Below, piece after piece: positions 1-64,000 of a DNA stretch of 64,000 nucleotides (position 1 is its first letter; the number at the start of each line of letters is the position of its first letter). A program made the position numbers and the translations under genes. The notes under the pieces were generated by a model that saw only the letters and a program-made list of their open reading frames with translations, made no database searches and was not told the origin of the DNA. The stretch comes from Cavenderia fasciculata. Its lineage: Eukaryota; Evosea; Eumycetozoa; Acytosteliales; Cavenderiaceae. The stretch lies in assembly GCF_000203815.1 (NCBI RefSeq), contig NW_004457737.1, positions 1,054,001 through 1,118,000 of the forward strand, in the 5' to 3' direction.

Positions 1-313
1 TCATTACAAACTCTATCAACATTCAACAATATACAACAATATACATACAACAATATAATCGATCGGATGATATTATAATATATATAGATGGTATTATTAT
101 TATAACGACAACGAACATTTGCAATACATCACATTCTTCTTTTGGATTAACAATAGACAATAGAATACTCGACTTTCACTATATCCCGTTTATTGTCGAC
201 GCATGATATACACGAGTATTTAATTGCAAAAGTACTTTATATATATATTTATAAACTTTGTATACAATAGTCATCAACAACAACAACAAACATACATATA
301 TACAACAAACAAG
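1..313. other. Upstream region of the corepressor gene
   Basis: AT-rich noncoding DNA with CAA/ATA triplets and a short CAACAA run just before the ATG at 314. It presumably holds the promoter and 5' UTR of the following gene. No other gene or RNA was seen. Confidence 0.5.
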
Positions 314-1394
314 ATGAATTCATTCGATACTGGTGGAGGAGACAATCCTTCATCATTTAACAATAATAATAATAATAATAGAGACTATAGGTATGTAAAC
401 ACGTGATTATAGATTATCATATAAACACTTGATTTAAATTTATCGATCATTATACTTACACTTCTACTTTCTATAAACTACTGTACACAGAAATGATTCA
501 TCATATAATAATAACAATCAACAACGAAATTGGAGAAATGATAGATTTGGTAACAATAATAATAATAATAATAATCGAAGAGATTGGGATAGAGGAAATG
601 ATAATGAACGGAATAGTTTATCTTCATCAGGTGGTGGTGGTGGAAATAGTTCAAGAGATTATAGTGAAACGTATCGTGATAATGCTAGAGATAGACCACC
701 TCCTCGTGATAATAACAACAACAATCGTTTCAACAAGGAAAGAGAAAGGTTTGGTGGAAACTACAACAACAACAATAGTCGTGGTGGTGGACAAGATAGA
801 GAACGAGACAGAGACCGAGAAAGAGAAAGAGAGAGAGAAAGAGACGAGGGTAATTGGGATACCCCTCCACCACCACCACATCCAAAGATTCTCGATAAAG
901 ATATAGATTATAGTAACCCAAATAGAGATGATGATCATAATAACAACAATAATAATAATAATAATAATAATTATACTAATAGCAAATATAAAAGAGAATT
1001 TAATAATTATAACAATAATAATAATAATCTCAATAACAATCATAATAATAATAATAGTAATAATCAAGATTATAAACGAAGGAGACTAAGGGAAGTTGAA
1101 CCTGGTGAATTAGATGGAGTTGGAGGAGGAGGAGGAGATAATTTTAGAAACAATAATAATAGTAATGGTAATAATAATTTTAATAATAATAGAAATAGAT
1201 TTTATAATAATAATAATAGAGAAAGATCACCTTCACGTGATAGGGGGATGAATAGATCGACATCCCCACCTCCTCCACATCCACCTCCACTCCATGATGA
1301 TCAGATTGATAGAGAGAGATCGTCACCTTCATCGTCTACTACAAATAGTGGTGGTTTTAATTCTGATCGTTATAGCAACGGTAGAGCACAAGGA

Positions 1395-1437
<43 letters not shown>

Positions 1438-4400
1438 GCGGCGGCAACAATAACTTTTATAAAAACAACAACAAGTTTGGTTACAACAACAACAAACAAT
1501 CCAATTTTACTTATCATGATCGTGAAAAGATTTATGAAGATCAAGAACGAAATAGTAAGGGACAGTCCCCGACCTACGAATCGTTGCTCAACAAATATTC
1601 AGACTCCAAGGTGACGTCTACGCCTCCCCCTCCCACCTCTACGTCCTCCTCGTCATCCACAACCTCTTCCTCCAACCAGTCTACGCCGTACCCCAAGTCT
1701 GGTCATGTAAAGGAATCCTATGTACACAATCACAGCCAACCCGTCGAGTTTAACTTTATGAAGCAACTCGAACAAATCACATCTGAGGGTTCATCTCGGC
1801 CTTCCCCATTCTTTGATCTCGACCGACCGGAACGCGAAAGACTGGAACGTGAACGAAGTGACAGAGAGCGTTTCGAACGAGAACGATCAGACAGAGAAAG
1901 ACAGGACCGCGAAAGAATGGACCGTGAACGATCGGAAAGAGCAGAGCGTGAACGTATGGATAGAGCCGAGCGTGACCGTTTGGACAGAGAGAGACAAGAA
2001 CGTGAAAGAATGGAGCGCGAACGTTTGGACCGTGAAAGAATGGAACGTGAGCGCATGGACCGAGAAAGATTTGAACGTGAACGACTGGATAGAGAGCGCT
2101 TGGAAAAGGAACGACTGGAGCGTGAACGAATCGACAGAGAAAGATTCGAGAGAGAACGACTCGACCGAGAACGATTCGAACGTGAACGCATGGAAAGAGA
2201 AAGATTCGAACGTGAACGAATAGAAAGAGAGGAACGTGATCGAATAGAAAGAGAGAAAATAGAGGTTGAACAACGTCACTTGCAAATGGAGAAATTGGAA
2301 CGTGAAAGACAAGAAACGGAAAGAATAGAACGTGAACGCATTGAAAGAGAAAGATTCGAGAGAGAGCAAAGAGAATCGTCTGAACTACAACATCAACAAC
2401 AACAGCAAATGCAACAACAACAACGAATGTTGATGGAAGTGTCTCACCCCAATGTTATTGTTCCACCACCTTCAATTGAAAAAGAGAGAGATAGATTCTC
2501 TCTTGATCGTGAAGAAGAGAGAGCACAGGATTTGAAGCGATCTTCTGCCAATGCCATTAGTTTTGGTGGCGGGTGGGGGCAGGGCTTGGTATCAAAAAAC
2601 AAAGAACTGGCTACCCCAACCCTCGCTGGCAATACCACACCATCATCTTCTTCAACCACCTCCTCGCCTGTACTTCCCACCGTTGAGTTGCAGGTTGGCG
2701 CGTCACAACCAACAACCGTCATCCCACAACAAACACCTCAACCTCAATCATCCCTCCCCAATTCAACAAGTTCATCGTCCACGACGACCATGAGTGGAGA
2801 GTTCCCAGTTCCCATGTCCCCAACATCCAAAAAAGATCTTGCTCCCACTTCTCCCATGCCAACATTGTCTTTGTCTTCATCGCCAATGGTTCCTCTAGTA
2901 TTTTTAGATAATAGTAGTAATCCCAATCCAACCATGTCTAGAATTCATAATAATCAACAACCACCACTTCCTCTACAACAACAACAACAATTACAACCAT
3001 CACAACAACACCAACAAATGCCTATACAACAACATCAACAACTACAACAACAACAACAACAAATACCACTTGCACCACCTTCAACTACTCAATTCAAGTA
3101 TCCACAACAACAACAATTACCACCACAATTAATATCACCACAACACCAACAGTTTCAACCAGCACCAACACCACCTCCACCTCCACCATTTCCGTCTGAC
3201 AAGGTTGTGTTTAAAGGACCTGCTGCACCACCATTACGATCGACAAGAGAAGATGTCCCACAACTTTATCCACACCTCCCATCAAAGGAACAGATTATCA
3301 TTAGCATTGATAGTTTAGACAATGAAATCACTGCTTTTGAAAAGGAGATAAAGTCACTTCAACAATCACTCGCAAGGATTACAAATGGTATCACCAAACA
3401 AAAGCGAAAGGAACAAAAAGAGAGGGAAAAAGAGCAAAAGGAAAAGGAAATGGAGAAAAAAGACAAGAAAAAGAAAAAGAAGCCCGTTGCATCCCGTCCG
3501 GGACTCAATGGTTCGTCGACCATCAAAAAAGAGACTGGTGTAGCCACACTAACCGTCACGATATCACAGACACAAAACCAACAAAATATATATCTTGCCA
3601 ACCACGAAGCCGCCAAGATTGCCCAAGATATGGTGTGGATGTCTATCGATGACGATGACTCTTCAGACGAAGAAGCCCATTATTCCAGCGTTGAAGAGTC
3701 GCCACTCTATCAATCCACAATTGACCGATACGAAGAGATCAAGGATGGTATGAAAGCAGTTCTTTTGCGTCGCAAGCAAGGATTGCAAAAATATAACAAA
3801 AAACTGGTCACCAAGTATAGAAAGGCGTACGACAAGTTTATCAAAAAAGAGATTGAATGGGAGGATTCTCACAACAAGCCAAAGAACGAGAAGCAACAAA
3901 AGAGTTCGGGTCGCCCCGCATTGAGGGCTGCCGTCACCACTACCACCCGTTCAGCAACCAGTCGATCCGGTCGTCCCATTGTATCGGATGCTGTCAGAAG
4001 TGAGGCAGAGTTTAACGAAATCATGGACCAACTTCGCGAACAAGACAGTATGGATCCCAACAGTCGATACCTTTCCTCTTTGGCTGAAGTTCCCCCAATG
4101 CTATCGCCAATGGAACGTGAATTACAATTTATAAACTACAATGGTCTTGTCGAAGATCCAATTCAAGCAGACAAGGATCGTAAACTTTTAATTCAATGGT
4201 CAACTGATGAAAGAGAAAAATTTGTTAAAAAGTATGAAATAATAATAATAATAATAATGGATTAATCTATTCTTTATACTTACTTAAATCTATTTGTTCT
4301 CTTATTTCTTTTTAGATATTTACAATATCCTAAAAAGTTTGAAAAAATAGCATCCTTTTTTGAAAACAAAACTACCGAAGATATGGTAGTATTCTATTAT

Positions 4401-5295
4401 ACTAACAAGAAAACATTAAATTTGAAAACTCTTTTATTAAATGCACAAGCCAAAAAGAGAGGAGGAAGAAAAATAAGTGTAAGTCCAAGAGGTATATTAA
4501 TTAATTTATTAATAGTATTTATTAATATTTATTTATTTATTTATTTATTTATTTTAGGATTCACATCAATTTTTATCAACAACAAATAGTAATACAAATG
4601 TAAATAGTTCACCTGTATTGTCATCACCTAAAACACCAAAACCAAGAAGTAGAAAACAAGTAGTCGAAGCAACAACATCAACGTCAACATCAACACCAAC
4701 TACAACAACATCAACATCAACAACAGATGAAACGTCATCGTCGGCATCACCAAATCCACCAACCCCAAGATTAACGGCAAGAGAACAGGTTTTATTAGCC
4801 ACATCTGCATCGGTTGCTTTGGCTTCACCTTCTATTAAACCACTGACCCCCAGTGTCACAACCACCGCCACCGCCACCACTCCATCCCTTTCTTCAACTG
4901 CAACTGGATCCACCTCGACACACTCACCAAGCAGCAGTAGCTCAACCTCTACAGCAGCAGCAGCACCAGCATCCTCGTCGACTACAACGTCTTCATCGTT
5001 GCCGCCTACCGCCGCCCCAACTACACCAACAGAAGTTGTAGGAGAAATGAGATGGAATGACCAAGAACGCGAATCTTTTACAACAGCATACAACAAATTT
5101 GGAATGGATTTTAAATCAATATCTGATTTTATCAAGACCAAATCCTATTCTCAATGTAGAAGTTATTATTATAATAGAAAACGTCGTTCCAGGTTGGAAG
5201 CAGAGGCAAAGAAAAAAGAACAAGAAGATTCCCCCTCTTCTTCTTCATCTTCCTCATCATCTTCATCCTCTTCATCTTCAGATTCTTCCGATTAA
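314..5295 (+). CDS. NCoR/SMRT-like corepressor with two SANT domains
   Basis: Four exons (314-390, 491-4231, 4316-4478, 4558-5295) give 1572 residues in one frame; all three introns have GT..AG ends. Residues about 1260-1325, spanning the second intron, form a SANT domain with the NCoR-type core [19 protein letters not shown] and IASFF. A second SANT lies near 1490-1540 ([19 protein letters not shown]). This pair is the hallmark of NCoR/SMRT, nuclear scaffolds that recruit and activate class I histone deacetylases. Residues 465-655 are an almost uninterrupted Arg/Glu helix, followed by Gln- and Pro-rich tracts and a short coiled coil near 950-980 that could be the TBL1/GPS2-type contact. Asn runs fill the N-terminus and a Ser run ends the protein. 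The start is the first ATG, in a short exon. SANT assignment is firm; corepressor function is inferred from family resemblance. Confidence 0.85.
1401..1437 (+). repeat. AAT microsatellite coding an Asn run
   Basis: About thirteen perfect AAT triplets inside the corepressor gene code for polyasparagine. Such tracts are common in dictyostelid genes and are liable to length variation. Confidence 0.85.
1810..2385 (+). repeat. Degenerate Arg/Glu repeat encoding a single alpha-helix
   Basis: An imperfect 9-12 bp repeat built on CGTGAACGA/GAAAGA codes for about 190 residues of R-E-R-x-x-R-E-R type, with L, F, M, D or I at every fourth to sixth position. The alternating i,i+4 salt bridges are the signature of a stable single alpha-helix rather than a classical coiled coil. 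The antisense reading of the same DNA is an RS-rich open frame, which is an artefact of the repeat. Confidence 0.75.
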
Positions 5296-5360
5296 ACAAA
5301 AAGAACTTGATAGATTAAACAAATAATAAATAATAAATATTTTTTATTTATACAACACAT

Positions 5361-7700
5361 TTATTTTCTTGGATTACATGGAAAATTCTTATCAAAACCT
5401 TTGTAAATTGCATAGGTTAGACTGGCCAATTTTGAATAACCAATACAGTTTGTGTGCAAGAGTGAATAGATGAATTCGACAACCATGACATTACGGTTTG
5501 GATGGGGTTCGTCAGCTATTTTTCTTTGATCCAAAGGAGTGATTTTGGCAAGTTCATAGATGGTAAATAAACGTTCCTTCCACAGAGTTCTGATCATTTC
5601 CAAATCACAAAAGGGAAATTCTCGAGCTAACAATAATCCACCTATACTCTTTTTAACTGATAAACAATTCTTATCCATCCATTGAGAAATGGTTTTAATG
5701 GCAGCTACATTGTCGTTTCGTATTGCCTTTTCAAGCAAACTCTGGAAAGGTTCTAAAGTACATATAAACCCATCTCGTTTGACTGTATCTAGTACAAACT
5801 CAATAATCTTTGGGTGACATGTGTACAGACAATTGACAATGACCAAGTGCTGAGATGGATCGATTGGAGATATTGTTTGGAATAGCCATTCTACGGTTTC
5901 AATGTAATTTGACTTTAGAGCAGTCACCATGGTATCTGGTGATATTGAATTGACAAGTGATGGGTTTTGACCTTGAATGTATTTGATGACTTGAATCGAA
6001 TTGCTCGTGATTGCAGTCTCGAGTGATTGCAATGTTAGCTCGAGTCCAAACTTTTCGTAAAGATACTCTACAATGTGGAGATGATTGGTTCGAACACCTT
6101 CATTGAGCATGTCCTTTTGGAGGACGTACCCAACGTCCATGAGCAGTGTCAGTAGGTCAATGTTTCCAGAACACGCAGCACTAGACAATGGAAGTAGGTA
6201 TCCTGCCTGTTGATTTGAATGATCGATGAGTGACGAATATTTGTGAATCATTTCATAGGCAAATTCATGGTTTCCATTGACAATGGCCCAATTTAAGATG
6301 AAATGATTAAATTGACGTGGCTTGGACTCTGTGAAAAAGAAACGGACAATGTCAAAGTGATTGTTTTGTGACGCTCCAACAATAAGACTATCCCACTTGC
6401 TATTGTCGATATTGTGTTCATACTTGTGATCCTTTTGGTATTTGTAGAGGTATTTGACGATTTCAATGTGACCATTGAATACGGCCAGTCTCATACCAGA
6501 GCCAATAATATGTTCATTGTTGATGGATGCATGTTCGACCAAGAGCCTGACAATATCCTCGAACCCTTTTTGACAAGAGAATTCAAAGGCTTGGTCCGAG
6601 ACGGGAGCACCCACCGTAAAATGGAGATACTGCACCATCTCATAGTTGCCCGACAAGCATGCATTGATGAGTGACAGTCTCGTACAATGGTCTTCCATCC
6701 AATTATCGGGTAATTCCTGCTCCAACAATGTATGTGCCGCTCTAACCATTTCCAGATTGTTTGTACAGCATGCTCTGTCCAAGATTCCCCTTCTTTCATA
6801 ATTAATATTATTCATATAGTTTGGACCATTGGAAGCCAAAATCATCGTTTGGTATTGCGAATGAGATGGAGGAGGAGGGGGAGGAGGGGTAGGAGTAGCT
6901 GTATCAACAGACCCAATAACAATATCGAATTTACTTTGAAGGTATTTAAAAGTCTCGAGATTAGTCGATACTGATACATTGATGAGATCGTTTCGGTAGT
7001 TTTGAAACTCCTCATGGCTGACATGTTTCTCTAACTCTTTGAAAATCTCTACATCTTTGATTGCTTTCAACAAGATATCCTTGGTGACTCGTGCGCCTAT
7101 ATCACTACCTGCCAGGTACCGAACGGCCTCGACTGTTTTACCAAAATCTATTGCATTTCTGAGACAACACATCATTGGATGTGGTTTGAATCCTTGTGCA
7201 TGCAAGTGTTTCAAAATGTCAACGTTGCCAGTCTTTGCAGCAGAGTCGAATACGCCACCATTGTAATATTCATCGTCGGGGTATGATTGTTTGAGTGCCA
7301 CGACAAAGACGTGTTTGTAGCGTTTATAGACCTTGAGATAGTCATCGTACAGGCGACACGCACCAAAGAACTTTTTAAGTAACTTGACACTCAGCGTAGT
7401 CTTGAATACACTGCCATCCTTTCTTATGGTTGCTCTTGCTTGTTTTGGTAGTGACAATAGATACATGTACAATCTGATTGAACCAATACTGAAAATGGTA
7501 TCTGTGTTCATTTCACGTAGTTTGTAGCTTCGATTGTTATTGTCTCTGCTACCACTATGTCTTACTATCACATCGTCGTGATGTTGATACGACGATGATG
7601 AAACCACGCTAATATTATTGACAACATTGACAAGTTGAAATATCCTCCTTGAAAGATATTCATTCTTGAATACATATAGAAATAATTGATTCTCTAACAT
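5361..7700 (-). CDS. Ankyrin-repeat protein, dictyostelid family
   Basis: A single-exon gene for 779 residues. The N-terminus (LFLYVFKNEYLSRRIF) resembles the opening motif of the large dictyostelid ankyrin family. The rest is a series of degenerate about 30-residue ankyrin-type helix pairs such as DILKHLHAQG, EMVQYLHFTVGAP, EIVKYLYKYQ and HIVEYLYEKFG, spread over residues 160-730. A Pro run with His/Ser near residue 270 interrupts two repeats. No membrane segment or enzyme motif is seen, so a protein-interaction role is all that can be inferred. It ends 65 bp from the end of the corepressor gene, so the two genes are convergent. Confidence 0.8.
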   Translation of the reverse strand: MLENQLFLYVFKNEYLSRRIFQLVNVVNNISVVSSSSYQHHDDVIVRHSGSRDNNNRSYKLREMNTDTIFSIGSIRLYMYLLSLPKQARATIRKDGSVFKTTLSVKLLKKFFGACRLYDDYLKVYKRYKHVFVVALKQSYPDDEYYNGGVFDSAAKTGNVDILKHLHAQGFKPHPMMCCLRNAIDFGKTVEAVRYLAGSDIGARVTKDILLKAIKDVEIFKELEKHVSHEEFQNYRNDLINVSVSTNLETFKYLQSKFDIVIGSVDTATPTPPPPPPPSHSQYQTMILASNGPNYMNNINYERRGILDRACCTNNLEMVRAAHTLLEQELPDNWMEDHCTRLSLINACLSGNYEMVQYLHFTVGAPVSDQAFEFSCQKGFEDIVRLLVEHASINNEHIIGSGMRLAVFNGHIEIVKYLYKYQKDHKYEHNIDNSKWDSLIVGASQNNHFDIVRFFFTESKPRQFNHFILNWAIVNGNHEFAYEMIHKYSSLIDHSNQQAGYLLPLSSAACSGNIDLLTLLMDVGYVLQKDMLNEGVRTNHLHIVEYLYEKFGLELTLQSLETAITSNSIQVIKYIQGQNPSLVNSISPDTMVTALKSNYIETVEWLFQTISPIDPSQHLVIVNCLYTCHPKIIEFVLDTVKRDGFICTLEPFQSLLEKAIRNDNVAAIKTISQWMDKNCLSVKKSIGGLLLAREFPFCDLEMIRTLWKERLFTIYELAKITPLDQRKIADEPHPNRNVMVVEFIYSLLHTNCIGYSKLASLTYAIYKGFDKNFPCNPRK
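5734..5760. other. No additional feature inside the ankyrin gene
   Basis: Checked because several open frames overlap here on the plus strand; they follow codon-shadow composition of the ankyrin gene and are not separate genes. Confidence 0.3.
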
Positions 7701-8893
7701 CTATTCTAATTCTTTTTATTAAACAAATAAATAATTGTAAATATTTTTTCATCACAACAAAAACTGCTTGAGTCCTGATCATTAATTTTTGTCGTCACTA
7801 AAAGTTATATCAAAATATCTCAATCAAATATATATTAAATAAATAAACTATGTATCTATAAATCAACATTAAATGACATGCAGATTTGTATAACCAACTT
7901 TACACATCTATTGCTTGTTGATGGAAAAGATGATCGACCCTAGATCTAGGGTGAATCTATTAGATTCAAATTATTAATGGATATATTGTTGTATGTATGT
8001 ATCTACACCTGTATAATAAATATGATGTGGTTGTTAAATTCAATAATATACAACTTTCCTTCCTTCTCATTCATTCATCCATTCATGTTCACATACATAT
8101 ATACATACATACACATGTATATAATTCATGTTCACATAATAATAATAATAATTTATATTTGAACCAATGAAGGTCATTGGATATTATTGTTTGCTTATTG
8201 TATATAGATAGGTGTTTAAACTATAGTATACACCAATGAAAGTATTTTTAGCGTACATGTATGTTTGTATGTTTGTTTGGGAAATGCATTTATGTGCGGA
8301 TCCGCAATACAATACACTCACTATCATTAGTCTTCTTCCCTACCCTTGAAATGGATCTAGTCTGATGATGTTAGATGTGTGGTGGGTAGGTGGTAGGATT
8401 TGGTCAAAAAAAGGAATATCGACCCGCTAATTTAAATTAACAACACGAGTGGTAAGATCATCATCAACACCCACCACTACAACAACCACCCACTACTACT
8501 ACTACTAGATAGATAGATAGAGTTTTTATCTCACACTCCCTCTATCTGTAGGGGGATAATGGGTCAACATAACCGACAAAATCTAAAGTAAACCCCATTT
8601 AACATTAATCTATCTGCAAAGGAGGAGGAGGAGGAGGAAGAGGAGAAGGGGACAAACAGACAGCAAACAAACCAACAAACAGGTGTCGGTGATTTCATAT
8701 ATTTATATGGCTGGTTTGGATAGGATATGATTACTATTATTATATCAACCAATCAACAAACAACCATTATTTATTAATTATTTAATTATTATTTAATTTG
8801 CGGTGCACTCCTTCCTCTTTGTGATTTAAACATTCATTTGTCCATTCATTCAAAAAAGGTATTCAATAAAACCAATATATTAATTAACCAATC
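7701..8893. other. Intergenic region, no gene recognised
   Basis: AT-rich DNA between two divergent genes. It contains GATAGATAGATAGA near 8509, GGAGGA runs near 8622-8645, and CATTCATTC/ATACATAC simple sequence. Short open frames here have low-complexity composition. The interval presumably holds both promoters. Confidence 0.5.
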
Positions 8894-10613
8894 ATGATTA
8901 CTTGGGCTATTGTAGGATATCTATTTTTATTCTATATCATTTGTTCTTTTGTAAGTAATCATTCACCCATTCATCTCAAAGTCAAACTTCACTTTTAATA
9001 TTAATATTCATTCCATTAATTATTTATTTTCCCTCTCCTCTCCTTTCTTTTTATTTTTTCATAGATTAAAAAGAATACAAGATTCTCAAAGAATGATCCA
9101 CCACTTGCATGTATATCAGCACCAATCATTGGAGGATTATACCAAATGTCAAGTAATCCACCAGATGATATGTTGAGATTGGCAAGAAAGAGTGGAAAAA
9201 TCTTTTCTATTTGGTTTGGTGACAATTACACTGTCTTTATCAACGATCCAGAGCTACTAGAAGAGGTGTTTATCAAGAACCATGACACCTTTGGAGACAG
9301 ACCATTTGTACCAAGTCTTCGTATCGTATGTGACAATTTCAATGATTTGGTGTTGAATGACAATGACACTTGGAAACCACTACGTAAATTTTTGGATCAA
9401 TCATTCACAAAGACCAAACTCAAGGCTCTTGCTCCAGTCATTGAACTTCAATCAAATAATTTAGTAAATAGATTAAAAGAATATTCTAGATCTGGTGAAC
9501 CAGTATGTATAAATATATATAATTATATAAATGTTTAAAAATATTTAATTTAATTTATTTTATTTTTAGGTTGACCCATTCCCATATTTAAGAAAGTTTA
9601 CATTTAGTATTATTGTTAAAATGGTATTGAATATTGATTTGGCCTATGAAGAAGAACCAAATGAGGGAATTATGAACACCATGTTTACTCCAATCAATGA
9701 ACTGGTCAAGAGAATTGCACAAGGTGCCGTCTTTGATACTATTCACTTGTTGAGTGGTTTATATTATCATTCAATCGGAAAGTTATTAAACAAGTCACTC
9801 GATAGTATTCGTACCATTGCTAGAAACATTATCAAAGAACATAGAGAAACTGTTGATCCAAAAAAGTATGAACCCAAAAAAAAAAAAAGAATAATAATTA
9901 TAATCCATTATTTAATTAATTAATTAATTATTTACTTTATCTTTTCTAGTACAAGAGATGTTTTAGATTTAATGATTCTTGCAGGATATGATGATGAATT
10001 AATGTTAAATGTTATTTTTGATATGTTGATTGCTGGTGTAGAGACTACCGCCTCATCATTGTCATGGTTAACATTGCTGATGGTCAATCATCAAGAGGAA
10101 CAGGATAATTTGAGAAATGAACTTCAAACAAAGTTCCCTCAATGGGAGAATATCCAGGCAACCGATCGGTCAGGTTGTACCTATACTTCGGCCGTCATCA
10201 AAGAATCGCTGAGACATCGTCAATTGGCTCCATTTAGTGTTCCTCGTATTGCAAAGACTGATGCATGGATTGGAGAGTATTTTGTTCCCAAGGGTACTCA
10301 TATCATGGGTAATCTACTTGCCATCCACAAAAACTATTTCCCAGACGGTGAAGAGTTTAAGCCATCTAGATGGCTCGATGATACCAGTCTCAACCCAGTA
10401 GGTCAAACCAAATGGGTTCCCTTTAGTTTGGGTCCAAGAGTTTGTGTAGGATACCAGTTGGCACATGACGAACTCTTTGTTGCCGTTTCCAAAATGTTCC
10501 ACAACTTCAAGATCACTTCTCCAGATGGCAGTAAACTCGATGAGACACCAGCCCATGGTATCACTGTTCAACCACTTCATTCACATAAATACAAGTTTGA
10601 AATTGTCAATTAA
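8894..10613 (+). CDS. Cytochrome P450, CYP508-like (copy 1)
   Basis: Four exons (8894-8950, 9065-9502, 9570-9865, 9950-10613) encode 484 residues. The first exon is just the 19-residue hydrophobic N-terminal anchor, as in the other two copies here. P450 landmarks are clear: I-helix AGVETT, K-helix ESLR (ExxR), a downstream PSRW that can act as the PERF-type motif, and the heme loop FSLGPRVCVG with its Cys ligand. The protein is probably an ER-anchored haem monooxygenase; substrate unknown. It shares introns 1-3 with the copy at 10802-12580 and faces it tail to tail, so the pair is probably an inverted duplication. Assignment to CYP508, a family expanded in dictyostelids, rests on overall resemblance and is less certain than the P450 call. 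Confidence 0.9.
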
Positions 10614-10801
10614 ATTAAAATTAAATTAAAAAAAAAAAAAACTATATCAAAAAAATAAATAAATAATTGTAATAATAACTTTAAGCAAATTGGTAAACAC
10701 CCATACTAGTACCAAACCTTTTTTTTTTTTTAAACATTTTAGATTTATTTTATTAAAAAAAAGAAAAGAAAAGAGTGGAGAAAAAGGATTATTATTTTTA
10801 A

Positions 10802-12580
10802 TTATTTAACAATTTCAAATTTATATTTATGGGCATGAAGAGGTTGAACAGCCATTCCAAATTGAGATGTTTCATCAAGTTTAGATCCATCGATTGAGGT
10901 AACTTTGACATTTGAGAATATTTTGGCAACAGCCATCCAAATCTCCTCAATAGCCAATGAACTACCCAAACAAGCTCTTGGACCAATAGAGAATGGCATC
11001 CAATTATCCTTACCAGTATTGGTTAAACTATGATCACCAATGTATCTTGATGGATTAAATTCAGTTCCATTTGGATAATGATCATGAAGAACAGCATAGA
11101 AATTGGCCATTACTTGAGTCTATAAAGAAGAAAAGGAAATTGAATGTAAATAAATAATTGAATAATACTATATTTAATGTTCATGTCTACATACACCTTT
11201 AGGAATGAAATATTCACCAATCATTGTATCATATCTAGAAATACGTGGAAGACCAAATGGACCAATTGGTTTGAGTCTCATTGATTCTTTTATAACAGCA
11301 GATGTGTAGGGACAGTTGGTACGGTCAGTTGGTTGAATGGAATCCAATGAATCTGGGAATGCAGTTCTAACTTCACTTCTAACCTTTTCTTGTTCCTCTT
11401 GATAGTTGGCCATCAATAATACAAACCATGACAATGTGGTGGCACTAGTCTCCACACCAGCCAATAACAAATCAAATACTAAATTGACAATTAAATCATC
11501 TTCATATTGATTTGAAATCATCATATCCAAAAAATCTCTTGGGCTAAAAATAGTTAATAAATAAATTAATAACATATTAAATAATTAAATAATTTGTAAT
11601 AATATGTTTCTTTTTTGTTTACATACTTGTCTATATCAATAGTTTCTTTGTGTTCTTTGATGAAACCTCTAATCATTACTTTGATTTCACTTATTGGATG
11701 GTTGAATCGTTTGGCAATCTTGTAATAAATGGGAGACAAGGCATGAATAGTGTCAAAGATGGCACCGGCAGCCATCTTTCTTACTAGTTCACTGAGTGGA
11801 GTAAACATTTTAAGCATCATACCAGTATTTGGTTCTTCTTCATAAGCCATATCAATATTCAATACCATTTTAAGAATAACACTAAAAGTGTACTTTCTCA
11901 AGTATGGTACTGGATCAAGCTTGAAAAATCAAATCAAGAGACTTGTTAGAACATATTGATAATAATATTATTATTTAATTTATACATACTGGTTCACCAG
12001 AGATTGCATGTTCTTTGAATTTACGAACAAGATGATTTGAGTGAGTTTCCATGGCTGGTGCAATAGCTTTTAATTTAGTTCTTGTAAATTGACCAATCAT
12101 TTGTTGTCTGAGGGGTTTCCAGTTGGTGTAGTTTGACAATACCAAATCGTTAAAGTCATCACACATGAAACGAAGACTTGGTACAAATGGTCTGTCTCCA
12201 AAAGCCTCATGGTTCTTGTTAAATGCCTCTTCAATGAGACCGGGGTCATTGATGATGACAGTGTAATTGTCACCGTACCAAATCGACATAATCTTCCCAA
12301 ACTTTCTAGATAGACGCAACAAGTCTTCCGATGGATCAACACCCAATTTATAAAGACCTCCTATAATAGGAAGTGAAATGGCACAAAGTGGTGGATCATT
12401 CTTTGAGAATCTTGTATTCTTTTTAATCTATAAAGAGTTTAAATAAAAAAAAAAAATAAAAAAAAGAAAAAATAGAAAAGATAGGTTAGAAATATTTTAC
12501 TCATTTAATGGAATATAACTTACAAAAGAATAAAGTAGAATAAACCCAATAATATAAAATATAATAGAAAAACTTATCAT
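10802..12580 (-). CDS. Cytochrome P450, CYP508-like (copy 2)
   Basis: Five exons on the minus strand (12580-12524, 12427-11990, 11919-11627, 11543-11195, 11119-10802) give 484 residues, the same length as copy 1. Motifs: N-terminal anchor, I-helix AGVETS, ExxR as ESMR, PSRY, and heme loop FSIGPRACLG. The last intron (11194-11120) splits the gene after IPKG and is absent from copies 1 and 3, so it was gained here or lost in both of the others. The segment LSRKFGKIMSIWYGDNYTVIINDP is nearly the same in copy 1. It is likely a membrane-bound monooxygenase of secondary metabolism or detoxification; no substrate can be read from sequence. Confidence 0.9.
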
Positions 12581-13387
12581 ATTTGTATATATTATATTAT
12601 TATTATATTAGAAATAAATAAATATCTATTTATGAGATAGACAAATAAGAGATAAAAGATATAAATGTACAAATTAATTTACAATGAAATGGATTGAAAC
12701 TGTTTGGAATTAAGGGTTAAATAAGAGCTCATTTGGGGGGCATTACTTTACTGCAACCAAGCAACATTGTTTGTTGTGGGTGATTGTTGGTTGCTCATAA
12801 ATGGGGTAGTTTGAATGCGTGTGGTGACACTGATTCATTCATTGCGATGAAGGTGCACATGCATCATCGTGATATCAGTTGATTGATTGGTTGGAGAGGT
12901 GTGGGTTAATAAATGTAGATAGGGATAAGAATGAAACCTATGATTGGGGAAACCAAACCTAACCTAACCAAACAGATATTTGTTTTCAATGTGTCAACCG
13001 GTTAGATATTTGAGCCAATCAAAGTGTACTTTTCATCTCATTGAACTTGCGCATCCGTCAGGTCATTAATGGGGTGGGGACGAGATTTTGAAGATCGTTC
13101 GTTGCCCCTCCTATTATTAAAATTGTGCTCTGTTGTGTTTGAAGTTTGCGACGAATATTTATTAATAGTACCTATTGATTCTACCCTATCTGTTTGGCTG
13201 AGCACTCTAGGGCAATCTCTATTTGTGCTGCACATAATACATTATAATAAATTCTTATATATATCTATTGAATGTTTATCTATCTATTTGTAAACTAAAT
13301 AAGAAGAAGTTTTTTTATTATTATTATTTTTTTTGAACCAGGACATACCACGAGTTATATTGCTCTAATTATTATTAATATTAATTA
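12581..13387. other. Intergenic region, no gene recognised
   Basis: Upstream of P450 copy 2 and downstream of the decayed surface-protein gene. The part at 13030-13210 is richer in G+C than its surroundings and carries a short minus-strand open frame without recognisable motifs. The rest is AT-rich simple sequence. Confidence 0.45.
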
Positions 13388-16261
13388 TTAATTATTATTA
13401 TTTTGTTGTTGTTGGTCAGTGTTTACCTCTTGGTCAGTATTTGGAATAGGATCCATTTCTACAGCTTCTCTATATGGTCTGTTCGTTGGGGGTTCCACCT
13501 TCCATACAATGATTGCCACTATTGTAATAGAGAGAAGGAATATCGATAAAAGCACAGAGACGATGACTTTTGGGAGTGAATCATGTAGTCTCTATGCATT
13601 CGTACGGCAAGGCAGAGTCATCATCAAGAATGACTGCGTTGAATACCGGATCTAGTTCAACCGAGTGGCTGAACCTTGGTATGTGAAACGTTGTCAAAAC
13701 GTTGAACCCTTGCTTGTCAGTTTGTTGAGAGAGTGGATCATCTGGAAGGATTGTGACTTTTGATGGCATGATTGTTGAGTTGTCGATAATCATTCTACTT
13801 GCTATCTTGCAGTTTAAAAGTGTTCGTCCAACTTGAACTCTGGTCCATATGATTTGGTCACCTGGAGATACATCATTTCCAATTTTCATCCTACCACAAT
13901 CGTCATATTCAACTGAATCTGATCGAGAATGGAATATAACTTGGAGTGTGTTGATAGGTGATGACCACACCCAATCAATAGTTTTGATTGTGTATTTGAT
14001 TGAGTTTGATGATACTTGAATATCCTCACCCAAGAATGTACTGGTGTTGGTGTCTTGGAATTGAACAACTGTGACATTGAATCGAGTTGATTGATTGTGT
14101 ATGCTTCCAATAAATACTGTTTCAATATAAGATGTCTGTTTATGTTGTGTTTGATTGACTTGTTCCCAAGATACAACATCCATAGACATGCTTCGAACGA
14201 TTGATTTATCATGACTAATTTCTCGGATGGATTGAATTCCAGTTGTGAAATTGACTATGACACTGATCGTTTGACTGGTTGATAGAATTAATGTTGAATT
14301 CATCATAACGGTTGTGTTGAGTTGTTTATCACGATCGATCGATGATGAACAATCTAATAGGGGTTCATAACCACTATGACATTTGCATGTACCAAAATTG
14401 AATTACATATTCCATGAGAGGAACAGTTTTTACGACACTCTTTCGCAAGAGATACAACTTTTGTTGTAACCATTCCAGCAATACCTATTTGGACTGTATA
14501 GTTTAGATCTGTCGAATAGGGCTGGACGGCATCCAATAAACAAGTAATTTGTTTAAAACCATCTCCAACAAAACTTGGTGACTTGCATTGTTTTGATTGA
14601 ATCATTATCTAAACTATGAACCATCTTTTCCAAAATGATTACCATTGATTGTAACCTGTGATGGCTGTCCAGGTATAATACTCGTAATATTGTCAATGAT
14701 TGGCGTGTCATTTGTATAAAATGTAATCAATGGAGTGTAATATTTTACATTTTTGGTATCGAATGGGACTACCTTTCCATTATGAATATTAAATGGAATA
14801 TTATCTGATGGTTTCACCTTTGGATCAATACCAGAATAATACAATCGAGATGGTGCTCCTTTGGATGGACACTATTTGTTGTAAACTCTTTGCCGTTGAA
14901 TGAAACTCCTAAAATCATCATATCCAATTAAATTTAATGATCGATTAAAACATTGATACATTTCTTGTGAATCAAAGGAACCAATGTATGGAGCATTGAA
15001 TGTTACACCCATTCTTACTTTATCAATCATTAATCGATTGACTCTTTCATAATCTCCACCAAATAGAATGGTTGAAAAGAATCTATCTTCACAGACTATT
15101 GAAAAAGAGTATTGCATTAGAATTGAATCTATAAAGAGTATAATATTATTATTTAATTAATTATTACATATACATACAAATATGAGGTTTATAGGTTTGA
15201 GTGTAAACTTGGTCAACTGAAATTGAAATCGGAAGGAGTTTGGTCTCTCCAACAAGAGGTGTTAGGAGTTGGCAAATAATTTGATTTGATGAAGCAAAGC
15301 TAATAATACATGGAATATTTGATGTTGAGACACTGACAGATACTGTATTGTCGGTATCGTCACCAAAGTTATTACCAATCAGTGTAACTAGTCCTTTAGC
15401 TGTGGGAGATGGTGGATAGACAGCTTTGATAAATGGTGGATATGGTTGCCATGCATAGTGTGTTGAGCTGGTTCCACTAGCATCTTGAACAGTGACATCA
15501 TGAAATCCAGATAGACGTGGAACTATACAAGTGACTGATGATTTATCTGTTTGAGTTATATGACATGATTTCGATAGTTGTTTGGTTGGATTGAAAAATG
15601 TAATGTTGATTGTTGAAATGTTGAATTGTGTCAGATTGTTGATTGTTATTGATCCTCCATTTGTACCAATTGATGGAATATATACTTCTGAAATAGGTTG
15701 TATTTCAGGTCGGTCCTCTGACGTAAATATAATTCTCTCCATAGGAAGGAGATAAAGATGGTTCACCTGCATCGAATGGACAATATCCTTTAATAAAAAC
15801 AAAAATGATTATTAATATAATTAATTTTAAAAGAGTTGATCTATTAAAATATACATACCAAAACATTGACCAGTATACATATTAAATAATGGTTGATTGG
15901 TTGCTGGTCCACTTGAATAGGAATAATTACCATTGCCTTCAAGATCTTTACCAGAGACCCATGCTGTCTGATAATTATAGATGTTGTTTTTAATAAAATC
16001 CCATTCTTGTTTTGATTCAAATGTCGCAAGATATGATTTAAAAGTACTGTTTCCAAAACTCGTACATTGATCCATAGCCTCTGTGATTGTAGGAGTATTA
16101 GATAATACTATGTATCCGTGACCATTTCCTCTGACGAAAGTTGACCAAACAGCTGCTACATTTTGTATTGAATTTTGAGCTCGAATGTGATAGATAGAAA
16201 ACAATAAAACTATGACCACATTTTGAAATAAATTAAAATTAAATAAATAATATTTATGCAT
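13388..16261 (-). pseudogene. Decayed C-lectin/IPT-TIG/EGF surface protein gene
   Basis: The minus strand reads as a three-exon gene (16261-15859, 15787-15178, 15128-13388) for a type I membrane protein. It has a signal peptide (FQNVVIVLLFSIYHIRAQ), a C-type-lectin-like domain (AWVSGKDLEGN, GQCFGYCPFDAGEP), IPT/TIG domains (VYPPSPTAKGLVTLIGNNFGD; ITSIIPGQPSQVTINGNHFG), an EGF-like loop (CSSHGICN, then GTCKCHSGYE), a membrane span (VIVSVLLSIFLLSITIVAII) and a tail ending in Asn codons at 13388. The reading frame must change about five times: near 15705-15745, 14872-14930, 14600-14620, 14354-14410 and 13581-13594. None of these sites has room for an intron. Family members act in adhesion or signalling. 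Recent pseudogenisation is the simplest reading; indel errors in the assembly are the alternative. Confidence 0.7.
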
Positions 16262-17733
16262 TATCTTTTTAAACAGTGATGATTATTGGTTTAAAAGATT
16301 TACACTATTTTTTTGATATGCCATTATTATATGTTTTTTTTTTTTACATGCCAATAAATAGATAGATTTAATATATATAATATAGATATAATAGATATAG
16401 ATACATATATAATATGCGTGTAGTGATTGATTGACTGACTTTATAAACATGACCAGACTCTAGGTATGTTCATAGTTGCTATATTTGCCACCTGTCATAA
16501 TAAAAGAGAGAGAGACAGACAATAGACCTATAGTTCGGCAAGAGCAATAGACTACAAAGTGTAGATATCACACACACTCTTTCCACACTTTTAATGTAGG
16601 TGACATGTCAAAGTAGGTACGTAAAATGATGATGATATCTAAAATTTCAAACTCTATTGAATTTGAGAGTCAATACCAAACCCACTTTTTGCTGGCATTT
16701 TTTGGTTACATTATATATCTTGTTTCGTCTCTCTCTCTCTCTCTCTCTTTGCGTTTCGGTAGGATTGACATCTATGAAATGATTATAGTAACCAATAAAA
16801 TAGAGTATAGTACAAGTGATAGGCATACTACAATGACAGTGATGATTTTCCACAACATGACAATGACTTTCGGAATGGAATGTCACCTTGACGGAAGAGA
16901 GTGTTGATTGGTGACTATTCTACCACTATACCCAATCGATCAAATTAGTTTGGTTGTATTGGTTGATTTTATATTTGATTGAATGCTTCGATCTTTGGAA
17001 CTGACCAACTCATTTTTGTTTGATGATGAGGAAGATTGAATTATTATTATTTATATTATTTGTTGTTGTAGAGGATGCAAAGATCGATGGATGTATACAT
17101 GTGTCATTATTTATAAGATTAAGCCTCAATCTCTGTTATCTGATCAATAAACATGAAGAACTGTCATCAGAACTATGTTAGAAACTTGAGCTGTCGCTGT
17201 GAGATGGTGATGGTTGTTTGATGATCATTCGATTGTTGCAACTATTAATATTAATATGTTAAGTAACTGTTGTTGTTCTCATTCTAGTGATCATATAAAC
17301 CCTTCATTTGTTTTCTTATGTCTTTTCTTTTTTTTTTGTTATTCAATAATAATTAAAGATACAAACAAAGAGTCGACTGATATCTTTCGAAAGTAAAGTA
17401 ATTTTTTTAATTTTTTTGTTTAACATTCTTGCTGCAAAGGTGAATAAAGCATCAGTCATCATAATCAACTCGAGTAATAGAGAATGATGTTCGTATGTTT
17501 TGTCTTTGACAACTTGAAGAATGTAACTAAACCATTTCAAGACCTATAAAACCATTTCATTCAATATTAAAACTCCGGATTCTTAACAACACTCATTTGT
17601 TTGTATCTATTTTTGACTGAGAGATCTTATCTTATCCTCTATTTACATGTGGATAAATCGAATCGATTGGCTGTAAAAAATGTCTATAGACTGATTTATT
17701 TATTTTCTTCTTTGTATTACCAGATGTGCGACT
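16262..17733. other. Intergenic region with a possible exon remnant
   Basis: AT-rich, with CT-dinucleotide runs near 16728-16748. The minus strand at 17540-17343 holds an open stretch preceded by TTTTATAG that could be a terminal-exon acceptor. It reads WFSYILQVVKDKTYEHHS and continues through TDALFTFAARMLNKK. No upstream exon or homologue was recognised, so this is not called as a gene. Confidence 0.35.
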
Positions 17734-20468
17734 TTAGATAATCCAGTTTTCTTCGTCTTGGAAATGGTTACGATGGCCACCTTCTGCTGGGTGATTGCAA
17801 TGTGGCAACTGATCATCATCTCTGATGCATTGTGCAGCTCCACACGACGATTTAACACAGGTGTATCCCTTTGAGCATCCTTCTACAGTTCCATCGTGTT
17901 TGATGCGACATTGTGGAGCACATAGTTGGAGATCAGACGTGATAGCACCAGTTGAAAACAAAGATGTAACACCGTCGGTAAATCTACCAATTGTCGAGCC
18001 TGATGAAATGGGGCACTCTTCGTACTCGAGAGTGTATGGGTTGGGAATGGTGATACATCCATGCTTGACATGACATACTGATATTTGACATCGGTTGGCT
18101 GGTTGTGGGCATTTAACTTCATGTGGTTGACACGAAAGGGTGCGAGGATCGTACCTAAAGTATTCACACTCGGTGTCGTATTGAGGGCAGTTGGGTGGCC
18201 CAGCTACACCAGTGGACATTGAGCCCACCCCAGTGGTGGTGGTGGTGGAAGAGGTGGTGGTGGTAGTGGTGGTGTTGCCTCCGACGTTTGGAACACATAT
18301 TCCATCCTCGCAATGGGTAGGTCCGGCACAGATGACTGGTCTTTCGACACATTGACCTTGGCTGCAGACATGGGGTTTACAATAATCGGTGAATGGACAT
18401 AGAACCTGGGTGGAGACACAGACATTATTCACACATGTAGTATTGATACATGTGCCGGAATAGTCACACAAGGGGACACCTACTTCATTTCCAGTGGCTG
18501 GGTCGCAATGATACATGACGCATTGATCGGTGTGGTTGAGCTTTGGAGTTTGGATACACAGTCCACCTTGGCACGCACTGGTCACACAGAGATCGGGTAC
18601 ACTACAGTCCTTGGGAGTATAGGTACAGCCGCTAAAGTCAACACAGGTTCCAATCATACATAGATCGGGGTTGTCACATGGCGCTGCGGCGTACAGGCAG
18701 GTGCCATTCAAACAAATTTCACGGGTACATGGATTTAGATCATCACAGTTTCGAGGTGTTTCCGCACACAGTCCAGTGCTTTCATCACAAACAGATAGGG
18801 CACAAGCACTCGAGGGGGTGCACACTTTTGGCAGATGGGTAATTACACCAGTGTCGGGATTACAAAAGTCAATGGTGCACAAACGACCATCGCTGATGGG
18901 AATGTCTGTGAGATCACATCCGGTTCCATCTGGATGACACTCGAAATCCTGGCATAGAGTGTGTGGGCAAATTGAAGTACAGTTGCATATATCCTTTTGC
19001 GTGTTGACACATTGACTGTTGACACAGGTGTCGGTTGTACATATGTTACCATCGTCACATCTATTGTTGACGTTGATACATCCAAGTGTTGCGGAACAAG
19101 AATCGTCGGTACAACCATTATTGTCATTACAGTCCTTTGGGACTGGGTCAGTACAACGACCGTCGGTACAAACGCTAATTGTACATGGGGTGGTTGGGCA
19201 TACAAGTGGTGTGTAATAACATCCATAGGTAGGGTCACATTTCACGATAGTGCATGGAGCTGGGGGACAAACAACAGTGGTAGGGGTACACAAGTTGTTT
19301 GAACAATTACTTTGAATACAAAGGTTCTTGGGATCGGTACAGCTGATATCCTGATGAGTACAGAATTGAGGCCAGTTTTGACCGTTGATTCCCGGTGTGT
19401 TTACAGCTGGACACCTGTCGATAGTACATGGATTTCTGTCGTCGCAATGGATGGCAGCGTTGCAACATTGAGAACCATCACCTTGACAAATACCACAATA
19501 GTCATAAAACTCACATTCCAAATCAAAGTTGGTTTCGATTTGTATATGGCTTTCGGTTGTATGTCTTTCACAATAAAACATATCAAATTTTAATTGGGTC
19601 TAGATATATAGATAGAATGAGGATAGTGGAATTAAATTAATGTTAAAATGAATATTAATGGGTTTAAAAAAAATGTCAACATACCCCTGGAGGATATGTA
19701 GCAAGACTGATGGATCCAGATTGGGCACCATGGACACCTCCAAGATCCAATACAAGTTGATTGTCTATATATACCCATACATCATCATCTCCAACGAAAT
19801 TAAATACTTCTCCACCCTACAATAATAATAATTAGGAATATATTAGTTTATAAAGTTTAAATTTAATTTAATACTACAATACGAATGAGTTGATACATAC
19901 CATAGTGTGGAGAGTTAAATCCATATGAAGACAGAAATGGAAGTTTTTGTTCAGATAGATTGGATATCCGAGAGCATCCCATCCCTGACCGTTGATTGGG
20001 AAGAAGGCACTGTTAGCATAGGTCCACTTTCCGGAAACTGGGTCTTTGACAAATACCAGATCAAATGGAATTGGAATGTTGATTCCCGGGGTCGAGGTAA
20101 ACCACTGCGAAAAAGTGGTAGCACTATGAATACCACCCTCTAAAGGAAGACCAGCAAAATCTGGAACTCCTTGGGCATTGAGAGTTTGAGAAGCAAGTCC
20201 ATTCTTAAAAGTAATGGGATTATATTCAAAATCTGGATTTAATGTTGGATGATGATCATAAATGGTAACCCTAAAAGTTTTTGCTTTAATATTAAATATC
20301 AAAATAAAAAAACAAAGGGATGAGAATAGATACTTTGGATATTGTGGATATCCACAATCTTTTTCTTTTATATTTGGGTTTGTGATACATACTTTCAGAA
20401 GAAACCAATAGAAAATGTTGGAAAAGTATACATAAAATTATGGAGAGACATAAATTGATAAATTTCAT
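17734..20468 (-). CDS. PSI-like secreted protein: PA14 domain plus CTDC Cys-rich repeats
   Basis: Four exons (20468-20393, 20283-19901, 19816-19685, 19599-17734) encode 818 residues. The first exon is a signal peptide ([20 protein letters not shown]) that is missed unless the short intron at 20392-20284 is recognised. Residues about 27-200 form a PA14-type domain with [15 protein letters not shown] and [10 protein letters not shown]. After [18 protein letters not shown] come many about 24-residue Dictyostelium CTDC repeats of the type [19 protein letters not shown] Thr/Ser run near 18220-18275 is a likely O-glycosylated linker before a further Cys-rich region. No membrane span or GPI signal is seen, so the protein should be secreted. 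In D. discoideum PSI family members include prespore-inducing factors; which member this corresponds to is not clear. Confidence 0.85.
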
Positions 20469-20649
20469 ATCTCTTTCTTTCTTTCTTGTTATTTTATTCT
20501 TTTTCTTTCTGTTTTGAGGAAAGAATAAGGCTATAAATAAAAGAAGAAATGATAAATGATTTAAACAATATAATGTTTTTTGAAAGGTATATGTGGATTG
20601 TGTAGAACAAAAAAGAAATCAATTATCCAAAATGATTTTGATATTGTTG

Positions 20650-20910
20650 GAGTGGATTGGATTCAATCAGTGTTCATGACAATGATATTGTTGGTTTTAA
20701 AATTAGCAGTGAACAGAATAGATGTTGAAGAGGGTCCCTACAGTGATCGTTGTGATCATGACAATGATCGTTGGTATACTAGTAGTATAGAATAGAAGCT
20801 GTGGAGTGTTAAATAATATTAGCAGTATCGAAAGGATTGGATCCAATGTGTGTTACCGACAATCATCGTGGGTTTATTAGTAGTATAGAATAGAAGCTGT
20901 GGAGGGTTTA
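20650..20910. repeat. Degenerate tandem duplication of about 100 bp
   Basis: TAGTAGTATAGAATAGAAGC, followed by TGTGGAG, occurs at about 20779 and again at about 20877. Each copy is preceded by a GGATTGGAT(T/C)CAAT block (about 20656 and 20834) and a GACAATGATC/GACAATCATC block, so the whole unit appears duplicated and diverged. The first copy also contains a near palindrome centred on GATCATG near 20752. Confidence 0.55.
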
Positions 20911-21172
20911 CTCTTGATAAATATAGTGATTCGTGAGCCCACTATTCTCGTTCCTTTTTTATACCATAAGCCATTCCTTATTCGAGGATGTTGGTTGTTT
21001 TACAATATATGAGGTTCTAAAAAGAAATGATTATGATTGATCCATAATCGAAACCACTATGTGTACTGTTTGTATGTAATTAAACAATTATAAAAATGTT
21101 GGCTACTGTTTGGATTTGTCATAATTTATTGTATTATTTTTTTTCGTGGATTTGATTGAGGAACTGAATGAA

Positions 21173-21218
21173 TGGTGTGGTCCAACACAATATGTGGTGT
21201 GGTCCAACACAATATATG
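21173..21218. repeat. Two-copy 22-24 bp tandem repeat
   Basis: TGGTGTGGTCCAACACAATA plus TG is directly followed by the same unit with an extra TA. It is noncoding, between the PSI-like gene and P450 copy 3. Confidence 0.8.
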
Positions 21219-21712
21219 TGGTGGCCCTTTTTCGAAATCCAAAACAATCATGTACAACAAAAAACAATTTTTCAATCGATTGCGACTGTAAACAACACCT
21301 TATGGTATTATGAACTGATCCGTGGATGGATGGATCAACCACCATCATGCACTCTACAATCCATTTCTAGCACACTGAACAAAGAATTGATTGAATAATA
21401 AACACTGATTGAAAAATAGTTGGATCTATTCTTTTTCCAAATAAACCAGAATCTGAATGATGAATGCAATTTAAATTGGTATGAAAAAAAAAAAAGAAAG
21501 AAAGAGATATATTATCTTTATTTAATAATACTATTTAAAGACTTAACTCTCAGAGCAAGAGAATGAAAGAAATCTTTATTTTAATTATATTATTGAGCTG
21601 GTACATTCTAAAAAACGATCGATTCGTAGATTGAGGTTGGAAAAGTAGTACTTTTCCCAAAATTAAATAGGGAGGAGGAGGAAAAATGATTATTTATTTA
21701 AAAATGTTTATC

Positions 21713-23404
21713 TTATCTCGCTTCAATCTTGTATGCATGATTGAGTGGATGGATAGCAATTCCTGCAACTTCGGATTCATCCAATTGTTTTCCAGTTGGT
21801 GAGGAGATTTTGAAATTCTTGAAAATGTTTGCCAATGCTGAATACATCTCGTCCATTGCAACATGTAAACCAAGGCAATTTCTTTCACCAACGTTGAATG
21901 GAAGGTAGGATTCCAATCTTTCGTTTGTAAGGAAACGTTCTGGCATAAAGACATCGGGATTGGGGAAACAATTTGGGTCACGGAGAATGGTGTAGTAGTT
22001 TGGAATGACATGGGTACCCTTTGGAATAAAACATCCGTCAATGACGATTGGCTCGAGTGCCACTCTTGGGAATCCAATGGGTGCAATATGCTTGTATCTG
22101 AGTACCTCTTTGAGCATGGCATGGGTGTATGGAGTGTCTTGTTTGTTGTTGCTTTGAACTCTTGTGTCCAATCCAAAAGCATCTCTCAACTCACTACTAA
22201 CCTTTTCTTGAATGTGTGGTTGGTTGACCAAAAACAATGCGGCCCAACTCAATGTATTGGCCGATGTTTCAACACCTGTAATCATCAAATCAAATGTTAC
22301 ATTGGTCAATAAATCTTCATCATAGTCTTGTAAAATCATAAAATCTAACATGTCTCTTGGTCTATTAATAAAATACATAAAGGTTTGTTAATCATCGATA
22401 CTCTATTTCCAGTTTGTTTTGACAAATAACATACTTGTTTTTATCGATAGTTTGAACATGCTCTTTTACATATTTTCTAACTTCACCTTTTACATCTTCG
22501 ATTTCATTTCCAATCTTGCTAATCAACATGTAGTAGATGGGAGAGAGGGCATGGATAGTTTCGAAAAGTTGACCATGTGCCATTTTCGTAATCATTCTTT
22601 CGAGTGGCCCAAAAGTTTTACCCATCAAACCATCTTGAATAGTATCGGTATACTCAATCTTGTATGAAAAGATTACTTTACATGCAACTGCAAATGTATA
22701 TTTCTTGAAAAAATCGTTCAACTTGAGCTAAAATAAATATTATTAATTTAAAGTTCATTTGTTTGTTTGGTTATAATTCTTACAAGTTCACCAGATTGAG
22801 CATGTTCTTTTAATTTTCTAGTTAATTGTTCGCCATATTCATTGATTGCATCGGACCATAATTCAGAGGTTTTGGTCTTGGTGAAATGTGGAGAGAGAGC
22901 ATGACGGATTGGTTTCCAAGTCTTGTGTGGACCCATCAATAGATCGTTAAAGTCTGGTGAAAAGAGACGGAGAGTTGGGGTAGGTGGACGATCACTGAAT
23001 ATCTTAAAGTTTTTGCTATTCATTTCGGTCAATAAACTAGCGTCGTTGACAATGATACTATAGTTATCACCAAACCAAATGGACATTAATTTACCATACT
23101 TTTTCGAGAGACTGTGTAATCTAAGTTGTGGAGGATCTCTTGAAATCAAACAATACAATCCACCAATAATTGGTAATGATAATGGTCCCTTTGGATCACT
23201 TGTTGAAAATTTAGCATTCTTTTTAATCTAAAATAAATAACAAAAAAAAAATAGATAAGATGTCAATATAATAATGATCCAAAAAATATATATATATTTA
23301 TATATATTTCCAGATTTTTTTTTATTTTTTTTTCATTGTATACTTACAAAAGAATAAACCAAGAATACTAAAAATATATAAAATATAATGTTTAGGTTTA
23401 TCAT
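21713..23404 (-). CDS. Cytochrome P450, CYP508-like (copy 3)
   Basis: Four exons (23404-23348, 23227-22784, 22727-22435, 22361-21713) encode 480 residues. It has the same 19-residue anchor exon and the same first three intron positions as copies 1 and 2, and it lacks copy 2's extra intron. Motifs: I-helix TGVETSA, ExxR as EVLR, PERF (MPERFL), and heme loop FNVGERNCLG. It is more divergent than copies 1 and 2 are from each other, so it is probably an older duplicate. A membrane-bound monooxygenase of unknown substrate is expected. Confidence 0.9.
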
Positions 23405-23441
23405 ATTTTAGTCTATATAGAAAACTTTATAGTTTTTTTAT

Positions 23442-23443
23442 GA

Positions 23444-23495
<52 letters not shown>
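23442..23495. repeat. TTA/TAA microsatellite
   Basis: About 54 bp of uninterrupted ATT/TTA triplets just upstream of the P450 copy 3 start, on its promoter side. Confidence 0.9.
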
Positions 23496-24202
23496 TAATG
23501 GGGAGATGGGGATTTTTTTTAAACTATTTCTATTTATAAAAAAAAGTGATGATGATGAATGGTATTATTGGGTGGTTGGTTTGGTTGGGTGTCGTGTCGT
23601 TGTTGTAGTTGGAGATTTATGTTTATGTTTATGTTTTTGTTGTTATATTTATATATAAATATATTTATATATCAGGGGTGTATATCAAATTAATGTAAAT
23701 ATGTAATCTTTAATTAATCCGTCCGTTTATATTTATCCTAATTTAAATAATGTAATGGTTGGAATGATTTTTAGTATTAGATGAATCTGACAACTTGTCT
23801 TCTTCTTGGCGTTGTTGTTGGGTTTTCTAAATTGGTGTTCGTTCTCCTCTCCTCCAAGTCGCTCACTTCACAGTTGTCTCTTCACACAACACACAACTCC
23901 TTCTAGATATAATAAATATATTATAATGTTTAAATTACATACTGTTGCTTTGCTTGGTCAAGGAAAGGAATCACACAGTCCTATGTCAGTCAGGTAAGGT
24001 CAGTGGTCAGTGGTGGTCAGTTCCAACCCACACAATGAAAATGACAGGACAAGAGATTCTTAAAGAAGAAGAGTTGAGGGTCTGGTCGGTAATTATTAAT
24101 TATTTTGTATGTGTTGTTATTGTTGTCAGAGGGATGGAGGAAGGGAGGTGGATGGATTAATTGATTGATGGATGATGGATGATAAATTAGATGTTACACA
24201 CA

Positions 24203-24222
24203 ATGATTGATTGATTGATTGA
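24203..24222. promoter_or_regulatory. TTGA direct-repeat cluster
   Basis: Four to five tandem TTGA units. TTGA half-sites are known targets of dictyostelid STAT proteins, but the site sits about 800 bp from the nearest gene and could simply be a GATT microsatellite. Confidence 0.2.
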
Positions 24223-25067
24223 AGAGAAGAGGTGGAGATAATACTATTTAGTAGGTGTATATATAATTGGTTCTGATGAAGAGATGTGCTGTGGTCAATG
24301 ATCATTTTTCCTTCCTCTCTTAGGTCTGTTCTGTAACATAAAACAATCAAATCAAATCCGACCTAGGATATATTTGATGATTTGATTTATCGTTCAGTGT
24401 ACACTGTTTTTGCTTCCTATGCACCCACCCCATCCAAAGTGAATGGTTGGGGTGATTCAATTCCATAACCGCGGTTCCACAGTGAACACACACTGAATGA
24501 AACACAAACCATTGTTGATGGTTGTTGTGTTTATATTTTTGTGTTGTTGGTAGGTAGGTAGGTGGTGTGTGAGTGTGTAACTGAATGTCTTTGATGATGA
24601 TGATCGGATGGGAGGAGGGGGTGACGCTGATTAGGATCAATTGATATAGTTCAAACTCGTAGAGGTGATCGTTGGAAGCCAAACTCAACGGGGAGGTGCA
24701 ATGAGCTTAACTACTGTGTGAATTAAAAATAACACACACATGCTGCTGTATACAGTCTGCATCTCTAATACCCCCTCCTCATCGGTCATCCCTCCCTTTA
24801 AAAGACACACACACTTTAACGTCATTTTAAAGATGGTTGTACCGTTTCAAAACAGACTAGTCTGTTTGATCAAACAGTGTGGTATCAAACGATACATGCA
24901 TTGGGATCTATCTCTTTTTTTTTTATTTTTTAATTTGATTTGGTTTTTTTGAACTGTTGTTTGGCAATGACAGCCCACACACTACACACACAAACCTAAT
25001 CCAATTTAAACTGTTTATGGTAAAAATACAACAATGGGAAGGGGGAAGGGTTTTTTTTGTTCCAAGA

Positions 25068-26773
25068 TCAGCGAACAACAGTAACACGTCTTTGTCGAGT
25101 TGAGATTGAATCTTGCAACAAATGATGGTTTTCAAGACCATCTTTGTCCTCTTGATCTAATTCCTCCTCCTCCTCCTCATCCTGGCTATCTATGGGTACT
25201 TCTTCATCTAATATCTTTGAAGCTGGTGGAGGAGCAGTAGCTCCATTGCCATTCATCTTTACCAAATTTTGATTTTCCTTTGAAACTCCTGTTTCCTTTG
25301 TTGCTGTAGAGTTGTTGTTGTTGGGGACATTTGTTATTGTTGTTGTTTTTTCTTTTTCTGGTTCATCATCATTATAACTTGAAGTATTTTGTTCTTTGGA
25401 GCATTGGGAAAGGAACTCGTCGATGTTTTTAAGGATTAATTCGGGATCGTCACGATTGATGATGAACCATCCTTGGAGCTGAGCAGTGCTCACCTTTTGC
25501 GAGCCGATTGCCTTGATGATGGGTGCAACCATCCATGTGAGGTCGGCACCAAAGAAACGATTAAACATTTGCGTGACTTGGTAGGTGGTGGCGTAATCAA
25601 ACTTGACCTTGACGTCGATACGGCCTGGTCGGATCAAAGCGGGTGACAGACGTTCAATGTGGTTGGTGGTCATGATCAATATGCGACCGTCGGATGACGC
25701 CAAGCCGTCCAATGCATTGAGCAGGCCTGAAAAGGTCAGCACGTCATTCTTCATACCCTGACGCTTGACAAACGCCGCGTCAATGTCTTCGAGCACCAGT
25801 ACCGTGTCGGCTGGCGTCTTTTGCACGATCGAGTGGATGTTGCCGTCGTGGATACCCTTGCTCATGTTCATAATCGAGATGGAGTACCCAAATTTACCGG
25901 CGATCGATAGAATAAACGACGTCTTGCCCGTACCAGGTGGGCCGTAGAACAAGTAGCCGCGGCGGTATGGTACACCAGTATTGACATACCAATCCTTTCC
26001 GCTGACGAAATTACCCACATCACCCATAATATGATTTCTAACACTTGGGTCCAATATAACTGAATCTAACACTCTCTTTGGTTGAACCGTAATACATTCC
26101 CAATATAATCCATGTGGTTCTAATGTAAATATTTTTGTCTAATAACAATCAAATCAAATTAAATTAAATGTTAGTATTATTTATATTATTATTTGTTATT
26201 ATTTTTTTTTTTAATTATTTTACATACTTTATCTTTATTTAAAGTAACAGAATAATTCATTGCATCTTGAATTAAACTATGTAGAGTATTTTTGTTACCA
26301 AATACAATGGTGATATCGATGCAATCACGAGCGACACCTTCACGAGATGTTTTGGCCGATGCTTGACGAATGATGTGAACAATGTGTCCTTGGTAGAGAA
26401 TCCATTGGGTGCCAGTTGGCAAGAGGGTGAATGATGGACGTGACTTTTCGGCGGTTGATCTAGTCATGACAGACACGCTTCTTGTGCCAAAACCCGATTG
26501 GATGGACAACCATTCCAACAACCAAACAAACGATGGGTCGGGATTCGATATTTTAGCGGTATAATAGAATCTACTACCTAACCATACCAACAATGCAGAT
26601 ACACATTCTCTAACTAGATTCATTCCCCAAGACATCATTACTAATCCTATTCCCATATAAAGGATTGGTAGGAATCCTCCTCCTCCTCCTCCTTCTGATG
26701 CACCTGCTCCACCATTAAACGATGCCATCCCTATCAATCCCAAGGGTGATGTTATAAGCTTTTCAATATCCAT
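25068..26773 (-). CDS. bcs1l: BCS1-like mitochondrial AAA ATPase
   Basis: Two exons (26773-26228, 26138-25068) encode 538 residues. The N-terminus is Gly-rich, with a membrane-spanning segment near residues 33-55 (FLPILYMGIGLVMMSWGM), then a BCS1-specific domain and an AAA module. Walker A is GPPGTGKTS, Walker B is VLVLEDIDAAF, and the second region of homology has NHIERLSPALIRPGR. BCS1 is an inner-membrane AAA chaperone that translocates the folded Rieske iron-sulphur protein during complex III assembly. About 110 residues follow the AAA core, Asn/Thr-rich then strongly acidic (DEEEEEELDQEDKDG); BCS1 proteins usually end shortly after the AAA domain, so this tail is an extension. A matching cleavable presequence is not obvious, in keeping with the internal targeting known for BCS1. 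Confidence 0.88.
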
Positions 26774-27584
26774 TTCTCTCTCTTTCTAACAGAATTGATT
26801 TGATATATGAATGTATATATGTATATAAGTGTTTATAAATAAATAAATTTAGATAATTTGTACAACAAACAAAGTGATAAAGTAAATAGATAGATAATGA
26901 TAATGATAATGATAATAATAGATAGAACTAAATATACAAATGAAGTGTTGTTGTTGATGATGACTATGTACACATAAGTTATTATAGTTGATTAATACTA
27001 TGCAAACTTAAATTAATTTAATTAAAAATAGAAACTGATTGATGTTGTTCTGTCTTTGATCATCATCTGTCAATTCATTAATCTTGGTGACGGTGGTGAT
27101 GATGATGCTAATGTTGTTTTTTTAAACTCTTCTCAAAACAAACAGATACTTTAGTTTACTAGAAGAATGATGAGTATTGAATGAAACAGTCCTTTCCTTT
27201 CTTATCGTATCAACCACCCTCTTTCTCTTGAGGGGTTTGAAAATGATTGGGGGGTTCGAATTTGGAGAATCAATCAGCCGGCGATCATTATAATCGTTAT
27301 CGTTGTACAACATCGCAAGTATCAACCAAAAAAGGATAAAAGAGAATGATGTTAAATAAATAAGGAATAAAGAGTATAAAGAAATAATAATGAGTGTTAT
27401 AAAGTATGTCTTTCGATAATAATAATATTTATTATTTTTTAATCGGCGATTTTATAAAGTACACTTTAATGACAAACACGAACTGAGAACAATATTTGTT
27501 ATATGTTGTTGAATTAATAATAATATAAAAGAATAATAATAATCATATGTATCATTTGAATAATAGCAATCAATATTCGCAGTC
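26774..27584. other. Divergent intergenic region
   Basis: Shared upstream DNA of the BCS1-like and OXLD1-FNR genes. It contains GATAATGATAATGATAATG near 26894 and GATGATGATG tracts. A 67-codon minus-strand open frame at 27122-27325 has no recognisable motif and is not called. Confidence 0.45.
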
Positions 27585-29474
27585 ATGAGCCAACAAGAAC
27601 AACAACAACAAGGAATACAACAACAACCGATGTTGATACCAGAGGAATTAGAGTTTGAAGAAATACCTCCACCTCCCGAAGCTCCATTACCAGACGAGTG
27701 TTGTGGTACTGGTTGCGTTAGATGTGTCAACGATATCTATGAAGAACAGATGGAGGACTATGAAGATATAGTTAGAATCATCAAACATAGGAACAAGGTG
27801 AAACAACAAAAGAGAGATGCCTTGGGACTACTTCCTCAACAACAAGAGACAACTGCTGTAACCGCTGCTTCATCGTCATCATCAACTACTACAAACGACA
27901 GTACATCATTATCTTTACTTTCTCTTCAAGATGGTGGTAATGAACAAGATGACGAGGATGACGATGAGGATGACCATGAAGAGGATGACGAGGATGATGA
28001 AGAGTTTAAAATAATTATAAAGTATCATCAAAAACAACAAGAACAAGAACAAGAACAACAAGTTACAACACCAGCACCGTCATTGAATATGGGGATATTG
28101 AATGGATACAAACAATTAACATCGGATGACTCACCATACACAACCTATCATATGGAGATTGAAATGAATGATAGAACTACCTCATCATCATCATCATACC
28201 AACCAGGAGACTATGTTGCATTACTGTGTCCAATGGATGGGGAAGAGGTAGAAAAGATTATAAAACGTATTCAAGTTGATGGCGATCAACTCATTTCAAT
28301 TGAACCAAGAAAGAAAATGAATAAGAATGGAAAGGAAAAGTCGACCTTTGTCATACCAGACCATTTACCTAGTACATGTCAAGTTTCAACCATCAAGGAT
28401 ATATTTACTTGGAGATTGGATATTACATTTGTACCACCACAATTCTTTCTCAAACAAATGGCGGAATACTGTAATGTGAAAAGCGACAGAGACAAACTCA
28501 CCTACCTATCAACAAGCTCCGGTACATCAATATACAATGAAACCATTGTACAACACCGATTAACATTCACAACACTACTTGGTAAATTTAAGTCATTCAC
28601 TCCACCACTGGAATTCCTTTTACTTCATATTCCAGCTCACCAACTACGACAATATTCAATCTCTAGTTCACCACTTTCATCAAATAATCATATTCACATT
28701 ACTTTTACACTTGTAAAATTTAATAATAATCAAAATAATAATACTAATAATAATAATCAACCGACACCAACATCGACGACGACGACAAACAAAGATTATG
28801 GTAAATGTACATTTTGGATGCAAAAACAAATTAAACAATTTGAAAATATTAATAATAATAATAATGATGATAATGATGGAAAGATAATAATACCATATAG
28901 AATAGAACCAACAAAGCATTTTAGATTACCAAATGATCCATTAAAGACACCTTTAATATTGGTATCTACTGGAACTGGGTTAGCACCGTTTCGATCATTC
29001 CTTCATCACCGAAAATACCTCTACGATATCGAATTGGCAAAGAATCCAACCTTTGAAATTGGTAAATGTTACCTATTCTTTGGTTGTAGAAGAGAGGATT
29101 GGGATCTTCTCTATCACGAGGAATTATTACAATTTGAAAAGGAAAATATTATAAGTAATTTATTTATTCAATTTTCAAGAGATCAACAAGATACAACATC
29201 AACAACAACAGGCAACGACAACAAAAAATATATAACATCAACAGTTGAAAAACATGGAGATTCATTATACAATCTAGTAGATAAACATCAAGGTGTAATT
29301 TATGTTTGTGGTAATTCCAACAAGATTGGTAAATGTGCAACACAATCATTTTTAAATATTATCAAGAAATACAATAACACAACAACAACAACACTGATGA
29401 GTGACAAGAATGCAGAAGATATATTAAATAAATGGAAATCAAAAGGTCAATACTTGATGGATGTATGGGTATAA
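27585..29474 (+). CDS. OXLD1-type domain fused to an FNR flavoprotein module
   Basis: A single exon encodes 629 residues. After a Gln-rich start, residues about 25-65 match the oxidoreductase-like N-terminal (OXLD1) family: Pro-rich PPPPEAPLPDECCGTGC, then VRCVNDIYEE with its characteristic spaced cysteines. A long acidic linker follows. The C-terminal two thirds is a ferredoxin-NADP reductase module of the P450-reductase type: FAD motif RQYSISSSPL, NADPH-binding STGTGLAPFRSFLHHR, CYLFFGCRREDWDLLY, and IYVCGNSNKIG. No flavodoxin (FMN) domain is present, so this is not a diflavin reductase; electrons would have to pass to a separate partner. A poly-Asn insertion lies in the FAD domain near 28722-28760. 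NADPH-dependent oxidoreductase activity is inferred from the motifs; the partner is unknown. Confidence 0.8.
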   Translation: MSQQEQQQQGIQQQPMLIPEELEFEEIPPPPEAPLPDECCGTGCVRCVNDIYEEQMEDYEDIVRIIKHRNKVKQQKRDALGLLPQQQETTAVTAASSSSSTTTNDSTSLSLLSLQDGGNEQDDEDDDEDDHEEDDEDDEEFKIIIKYHQKQQEQEQEQQVTTPAPSLNMGILNGYKQLTSDDSPYTTYHMEIEMNDRTTSSSSSYQPGDYVALLCPMDGEEVEKIIKRIQVDGDQLISIEPRKKMNKNGKEKSTFVIPDHLPSTCQVSTIKDIFTWRLDITFVPPQFFLKQMAEYCNVKSDRDKLTYLSTSSGTSIYNETIVQHRLTFTTLLGKFKSFTPPLEFLLLHIPAHQLRQYSISSSPLSSNNHIHITFTLVKFNNNQNNNTNNNNQPTPTSTTTTNKDYGKCTFWMQKQIKQFENINNNNNDDNDGKIIIPYRIEPTKHFRLPNDPLKTPLILVSTGTGLAPFRSFLHHRKYLYDIELAKNPTFEIGKCYLFFGCRREDWDLLYHEELLQFEKENIISNLFIQFSRDQQDTTSTTTGNDNKKYITSTVEKHGDSLYNLVDKHQGVIYVCGNSNKIGKCATQSFLNIIKKYNNTTTTTLMSDKNAEDILNKWKSKGQYLMDVWV

Positions 29475-30122
29475 ATAATAATAATAACACATTCAATGAC
29501 ATCATTAGAAACAAATCTAAAATCAACATCACTTTTTGACCAAAGTGATCTGTTTTGTGTCCCCTCTGCGTGCCTTCTTCTTTGAATTGATCAAATATCT
29601 CATACCCTCGATATAAATTAATTGGTTGCTCGTGCGATTTTTTTGTCACCTGACAATTTATTTGAAAACGTGACTTTTCATCTGCAAGGGCTCTGTTGCC
29701 AAACCCAAACGATGTTGTTGCATGGTGGGTGGGGGCGTTCATAGAAGCATCATCATCAATCATCAATCATACCTACAGATATATATATACACATACACAC
29801 ATTGACTTTATTTATACCACCACCTTCTCTTTGATCAAAAACAGAAACACTCACACCATTTTTATACATACACACACTGTTTAATTGGTTATAGTAGTAG
29901 GCAGACATACATTCACGTGTGATATGTGTGAATAAGGAAGGGTAAGGTTTGTTCACTATTTTATTTATTATAAATAAATCATCAATCAATCAATTCAACA
30001 TACTACATACAATCAATCAATCAAGTTCAAACAGACTCTTTCTTGTATTTGTTTTAATTAATTAGTAAATAGATAGAGATATAGATATAGATATAGATAG
30101 AGATATATATATATATTAAACA
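29475..30122. other. Intergenic region
   Basis: Upstream of the interaptin-like gene. The stretch 29520-29740 is richer in G+C than the flanks and includes GCGATTTTTTTGTCACCTGA. The part at 29960-30030 carries TCAA repeats (ATCAATCAATCAATTCAA and again near 30010), that is, TTGA on the minus strand. A minus-strand open frame through 29362-29766 overlaps the preceding gene and degenerates into low complexity. Confidence 0.45.
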
Positions 30123-33100
30123 ATGATGAAAACAGAAGTAGAACAACAACACCAACAACAAATCAATGATATAAATAAAAGTAGTAAAGAAACTAAAGGA
30201 ACGGATGGATGGGTTTTGGCTCAGAAAAAGGTATAAAGAATTGTTGGAAATCAATCATACAATTATATAGTTAACAAAAAAGTTAATAACAAATCATATG
30301 ATATATTTATATATTTATAGGTATTCACGAATTGGTGCAATATTTATTTAGGACTTCGAGAGTTGAGTATTAAAGATGTACAGTTGGATTTAGAGGATGG
30401 TATATTACTTGCCAATCTGTTAGAGGTATTGTCTGGCAGTAATAGTATTCTAAGTAAATGTACCAAACTCAAAAACAGGTTACATAAAGTAAACAATATA
30501 AATTTTAGTCTAAAGTTTATTGCAGAGGAGGGTATTAAAATGGTTGGATGTGGTGCAGAGGACATAGCAGACGGAAACCTTAAATTAATTATGGGCTTGA
30601 TTTGGACACTCATTAAAAGTTACCAAATACAATCTCTATCTTTAAGTCTACCACAACAACAACAAAGTCCACAAAAAATAAATAGTTTAAATGGTTGTAT
30701 GTATCATTATAAATAATAAATAATAATAATAATAATAATAATAATTCAAATTATAATAATAATTCTTTTTTTTCATTTACAATATTAGCCAGTCAGAATT
30801 TAAAACAATTTGTATCAGCAAATGAAGTATTACTTCAATGGACAAGAACTCAATTACAAGATTATAATAATATAGTAGTTAATGATTTTACAAAAAGGTA
30901 TATACATACATACATATACATATATAGATATATATATATATAATATTATTTATCTATTCTATTTTTAACTATGCACCAAGGAGTCAACCCAAAACCGTCC
31001 GTTTGACTTTTTGGCGCCTTGTTTTAAAATTGCGATTTTAATCTGCAGCAGGAAGAGAGGGTTTGACTTTGTTCGTTTTTTCATTCTTTATTACTAACAT
31101 TCATATATATTCTATTCATATTCTATACATATACTTACTTTACATTTATATATATATAGTTTTCAGAATGGTATTGTGTTTTGTAGTTTGATACATAAAT
31201 TAATACCAGAGGCAATCGATATCAATAGTTTAAATCCAGATCAGGCATTAGAGAATCTACAGTTGGCATTTGACACGGCAAAGCAGGCATTGGGTATTCC
31301 ATCTATTCTTGAAGCAAAGGATATCATCGAAGAACCAGACGAGCTCTGTATCATCACCTATCTGTCTCTCTTTCCAAAGGTATACCAAAAGTTTTTGGAC
31401 CCTACCGTCGAGAACAAGCGTTTCTCTGTCTCTCTCACTCCCACCAAGAGATTTAACAATAGATCTTCTCAAACATTAAATACAACTGATATTAATAATT
31501 CATTTAGAGAACAACAACAACAAGATAATCAACAAAAACAACAACAACCATTGGCATTGATTGTAGAAGAAAAACAACAACAAGAGGAACAAGAGAAGAA
31601 AAAGAAACAACAACAAGAAGAAGAAGAAGAGAAAAAGAAACAACAAGAAGAAGAGGAAAGAAAGAAAAAGGAACAACTTGAAAAACTTAAACAACAACAA
31701 GAAGAGGAAGAAGAGGAAAGAAAGAAACAACTTGAAAAACTTGAACAAGAACACTCTGACCAATTAAATACATTGAATCAAAGAATAGAGAGCTTGGAGA
31801 AATCATTGGACCAAAAGGAAAAAGAAAAAGAGGCAAAGATGACTGAACTGCAAGATCAAAGAGAGTTTACGGCCGAGTTTTTAAAAGAGATATTGGATCT
31901 CAAGAATACACTTTCCAACGGTGTCAATCTAGACTCTGAACAACTATCGCAGTTTGAAGCATCTCTCAAGGAGAATGACAAGTTGTTGAGTGATTTGGCG
32001 TCTGCTCAAGACAGACAACTCGTTAAGGATGGCACTATCAACTCGTTAAAATCAATCATCGAGGAAAAGGATAGACGTCTTCAAGAGCTTCAGACAAAGG
32101 CCGCATCGCTTGCTAGTGCCGACGAACAAGCCCAAATACTCCGACTGGAATTTGAAGAGCTCAAGAGCAAGTGTCAGTGTCAGACACTCGTCATTGTCTT
32201 GAGAGAACGTGTCCAGGAGCTAGAGAGACTGGAAAAAGAATCAGCTGACGCCAAACAAGAGCAGGATCAGGTGGTCGCCACTTTACGTCTGGAAAAGGAG
32301 AATATGATCAACGAGCATTCCGAGCAAGTCAACCAACTCAAACAACGACTGCAAGAAAGAAATTCAGAGCGTGAAGAAAGCAAACAAAAAGAATTGGAGG
32401 AATTACATGGCACTATCGATCAACTCAAGGGTACAATTTCGGATCTGCAACGAGAAGTGTCATCTGAAAAGGGGAAATGGGACACTCTCAACCAGAGTGG
32501 TAGGGAACAGAGGGAAGAGCTCGAGAAGGAAATCGAGCAATTAAAACAACAAACCAACAACATGTTGGCAGACAAACAAGAGGCATTAAAGGAAAAGGAA
32601 GGGTTAGAGACGAGACTGGCAGAAGCATTGGCTGCACAACAAGGCAATTGGAAAGAGATTATCCAGGAAAAGGAAAAGGCAAACGAGGCACTACAAGCCA
32701 AGATAGAGTCGATTCACCAACTAAAGACAACTGCCATCGACCAATTGCAAGAGGAGAGATTAAAATTATTGGCAGAGGTTGAACAAGTCAAACAATCAAC
32801 CACCCAACAATTGAATGATAAATTGGGTTCGATCGAGCAACTTTCACAAGAAAAGGGGTTGCTCTTGACCGAGCTTGAAGAGACCAAGAAATCATCCAAT
32901 CAACAGCTCCAAGAAAAGATCACCTCTTTTGAACAACTTCAACAAAAGACTGATCAATTGGTAGAGGAAAAGAGTAAACTAATCGTTGAAATGGATCAAG
33001 TTAGACAGACCTCTAGTCAAGAGTTGGTAGGCGTACAGAATCAATTGGATAGTCTGAGTAAAAAATACGACACACTCAACCAACAACATACATCGCTTCT

Positions 33101-34308
33101 CCAACAACAATCATCCAACACCAACGACACTATCAGTCTCATGTCACAACAACTCTCACAACTCACAACCCGCTACGACCAACTTGAATCGGAAAATGTC
33201 AATCTTGCACAAACCAACAAAGACTTGGAAAACAAAATAGAGCAATCGGCACTTGGTACAGGCAGTTTACAAAAAAAATTGGAGCACATATCCAAGCAAT
33301 TTGCAGGTTTGGATGATAGAAACCAACATCTTGCTCGAGAATCAGAGGACAAGACTGCACAAATTAGAGACATCTCGATTGAATTGCACAATATTACCAT
33401 CAAATATGATACTCTTCAAAGTAATTATCAACGTATGGTACAAGATCATTCAATGGAAAGAGAACAATTGAATCTCTCTACATCGGATCTTGAAAACAAG
33501 TATGGTGCATCACTTAAAGAGATTAATCTTGGCAAGTCATTGATTGGACAAGCCGATGAAAAGAATGAATCACTCTCCAACAACCTGAAACAATTGGAGG
33601 AAAAATACAACAATCTCACAACTCAATTTAATAATCTTCAACAAAAATTAAAAGATCAACAAGATAAACATATTTTGGAATTACAACAAGCTTCTAGAAA
33701 ATCAAAAGATGACAATTCAAATATATCAACAAAAGAACAACAAGAATTTGAGTCTCGTATTGATAATTTAAACAAACAATTAAAAGATAGAGAAGAAACT
33801 ATAGATAAACAACAGAAACTTTTACATAAACAACAACAAAATCAACAACAAAATCAACCACCTCTTTCAACAACAAAAGAATACGATATTTTAGAAAAAC
33901 GTATCATGGAAGAGGTAGCAAAGAATCCTCAAAGTTCACTTCAAAGAGTATATAGACTCGCAAATGAAAAATACTTTGTAAATTCTAAAATTGTAAATAT
34001 TACAGTTGATAAATCGAATCAATCTTTATTAGGTAAATATCAATCAAAATATATAACTACTGTTATTAAAATTATTAATATTTTATTTTATTACTGTTAT
34101 TTAATGTTTAGCAAATTCTGATGATATGGCAGTTCCAGTACCACTAAGTAAACTATTTTTAAAGGAACCAATGATAATGGTCAATCCAAATCAAATAGGA
34201 ACAACACCTTCATCATCATTCTCTTGGAAAATGTTATTGTTTGGTGGAATATTTTTAGCATTGTTTTATGGATATGCAAGACCTAATGCTTTGACTCGTC
34301 CAAATTAA
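30123..34308 (+). CDS. abpD: Interaptin-like tail-anchored actin-binding protein
   Basis: Five exons (30123-30230, 30321-30696, 30789-30897, 31160-34032, 34112-34308) encode 1220 residues. Residues about 30-145 (FTNWCNIYL, LEDGILLANLLEVLSG) and about 165-290 (FQNGIVFCSLIHKLIPEAID) are two calponin-homology domains, the alpha-actinin-type actin-binding unit. A Gln/Glu/Lys-rich stretch and a coiled coil of about 800 residues follow. The last exon supplies a single hydrophobic segment (WKMLLFGGIFLALFYGYA) nine residues from the C-terminus, so the protein should be tail-anchored with its actin-binding domain in the cytosol. This matches interaptin, the D. discoideum abpD product of ER and nuclear membranes, but the protein is several hundred residues shorter than the about 1700 I recall for that protein. 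Orthology is probable, not proven. Confidence 0.8.
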
Positions 34309-34438
34309 ATTAATAATAATAAAACAAAAAGACATAAATATATAATTTATTTTTTAGATAATAAATAATAATCCCAACAAAAAAGATTAATATATTGTTT
34401 ATTATATTATAATTTTTGTGACCAATTTGTTTGTATTA

Positions 34439-34618
34439 TTAGAGTTGTTGAATATTAGATTTTGATTTAAATGGCCACATATTTCCAATTATATTGCCAA
34501 TATCCTTTGAAACTGGAGACGATGGTTTCTTTTGTGGTTGTGATGGGAATATATCCAAAGACATTGGAATGGTTTGGATAAATGGTTCCATTCTAATACT
34601 TTCTTGTTCTGGTCTCAT
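34439..34618 (-). CDS. Small conserved-looking protein, 59 residues
   Basis: An intact frame from ATG at 34618 to TAA at 34439, starting MRPEQESIRMEPFIQTIPMS and ending WPFKSKSNIQQL. Composition is protein-like rather than poly-Asn or poly-Lys: Pro-, Ser- and Gln-rich, with mixed codons. It stands out from the surrounding AT-rich noncoding DNA. It lies tail to tail with the interaptin-like gene, and a cluster of palindromes sits about 90-140 bp upstream of its ATG. No domain, signal peptide or membrane span was recognised, so function is unknown. Confidence 0.5.
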   Translation of the reverse strand: MRPEQESIRMEPFIQTIPMSLDIFPSQPQKKPSSPVSKDIGNIIGNMWPFKSKSNIQQL

Positions 34619-34706
34619 TTTTTTTATTATTCTATTCTATTCTTTCTAATATTCATTGAAATTAAAATAAAAATATTTTTTCAATCCTTTGTAAGCAAAA
34701 TTGTAA

Positions 34707-34760
34707 AGTATACTTTCTCGAGAGTATACTCGAAAACTATAATTTCTAAAAATAGAAATT
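34707..34760. promoter_or_regulatory. Cluster of palindromes upstream of the small ORF
   Basis: AGTATACT occurs at 34707 and 34723, flanking a CTCGAG, so the whole 24-bp block is close to dyad symmetric. Ten bases further on, AATTTCT(N6)AGAAATT forms a 7-bp stem (34741-34760). The position suits an operator or promoter of the minus-strand gene ending at 34618. Confidence 0.35.
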
Positions 34761-34950
34761 ACTCTTAATAGTTTTTTTTTTTTTACTCTTTTTATAAATT
34801 TTGGTATCATGAAAGTTTATCCATCTTTTTATCTAGATAAAAAAAAAATTGTTGGATCTATTGATTTTAATAGGTGTTTAAAGCTTTGTTGTGATAATAT
34901 TATATTATACGAACGAAATTGTTTGTTTACTTACTTGAACCATATTAAAG

Positions 34951-35022
34951 TTGTACTGAATATCATCATCGACGACCTTATTCACTGTGTAGTTGTGGTA
35001 GTGAGGTTAATATTCAGTACAA
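34951..35022. repeat. Perfect 13-bp inverted repeat with 46-nt loop
   Basis: TTGTACTGAATAT at 34951-34963 is matched exactly by ATATTCAGTACAA at 35010-35022. The RNA could fold into a 72-nt hairpin with either strand transcribed. Candidate structured RNA or decayed mobile-element end; no protein gene overlaps it convincingly. Confidence 0.6.
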
Positions 35023-35454
35023 TTCATATGAGCAGTACCTCCGAATTTGTTGAATGCGGTGAGAAGATGTTGGTTTTCGGAGCACGCCGCTCACGTGTGA
35101 TCATCGCATATATTCCATAGAGAGATTTGGAATTTGATTTATTTGTAAACCCATCTATAAACAATTGTAAGAAAATATATTAGAAGAGAAGAAGTCCAGG
35201 TACAACTAGTTGATTGGCGCTGCGATTGGGTGTCTTTAGATTTTACAGATTTTGATCATTCGATTAGTTTACTTATCAACAATAGATTTGTTCTTACTTC
35301 TGAAATGTTATGTATTATTCAATTAAATTCGAAGTCTCGCTCTTTGAACTGATCATAAGATAACAAAATTAAAAACAAAATTAAAAAATAATATTATTTT
35401 TTTAATATGAACTAGTTGGACTGTTGGGTATCATTAATCGTATGCATATCGAAC

Positions 35455-36016
35455 ATGAACAGAGATGATGACGACTTTGACTTGTACGCAGACTTAGATA
35501 AAGGGTCGATATCTACTCCATTAAAAGTAGATATTATTGAAGAAGAAGACTCAACACAAGTGGTTTCAAACAACAACAACAACAACAAGTATTCATCATG
35601 TGATACCAGTAGTAGTAGTCAAGAAGATGTAAAGAAACTTGAACAACTGATCACAGAATTAACAAGCAAGAATGAACAGTTGAATAATACGATATCCTCT
35701 CTGACTAAAGATGTATGCTTTCATTATCTATGCATGCAAACCTTTTTGAATTTAATCATAAACTAACAACAATTGCATTTAAATGTAGAAAGAGAATTTT
35801 AAAAAGGTTAATGAAATATTGATGAAGAATATATCTTGTCTATTTAAAACTGCAATGGTTGAAAGTCAAAGAAAAGATAAAGAAATTGAAACTCTAAGGT
35901 TAGTAATTCCCATATTTTAGACAACTGCCAATACTAATGTCTCTTTTTTATATAGAAATCAAAATGATCAATTAATCAAGACCAATCATAATCATAATAA
36001 TAACAATAAAAGATAG
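35455..36016 (+). CDS. Small coiled-coil protein resembling FLASH/CASP8AP2 N-terminus
   Basis: Three exons (35455-35712, 35789-35898, 35956-36016) encode 142 residues. The N-terminus has an acidic DDFDLYADLD motif; an Asn run follows, then a coiled coil (KKLEQLITELTSKNEQLNN). The second exon reads NFKKVNEILMKNISCLFKTA followed by ESQRKDKEIETLR. That block resembles the conserved N-terminal region of FLASH, where a KNIS-L-KTA-E-RKDEEI pattern follows a coiled coil and an LDIY/LDLY-type motif lies upstream. FLASH binds Lsm11 in the U7 snRNP and recruits the histone pre-mRNA cleavage complex. The similarity is from memory and covers about 35 residues, so the assignment is tentative; a generic coiled-coil protein is the alternative. 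The start was placed at the ATG before the acidic motif because upstream frames stop. Confidence 0.6.
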
Positions 36017-36091
36017 ATAGATAGATGGATCTATCTATTATTTGTTTGTATATATATATATTAAAAAAGTATTTATTAAATTTATTTATTA

Positions 36092-39000
36092 TTACCAGTT
36101 ATTATCCAATTCATAACCAAGTTGAACTAAAATACTTCCTGCCTCTTCTTTGAACCATTGTTTTTGGTTCTTTGTAAAGTAATTTTGCCAGTCTCCAATC
36201 TCACCCTTTCTAAAGAACTTGTTCTTGCTATCGCCTTCCTCTTGGAATCCACCTGGACTGGTCTTGTCGTCGGTGGAGAGGGGCTCGGCTTCGTCGGGGT
36301 CGAGGTTAAGGAACCGGTACATTTCAGCACGTGTTTCTTCTGGGAAACGATGTAGCTCTTCGTAACGGACGATATGCACCTTGGTGGGTGGATTCTTCAT
36401 CTCACCAAGACTCTCGACTAATTGGAAATCCTCTCGAGCACGTGTTGCCCATGACTTGGCAACGTGTCTAAAGCAGACTTCCTTGTCGAGTAGTTGGCCG
36501 GGGTGCTTTTTAAAGTAGAGTGGGTCGGATTTGTAGCCATTGACATAGACGGGGTCGACCAGGTACTTGGACTGACCACCACACCAATTTTCAAAGCCAC
36601 CTAGTCTCACGTAATGCCAAAATAGTGATACGAGGACATCACGACCATCACGCATGATGACAATGTAACGAGCGCCTGAAATGAGTGGTGATAGTGGTGA
36701 AGGGGTCTTTTCACCAACCCAGCTGATCAGTGGCGCCGTGGCGGGTGACACGCCCGACAATACTAGGTTTCTGACAAACGAACGATACCACTTTCTCGTC
36801 AAAGATATGTATGGCTCACGAGCAGCAGCCCAGTGAGAATCGGTGAATTTGTCAAGAGCATCTTCGAGTAGATGGAAATGGAATTCTTGTTGTGCCAACA
36901 ATATTCGTGGATGCAAGTTGAGTACCTTTTTGAGCCATGATGTTCCACTCTTTTCATGACCTCTGACAAAGAGCAAACCAATATGGTCTCTGCTTTCCAT
37001 CATGGGGTTGGGTGTTGTACTCTCCATATCCTCCAATGAAATAATGTCGCTTGATATCTCTTTTATACCTCCTTTACCCTTGTCACATTGTTGTTGCAAT
37101 TGTTTGGATCGTTGTTGAACATTTATAATTTCATTTAAATATACATTTTTGGAAATTAAGAAATGTCTTGTTGCCAAAGGTGCCAATCCCATTGTAGGTG
37201 GTAATATTGCTAAAAGAAAATTAAACAAAAAATATATTAATATAAACTAAACTATTTTAAATTATCTATCTTTTTTTTTTTTTTATATTTATATTTACCT
37301 TCAAAATATTTCATAACTCTTAATTCTTGATTATAAGTACTTGATCCATCAACTTCAAATTTGTTTGTAAAGAATAGGTTGTTTGGGATGGTTTCTAAAT
37401 TGTATCCTTTGTTTGTAGTTTCTGCGTACAGTTCCCATGCACCTCCATAGTCTAGTTCATCCTCGACATCTTTGTTTTCGTAACGACGTCCGACAGCGTC
37501 GAGGACCGAACGCTTCATAAATACATTGTTGGCACCGTAGCAATTGTACAATATACCATTCATTCCCAAACATCCCATATATACACCAGTGATACTTGAA
37601 ACCTTGCTAATGTTGTCGTATTGAAGCGACGATGAAATTAAATCGGCATTGGTAAACTCTTCCACTTGAATGAGTGTGCGCAGAGTACTGAGACTGGGCC
37701 AATCATACTTGTCAATGAATAGAACAAAGTCGCCGGTAACAGTTTCGTGGATACTCTTGCTGTTCCACGGTTGGAACCATTGGTCGACGAGAAACTCGGA
37801 TACGGTGGCCACCTTGGGTTGTTGGAGTGACGCCATTTGGAGGGTACTCGTAAACTCGGCCAAATATTGTTGTTGTTGAGCGCGTGGTTTCTTTGCCTGC
37901 GTTGAAAATGTTGATATGGCAATGACCAACTCTATACGAAGATGCTCCAGTGACTCGTCGGCGTACATTTGGTCGTCGAGTGATTGCAATGCTTTTATAA
38001 ATTCGACTTGATTGGTTTCATCGTACACTAGTACAATCGATATCTTTTTCAGAGTTATTTTTCCGTTTTTGGTGTCGTCTTGCTGCGACTGTGCACCATT
38101 GATATGTACGACTGAATGCCAATTACTCCATATTCTTTGACGTGTCCATTCGTCGATTGCCATTCTCGCCGGTTTGACACCTTGATCAAGACAGGCAGAC
38201 AGCTTCTTGACGAGTGATGCTGGCTTGGGGATGAATAGTGAGCGGTCGCGGTCTTCGGGATGGATGAGCTCGGGGATACCGCCAACCTGCGACGCGATGA
38301 ATGCCAGGCGATGGGTGAGACACTCGAGTACCGTGTTGGGCGAGTTGTCGATGGGCGATGGGATGACAACCAGCTTTTTCTCACGATCAAAGGTGAGGTA
38401 TTGGATGGCCTCGGTGTGAGACTTGCCAATGAGTATGTGACACTTGATTTCAAGTCGGTTACACTTGTTGGCGATATAGTGGTCTGCCATCATGTTGATC
38501 TCGGTCAACTTGGTGTTGGCGCCGAGGAATGTGATGACGACCGACTCTTGTCGCAAACGGTCGACTAGACGCTCAACAGCCTTGATAAACACATCCAGCC
38601 CTTTTCTCGACTCGAGTCGTCCGAAAAAGATAATCTCGTCAAATGAACGTGTCATCTCGCGGTCAATATTGTTAGAGTCGACTTGTGCGGGTGGTAGCAG
38701 GTTCTGGTGCACGTAGCTGTTGCGTGGGAGAATCCACCCGTTGCGACGCATCCAGTTGAGCATGTAGTTGGACGGCGACACGAGCCAGTCTGACATTTCG
38801 ACGGCGCGACGCTCCAAATAGTCGACTTCAAAGTGCTTGCCGTCGTCGAGGTTGGCCGAGTTGGCCGTACGCTCCCACAAGTGCGGTCCGTGTCCTCCAA
38901 TCACAAAAATGGTCTTTTCAAACGTCCACCCTTGGTGTCGCGCCAGCGTGCTAAAGTATCCAATCCCTCCATTGTCGTGAAAGTGTATTATATCGAAATG

Positions 39001-39726
39001 GTTGTTGTTCTTGACCTCTTCGTCGCGCAGCCATTCGTATGTCTTGTACGACCGCAGACAGGGGCCCGTGCACCCAGCCACACCCTCCAATAGAGAGAAC
39101 CCGCTGCCCTCTGTCGCAGCAGCCACCATGACAGGGTCGATCTCCTCGCCTGCCACAGTCACTGCGCTGCCCGACGTCTTTTTCTTCTTTTCTTGCAAGT
39201 CCAATATAACCAATGTAATGTTACGTTTGGCGTACAAGTCGACCCAATGCTCGGCCGTCAACTTCTTGACTTGGTTGACCAACAACACCGTGACGTGGTG
39301 TCCGTCGCTCTGCAGACGCTGTGCCAGTGCCGTGTATGCCGTGCCAATGCCGCCGCCCAGCACAGGTCCCTCAATCTCGGTGGTCACCAGACACACCTTG
39401 CGTTTCTTTAGTCCAGATGCCGTCGTCCACGCTTCCTTGTTGAACTGATGCGGCGTCGGTATGACGTTGGGATCGGTCTCGTCAGGATCGTAGTTGTGCA
39501 AAAAGGGGTACACTACATCCTTGTCGTCTATGTTGTTTATCGTCCTCCCATTGATTGCCAAGCTAGGATGCAACGTCTTGTAGTTGTTATTATTGTCTAA
39601 CGATGGTAGATAGGTTGAATTGTTTGTCGAGTGGTACCATAGATATGCACTGTTAAACAGTAATACCATAATACATAATATAAACAAATTATAAAATGAT
39701 TTACTATAGTTCATCCATCTCGCCAT
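36092..39726 (-). CDS. Type II membrane GT4-GT2-sulfotransferase fusion
   Basis: Two exons (39726-37299 and 37209-36092) encode 1181 residues. The intron 37298-37210 has GTAAAT..CTTTTAG ends and is phase 1. Without splicing the first frame runs only about 47 bases into the intron, and the second has no own promoter space. Residues 12-32 are a signal anchor. Residues 110-530 are a GT4/GT-B glycosyltransferase (VCLVTTEIEGPVLGGGIGTA; HFHDNGGIG; FFGRLESRKGLDVFIKA). Residues about 555-805 look like a GT2/GT-A domain (KISIVLVYDE; GDFVLFIDKYDWPS; GANNVFMKRSVLDAVG). Residues 880-1181 are a PAPS sulfotransferase with the 5' phosphosulfate loop GHEKSGTSWLKK and 3' phosphate motif IMRDGRDVLVS. The layout suggests a Golgi or ER-lumenal enzyme that builds and sulfates one glycan. 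Substrates are unknown. Confidence 0.82.
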
Positions 39727-40544
39727 TATAAATATATCTAATGTGTATTGTGTGTTGTGTGTTTGTTGTTTACAACTATTTTATAATATTATTATTATTC
39801 TACTTTTCTTTTTGTTTAAAACATCTATTATCTTTTTGTTTGTTATCTATCTATCTATCTTCTAATATTTAGAGTGTGTGAATTATATATGATTAGGCAG
39901 CAAGAGTGTAGAGTGTTCTAACATTAGAGATGTGTAAATATTCGTATATTGTAGGACGCGCAGGCAATAAACAACCTAATATCACGGTTTGACTGTTTTC
40001 ATAGACCCTGGGTTCCCAACGCCAACGATTTTTTTGACGACTTTGAGCAACTGCAAGAAAATTCCTTGTCATGATCTTCAAACACTAGTTCTGACAAGTC
40101 GTTTATAATTAATACATCATTTTACACAAAGATATTAATAGATAGATACCATCACCAGGTATCTGACAATACAACTATGATAGTTAGCACAGCAAATCGA
40201 TCTTTTTAACTCAACCCAACATCAAAAGAAAGGATCGATGGATGTTTTGTTCAGTAGTAAAAATTAATAGACTAAAACTAGTATAGTAATGTTCCTATAC
40301 CATTATTTTAAAGTTAAACTTTTAGAATATAGTTTATTAATTAATTAGTTAGTTTATTCTCTTTGTGGAGAAAAAAAAACAAAAGTAGTCTAAAAATGGA
40401 AATATTTTAATGAAGTATTGTCCTGTTAGTTTTCAAGGAGGAGAGAGGAAGAATATAGGGAGAAAAAGATAAAATGTCTAGTCTATATTATATTATATCA
40501 TATCAATTTAGAGAGAACAAATAAAACAAACAAACAAACAAACA
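39727..40544. other. Divergent intergenic region
   Basis: Upstream DNA shared by the fusion gene and the universal stress protein gene. A segment at 39890-40085 is richer in G+C than its flanks, carries CAACGATTTTTTTGACGACT, and has a 62-codon minus-strand open frame with no recognised motif. Confidence 0.45.
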
Positions 40545-41226
40545 ATGGTCAATTATTTAATATCAGTTGATGAGAGTAGTAACTCTGAGATTGCAATCTT
40601 GGAGGTTATCAAACATATCTTGGATAAGGAAAAAGATACCCTCTTTTTAATTTCAGTGGCAGAGGATCCAATTACATTCCCATCTTCAGCAATGTCTGCT
40701 GTTATAATGACTGGTATGTATATATAACATATAAACAAAAAATATTAATATTATTTATTAATTTTACTTTTTATTTACTTTCTCTCTAGAATCATTAAAA
40801 GCTATTGAGCAAAAATCAAAGAATATTTTAATACAAAGAGCTGCCATTGCTAAACATTTGGGAGTAAAGAATGTTCGTGCATTATTGGGTCATGGTAATC
40901 ATGTAGGTGAGGCTGTATGCAAAGCAGCTGAAGAAAAGCAGATTGATTTCTTGGTTGTTGGAAGAAGAGGAATGGGTCAAGTCAAAAGAATATTCCTTGG
41001 TAGTACATCTAGATATATTTTAGAACATTCCCCATGCAATGTTATTTGTATCAAGGTATATACATTAATATAGATTATTAAATCAACACAGAAATTAATT
41101 ATTATTTTTATATTAATTTAGGAAACGGAGGAAATGAAATCAAGATTATTAAATGAACAAAGAATAGAACAACAACAAGATGTAGAAAATTATCATGATT
41201 TTGAAAGACTTCATCTTCATATTTAA
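40545..41226 (+). CDS. Universal stress protein family (UspA-like)
   Basis: Three exons (40545-40713, 40790-41055, 41122-41226) encode 179 residues, forming a single Usp domain plus a short charged tail. The N-terminal strand is YLISVDESSNSEIA. The C-terminal ATP-binding signature is VVGRRGMGQVKRIFLGSTSR, fitting G-x2-G-x9-G-S/T, followed by YILEHSPCNVICIK. Such proteins bind ATP or AMP and contribute to stress survival; the exact role here is unknown. The last exon adds about 34 Gln/Glu/His-rich residues beyond the fold. The protein is cytosolic by absence of targeting signals. Confidence 0.9.
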
Positions 41227-41513
41227 ATAAATCATTTCTTTTTTAAACTTCAAATAGTTAGTATGCTTGTTGTATAAGATAGACCTGGACAAGAATTTTA
41301 TAAGTTAGAAATTTAAATAAATTAATTATACTTTTCAACTTTTAAGACAAGGCAGAGATCTAATTTTAAAAGGAATTCAAAGAGTCTCAGAATGAACGAA
41401 AAAAAAGAGAAGAACCCAAGTGTAGAATACTCATTATTTTAATTTGGTTATATAAAGAAAATTTTTTTTTTTATTATTCATTTATTAATTCTATTTGAAT
41501 TAATTAGATTGAT

Positions 41514-42367
41514 TTATAATTGAGTGACTGGAACATAGGTGGTTGAGGATTGGAATTCAGTGGTCTTGAAATCCTTTTGCTTCATCCAGTCTGGTTCTTG
41601 CTTTTCAAACTTGGTCAATGGAACCTCTTGAGCGACTTGACGGGTTTCCTTTTGGAGGATGACAGTGTTTTGAGTAGAGGCCATAGTACCCTTGGTGACG
41701 GTGAGGATTGGAGCTTGGAATGGCTTCCAGTTGAGAGTGCAGTTTTCAGTCTTTTGGAGGATAACTTCTGGTTTGCCTTGGAGCTCAGATACACGGACAA
41801 TTGGCTCGCTCTTGAACAACTTGATAATTGGGTCTTGGTTGGTTACTTGGATCTTTGGAGCCTCACACATGGCAATGGAGATTTGTGGCTTGGCAGATTG
41901 GATCTTGACCTCTGGCTTTTGTTGGTTGATGACAACTTGAGCCTTTGGTTGGTTGACGTGGACAATTGGTTCCTTTTGAATAAACTCAATCTTGGGAGTG
42001 ACAGTGTTGACGTCGATGATGGGAGCTTGTTGCTCGAGGAAAATACGTGGAGTTGGTTGCTCAATGTCGACTTGGGCTGGTGGAATGGTCACGTCGGCAG
42101 TAATGGTCTTTTGGTAAACTTCAACAGATGGAGCATTCTCTCTGATTAAAATTTCAGATCCCATTTCAGTAATATTAATAGTATCCTTTCCTAAAAAAAA
42201 GAAAAAAAAAAAAAATTAATATTCAAACTTAAAATCAAAGAATATATATTTTTTTTGTATTATTTACCTTCATTGACTTGAACATGAGTTTGTGGTTTCT
42301 CGACCAATACTCTTTGTCTTGGTTGTTCCAACTTGACAACTCCTCTTTCAGTGAATGGTGAAGACAT
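41514..42367 (-). CDS. Beta-repeat protein, divergent partner of the scramblase-like gene
   Basis: Two exons (42367-42268, 42190-41514) encode 258 residues. From residue about 55 the protein is a chain of roughly 10-residue units with pattern P-x-hydrophobic-x-hydrophobic, for example QPTPRIFLEQQAPIIDV, PKIEFIQKEPIVHV, QPKAQVVINQQKPEVKIQ and AKPQISIAMCEAPKIQV. The alternation suggests stacked beta strands, possibly a beta-solenoid. The last about 80 residues lose the pattern (ENCTLNWKPFQAPILTV; ETRQVAQEVPLTKFEKQEPDW). No signal peptide or membrane segment. The same repeat occupies the N-terminal half of the protein encoded divergently at 43224-44791, so the two genes probably share ancestry and perhaps a promoter. 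No function was recognised. Confidence 0.75.
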
Positions 42368-43223
42368 GATTATTTGTTTAAAGTGTTAAGGTAAAAATCT
42401 AAGTTTAGATAATTATTATTAATGGTGCTTGAGTTAATTTAAAGTTGTTGTTGTATTGTAAACTACTTTGAATTGTTGTTTGAGTAAAGGAAGTATTGAA
42501 TTTTGGAGTACTTTTATATGGGTTGGGTTTGTTGGCTACTTTGAAAAAAAAAAGACAACAATCAAAAGATTTAATAATTTAAAAATCAAAAGTAATAATT
42601 ATAATTTTTTGAATTATTTCAATTGTTGTTTTTGCCAGATTTAGTATTTTTCTTGGCGGCAATCCAAAAAGATTGTTTAATTTCAAGATTATCTAATCAT
42701 TGTAATCAAATTATTACCATGGACATTTGCATTTCTACCAATACGGGTAACTTTTTCAATTTCCTTGTTTGGAAATTTTTGGAAAAACTATTATTTTTTC
42801 GTTTTTAATATCTCGTACGATATCGATTTTCGAAGAGGTGGATATTTTCTCGTGTGTTGTCAATATAAACAGATAAGATGATAAGAGTGTTTGGATCTGG
42901 TACTATTCCAGAGAGAGAAGAGATTCAACAAATTAATTAAATTTTAAATTTTTTCAAAGAGACTACAAACTTGGCGTAAACAGCTCCTTTAAAGACCCTC
43001 TTTACTTCCAACTTTTAATTCATTTAAACATTTGATAATAATAATAATATAAACTTAATATTAGTAAGTTGAAAATAGTTATCACAAACACAAACATAGA
43101 CTTTGATTATTATTTCAAAGTCTGTCTGTCTTGTCAACAATCCTTTTTTTTTTCTATTTTGATAATTAACATACTTTTTGTTTTTTTTTTTCCAACCAAG
43201 GTATTATTTAAAAAAAAGATAGA
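42368..43223. other. Shared divergent promoter region with a coding-like remnant
   Basis: Lies between the two repeat-protein genes. Stretches near 42540 and 43140-43215 are T- or A-rich as in many dictyostelid promoters. On the minus strand, 42830-42620 contains coding-looking pieces in two frames (EIEKVTRIGRNANVHGNNLI, then DNLEIKQSFWIAAKKNTK ending in a stop), which suggests a decayed gene end. Confidence 0.4.
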
Positions 43224-44791
43224 ATGGTAGTAGAAAAAGCAACACAATCACCAGTTCAATTAAAGAAGAACTATGGCCAAGATGAAGAAGTCAAGCCACG
43301 TCTCAACTATGACTTGAACGTCAAGCAAAAGCCAGCCTTTATCACCTTGGAGAATCCACAATGCCAGTATATTCTGGATGAGCAGTCCCGTCACATCAAC
43401 GTCGAGCGTCAGTCCCCCTACATTAACATTGGTCGTGCCGCCGACGTCATCCAAGTCAACGAGGAGCCGGTCCAAATCAACTGCCAGCCATCTGCCGCCG
43501 AAGTACTCGTCGAGAATGGCCAACCCATCGTCGAGGTTGAGCAAAAGGCACCCGAGATTGAAATCGAGCAATTCATGCCCAAGCTCTACCTCAAGATGCC
43601 ACCAATCAAGGTGTACTTGGAGATGGACGGTGCCCCAGAGATTTTGATGGATCCAGTCCCACCAAGTGTCAAGGTCAAGCAATCCGACCCACTGGTCCGC
43701 TTCACCAACACCAATCCAAAGGTCATGTTGAACCAAGCACCACCCAAGTTACTCGTCTCCCAATTGCCATCGCAAGTCGAAGTTATTCCATCGGCCAAGG
43801 CATCGATCCAAGTCAAGGAGAACCAACCAATCGTCTCGTTCACCGAAGGTGCTCCCACTCTCCGTGCACTCGAATGCGGCCAACCCAAGATCTCATACTC
43901 TCAACCAGACCCAGAGCTCAGCTACACCGAATGCGGTCCACGTGTCTATATCTCCCAAAAGGACGCATCCGTCTCGCTCAAGCACGAGGCACCCACCGTC
44001 AGTGTCACTCCAAGAGAGCCAACCGTCTCGATCAACCACCGTGCCCCCAAGATCGACGTCCAACGTCACCCAGTTGCCGTATCTGTCGTTGAGCCAGCCA
44101 CCACCGTCCACTTTGGCAAGCCAGGCAGCAAGTTGGAGAGCGAATGGGTCCAACTCAAGACCACCGAGACCACCCTCGCCAAGCAGATCCAACAAACCAA
44201 TATCACCGGCACCACCTATGCTCAATGGTGCAACAGTCTCTTGTCGTGTGACTCGTTCAACGCCCAACAAGGTGCCCGCAACTCGTTTGTCGTCTTTGGC
44301 GGCGGTGAAGCCAAGCTCTTGGAGGCCTTCAAGACCGACAAGGGTAACCATACTTTCAATTTGAACCTCCGCAACTCTGCCGGTGAATTGTTGTTCAAGT
44401 GCGAATCCGAAGGTAAGCTCCTTCGTATGTGGGACTCTAGCAATGTTCAATTTGGTTGGATCGACTGTACCGCCACTCACGTCGACGTATTCAATGCTTC
44501 TGGTGCCAAGGTATTCAGTTTGATTCCATCTGCTAATAGCTGGAAGTTTGATATCCAAGATTTAAGTATGTATAAAAAAAACTGTAATAATCATAAGATA
44601 TAGATATTAATACAACTTTACCTTACTCTTCTTTTAAATGTTTTATATATTTAGGTTTAGTTAAACTCGGTTACTTACAACGTGAAGGTAAGCTCTCTGG
44701 TTATGACTTGAAGTTCCCAAGAGAGTGGAAGTCTGATAACAAGATGTTACTCTTGGGTTCTCTCTTCCTCATCGACAGTGTATTTGATTAG
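43224..44791 (+). CDS. Beta-repeat protein with C-terminal scramblase/LOR-like domain
   Basis: Two exons (43224-44565, 44655-44791) encode 492 residues. Residues about 35-310 comprise about 25 units of the P-x-hydrophobic-x-hydrophobic repeat seen in the divergent neighbour (QPIVEVEQKAPEIEIEQ; APTVSVTPREPTVSI; APKIDVQRHPVAVSV). Residues about 340-492 resemble a phospholipid-scramblase/LURP-one beta-barrel: NSFVVFGGGEAKLLEAF, LLFKCESEGKLLRMWDSSN, QFGWIDCTATHVDVFNASG, GYDLKFPREWKSDNK, and a final LLLGSLFLIDSVFD in place of the usual hydrophobic helix. Codons end mostly in C or G, unlike the AT-rich surroundings, which in dictyostelids usually marks high expression. Lipid binding is inferred from the fold only; scrambling activity is not implied. 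Confidence 0.75.
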
Positions 44792-45028
44792 ATCAATCAT
44801 CCTACACTCTTTAACTACTTTTGAAAAATAAATAAATACATAATCCCAATTTAAACATATAAATATAGAGTATATAACTTATAATATTTATAAATATAAT
44901 ATATTTGTTTTTAAAATAAATTAATATACTTTGAGTGAATGAAATTGGTGTCTTATTTTTTAATTTAAATTAGTCATAAGTAGTTACTATCATGACTCTA
45001 GTTTATAGATACAACAAAATAGCTATTA

Positions 45029-46945
45029 ATGGATAGAGATAGATGTTATTTTATATATGGTAGTAGTTATCTACCTAACATTATCATCTATCAAATAGTT
45101 GAAGAGTTGGTGAATGACATTGATTTGATATGTCTGTTGTTCACTTGTAAACAGTTTTATTATAACTTTAGACAACAATACAAGTGTCGATTCAAAGGTG
45201 TATCATTAATAGATAAATCATCAGACACATATAAAATAAGATACAACACTCTCTATGCTATCCAATCATTCCATCTTGGATCATTCACCGATATATTTCA
45301 TAGATCAATCTCAAATCAACTTGTCAAGAGCTGCAACATACCATTATTTAATTACGATAATAATAATAATAATAATAGTAGAAGTAGAGATGATTCGATT
45401 GAAAAGTCTGTAATATTAGTTGATGATATTGATGATAATCTTTTGGTGGATGATCTACCAGATACTATCAAATGGTTATCCATCGATAGTTCTGGTAGAC
45501 CACTCACATTAGAAGATGGATGGAAGTTACCAAGTGAGTTGGAAAGTCTAGAATATATGTCATACAATAGTGGTATGGTTGGATTAGGTGTACTACCAGA
45601 GACATTGACCGAATTGACTTTGGACGTACCTCCCCATGGTCTCGCAGACGGTGTGATTCCTCAGTCAGTACAAACACTCGTACTCAAGAACAATGATGTA
45701 TTTGGTGCACCGGATATAGTGCGATCGGAGTACCACCTTCCTCATCGTCTCTCACACCTCTACATTTATTTCGCAATCGATACTCTGTCGCTGCAGTTCC
45801 CACCGACTCTCAAGTCTCTCACATGGTGGACACCTCCATTGACACCCGACTATATGTTTCCAACAAGTCTTGTCTATTTGAAACTAGTCATCCATGATAC
45901 CCTCAACTATCCGTTAAACCTCTCACTTCTCACATCGCTTCAAACACTCAAAATCAATGCAAGAATATATTTTGTCAATGAACCAACGCCAAGTGACTAT
46001 CTACGTCTTCCACCAAACCTCACCAGTCTCACCCTCCATGCCAAAGCCACAATCGAGTCATTGACATTCTTTCCAAAGAGTTTGGTCAGTCTTGACACCA
46101 ATTACAATATAGTTAGTGGAGCCATTGACAAGGGAGAGCAACTACCCGACACACTCACCTATTTATGTTTACGGTATTGTCACGGTACCATTCCTGCCGG
46201 GTTCATAGGTCCGACTCTCAAATCTCTCAAACTCACCTTTTCCATTGTACATGCTGTCTTGTTGGAGGGTTCCATTCCAGAGGGTGTACAAACGCTCTCT
46301 GTCAACAACTACCAACACAATGGAATCGTTCAACTCATTCCAAAATCAGTCAATCATTTTAGTTGGTCTGAAAAGACAAGTGTCAAAGAGTATTTAGCAT
46401 TTCCATCAACTATTCGTACACTAGAATATAAGCCAAAGGAGATAGACCCCGCCACTGCTCACTACCAGATTCCATCGTCACTCACTTCATTGACCACCAT
46501 CGCCACACGTTGTTGTCCAACAACAACCTCAAGTGTTGGAGAATATCAGCTGTCAACGTTTTACCAATGTAATGAGGATGAAAACAACAGAAAGTGGATA
46601 CTTCCTAAAACAGTTACATTTTTATCGTTGGAGATACCGCCACAGTCTGTCATATCGCATTTCCGGTTTGATCCAATTATCTATCAAACCAATGTAACTG
46701 AATTGGTATTACAATCAGACTCACGTGATATTATTCATTGTAATATTCAAAGATTTGAAGAGTTAGATATCATCAACAACAATAATAACAGTGATACCTA
46801 TGATGTATTGATAACAGACAAACATTCATTACTTGGTGGTGTAGTCAGACTTGGTAAACAACAACAAAAACTATATTTAAATTGGAAGGGAGGTGTTGGT
46901 GCTAATGGGCCACCTACAATTAGTACCACTATCCCCACTGTTTAA
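45029..46945 (+). CDS. FNIP/LRR-like repeat protein with F-box-like N-terminus (copy 1)
   Basis: A single exon encodes 638 residues. The N-terminal 60 residues (NIIIYQIVEELVNDIDLICL; FTCKQFYYNFRQQYKCRFKG) look like the F-box-like helix bundle that opens many dictyostelid repeat proteins. After an Asn-rich linker come about 20 repeats of 20-25 residues with a core P-x-(S/T)-L-x-x-L-x-L, for example LPETLTELTLDVP, IPQSVQTLVLKN, LPPNLTSLTLHA and IPSSLTSLTTIA, similar to FNIP and leucine-rich repeats. F-box/FNIP proteins are candidate substrate adaptors of ubiquitin ligases; that role is inferred. It is the first of three tandem paralogues. Confidence 0.8.
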   Translation: MDRDRCYFIYGSSYLPNIIIYQIVEELVNDIDLICLLFTCKQFYYNFRQQYKCRFKGVSLIDKSSDTYKIRYNTLYAIQSFHLGSFTDIFHRSISNQLVKSCNIPLFNYDNNNNNNSRSRDDSIEKSVILVDDIDDNLLVDDLPDTIKWLSIDSSGRPLTLEDGWKLPSELESLEYMSYNSGMVGLGVLPETLTELTLDVPPHGLADGVIPQSVQTLVLKNNDVFGAPDIVRSEYHLPHRLSHLYIYFAIDTLSLQFPPTLKSLTWWTPPLTPDYMFPTSLVYLKLVIHDTLNYPLNLSLLTSLQTLKINARIYFVNEPTPSDYLRLPPNLTSLTLHAKATIESLTFFPKSLVSLDTNYNIVSGAIDKGEQLPDTLTYLCLRYCHGTIPAGFIGPTLKSLKLTFSIVHAVLLEGSIPEGVQTLSVNNYQHNGIVQLIPKSVNHFSWSEKTSVKEYLAFPSTIRTLEYKPKEIDPATAHYQIPSSLTSLTTIATRCCPTTTSSVGEYQLSTFYQCNEDENNRKWILPKTVTFLSLEIPPQSVISHFRFDPIIYQTNVTELVLQSDSRDIIHCNIQRFEELDIINNNNNSDTYDVLITDKHSLLGGVVRLGKQQQKLYLNWKGGVGANGPPTISTTIPTV

Positions 46946-46951
46946 TTTCAA

Positions 46952-46973
46952 TTCGATTGAAAGTTCAATCGAA
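46952..46973. terminator. 3'-end hairpin after repeat-protein copy 1
   Basis: TTCGATTGAA-AG-TTCAATCGAA is a perfect 10-bp inverted repeat starting 6 bp after the stop codon. A 2-nt loop is too tight for RNA, so the real hairpin would open a pair or two. It may shape the mRNA 3' end or simply be a cruciform-prone palindrome. The other two copies lack it. Confidence 0.35.
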
Positions 46974-47163
46974 ATATGTATATATGTGTAGACTGCTGTT
47001 TACAAAAAAAAAAAAGATCTGACCATCAAAAAATCCGCGAGCGAATATGTGCATGTTCACCGAATCAAAACAAGGCAAAGATCAACTTGATACATGTACG
47101 TTGGTTAAAATAAAAAAAATTAATTTATTTATTAATTTTATTTTGTCTATTATTAGTTATAAT

Positions 47164-49215
47164 ATGGATATAGATAGAGATATAATGGAAGATACAAATA
47201 GAGATATATGTTATTTTATATATGGTGGTAGTTATCTACCTAATAGAATCATCTATCAAATAGTTGAAGAGTTGGTGAATGATATCGATTTGATATGTCT
47301 GTTGTTCACTTGTAAACAGTTTTATTATAACTTTAGACAACAATACAAGTGTCGATTCAAAGGTGTATCATTAATAGATCAGTCAACACACGCACTCAAC
47401 AAAATACGTGACAACACTATACACGCAACCAAATCATTCCACCTTCGATCATTCACCGATATATTTCACAGATCAATATCTAATCAACTTGTCAAAAGCA
47501 ACATACCATTATTTAATTATAATAATAATAATAGTCATAGTGATAATAGTGAGGATTCAATTGAAGAGGCTGTAATTTTGGTTGACCAAATTTACCATAA
47601 ACAACAAAAAAATAATAATAGTGATGATTCGATTGAAACCCCGATCATTATGGGAGGAGCTGGCGATGACTATAATGAACAACCTTTGATGCAAGATCTA
47701 CCAGATACCATCAAATGGCTAGCCGTCAATAGTTCTAGTAGACCTCTCACATTGGCCACTGGATGGAAGTTTCCAAGTCAGCTGGAGAAACTAGAATATA
47801 CTTCAACTATCAATAGAAAGATTGAAATGGGTGTACTACCAGAGACATTGACTGAATTGTCTTTGAGAACACCTTCAGAGACTAGTCTTGAAGAAGGTGT
47901 GATTCCAAAGTCAGTCACATCACTCACACTCAAGAAAATTGAAAAATCTTTGGAAGTTGTTGGTGATGATGTGCCTGTCATCTACTACCACTTTCCTAGT
48001 CATCTCTTGCATCTCCACATTCATTTCAAAATCGAATCTCCAATGCTGATGTTTCCACCGACTCTGCTATCTCTCTCATTGCATATGCCTCCAGCGACCA
48101 CCGACTTTAGATTCCCATCCAATCTTGTCAGTTTAACACTTGGGGTTGGTCGAGATGGTGTCAGCCGTTCGTTAAACCTCTCTCTTCTCACTGCTCTTCA
48201 AACACTCGTGATAAGGTCATCTGTCCCTATTCCAAGTGACTATCTTCGTCTCCCACCAAACCTAACCAGTCTCGTTCTCTATGCCAGTACGACGATCGAC
48301 TCATTGACATTCTTTCCGACGAGTCTGGTCAGTCTCGAAACATTTTATATTACTATAAAAGGTGCCGTCGAAAAAGGAGAACAGCTACACGACACACTCA
48401 CCCATTTAAGTTTACAATTCAAAGAGGCCATCCCCGTTGGATTCATTGGCCCGTCTATTAAAACTCTCAAACTCGGTTTTATCACAAAAGAACTGCTCGA
48501 CGTTGCTCTGCTGGATGGTACTATTCCAGAGGGTGTACAAACACTCTCTATCACCAGCTACCGAAATTTTGGTATCCCTCCAACTATTCTACAATCGATC
48601 AATCGTTTTACATGGAATCGTTTGAATACCAAAACAGAAAATCTAGCATTTCCATCGACCGTTGGTGCACTAGAATATTTTTCTGGGCTCCCGGCCAACT
48701 ACCAGATTCCATCATCACTCACCTCACTATCGACGGTTGCCACACGTCAAGCCAACCTATTACAAAAAGAATATGGTCTGTCAACTCTCTACATCTATCA
48801 AGATGAAAACAACAGAAAGTGGTTGCTTCCTGAAACTGTTACATTTCTATCTTTGGATATCCCCTCACATTTTGATGGAATGGATGAAACATATTATTTG
48901 TATGTTAGGTTGGATCCAATTATCTATCAAACAAATGTAACTGAATTGGTATTACGAACAATTAGTAGAGATATTATTCATTGTAATATTCAAAGATTGG
49001 AAGATTATAGCAACAACAACAACAACAACAACAATAATAGTGATACCTATGATGTATTGATAACAGACCAACACTCATTACTTGGGGGTATCGTCAGACT
49101 TTCTAAACAACAACCACAAACACAACAACTATATTTAAATATAAATTGGAAGAAAATTGGTGACCCATTTAAAATCAGTGTGACTACTATCCCAGGAACA
49201 ACAAACATACAATGA
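47164..49215 (+). CDS. FNIP/LRR-like repeat protein with F-box-like N-terminus (copy 2)
   Basis: A single exon encodes 683 residues from the ATG at 47164. The frame is open back to 47047, but the upstream part is unlike the paralogues, and 47164 gives MDIDRDIMEDTNRDICYF, matching copy 3. The F-box-like N-terminus is almost identical to copies 1 and 3 in DNA as well as protein. A longer Asn/Asp-rich linker carries two related acidic motifs (DSIEEAVILVD; DSIETPIIMGG). The repeats include LPETLTELSLRTP, IPKSVTSLTLKK, FPSNLVSLTLGV and LPETVTFLSLDIP. The C-terminal block FDP/LDPIIYQTNVTELVL is shared by all three genes. Role is unknown; ubiquitin-ligase adaptor is a guess from the domain type. Confidence 0.8.
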   Translation: MDIDRDIMEDTNRDICYFIYGGSYLPNRIIYQIVEELVNDIDLICLLFTCKQFYYNFRQQYKCRFKGVSLIDQSTHALNKIRDNTIHATKSFHLRSFTDIFHRSISNQLVKSNIPLFNYNNNNSHSDNSEDSIEEAVILVDQIYHKQQKNNNSDDSIETPIIMGGAGDDYNEQPLMQDLPDTIKWLAVNSSSRPLTLATGWKFPSQLEKLEYTSTINRKIEMGVLPETLTELSLRTPSETSLEEGVIPKSVTSLTLKKIEKSLEVVGDDVPVIYYHFPSHLLHLHIHFKIESPMLMFPPTLLSLSLHMPPATTDFRFPSNLVSLTLGVGRDGVSRSLNLSLLTALQTLVIRSSVPIPSDYLRLPPNLTSLVLYASTTIDSLTFFPTSLVSLETFYITIKGAVEKGEQLHDTLTHLSLQFKEAIPVGFIGPSIKTLKLGFITKELLDVALLDGTIPEGVQTLSITSYRNFGIPPTILQSINRFTWNRLNTKTENLAFPSTVGALEYFSGLPANYQIPSSLTSLSTVATRQANLLQKEYGLSTLYIYQDENNRKWLLPETVTFLSLDIPSHFDGMDETYYLYVRLDPIIYQTNVTELVLRTISRDIIHCNIQRLEDYSNNNNNNNNNSDTYDVLITDQHSLLGGIVRLSKQQPQTQQLYLNINWKKIGDPFKISVTTIPGTTNIQ

Positions 49216-49360
49216 ACCATTTATTAATAAATGATGAAGGATTAATATTATTAATGGTATCAATAAAAAATAAAATAAAATAAAAAATTGGATGGCTCTG
49301 AAGTCGTTGGTCTTTCGTCTCTTATTATAAAAACAATTTATTTTTAATTTTCTATTTGTA

Positions 49361-51307
49361 ATGGAAGATATAGATACAAATAGAGATATAGATAAATGTT
49401 ATTTTATATATGGTAGTAGTTATCTACCTAATATAATCATCTATCAAATAGTTGAAGAGTTGGTGAATGACATTGATTTGATATGTCTGTTGTTCACTTG
49501 TAAACAGTTTTATTATAACTTTAGACAACAATACAAGTGTAGATTTAAAGGTGTATCATTAATTGATCAAACAAAATGCTCATACAAGATAAGATACGGC
49601 ACTCTGCACGCAACCAAATCATTCAACCTTCGATCATTCACCGATATATTTCATAGATCAATATCTAATCAACTTGTCAAAAGCATCACCAGCCCTCTCA
49701 TCAATTATAATAATAATAGTAATAATAATAGAGATGATTTGATTGAAAAAGCATTGATCTACAATATAATAGAATCAAATGAAAACAACAACGATGACAA
49801 CCATATTGATGCAAGAAAGATGATGGATGATCTACCAGATACTATCAAATGGCTCATCGTTGATAGTCCTGCTCGTCTGAGATTCAGACGATTAACACCC
49901 CTGTCGTTGGATGGATACAAGTTTCCGAGTCAGCTGGAGATACTACATTTAATATTGAACAGCAGCATTGCAAATGTATTGCTACCAGAGACATTGACCG
50001 AATTGACTTTGGACACACCTGACAATGGTCTTGCAGAAGGTTTGGTTCCACAGTCGGTCAGATCACTCACACTCCAGAACATCATTTATCGTGGTTCATC
50101 TATATCCACAGGATACCACTTTCCTCGTCATCTCTTGCATCTAAAGATCAATTACGCAATACAATCTCCACTGCCGTTTCCACCAACTCTGCTATCTCTC
50201 TCGTTGAGGATGGCTACAGTACTCACCGACTTTAGATTTCCATCGAATCTTGTCAGTTTAACACTCTACGCTGAACCTCTCAAACAACCGTTAAACCTCT
50301 GGCTTCTCACTGCACTTGAAACCCTCTACATTTCATTACATGAATCGCTCGGTCCGAGGGGCATTCCAACGCCAAGTGACTATCTGCGTCTCCCACCAAA
50401 CCTAACCAGTCTAACACTCAATGCCAAAACCACGATTGATTCATTGACACTCTTTCCAAATAGTCTTGTCAGTCTTTGTATCGGATACGATGTCATAAGT
50501 GGTGCCATAGACAAGGGAGAGCAACTGCACCCCGCACTCACCCATTTAAGTTTACATGGTTGGAGTGGTACCCTACCGGCTGGGTTCATTGCCTCGACTG
50601 TTAAAACCGTCAAGATCGATTTTAATAGGGAGGGTTCCATGTTGGAGGGTGCCATTCCAGAAGGTGTACAAACACTCAATGTCACCAGCTACCATCACAA
50701 TGGAATCGTTCAGCTCATTCCACAATCAGTCAAACATTTCAGTTGGAGAACTATTGGAAGGCAGAATGCCGTAGAAGAGTATTTTGCATTTCCATCAACC
50801 ATTCGCACACTTGGATGTATGAAAAGAAGTAATCCCGCCAACTTCCAGATACCCTCGTCACTCACCTCCCTATCCATCTACGCGCCTACGTCCCCAATCT
50901 ATTCCGGTGAGAGAGAATATGACCTGTCAGCACTGTACAATGTTGACGAAGGTGAAAACAATAGAAAGAGGTTGCTTCCTGAGACAGTTAGCATTTTAAC
51001 ATTAGAGATACCTTCATATCGTGGTTCACACCTCAGATTGGATCCAATTATCTATCAAACCAATGTAACTGAATTGGTAATACAATCAGACTTTAGCGAA
51101 CCCATTTGTTGGAATATTCAAAGATTTGAAGAATTGAACTATAGTATCAACAATAATAACAACGATATCTATGATGTATTGATAACAGAAAAAAGTTCAT
51201 TATTTGGAGGTATCGTCAGACTTGGTAAACAACAAACAAAACTGTATTTAAATTGGAAGAGCTCCAAGGTTTCACCTATAATCAGCACGAATCCCGTTTA
51301 TTTTTGA
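49361..51307 (+). CDS. FNIP/LRR-like repeat protein with F-box-like N-terminus (copy 3)
   Basis: A single exon encodes 648 residues, starting MEDIDTNRDIDKCYFIYGSS. Organisation is as in the two upstream paralogues: F-box-like first 65 residues, Asn/Asp-rich linker, about 20 P-x-(S/T)-L-x-x-L-x-L repeats (LPETLTELTLDTP, FPPTLLSLSLRMA, LPPNLTSLTLNAK, IPSSLTSLSIYA), and the shared end LDPIIYQTNVTELVIQS. Spacing of 145-218 bp between the genes and common orientation fit serial tandem duplication. Protein divergence rises steadily after the N-terminal block. Confidence 0.8.
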   Translation: MEDIDTNRDIDKCYFIYGSSYLPNIIIYQIVEELVNDIDLICLLFTCKQFYYNFRQQYKCRFKGVSLIDQTKCSYKIRYGTLHATKSFNLRSFTDIFHRSISNQLVKSITSPLINYNNNSNNNRDDLIEKALIYNIIESNENNNDDNHIDARKMMDDLPDTIKWLIVDSPARLRFRRLTPLSLDGYKFPSQLEILHLILNSSIANVLLPETLTELTLDTPDNGLAEGLVPQSVRSLTLQNIIYRGSSISTGYHFPRHLLHLKINYAIQSPLPFPPTLLSLSLRMATVLTDFRFPSNLVSLTLYAEPLKQPLNLWLLTALETLYISLHESLGPRGIPTPSDYLRLPPNLTSLTLNAKTTIDSLTLFPNSLVSLCIGYDVISGAIDKGEQLHPALTHLSLHGWSGTLPAGFIASTVKTVKIDFNREGSMLEGAIPEGVQTLNVTSYHHNGIVQLIPQSVKHFSWRTIGRQNAVEEYFAFPSTIRTLGCMKRSNPANFQIPSSLTSLSIYAPTSPIYSGEREYDLSALYNVDEGENNRKRLLPETVSILTLEIPSYRGSHLRLDPIIYQTNVTELVIQSDFSEPICWNIQRFEELNYSINNNNNDIYDVLITEKSSLFGGIVRLGKQQTKLYLNWKSSKVSPIISTNPVYF

Positions 51308-51392
51308 AACAAACAATACCAAAATATATAAATAAATAAATGTAAATATACTTTTTTTTAATTGCATCTATCAAAGATTCTCTCTCAATAAT

Positions 51393-54187
51393 TTATTCAT
51401 CCAAAGATTTTGTCCAATCATAATCTTTCCATTTTGCTTTAAAGTTTGAGACCATGGTCTCTTCATCTGATCTTGATCTTCTTCTGTTGTAAACCTCGTC
51501 AAGGTCAAGCTCTAATATACTTGTCATGACAGTCTTTCCAAAGTCACGTTGGAACTTGGTTTCATTGTCGATGGGGTGAACGTAACCGGTCTGTTTGTAT
51601 CCAAATTCGACCCAAAAGTATGGGAACCCCTTTTCTGGGATACTGTTCTTTAATCCACCCTTTTTGATACAATCTATAAGCTTGTTGGGTGTCCATTCCG
51701 ATTCAGACTCCATCAATGCATTTTTAAAGAATCCAGGTGCTTTCATAAAATCCTCTTGGTTCAATGGGACACAATCAATCAATGTATGATACTGAGACTT
51801 GAATTTGCTTGCAGTCTCCATAAACACTACAAATTTCTTTTCCTTTGCAAACATTTGAATTAAACATTTTTTAAAATTCTATATAAACAAAAGAGGAAAT
51901 TAAATTAATAAATATTAAATAAATAAATAATTATTTTTAATCTTTTACATACTTGAATTTCATCCCAAACTTCTTCATCGGTTGATCTACATGATACAAT
52001 ATGTTGAATAGGTACAATTTGACAATGTCCACTAACCAACTGTGAACGAGTTGGTAATGAGAGGAATACTTGGTTGCCAGTTGCCACCATCATATGTTTT
52101 TGGAATTGAGGACTTTGATAGCAATGCCAGCAACGTCCTAGCGCGTCGTTTACCTTTTTATCAGAGCTTATAATTTTTTGTTTGTATTTGGTTGTCTCCT
52201 TTTCGTCCATCTTTTGTTGTTGACGTTTACTTGGGTTTTTAGAGTTCATTGTCTCTGGTCCATAGTCGTCTCGGTCGTCTGTAGCCCATTTTGTAGATTT
52301 GGCCATGGTCTTTAAAAAGTCCAAATCCATATTATCAGACAATCCTCTCTTTTCTCTTGCTACCAATTCATCCAAACTCAACTTGTCGTCGTCACCATAG
52401 TATTGTTGTCTTTCACCATTCTTGTCAAATGCATTCTTTGTTCCCATTGATTTTCTAGATGCTCGTTCATTCATAAAAATCTTTCTACCAAATTCATCCA
52501 ATCCTGACAATTTAATTCTTTCACTTGTTCTTTCAGATTCTTCGGTTGGCGTAGATGATGGCTGTTCTTCTTGTTGTTGTTGTTGAGGTGGTGTTGGTAA
52601 ATCCTTTTTAGCCTTTAATTCATCAACTTGTTTTCTTAATTCCTCATATCTCTTTGTATTACCCATAATCTTTGCTTTCATCATTTCAGCTGATAATTTG
52701 TTAATGTTTGGTGTTGCCACTTGTTCTTGTTGTTTTGAAGATGTATTTGATGGTAAAAGAGTTGTAGATGTAGTAGAAACGGTTGATGTTTCTAATTTAT
52801 CTGTATTATTATTATTATTATTATTATTCTTGTTTAAATTTGGGAAATAATCTGATAGATTTGGTTGCTCGGTTCTAACAATTGAAACAGGTACTGATTT
52901 GTTCTCTTCTTTTGGCTTGTCATCCTTTCTATCTTTATCTCTTTGGTCTCTGTCGTCGTGACGCCTGTCTCGGTTTCCTCCATCCCTGCTGGTATCATCT
53001 CTTTTATATTTGTCTCCATATCTATCTTGGTGACCTCCTGTTTGTCTTGTGTCGTTTCTTCCATTATCTCTATCTCTATCTCTATCTCTGTCATCATGAC
53101 CTCTATGATAACCTCTATCGTTGTCACGGTCATCACGTCTATATCTATCACTTTCCTTTCTATCTCGATCATCGTATGATCTATTGGTTCCTCTTTGATC
53201 TCTGTCATCTCTTTGTTTATCTCTTTGATCATCACCACGTTTATATCTTTCATCATATTTTTCTCTGTATGATGACGAAGATGAGGATGAAGAGGATGAA
53301 GATGATTGAGAAGAACCAGTAACTCTATCTTTGTTTCTCCAATTTAAATCAGAACTTTCAGATGGTCTCTTCATCTTAAAGTTGTGATGATCATCTTGAT
53401 CCTTTTTAAGATAATCTCTATCAGATGATGATGATGACGATGATCCTCTATTATTATGAGAGGAAGAATACTCCTTTTTGACAAATGATTGAGGGTTTGG
53501 ATGTGGAGGGGCACTACCAAGAGTCTTGGCCTGTTGCAATAGTGATGGTATTTCAGAGGCATCGTATCTCTGTCTGAGAATGCTTTCCAACGACACACCA
53601 TCTTCTTTGGCTTGTTGGACAGCTCGCATCAACTTTCTTTGTTTCCAACTAGCACCTCCATCACCAACAACGGGTATTGAAGATGCTTCAATCGATGCCA
53701 ATGGTGCTGGTGTCGACAAGATACCTTGAGCGAGTAACTTTGGATCTACAATACCAGCAGTCTTGGCCAATGCATCTGACAAGTCTTGTTTATCCTTTTT
53801 TTGTTTATCCAATAACTCTCTCTTTACATCATTGTGACTCTTTGAACCAGATAACCACGATGATGTCTCTAAGTTCATCCATTCATCACGATTATTACTA
53901 CTACTATTGTTGCTTGTCACCTGCTTCTCTTCCTCTTCCTTTACTTGTTGATTATGATCATCTTTTAACTTCTTTCTTGATGATCCTCGATTGTCATCAC
54001 TATCATCACTACCGCTATTAATACTATCATCACTGTCACCTTTTGTACGATGATGATGACGTTTCTTCTTATCCTTCTTTTTCTCCTTTCTATCTTTATC
54101 CTTCTTTCTATCTTTTTTCGATGATGATGATGATCTTTCAACCTCTACCTCTTCAGCTCCTGCTTCCACCCATTCATCATCGTCCAT
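51393..54187 (-). CDS. cwf19l2: CWF19L2-like spliceosomal protein
   Basis: Two exons (54187-51953, 51878-51393) encode 906 residues. The N-terminus is charged with Lys/Asp/Ser runs, followed by a block near residues 150-250 (WKQRKLMRAVQQAKEDGVSL) and an Arg/Asp-rich stretch (RDRDRDRDNGRND). The C-terminus has both CwfJ domains, split by the intron: CwfJ_C_1 with RCWHCYQSPQFQKHMMVATG and LVSGHCQIVPIQHI (HIT-like fold), and CwfJ_C_2 with FVVFMETASKFKSQYH, PYFWVEFGYKQTGYVHPID and a final YDWTKSLDE. CWF19 proteins associate with the late spliceosome and are related to debranching-enzyme regulators. Reading the second exon as a separate 153-residue gene would be wrong, since NFKKCLIQM joins the two in frame. 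Confidence 0.9.
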
Positions 54188-55765
54188 GATTGAGTACAAT
54201 ATAATAATAATATAATATTGATATTATGTGTAATCTATCTATCTATCTTTATAAAAAAGAAAATGAACTTGAACTCACCAAGCATTGCAGTGAATTAATT
54301 GTTTGAAAACACACTAAATCTATTTATTTCTTTTCGTCAATACATATATAGAGAAATAATATAAATAACTTAACTCATAAATAACTCAATCATATTAGTA
54401 TTAAGTATATCTATATCTTATATATATATAATCGTCTCTCTGAACAAATGATCATAACTATCTATATCTATTATATTATGATTGATAGACACGCTCACCT
54501 CACCCCCCGTCATCGTAGTATTAATCCGATGATCGTCATTCACTTAAGTGAATAATCCGTGGACGAATCAGAATCGGTGCTTGCAGAGACGGAAGTATGT
54601 TGATCTCAACCCACGCCTGCATAATTAGCTCTGCCCAACCGAACTGACTGTGCAGAATGTTTGAATCGCGATCTCGATTAGCTCATCTGCCTGCCCAACT
54701 GCATCTCAGATTTTTACATTTTTTTAATTTTTGTTTTTAATTTTGTTGGTTTTAGGTCCATTATGACAGTAGACATTGTCTGAAATTATCTCTATAACTA
54801 AGGAGGGACAGATAGATAGATAAAAGATAGAAGAGGATAGACCCACATAATAGAATTTTACTTAGTATCCTATCATCATCATCATCATTTAACACCCAAG
54901 TACTACTACTACTTCCTTGTATCTATCACACCAACAACAACAACAAACATTATATATTTATTTATATTTATTATTATAATTACTATAGTTCTGTAGCACC
55001 ATTCATTTAATATTACAGGCATTCATATATTACTATTTTCATTGTATGTATCTTCCTAACCTTACTCATACACCTCATCTACCTACCTACTTGTTTGTAG
55101 AGTCACAGCAATAGCATCATACACTACATACACACACAGCAAGAAGACAGCAGACATAACAGATACTACAAGTATTAATCTCATTGAATGATTCGTTTGG
55201 GTTGGTTTGGTTCACCCACACACCACATTGTTTTGGGATGGATAGTGTAATACCAACCCGCTTTCAGCTGGCGTTTATTGGATGCATCCACGCAGTGAAT
55301 GCAGGTGGTTTCAAAAAAAAAAAAATCACGTTTCAACAGATGGTTCTGTGTCAAAAATGACATCGAGATTATCGTTTAAAAATGGATACAGAGAGAGAGA
55401 GAAAGAAGATCTTCGATCGAAATAATCAAACACCGATTATTCCTTGTCATGTTGTGTGTGAAGTTACTGCTGCTTCTGCTGCTGGCTGTTGTTGTTGTTG
55501 TCTCTCGTTGTTTACATTGCTGAAAGATAGATAGACTGTTACAACAGTTATACTGACTTTTTTTTATCCATCCATTATATAATATATTGTTGTATAACAT
55601 CTTTTACTTTTACTTCTACTCTAATTAATTCCTTAGATTTGTGTATTTTTAGTTTAATCTTATAAACATTATTTTTTTATAAGAGTCTTTTTTTTATATA
55701 TTATATATTATATTCTACTCCTACTCTTTCATCAATAATAATAATAATAATAATAATAATAAGAG
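54188..55765. other. Long divergent intergenic region upstream of myosin VII
   Basis: Holds the promoters of the CWF19L2-like and myosin genes. Two islands stand out from the AT-rich background by higher G+C and low repeat content: 54500-54715 (with TTGATCTCAACCCACGCCTG and a repeated GCTCTGCCCAACC/CTGCCTGCCCAACTG pair) and 55185-55345. Neither has tRNA-like A/B boxes. An (AAT)n run at 55734-55761 directly precedes the myosin start. Confidence 0.45.
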
Positions 55766-58700
55766 ATGGAATTCTATAATGAAGATGGATCAAGATTTGA
55801 AGAGGTTGAGGATATGATTACTCTGTCAAATTTGACAGAGGAATCGTTGTTGACCAATCTTCAGATTCGTTATGCCAAGCGATTCATTTATACCTATACA
55901 GGCTCTATCTTGGTGGCTGTCAATCCATACGAGGTGTTGCCAATCTACACACCCGACATTGTCAAGTCGTACTTTGGCAAGCAACGTGGTTCGCTGCCAC
56001 CCCATATATTTGCAATCGCCGACGCTGCCTACACCAACATGATGGAAGAGCGTCGGAATCAATCTATTATCATCTCTGGTGAGTCTGGTGCCGGCAAGAC
56101 AGAATCGACCAAGCTCATCATCCAATACCTTGCCGCTCGTACCAACAAGCACAGTCAAGTCGAACAAATGATTGTCGAATCTTCACCAATCCTCGAAGCA
56201 TTTGGTAATGCAAAGACTGTTAGAAATAATAATTCTTCTCGTTTTGTATGTTATACATATATACATATATATAACCAACACAACGCAACACTAAAGCTTA
56301 AACTAACATTACTATACTATACTATACTATATATTTAGGGTAAATTCATTGAGATTCAATTTAATACACAAGGTCATATTTGTGGTGCAAGAATCATTAA
56401 TTGTATGTTGTGTGATTGATAAATGAATGTCATTTCATTTCAATGTTGTATACTTACAATCCATCTCCTTATCCTTTTCTTTTTAATTTAATTAGATTTG
56501 TTAGAAAAATCAAGAATTAGTAGTCAAGCCAAATCAGAGAGAAACTATCATATATTCTATCAATTGATAGCAGGTGCATCACAAGAACTCAAGACTAAAT
56601 TGAAACTTGGAGAGGCAGAAGACTACCATTACCTCAATCAGAGTGGATGTATTAATATCGATAGAATCAACGATGCCGAAGACTTTGAACATGTTCGTTA
56701 TGCCATGTCTGTACTCGGTATGCCAGAAGACAGACAAAACACTATCTTTACCATCTTGGGTGCTATCTTGCATTTGGGTAATGTCACTTTTGAAAAGTGT
56801 GAAAAGACTCAAGGTGCTGAAGGCTCCAAAGTGTTGAGCAGAGACACACTCAAGATTGTAGCCGATCTTTTGTCATTGGATCCAGGGCGTCTAGAAACAT
56901 GTCTCACCATGAGACACGTCTTTATTCGTGGTCAAAACTTTGAGATTCCACTCAAGGTTGGTGAGGCTGAAGATGCCCGTGACACCTTTTCCAAATCACT
57001 CTATGGAAATGTCTTTAACTGGTTGGTTACCTTTATCAATAGTCGTATTCACAAACCACAACCAAATACCACCTTTATCGGTGTATTGGATATCTTTGGT
57101 TTTGAAAACTTTAAAAAGAATAGTTTTGAACAATTTTGGTAATATAAATACACATCAATAACTATATCTATATACTTAAGATACTAATATATCCATTCTA
57201 CCTTTTGATTTCTCTTTAGTATAAACTTTGCAAATGAAAAATTACAACAACATTTTAATCAACATATTTTCAAACTTGAACAAGAGGAATATGAAAAGGA
57301 AAAGATTAATTGGTCAAAGATCAAGTACAATGATAACCAAGAGTGTTTGGATTTGATTGAGAAGCGTCCACTTGGTATCTTGTCGCTGTTGGACGAGGAG
57401 TGTCGTTTTCCACAGGCAACCGACTCGACCCTTTTGGAAAAGTTGCACAGCAACCACGAGAAACACCACTTTTACGAGAAGCCAAAGCTCTCCAAGACAT
57501 CGTTTGGCATCAAGCATTATGCCGGCGAGGTGTCGTATGACGTAGCTAGCTTTTTGGACAAGAACAAGGACACCATCTCGGACGACATGTTGTCGTTTAT
57601 GCAACAATGCAAGAATAAGTTTTTGGTCGAGTTGTTTACGCCTCCCAAGGACAGCGCTGCTGACGATGAAGACGGCAAGGGCACAATGAAGAAGCAGGTG
57701 CGTACCACGGCCGGCTCGCAGTTCAAGACACAGTTGGGACAGTTGGTGGCCACCTTGTCGGCAACAGCACCCCATTATGTGCGTTGTATCAAGCCCAACT
57801 CGACCAAGGAGCCGTCTACATTTGACCCAGAGCTCATCCAGGCACAGTTGCGTTATGCAGGTATGATGGAGACGATTCGTATTCGTAAGACTGGTTATCC
57901 TATTCGTTTGTCGGTCAAGGAGTTCCGCGACCGTTATTTGCTGCTCGAGTGGCGTGCTCGTGACCCTGCAGGCGACATCAAAAAGACAGCCAACAATCTT
58001 ATCAACCTCGTCAACATGTCGTACGCCAACATTGACGCGAGCGAGTGGCAGATGGGTACCACCAAGGTGTTTATCCGTGACCCGCAGTACAGAGTGCTCG
58101 AAGAGTTGCGCAAGGAGAAGCTCATCAAAAAGGTTGTGCTCATCCAGTCGGCGTGGCGTATGTTCCGTCTCAAGAAGAAGTACCAGGCCCTTCGCAAGGC
58201 CGCCGTACTCCTCCAGACCGCCGTGCGCTCGACCGTCGCCCGCAAGGAGCTCGGCCAGACCAAGGCTGCCGCCACCCGTATCCAAGCGTCGTGGAAGATG
58301 TACAAGACCCGTCGCGACTATCTCTGCACCAAAGAGTCGGTTGCACTCATTCAAACAGAGATCAGAGGGTTCTTGGCACGTAAGCGTACCGCCGAGTTGG
58401 TTGAGGTTAAACGCGACCGTTTGCGTCGTCTCGCCGAGATCCAGGCCGAGAAGGACTCTGCATCGCGTTCTCAAAAAGAAAAGGAGGAACGCGACCGTCA
58501 GGCCAAGGAGGATGCCGCACGTGTTGCCCAGGAGAAAAAGGTGGCCGACGAAGAGCGTCGCAAGCGCGACGACGAGGAACGTGCCAAACGTGCCGACGAA
58601 GAGGCCAAGCGCGCACAAGAAAAGACCGAGCAGCTCAAGGAACTCAAGCAATTCGACGAGCTCAGCTCACTCGAGAACATGTTGCGTCAACAACAACAAA

Positions 58701-61700
58701 ACAATATCAACGAGCTCGACAGTCTCGTCTTTTCAATTGAAGCATTCACATTTGAAGGTGGTGTCGATGAAAGCGCACCCTACACTTACAACTCCAAGAT
58801 GTACGAGATGGGTGATGATGCACTCGACAAGATCTCGTTAACTGACTTGTTGCAAGGTCTCAAGCAGACTGTCAAGTCGGTCACCAAGCTCGACGTCGAT
58901 GACAGCAAGTTTGACCTGCCTCCAGGCATTGAGAATGTGCTCAAGAGACTACCTCAACCTACCCCCATCAAAAACACCCCTTCATCGGGCAACTTGATGG
59001 TCAATGTCGGCTCGCTCCCACCTCCACCACCACCCGTCTTTATGGACGACGACGATGAGTCGGGATCATCATTCATGCCACCTCCACCACCCCTCCTCGA
59101 CGGCATGCAATTCAGCGATGCTGGTGACTATATTCCACCACCTCCTCCACCCATGTTTGATCCAGTCCTCGGAGCACCACCCCCTCCACCCATGTTTGAT
59201 CCAATCCTCGGTGCACCACCCCCACCACCTCCCACCTCGGCCACCGCCGCTGCAGGAGGATCTGCCAAACAAGCCGGATCAGCTTCCCAACCACAGTCAT
59301 CTTCACAACCACAAAAGCCAGTCAACCCAGCTGCTGCCAATCTCAAGCCAATCATCTTGGACGAGGAAATCTCACTCTTTTCCTTTTACGACTATGCTCG
59401 TAAGAACTTTGCATCGAGCGACAAGGCCAAGAACAAGGACGACTTGTATGCCTACCAAAAGTCGTACATTAAACACGCCTTGTTGACATCGACCACCGAC
59501 TCGGAGGTTGCCAAGGCTGCTGTGGATGCATTCTCGCGTATCCATTCCTACTTGTCTGCACCATCTGGTAAAAAGGAGGATACCTTGTTTACAAGCATCA
59601 AATACCTCTTGTCCAAGGGTTTGGCCATGGAAGGTTTGCGCGACGAATTGTATTGTCAGTTGGTCAAGCAGTCGATCAGTCCACCAACTTTGGAAATCAA
59701 GACACGTGCTTGGGAATTGCTCCACTTTGCCAGTGCCACCTTTTTGCCATCTAAAAAGCTCATCAAGTATGTCGCATCGTACATGCGTACCACTGCCAAC
59801 ACCGAGGCAGCCAAGTCGATCAAAGATATGGCCATTGCCACCTACACAACCATGCAACGTAACATCAAGAATGGTGGACGTAAGTTGACACCCTCTACAC
59901 AGGAACTCGAAGCACTCAAGGACAACAGACCACTCTTTGTACGTGTATCCATGTGTGACGGTTCACTCAAGGGTCTTACCATTGACTCTGCCACAACCTG
60001 TACTGAAGCTGTCGATGATCTATGCCATCGTGCACGTATCCGTCCTGCCAAGGCATCTGGATTTGCCTTGCTCGAATCATTCAACGGTATTGAACGTGAC
60101 CTTGCTGGTGAGGACAAGATTGCTGATGTACTCTCAAGACTTGAATCATTGCAATCGTCCAAATTACAGATCAACTTTAAGTTGTTACTCAAGAAACGTT
60201 TGTTTGCCGAGTTTGCAGCACCAGAGGATATTCCACAGACCGAAGTCGAACTTGTCTTCCACCAGACATACGCCGACTTTTTGCTTGGCGGGTTTGTCTC
60301 TGACAATGAGTTTTTGTTGCATATTGGAGCACTCAAATTGCAAGCAGACTCTGGTGACTACACCGAGGACGTTAAGAACTGGTTGCCTGGAAATGGTCGT
60401 GGCAAGTACTTTAGTGCTGCCACTGAAAAGAACAAGTTTGAAGAATTTATCAGCAAGTACCGTGCCCTCAAGGGTACCACCCAAGAGGACGCCAAGACAC
60501 AGCTCTATGAGCAAGTGCTCGGCCATCCACTCGCCAACCAAACACTCTTTGAGTGCGAACATAATGTCGACGGCATCAACTACCCCAAAAAGTTTATACT
60601 CACCATCAGTATCCAGGGTGTCGCCATCTACGACCCTGCCAACACCAAGGCATCACTCAACGCGTTCAAGTTTAGCCAAGTCGCCACCAACGCACTCAAG
60701 CTTGCTGCCAACAACAAGTCGATCACCATTCCACTACCCGATATGGCCAACAAGCCCTTCGAAGTGCAGCACGCCGACGCACCACGTATCCTCGCTCTCT
60801 ACAAGGAGTATTCGAATACTCTGCGCAACAATGCCAAGTATGCCAGAGCTCTCCGTGACTACTTTGTTAACGATGAGACGCTCCTGCCATTCCGTCGCGG
60901 TGACATTATCACCATCGTCCTCAAGGACCAAGAGAACAAGTGGTACATTGGTCAGCTCAATGGCAAGGAGGGTTCCTTCCCAGTAGACCATGTCGAGATC
61001 CTGTTGGTCGACAATGTCTCCAACATTCCAGCTGCTCCTGCTCCCGCTGTCTACTCGCCTGCCGGTGCATCGTCGCCTGCTCTCTCTGGCAGTGGCAATC
61101 TCCCACCCCCACCACCCCAAATGTTCTTGGGCAAGGCTAGAAGCTCGGCTGAGATGCCACCCCCACCTCCACCCTCTTCCGCTAGTGGTCTCTCTGGCAG
61201 CGGCGGTGTTCTCCCACCCCCACCATCCTTTGACATGCCACCCCCTCCACCACAGATGCTCATGGGTAAGGCCAGAAGCTCGGTTGAGATGCCACCCCCA
61301 CCTCCACCCTCTTCTGCTGGTGGTCTCTCTGGCAGTGGAGGTTTGCCACCCCCACCAGTTGCACCTGTCCTATCAGGCCCACCACCTCCAATGTTGTCGA
61401 CTCCCCCACCACCAATGCACTCGTCACCATCATTGTCGAGCGGCGAAAACACCCCTCCTCCACCACCCCCAGTTGTGCATGCACCTGTTCCATCTGGACC
61501 ACCACCAGCCATGTTGTCGACTCCAAACGGTGTTTCACCAAAGCCATCGCGTCTCTCCATGACTCTTGCATCGGTTTCCTCCCCACCACCACCTCCACCA
61601 ACCGTGCAAGCTGGTCCCGCTCCACCAATGTTGGCTACTCCCACCATGTCCTCCCCAACCCCATCCAGATTATCAACTCCTCCACCAACTGGTGTATCAA

Positions 61701-63322
61701 CCCCACCACCACCACCTCCACAACCATCCTCGTCCTCTGAAGAAGACAAGAGAGTATCACGTATTCAAACAATGGCTCCGCTCGAGACTGCATCTCCTTT
61801 GGAACCAAGCATGATGACATGGGCCAACAACAAGTTCCGTTCATTCAAGCGTTTGGCCATGGCTCCAGCCACTGCCACCTTGAAAAAGAAGCCTGTCGAT
61901 CCAAACTTTTACGTTTGTTTCACCAAGGATCCCATCAAGGAGTCACTTCTCGACTTGGAAACATCCAAGTTGTCCAAGCGTGCCGTCCTCAACTTTACAT
62001 CGGTCATGACCTTTATGGGCGACTATCCCCTCCCCAAGGGATCAAACTTGGCATTGGTCGCACAAGAAATCGTTCTTCTCGGCATCCAATCACCAGAGCT
62101 CCGTGATGAAGTATTCTGTCAGATCTACCGTCAAACCAACCGTAATCCACGTCAAGAGAGTGTTCGTCGTGCCTTCGAGTTGATCAGTTTCCTTGCCACC
62201 TCGTTTACTCCATCCGAGTCGTTGATGGCACCATTTGTCGAGCAATTGATGGCCCGTCATATTGCCGTGCAAGCTGCCAACCCATCCCTCTCGACCTTGA
62301 TCAACAAGTGCATTGAGAGACTCGAATCACACCCACTTTCATCGGCTCAACAGAGAAAGTACGGTCCATCGACTGCTGAAATCAACTCGCTCCGCTCAGA
62401 GGATGCCGAGTCGACCGTCAATGTCCGTGCTGTCAACCAGACAACCGTCGCCTGTATCATCGACTCTTACACCAATGTAAAGGATGTTGCCACATCGGCA
62501 CTCCACCAACTCGGTGTGTCTGATGCTGCTGCCCGTAACTTTGGTCTCTACCAAGTCAACGAAGCTGCCGGTATCTGTCGTCCACTTGGAGACGGTGAGA
62601 TTATCTATGATATCATGTCGCAATGGGAACAATGGGCCATGTCTGGTGAGAACAAACATATTGTATTGGACAACTTTTACTTGCAGATTCGTCGCAAGTA
62701 CTTTGTCGACGACATTACCCGTATCGTCGACCAAGAACACTTGTGGACCAACGATGAGACTTCGTTTGACCTCACCTATACCCAACTCCGTGAAGAGTGG
62801 ATCAGAGGTGTCTACACACTCTCTGACAAGGATGCATCTGCCGCATCGGCCATCCTCGTCCAACTCGCTCATCCCAATCAATCGCGTCTCCAACTAGGCA
62901 CCAAGGAAGCCCTCCGTCCATTCATGCCAGAGTCTATCATGTCCTCTCAAAACACCAAGTACTGGGCCTCTGAAATCGAGTCACTCTTGTTTGAGATGGT
63001 ATCCCATACACCCGAATACCTCAAACTCCTCTTTATCCAAACATTGGGCAAGTGTCCATTGTTTGGTTGCACTCTCTTTGTTGTCCAACCCAAGGAAGGT
63101 ACCAAGGCTATCCTCGGTGTCTCCAAGAAGGGTGTCTACTTGTTTGACATTCAATCCAAGGAAACCAAGAATTACTGGACATTCCAATCAATCTCTAACT
63201 GGTCGTTTACCGACAGCACCTTTATCATCATGACTGGTAATCTCATGAAACCAGTTAAAAATACCTTTGTCACTACCGATTATTCTGCTATTTCTTCATG
63301 TTACCAATTCTATAATAATTAA
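55766..63322 (+). CDS. myoI: Myosin VII heavy chain (MyTH4-FERM myosin)
   Basis: Four exons (55766-56245, 56339-56402, 56496-57138, 57220-63322) encode 2429 residues. The motor (1-700) has P-loop GESGAGKT, switch I NNNSSRF and switch [10 protein letters not shown]. Four IQ motifs follow at about 697-790 ([17 protein letters not shown] to [16 protein letters not shown]), then a charged helix (790-890), a Pro-rich region (960-1100), MyTH4 (1113-1270), FERM (1296-1593), SH3 (1603-1660; [19 protein letters not shown]), a second Pro-rich region (1666-1903), MyTH4 (1956-2106) and FERM (2123-2429). This order is that of the D. discoideum myoI product, a myosin VII needed for filopodia and substrate adhesion. 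Length is close to that protein. The large last exon uses C- and G-ending codons heavily. Light-chain binding and cargo sites were not examined further. Confidence 0.93.
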
Positions 63323-63860
63323 TCAACAACAAATATACACATATCACATTAAGATGGATGATATTTTACATACATAATTAACAACAAACACACCAAACAA
63401 TCAAACAAACAAACAAATTAACAAACTTATATAAATTTATAACAATATTAAATGTATAGATAAAAATTAAATTAAATAAAATATATTATTTATTATTTAA
63501 AAAGAATTCCCTAAATTTTAATTTTCGAAATTCGATAATAATCGGTGGATTCTTTAAACAAAGTGAAGGCATTGATCCTAATATTTACGACTCTGACTGT
63601 CAGGACAAAGCATAAATGTTGTTGGTCTGAATATAATTAATTACATGACTCTTGGCCGTGTAGAGCTATTTACAAGTTCACAAAAAAGGTTTTATAAGAA
63701 TAATAATAATAATAATAATACTAAAACAACTAAATCTAGTTACTGTAATATAATGAAATAAATAAATAATAATAATAATAGTACATAATAAATGTTCAAT
63801 ATTCATCTTTCTTTTAATTATTGGAATTAATTAATAATAATTTATTTATAATAATAATTT
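63323..63860. other. Convergent 3' intergenic region
   Basis: Between the myosin and the minus-strand gene at the window edge. AT-rich with AAT/AATA runs (63701-63720, 63767-63780). The part 63520-63680 is less AT-rich and contains the small palindrome CTGACTGTCAG near 63593. No gene recognised. Confidence 0.45.
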
Positions 63861-64000
63861 TTATTTTGGAAGTGGGTTCAACTTGCTTGCCATTTTTTTG
63901 TTATACATATTTGTTTTCATCAACTTTTGTCTATACATTACAGCACCGACTGCAATAGCAACGAGGCCTAGACCCCCGACGACACATCCAACGATGATCT
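63861..64000 (-). CDS. C-terminus of a single-pass membrane protein, partial
   Basis: The frame is open from the window edge to TAA at 63861 and codes for 46 residues: a Gly/Val/Ala-rich membrane span (IIVGCVVGGLGLVAIAVGAV) followed by a basic tail (RQKLMKTNMYNKKM) ending LNPLPK. This is the usual end of a dictyostelid type I surface protein with a short cytoplasmic tail. The extracellular part lies beyond the window, so the family cannot be named. Confidence 0.65.
   Translation of the reverse strand, partial: IIVGCVVGGLGLVAIAVGAVMYRQKLMKTNMYNKKMASKLNPLPK

Follow-up and report, generated by a model that had tools for sequence, protein, structure and literature searches.

The gene and its paralogue

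The window, by which we mean the whole stretch of 64,000 nucleotides of Cavenderia fasciculata DNA analysed here, contains on its minus strand a predicted gene that joins a GT4-type glycosyltransferase module, an apparent GT2 relic and a PAPS sulfotransferase module behind a predicted signal anchor. This fusion gene has its start ATG at 39726 and its stop codon at 36092–36094, and the spliced product is 1,181 aa, in a single frame through the predicted join; the coordinates, strand, 89-bp phase-1 intron (37298–37210), single frame and product length given in an original prediction are all borne out by the sequence and its translation. The features are as follows, with motif roles as we presume them from general knowledge.

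37299..39726, minus strand: exon 1, with signal anchor, GT4 and relic GT2 (residues 1–809 plus base 1 of codon 810; by translation and splicing, and Pfam)
39637..39696, minus strand: putative signal anchor, about residues 11–30 (from hydropathy; topology predicted)
38107..39402, minus strand: GT4 module, residues 109–540
38599..38628, minus strand: FFGRLESRKG, presumed GT4 donor-side motif, residues 367–376, invariant between fusion gene and paralogue
38323..38352, minus strand: presumed D-x7-E motif of GT4 in IDNSPNTVLE, residues 459–468
37300..38106, minus strand: probable relic GT2 module, residues 541–809 (14 of 41 conserved residues, profile score 42.5 bits, Pfam GT2 match absent)
37702..37713, minus strand: DKYD at the DDD site, residues 672–675 (DDD in 36 of 36 bacterial didomains)
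37210..37298, minus strand: 89-bp GT-AG intron, phase 1, 91% A+T, predicted from sequence
36092..37209, minus strand: exon 2, with linker, sulfotransferase module and stop codon (by translation and splicing, and Pfam)
36146..36970, minus strand: PAPS sulfotransferase module, residues 890–1164 (PF00685, 1.3e-18)
36935..36955, minus strand: EKSGTSW, presumed 5'-phosphosulfate-binding motif, residues 895–901, pairing with KSGT of 5x2b
36188..36211, minus strand: RKGEIGDW, presumed SULT-type 3'-phosphate-binding motif, residues 1143–1150, aligning with RKGVVGDW of 5x2b

One close paralogue was found in the same genome (31 Mb, 21 contigs), at C5 (L017:1280–7812; G000:C5:2803279–2809811). The two genes have the GT4-GT2 part in common, with 36% identity across 384 GT4 columns. 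In its five-exon model the paralogue differs by a signal peptide-like start, an intact GT2 (PF00535, 8.4e-29) and, behind that GT2, a series of IPT/TIG, PKD-like, REJ and GPS domains followed by a hydrophobic segment; no sulfotransferase match was found in the model. The paralogue in its own right joins glycosyltransferases to a polycystin/adhesion-type ectodomain.

Left unspliced, the frame of the fusion gene ends at 824 aa in a lysine-rich tail, with the sulfotransferase missing. Two neighbouring genes might then lie here, one for an 824-aa GT4-GT2 protein that ends inside the “intron”, the other for a sulfotransferase that starts at or close to the ATG of residue 816, and this arrangement would agree with the stop of the unspliced frame 15 codons past residue 809 and with a sulfotransferase frame that stays open for 37 bases into the intron. 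However, the intron has the consensus form GT...TTTTAG, is in phase and resembles the introns of the paralogue (91% A+T versus 84–87% for the four introns of that model), and the gap from the 824-aa frame stop to the residue-816 ATG would be just ∼59 bp. A profile alignment also runs on through the join, though weakly: joining the exons gains only ∼2 bits (50.3 versus 48.0 for the whole sequence, 47.9 versus 45.3 for the best domain), so that homology leaves the join undecided. We regard two separate genes as improbable and proceed with the single spliced chain. GC3 is 0.67 in the GT4 module and 0.44 in both the GT2 and sulfotransferase modules, a difference from which we draw no conclusion because two other ORFs in the window reach 0.56 and 0.61.

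The signal anchor of the original prediction coincides with the strongest hydrophobic segment in a hydropathy scan, in which the top 19-residue window begins at residue 11 (mean 1.92) and the next best outside residues 1–45 has a mean of 1.14. This single N-terminal hydrophobic segment is preceded by charges, and R3 and K9 ahead of it suggest a type II topology, with the N terminus inside and the C terminus in the lumen. On our reading, the product would be a type II protein in the membranes of the secretory pathway, with the Golgi as its most likely site.

Elsewhere in the window, at 45023–51304 on the plus strand, three adjoining long ORFs form a local tandem gene family; two have CYFIYGSSYLPNIIIYQIVEELVNDIDLICLLFTCKQF in common (in the printed part), and the third has the CYFIYGSSYLPNIIIYQIVEELVNDIDLICLLFTCKQF start.

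A bacterial family of GT4-GT2 didomains

The GT2 motif NRYLGAARN of the paralogue, written as a degenerate DNA pattern, served as probe and located 66 loci in bacterial genomes (L018–L083) and 0 viral loci. At E ≤ 1e-3 in tblastn, exon 1 matches 59 of these loci and the paralogue 65, many of the matches spanning both modules; the best exon 1 match scores 322 bits and covers residues 110–785, collinear through both modules. Since exon 1 finds its bacterial counterparts on both modules, the GT4-GT2 chassis, judged by sequence homology, is a member of a bacterial family. That family is sparse and scattered: a GT4-only query matched 2 genomes among the 282 of the G002 phylum (E ≤ 1e-25) and 5 among the 398 of the G025 phylum (E ≤ 1e-30), each count including the centre genome. 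The suggestion of one gene that is perhaps partly of bacterial origin fits the matches at 59 of 66 loci, with the gene's own genome as the sole eukaryotic comparison.

The myxococcal locus L020 has GT4 followed by GT2, as in the fusion gene, with 31.6% identity over residues 110–785, and differs in that its GT2 is intact (PF00535, 4e-27). In a GT4 tree, the approximately unbiased test rejects neither a clade of the fusion gene with its paralogue (p = 0.454) nor one of the fusion gene with L020 (p = 0.619), so that the tree fits one capture as well as two. For residue-level comparison we used 36 didomain ORFs from the 34 of 66 loci at which a single match to the paralogue extended over 600 residues or more; their GT2 modules are intact partly by construction, because the loci were chosen by a GT2 motif. 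A search of genome contigs and of viral contigs with the two-sequence alignment A1, which relies on few peptide patterns and says little, confirmed no relative.

State of the three modules

The GT4 assignment of the original prediction is supported by three Pfam profiles (PF13692, 1.6e-12; PF00534, 3.8e-12; PF13439, 2e-9). Among the 32 GT4 columns conserved at ≥85% in the 36 bacterial didomains, 30 are kept in the fusion gene and 26 in the paralogue. An AlphaFold2 model of residues 101–809 (pLDDT 82.6, pTM 0.88) has a clear GT4-type fold; when no alignment was supplied, the structure prediction for exon 1 was of no use (pLDDT 35.2). FFGRLESRKG is presumably the donor-side motif that supplies the basic donor-site residues, and we take the D-x7-E of IDNSPNTVLE to be the counterpart of the GT4 E-x7-E motif. 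The GT4 profile, GT-B fold, acidic-x7-E motif and basic donor-site residues together are those of the retaining, GT-B family GT4 of CAZy.

The middle module, the GT2-like domain of the original prediction, is of a different kind. Its homology to GT2 stood up: a custom profile built from the bacterial GT2 modules matches residues 663–788 with 42.5 bits. The match to established GT2 models and the site residues did not. No match of exon 1 to the Pfam and NCBIfam GT2 models, including PF00535, PF10111 and PF13641, is listed at E ≤ 1 (a listing that is incomplete above ∼0.1, where HMMER filters discard most matches), and in alignment A2, of 37 rows, PF00535 misses the fusion gene alone and matches the other 36. 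In a VIA-align structure list, the GT4 part alone was aligned (model residues 7–445), with the GT2 part outside the matches. The fusion gene keeps 14 of the 50 GT2 residues conserved at ≥85% in the 36 didomains and the paralogue 47; after removal of the nine probe columns the counts are 14 and 38 of 41, as compared to a mean of 38.25 and a minimum of 28 for the bacterial rows. The NRYLGAARN motif is also lost, although its conservation in the other rows is by construction, since it was the probe.

The losses include the sites for nucleotide and metal. Columns D, D and S of DDGS, each present in 36 of 36 bacterial didomains and in the paralogue, are lost in the fusion gene; the string DDGS is absent from its GT2 module, and the alignment near it is unsure (a marginal alternative, at 0.3 bits, sets VYDET against VDDGS). 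At the DDD site, DKYD retains the first D, the remaining two being gone, and scattered other conserved GT2 residues survive beside it. The module, which thus shows neither a general GT2 profile match nor the DDGS nucleotide site or DXD metal site, is descended from GT2 but, as far as its residues reveal, is a relic.

This bears on the earlier idea of a trifunctional machine, in which GT4, GT2 and sulfotransferase would all be active. The alternation of strand and helix in residues 555–805 of the AlphaFold2 model, the profile homology, the retained first D of DDD and a D close to where ED would lie speak for it, and some GT-A enzymes function without a DXD motif. The lost D, D and S of DDGS and the lost DDD, in columns invariant across the bacterial rows and kept by the paralogue, together with the absent Pfam GT2 match, speak against it, and we consider three active enzymes quite improbable. 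With its GT2 site residues lost, the protein likely has two active enzymes instead and probably carries out two steps on a glycan, not three.

Bacterial copies with degenerate GT2 halves are found as well. Because the NRYLGAARN probe had selected intact GT2s, further copies were fetched via exon 1 or its GT4 part, giving 16 ORFs from 15 hand-picked regions. DDGS and DDD are both absent in 7 of the 16 (L117, two copies in L112, L114, L116, L111 and L120), a count that is not a frequency because the ORFs were hand-picked, the probe motif is present in three (L110, L113 and L121), and the GT4 sequence of L110 is that of L045 (branch length 0 in the tree); L118 has DDGS and lacks DDD. In a second GT4 tree, from which three long-branch rows (L022, L083 and L068) were dropped, the degenerate copies are not a single group: degenerate L117 is sister to intact L020 (100/97), the degenerate L114 and L116 pair at 100/100, L111 and one L112 copy group with intact L113, and L120 groups with L118. 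This scatter of degenerate copies suggests repeated decay of the GT2 half in bacterial copies that retained GT4. The “GT2” of a GT4-GT2 protein should accordingly be checked for its active site before it is counted as an enzyme. In L112, the two GT4-GT2 genes with degenerate GT2 lie in tandem. L025:15–4666 has, on one strand, a GT4 match and, ∼2.8 kb away from it, a separate match to GT2; the former probably represents the L114 gene with its degenerate GT2.

The predicted PAPS sulfotransferase domain is confirmed by PF00685 (1.3e-18; 67.8 bits versus a cut-off of 22). RKGEIGDW, against RKGVVGDW, is the best-scoring alignment piece with the solved sulfotransferase 5x2b, and the piece that pairs EKSGTSW with KSGT is not significant alone; we take EKSGTSW to bind the 5'-phosphosulfate and RKGEIGDW the 3'-phosphate. 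The R...S segment reads RDGRDVLVS. The module thus has both a profile match above cut-off and the 5'-PSB and 3'-PB motifs of a PAPS sulfotransferase.

Taken together, these features favour a fusion of two enzymes, a working GT4 and a sulfotransferase with a non-catalytic GT2 between them, in a type II protein of the secretory pathway, a reading that we hold to be fairly likely and for which we infer splicing, topology, activity, reaction coupling, sugar and acceptor. GT4, with retention of configuration, would take a sugar from its nucleotide donor and attach it to an acceptor glycan; to that sugar, or to one beside it, the C-terminal sulfotransferase would then add sulfate from PAPS. The GT2 module, its nucleotide-sugar binding presumably gone, would have no catalytic role and would serve as a spacer or hold the acceptor. 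Were the sulfotransferase alone active, the GT4-GT2 part would be a lectin-like or scaffold remnant; the GT2 half is indeed degenerate already, but GT4 retains 30 of its 32 conserved residues, GRLxxRKG and D-x7-E, which leaves that alternative highly improbable. Beyond the two-enzyme fusion, we offer as a speculation, and a rather doubtful one, that this is a coupled sugar-then-sulfate enzyme of dictyostelids built on a captured bacterial chassis, in which the dead GT2 is kept as a relay for the acceptor between GT4 and sulfotransferase, and devoted to a sulfated glycan other than the Kil1-dependent mannose-6-sulfate.

Sulfotransferase partners and dictyostelid sulfation

In the two-enzyme fusion, the sulfotransferase would have been joined to a GT4-GT2 chassis of bacterial type, and the bacterial relatives of the sulfotransferase itself are weak (best 48 bits, residues 275–371 of exon 2). 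Exon 2 matches none of the 66 bacterial probe loci in tblastn (E ≤ 1e-3), and sulfotransferase relatives were found in 2 of 32 probe genomes at E ≤ 1e-5 and, in the phylum of G013, in 1 of 297 genomes (G013 itself) at E ≤ 1e-10. No relative of exon 2 was confirmed in viral contigs, where the few peptide patterns used say little.

To look for pairing of a sulfotransferase with GT4-GT2 we started from 50 of the 66 loci and searched 49 genomes, 38 of which had a GT4-GT2 match; positions were compared by eye. A PF13469 match lies in the same ORF or within 5 kb in 4 of the 38, a raw count: in the same ORF in G025 (the ORF of L079), and within 5 kb on the same contig and strand in G004 (a partial match), G032 and G046. 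Such neighbours may share polysaccharide clusters for general reasons.

Among nine full bacterial didomain ORFs (Pfam, E ≤ 0.001), none matches PF00685 and one, L079, matches PF13469. This 1,138-aa ORF of the Pseudomonadota MAG YP4.bin20 resembles the fusion gene in that a single chain holds GT4, GT2 and a domain of the sulfotransferase family, and differs in that the sulfotransferase is N-terminal of GT4 and GT2 and of the PF13469 type (25.2 bits for the whole ORF, 27.1 for the N-terminal piece and 29.1 in the genome search, with a cut-off of 27) and in that GT2 is intact. The earlier statement that no common GT4-GT2-sulfotransferase chain is known therefore needs a qualifier: L079 joins all three, in another order. 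Its sulfotransferase looks like a different subtype from the SULT-like one of the fusion gene, which points to a recurring pairing and not to the same fusion event.

At least two PF00685 loci occur in the gene's own genome, the fusion gene and L009, and PF13469 finds the same two; at least two PF03567 loci, L129 (C5) and L130 (C21), were also found. The counts are lower bounds because the search ran exon by exon. L009:1093–2442 (C5) is a stand-alone sulfotransferase of 449 aa with a hydrophobic start.

The gene name gtr1 stands for glycosyltransferase. The fused GT2-GT74 enzyme of Dictyostelium, which we take to be PgtA, is cytoplasmic, acts on Skp1 and has no sulfotransferase. Like the fusion gene, that enzyme has two glycosyltransferase modules in one amoeba protein (PMC11468063, in excerpt). 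Sulfated N-glycans are described from Dictyostelium discoideum, D. giganteum and D. purpureum (PMC11795075, in excerpt). Kil1, a Golgi protein of D. discoideum, is like the fusion gene an amoeba sulfotransferase of the secretory pathway (PMC3534706 and PMC11346726, in excerpt). An excerpt of PMC3534706 calls it the only characterized sulfotransferase as of 2013, states that in kil1 knock-out cells sulfated glycoproteins were absent with an antibody to a mannose-6-sulfate epitope, and names gtr1 of D. discoideum as another putative sulfotransferase. Kil1 is a 56-kDa protein (PMC5484366, in excerpt), a size that L009 fits better than does the 1,181-aa fusion chain; L009 is a possible Kil1 orthologue.

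Since L009 is the better fit to Kil1, by elimination the fusion gene may be the orthologue of D. discoideum gtr1, hence already named, and act on a glycan other than that of Kil1. We give this identification, which is compatible with the two-enzyme fusion, an even chance. In its favour, gtr1 combines a putative sulfotransferase (PMC3534706, in excerpt) with a name that points to a glycosyltransferase, and the fusion gene is, of the two PF00685 loci found, the only one with glycosyltransferase domains; among the literature matches listed, however, there was no paper on gtr1 itself. Neither the fusion protein nor a gtr1 product is described among those matches, which lie largely outside subscription journals; the parts are known, and the module order, or its combination with a signal anchor, was not found described among them. 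With a second sulfotransferase candidate physically linked to a glycosyltransferase, the enzymes for two steps of one glycan, addition of the sugar and of the sulfate, would be identified together, and the fusion gene is a testable candidate for a second sulfation pathway that a single-gene deletion could test.

A further glycosyltransferase combination occurs at L002:694–3453 (C3), where a 919-aa frame carries GT4 and GT61, perhaps with a GT2 end ahead.
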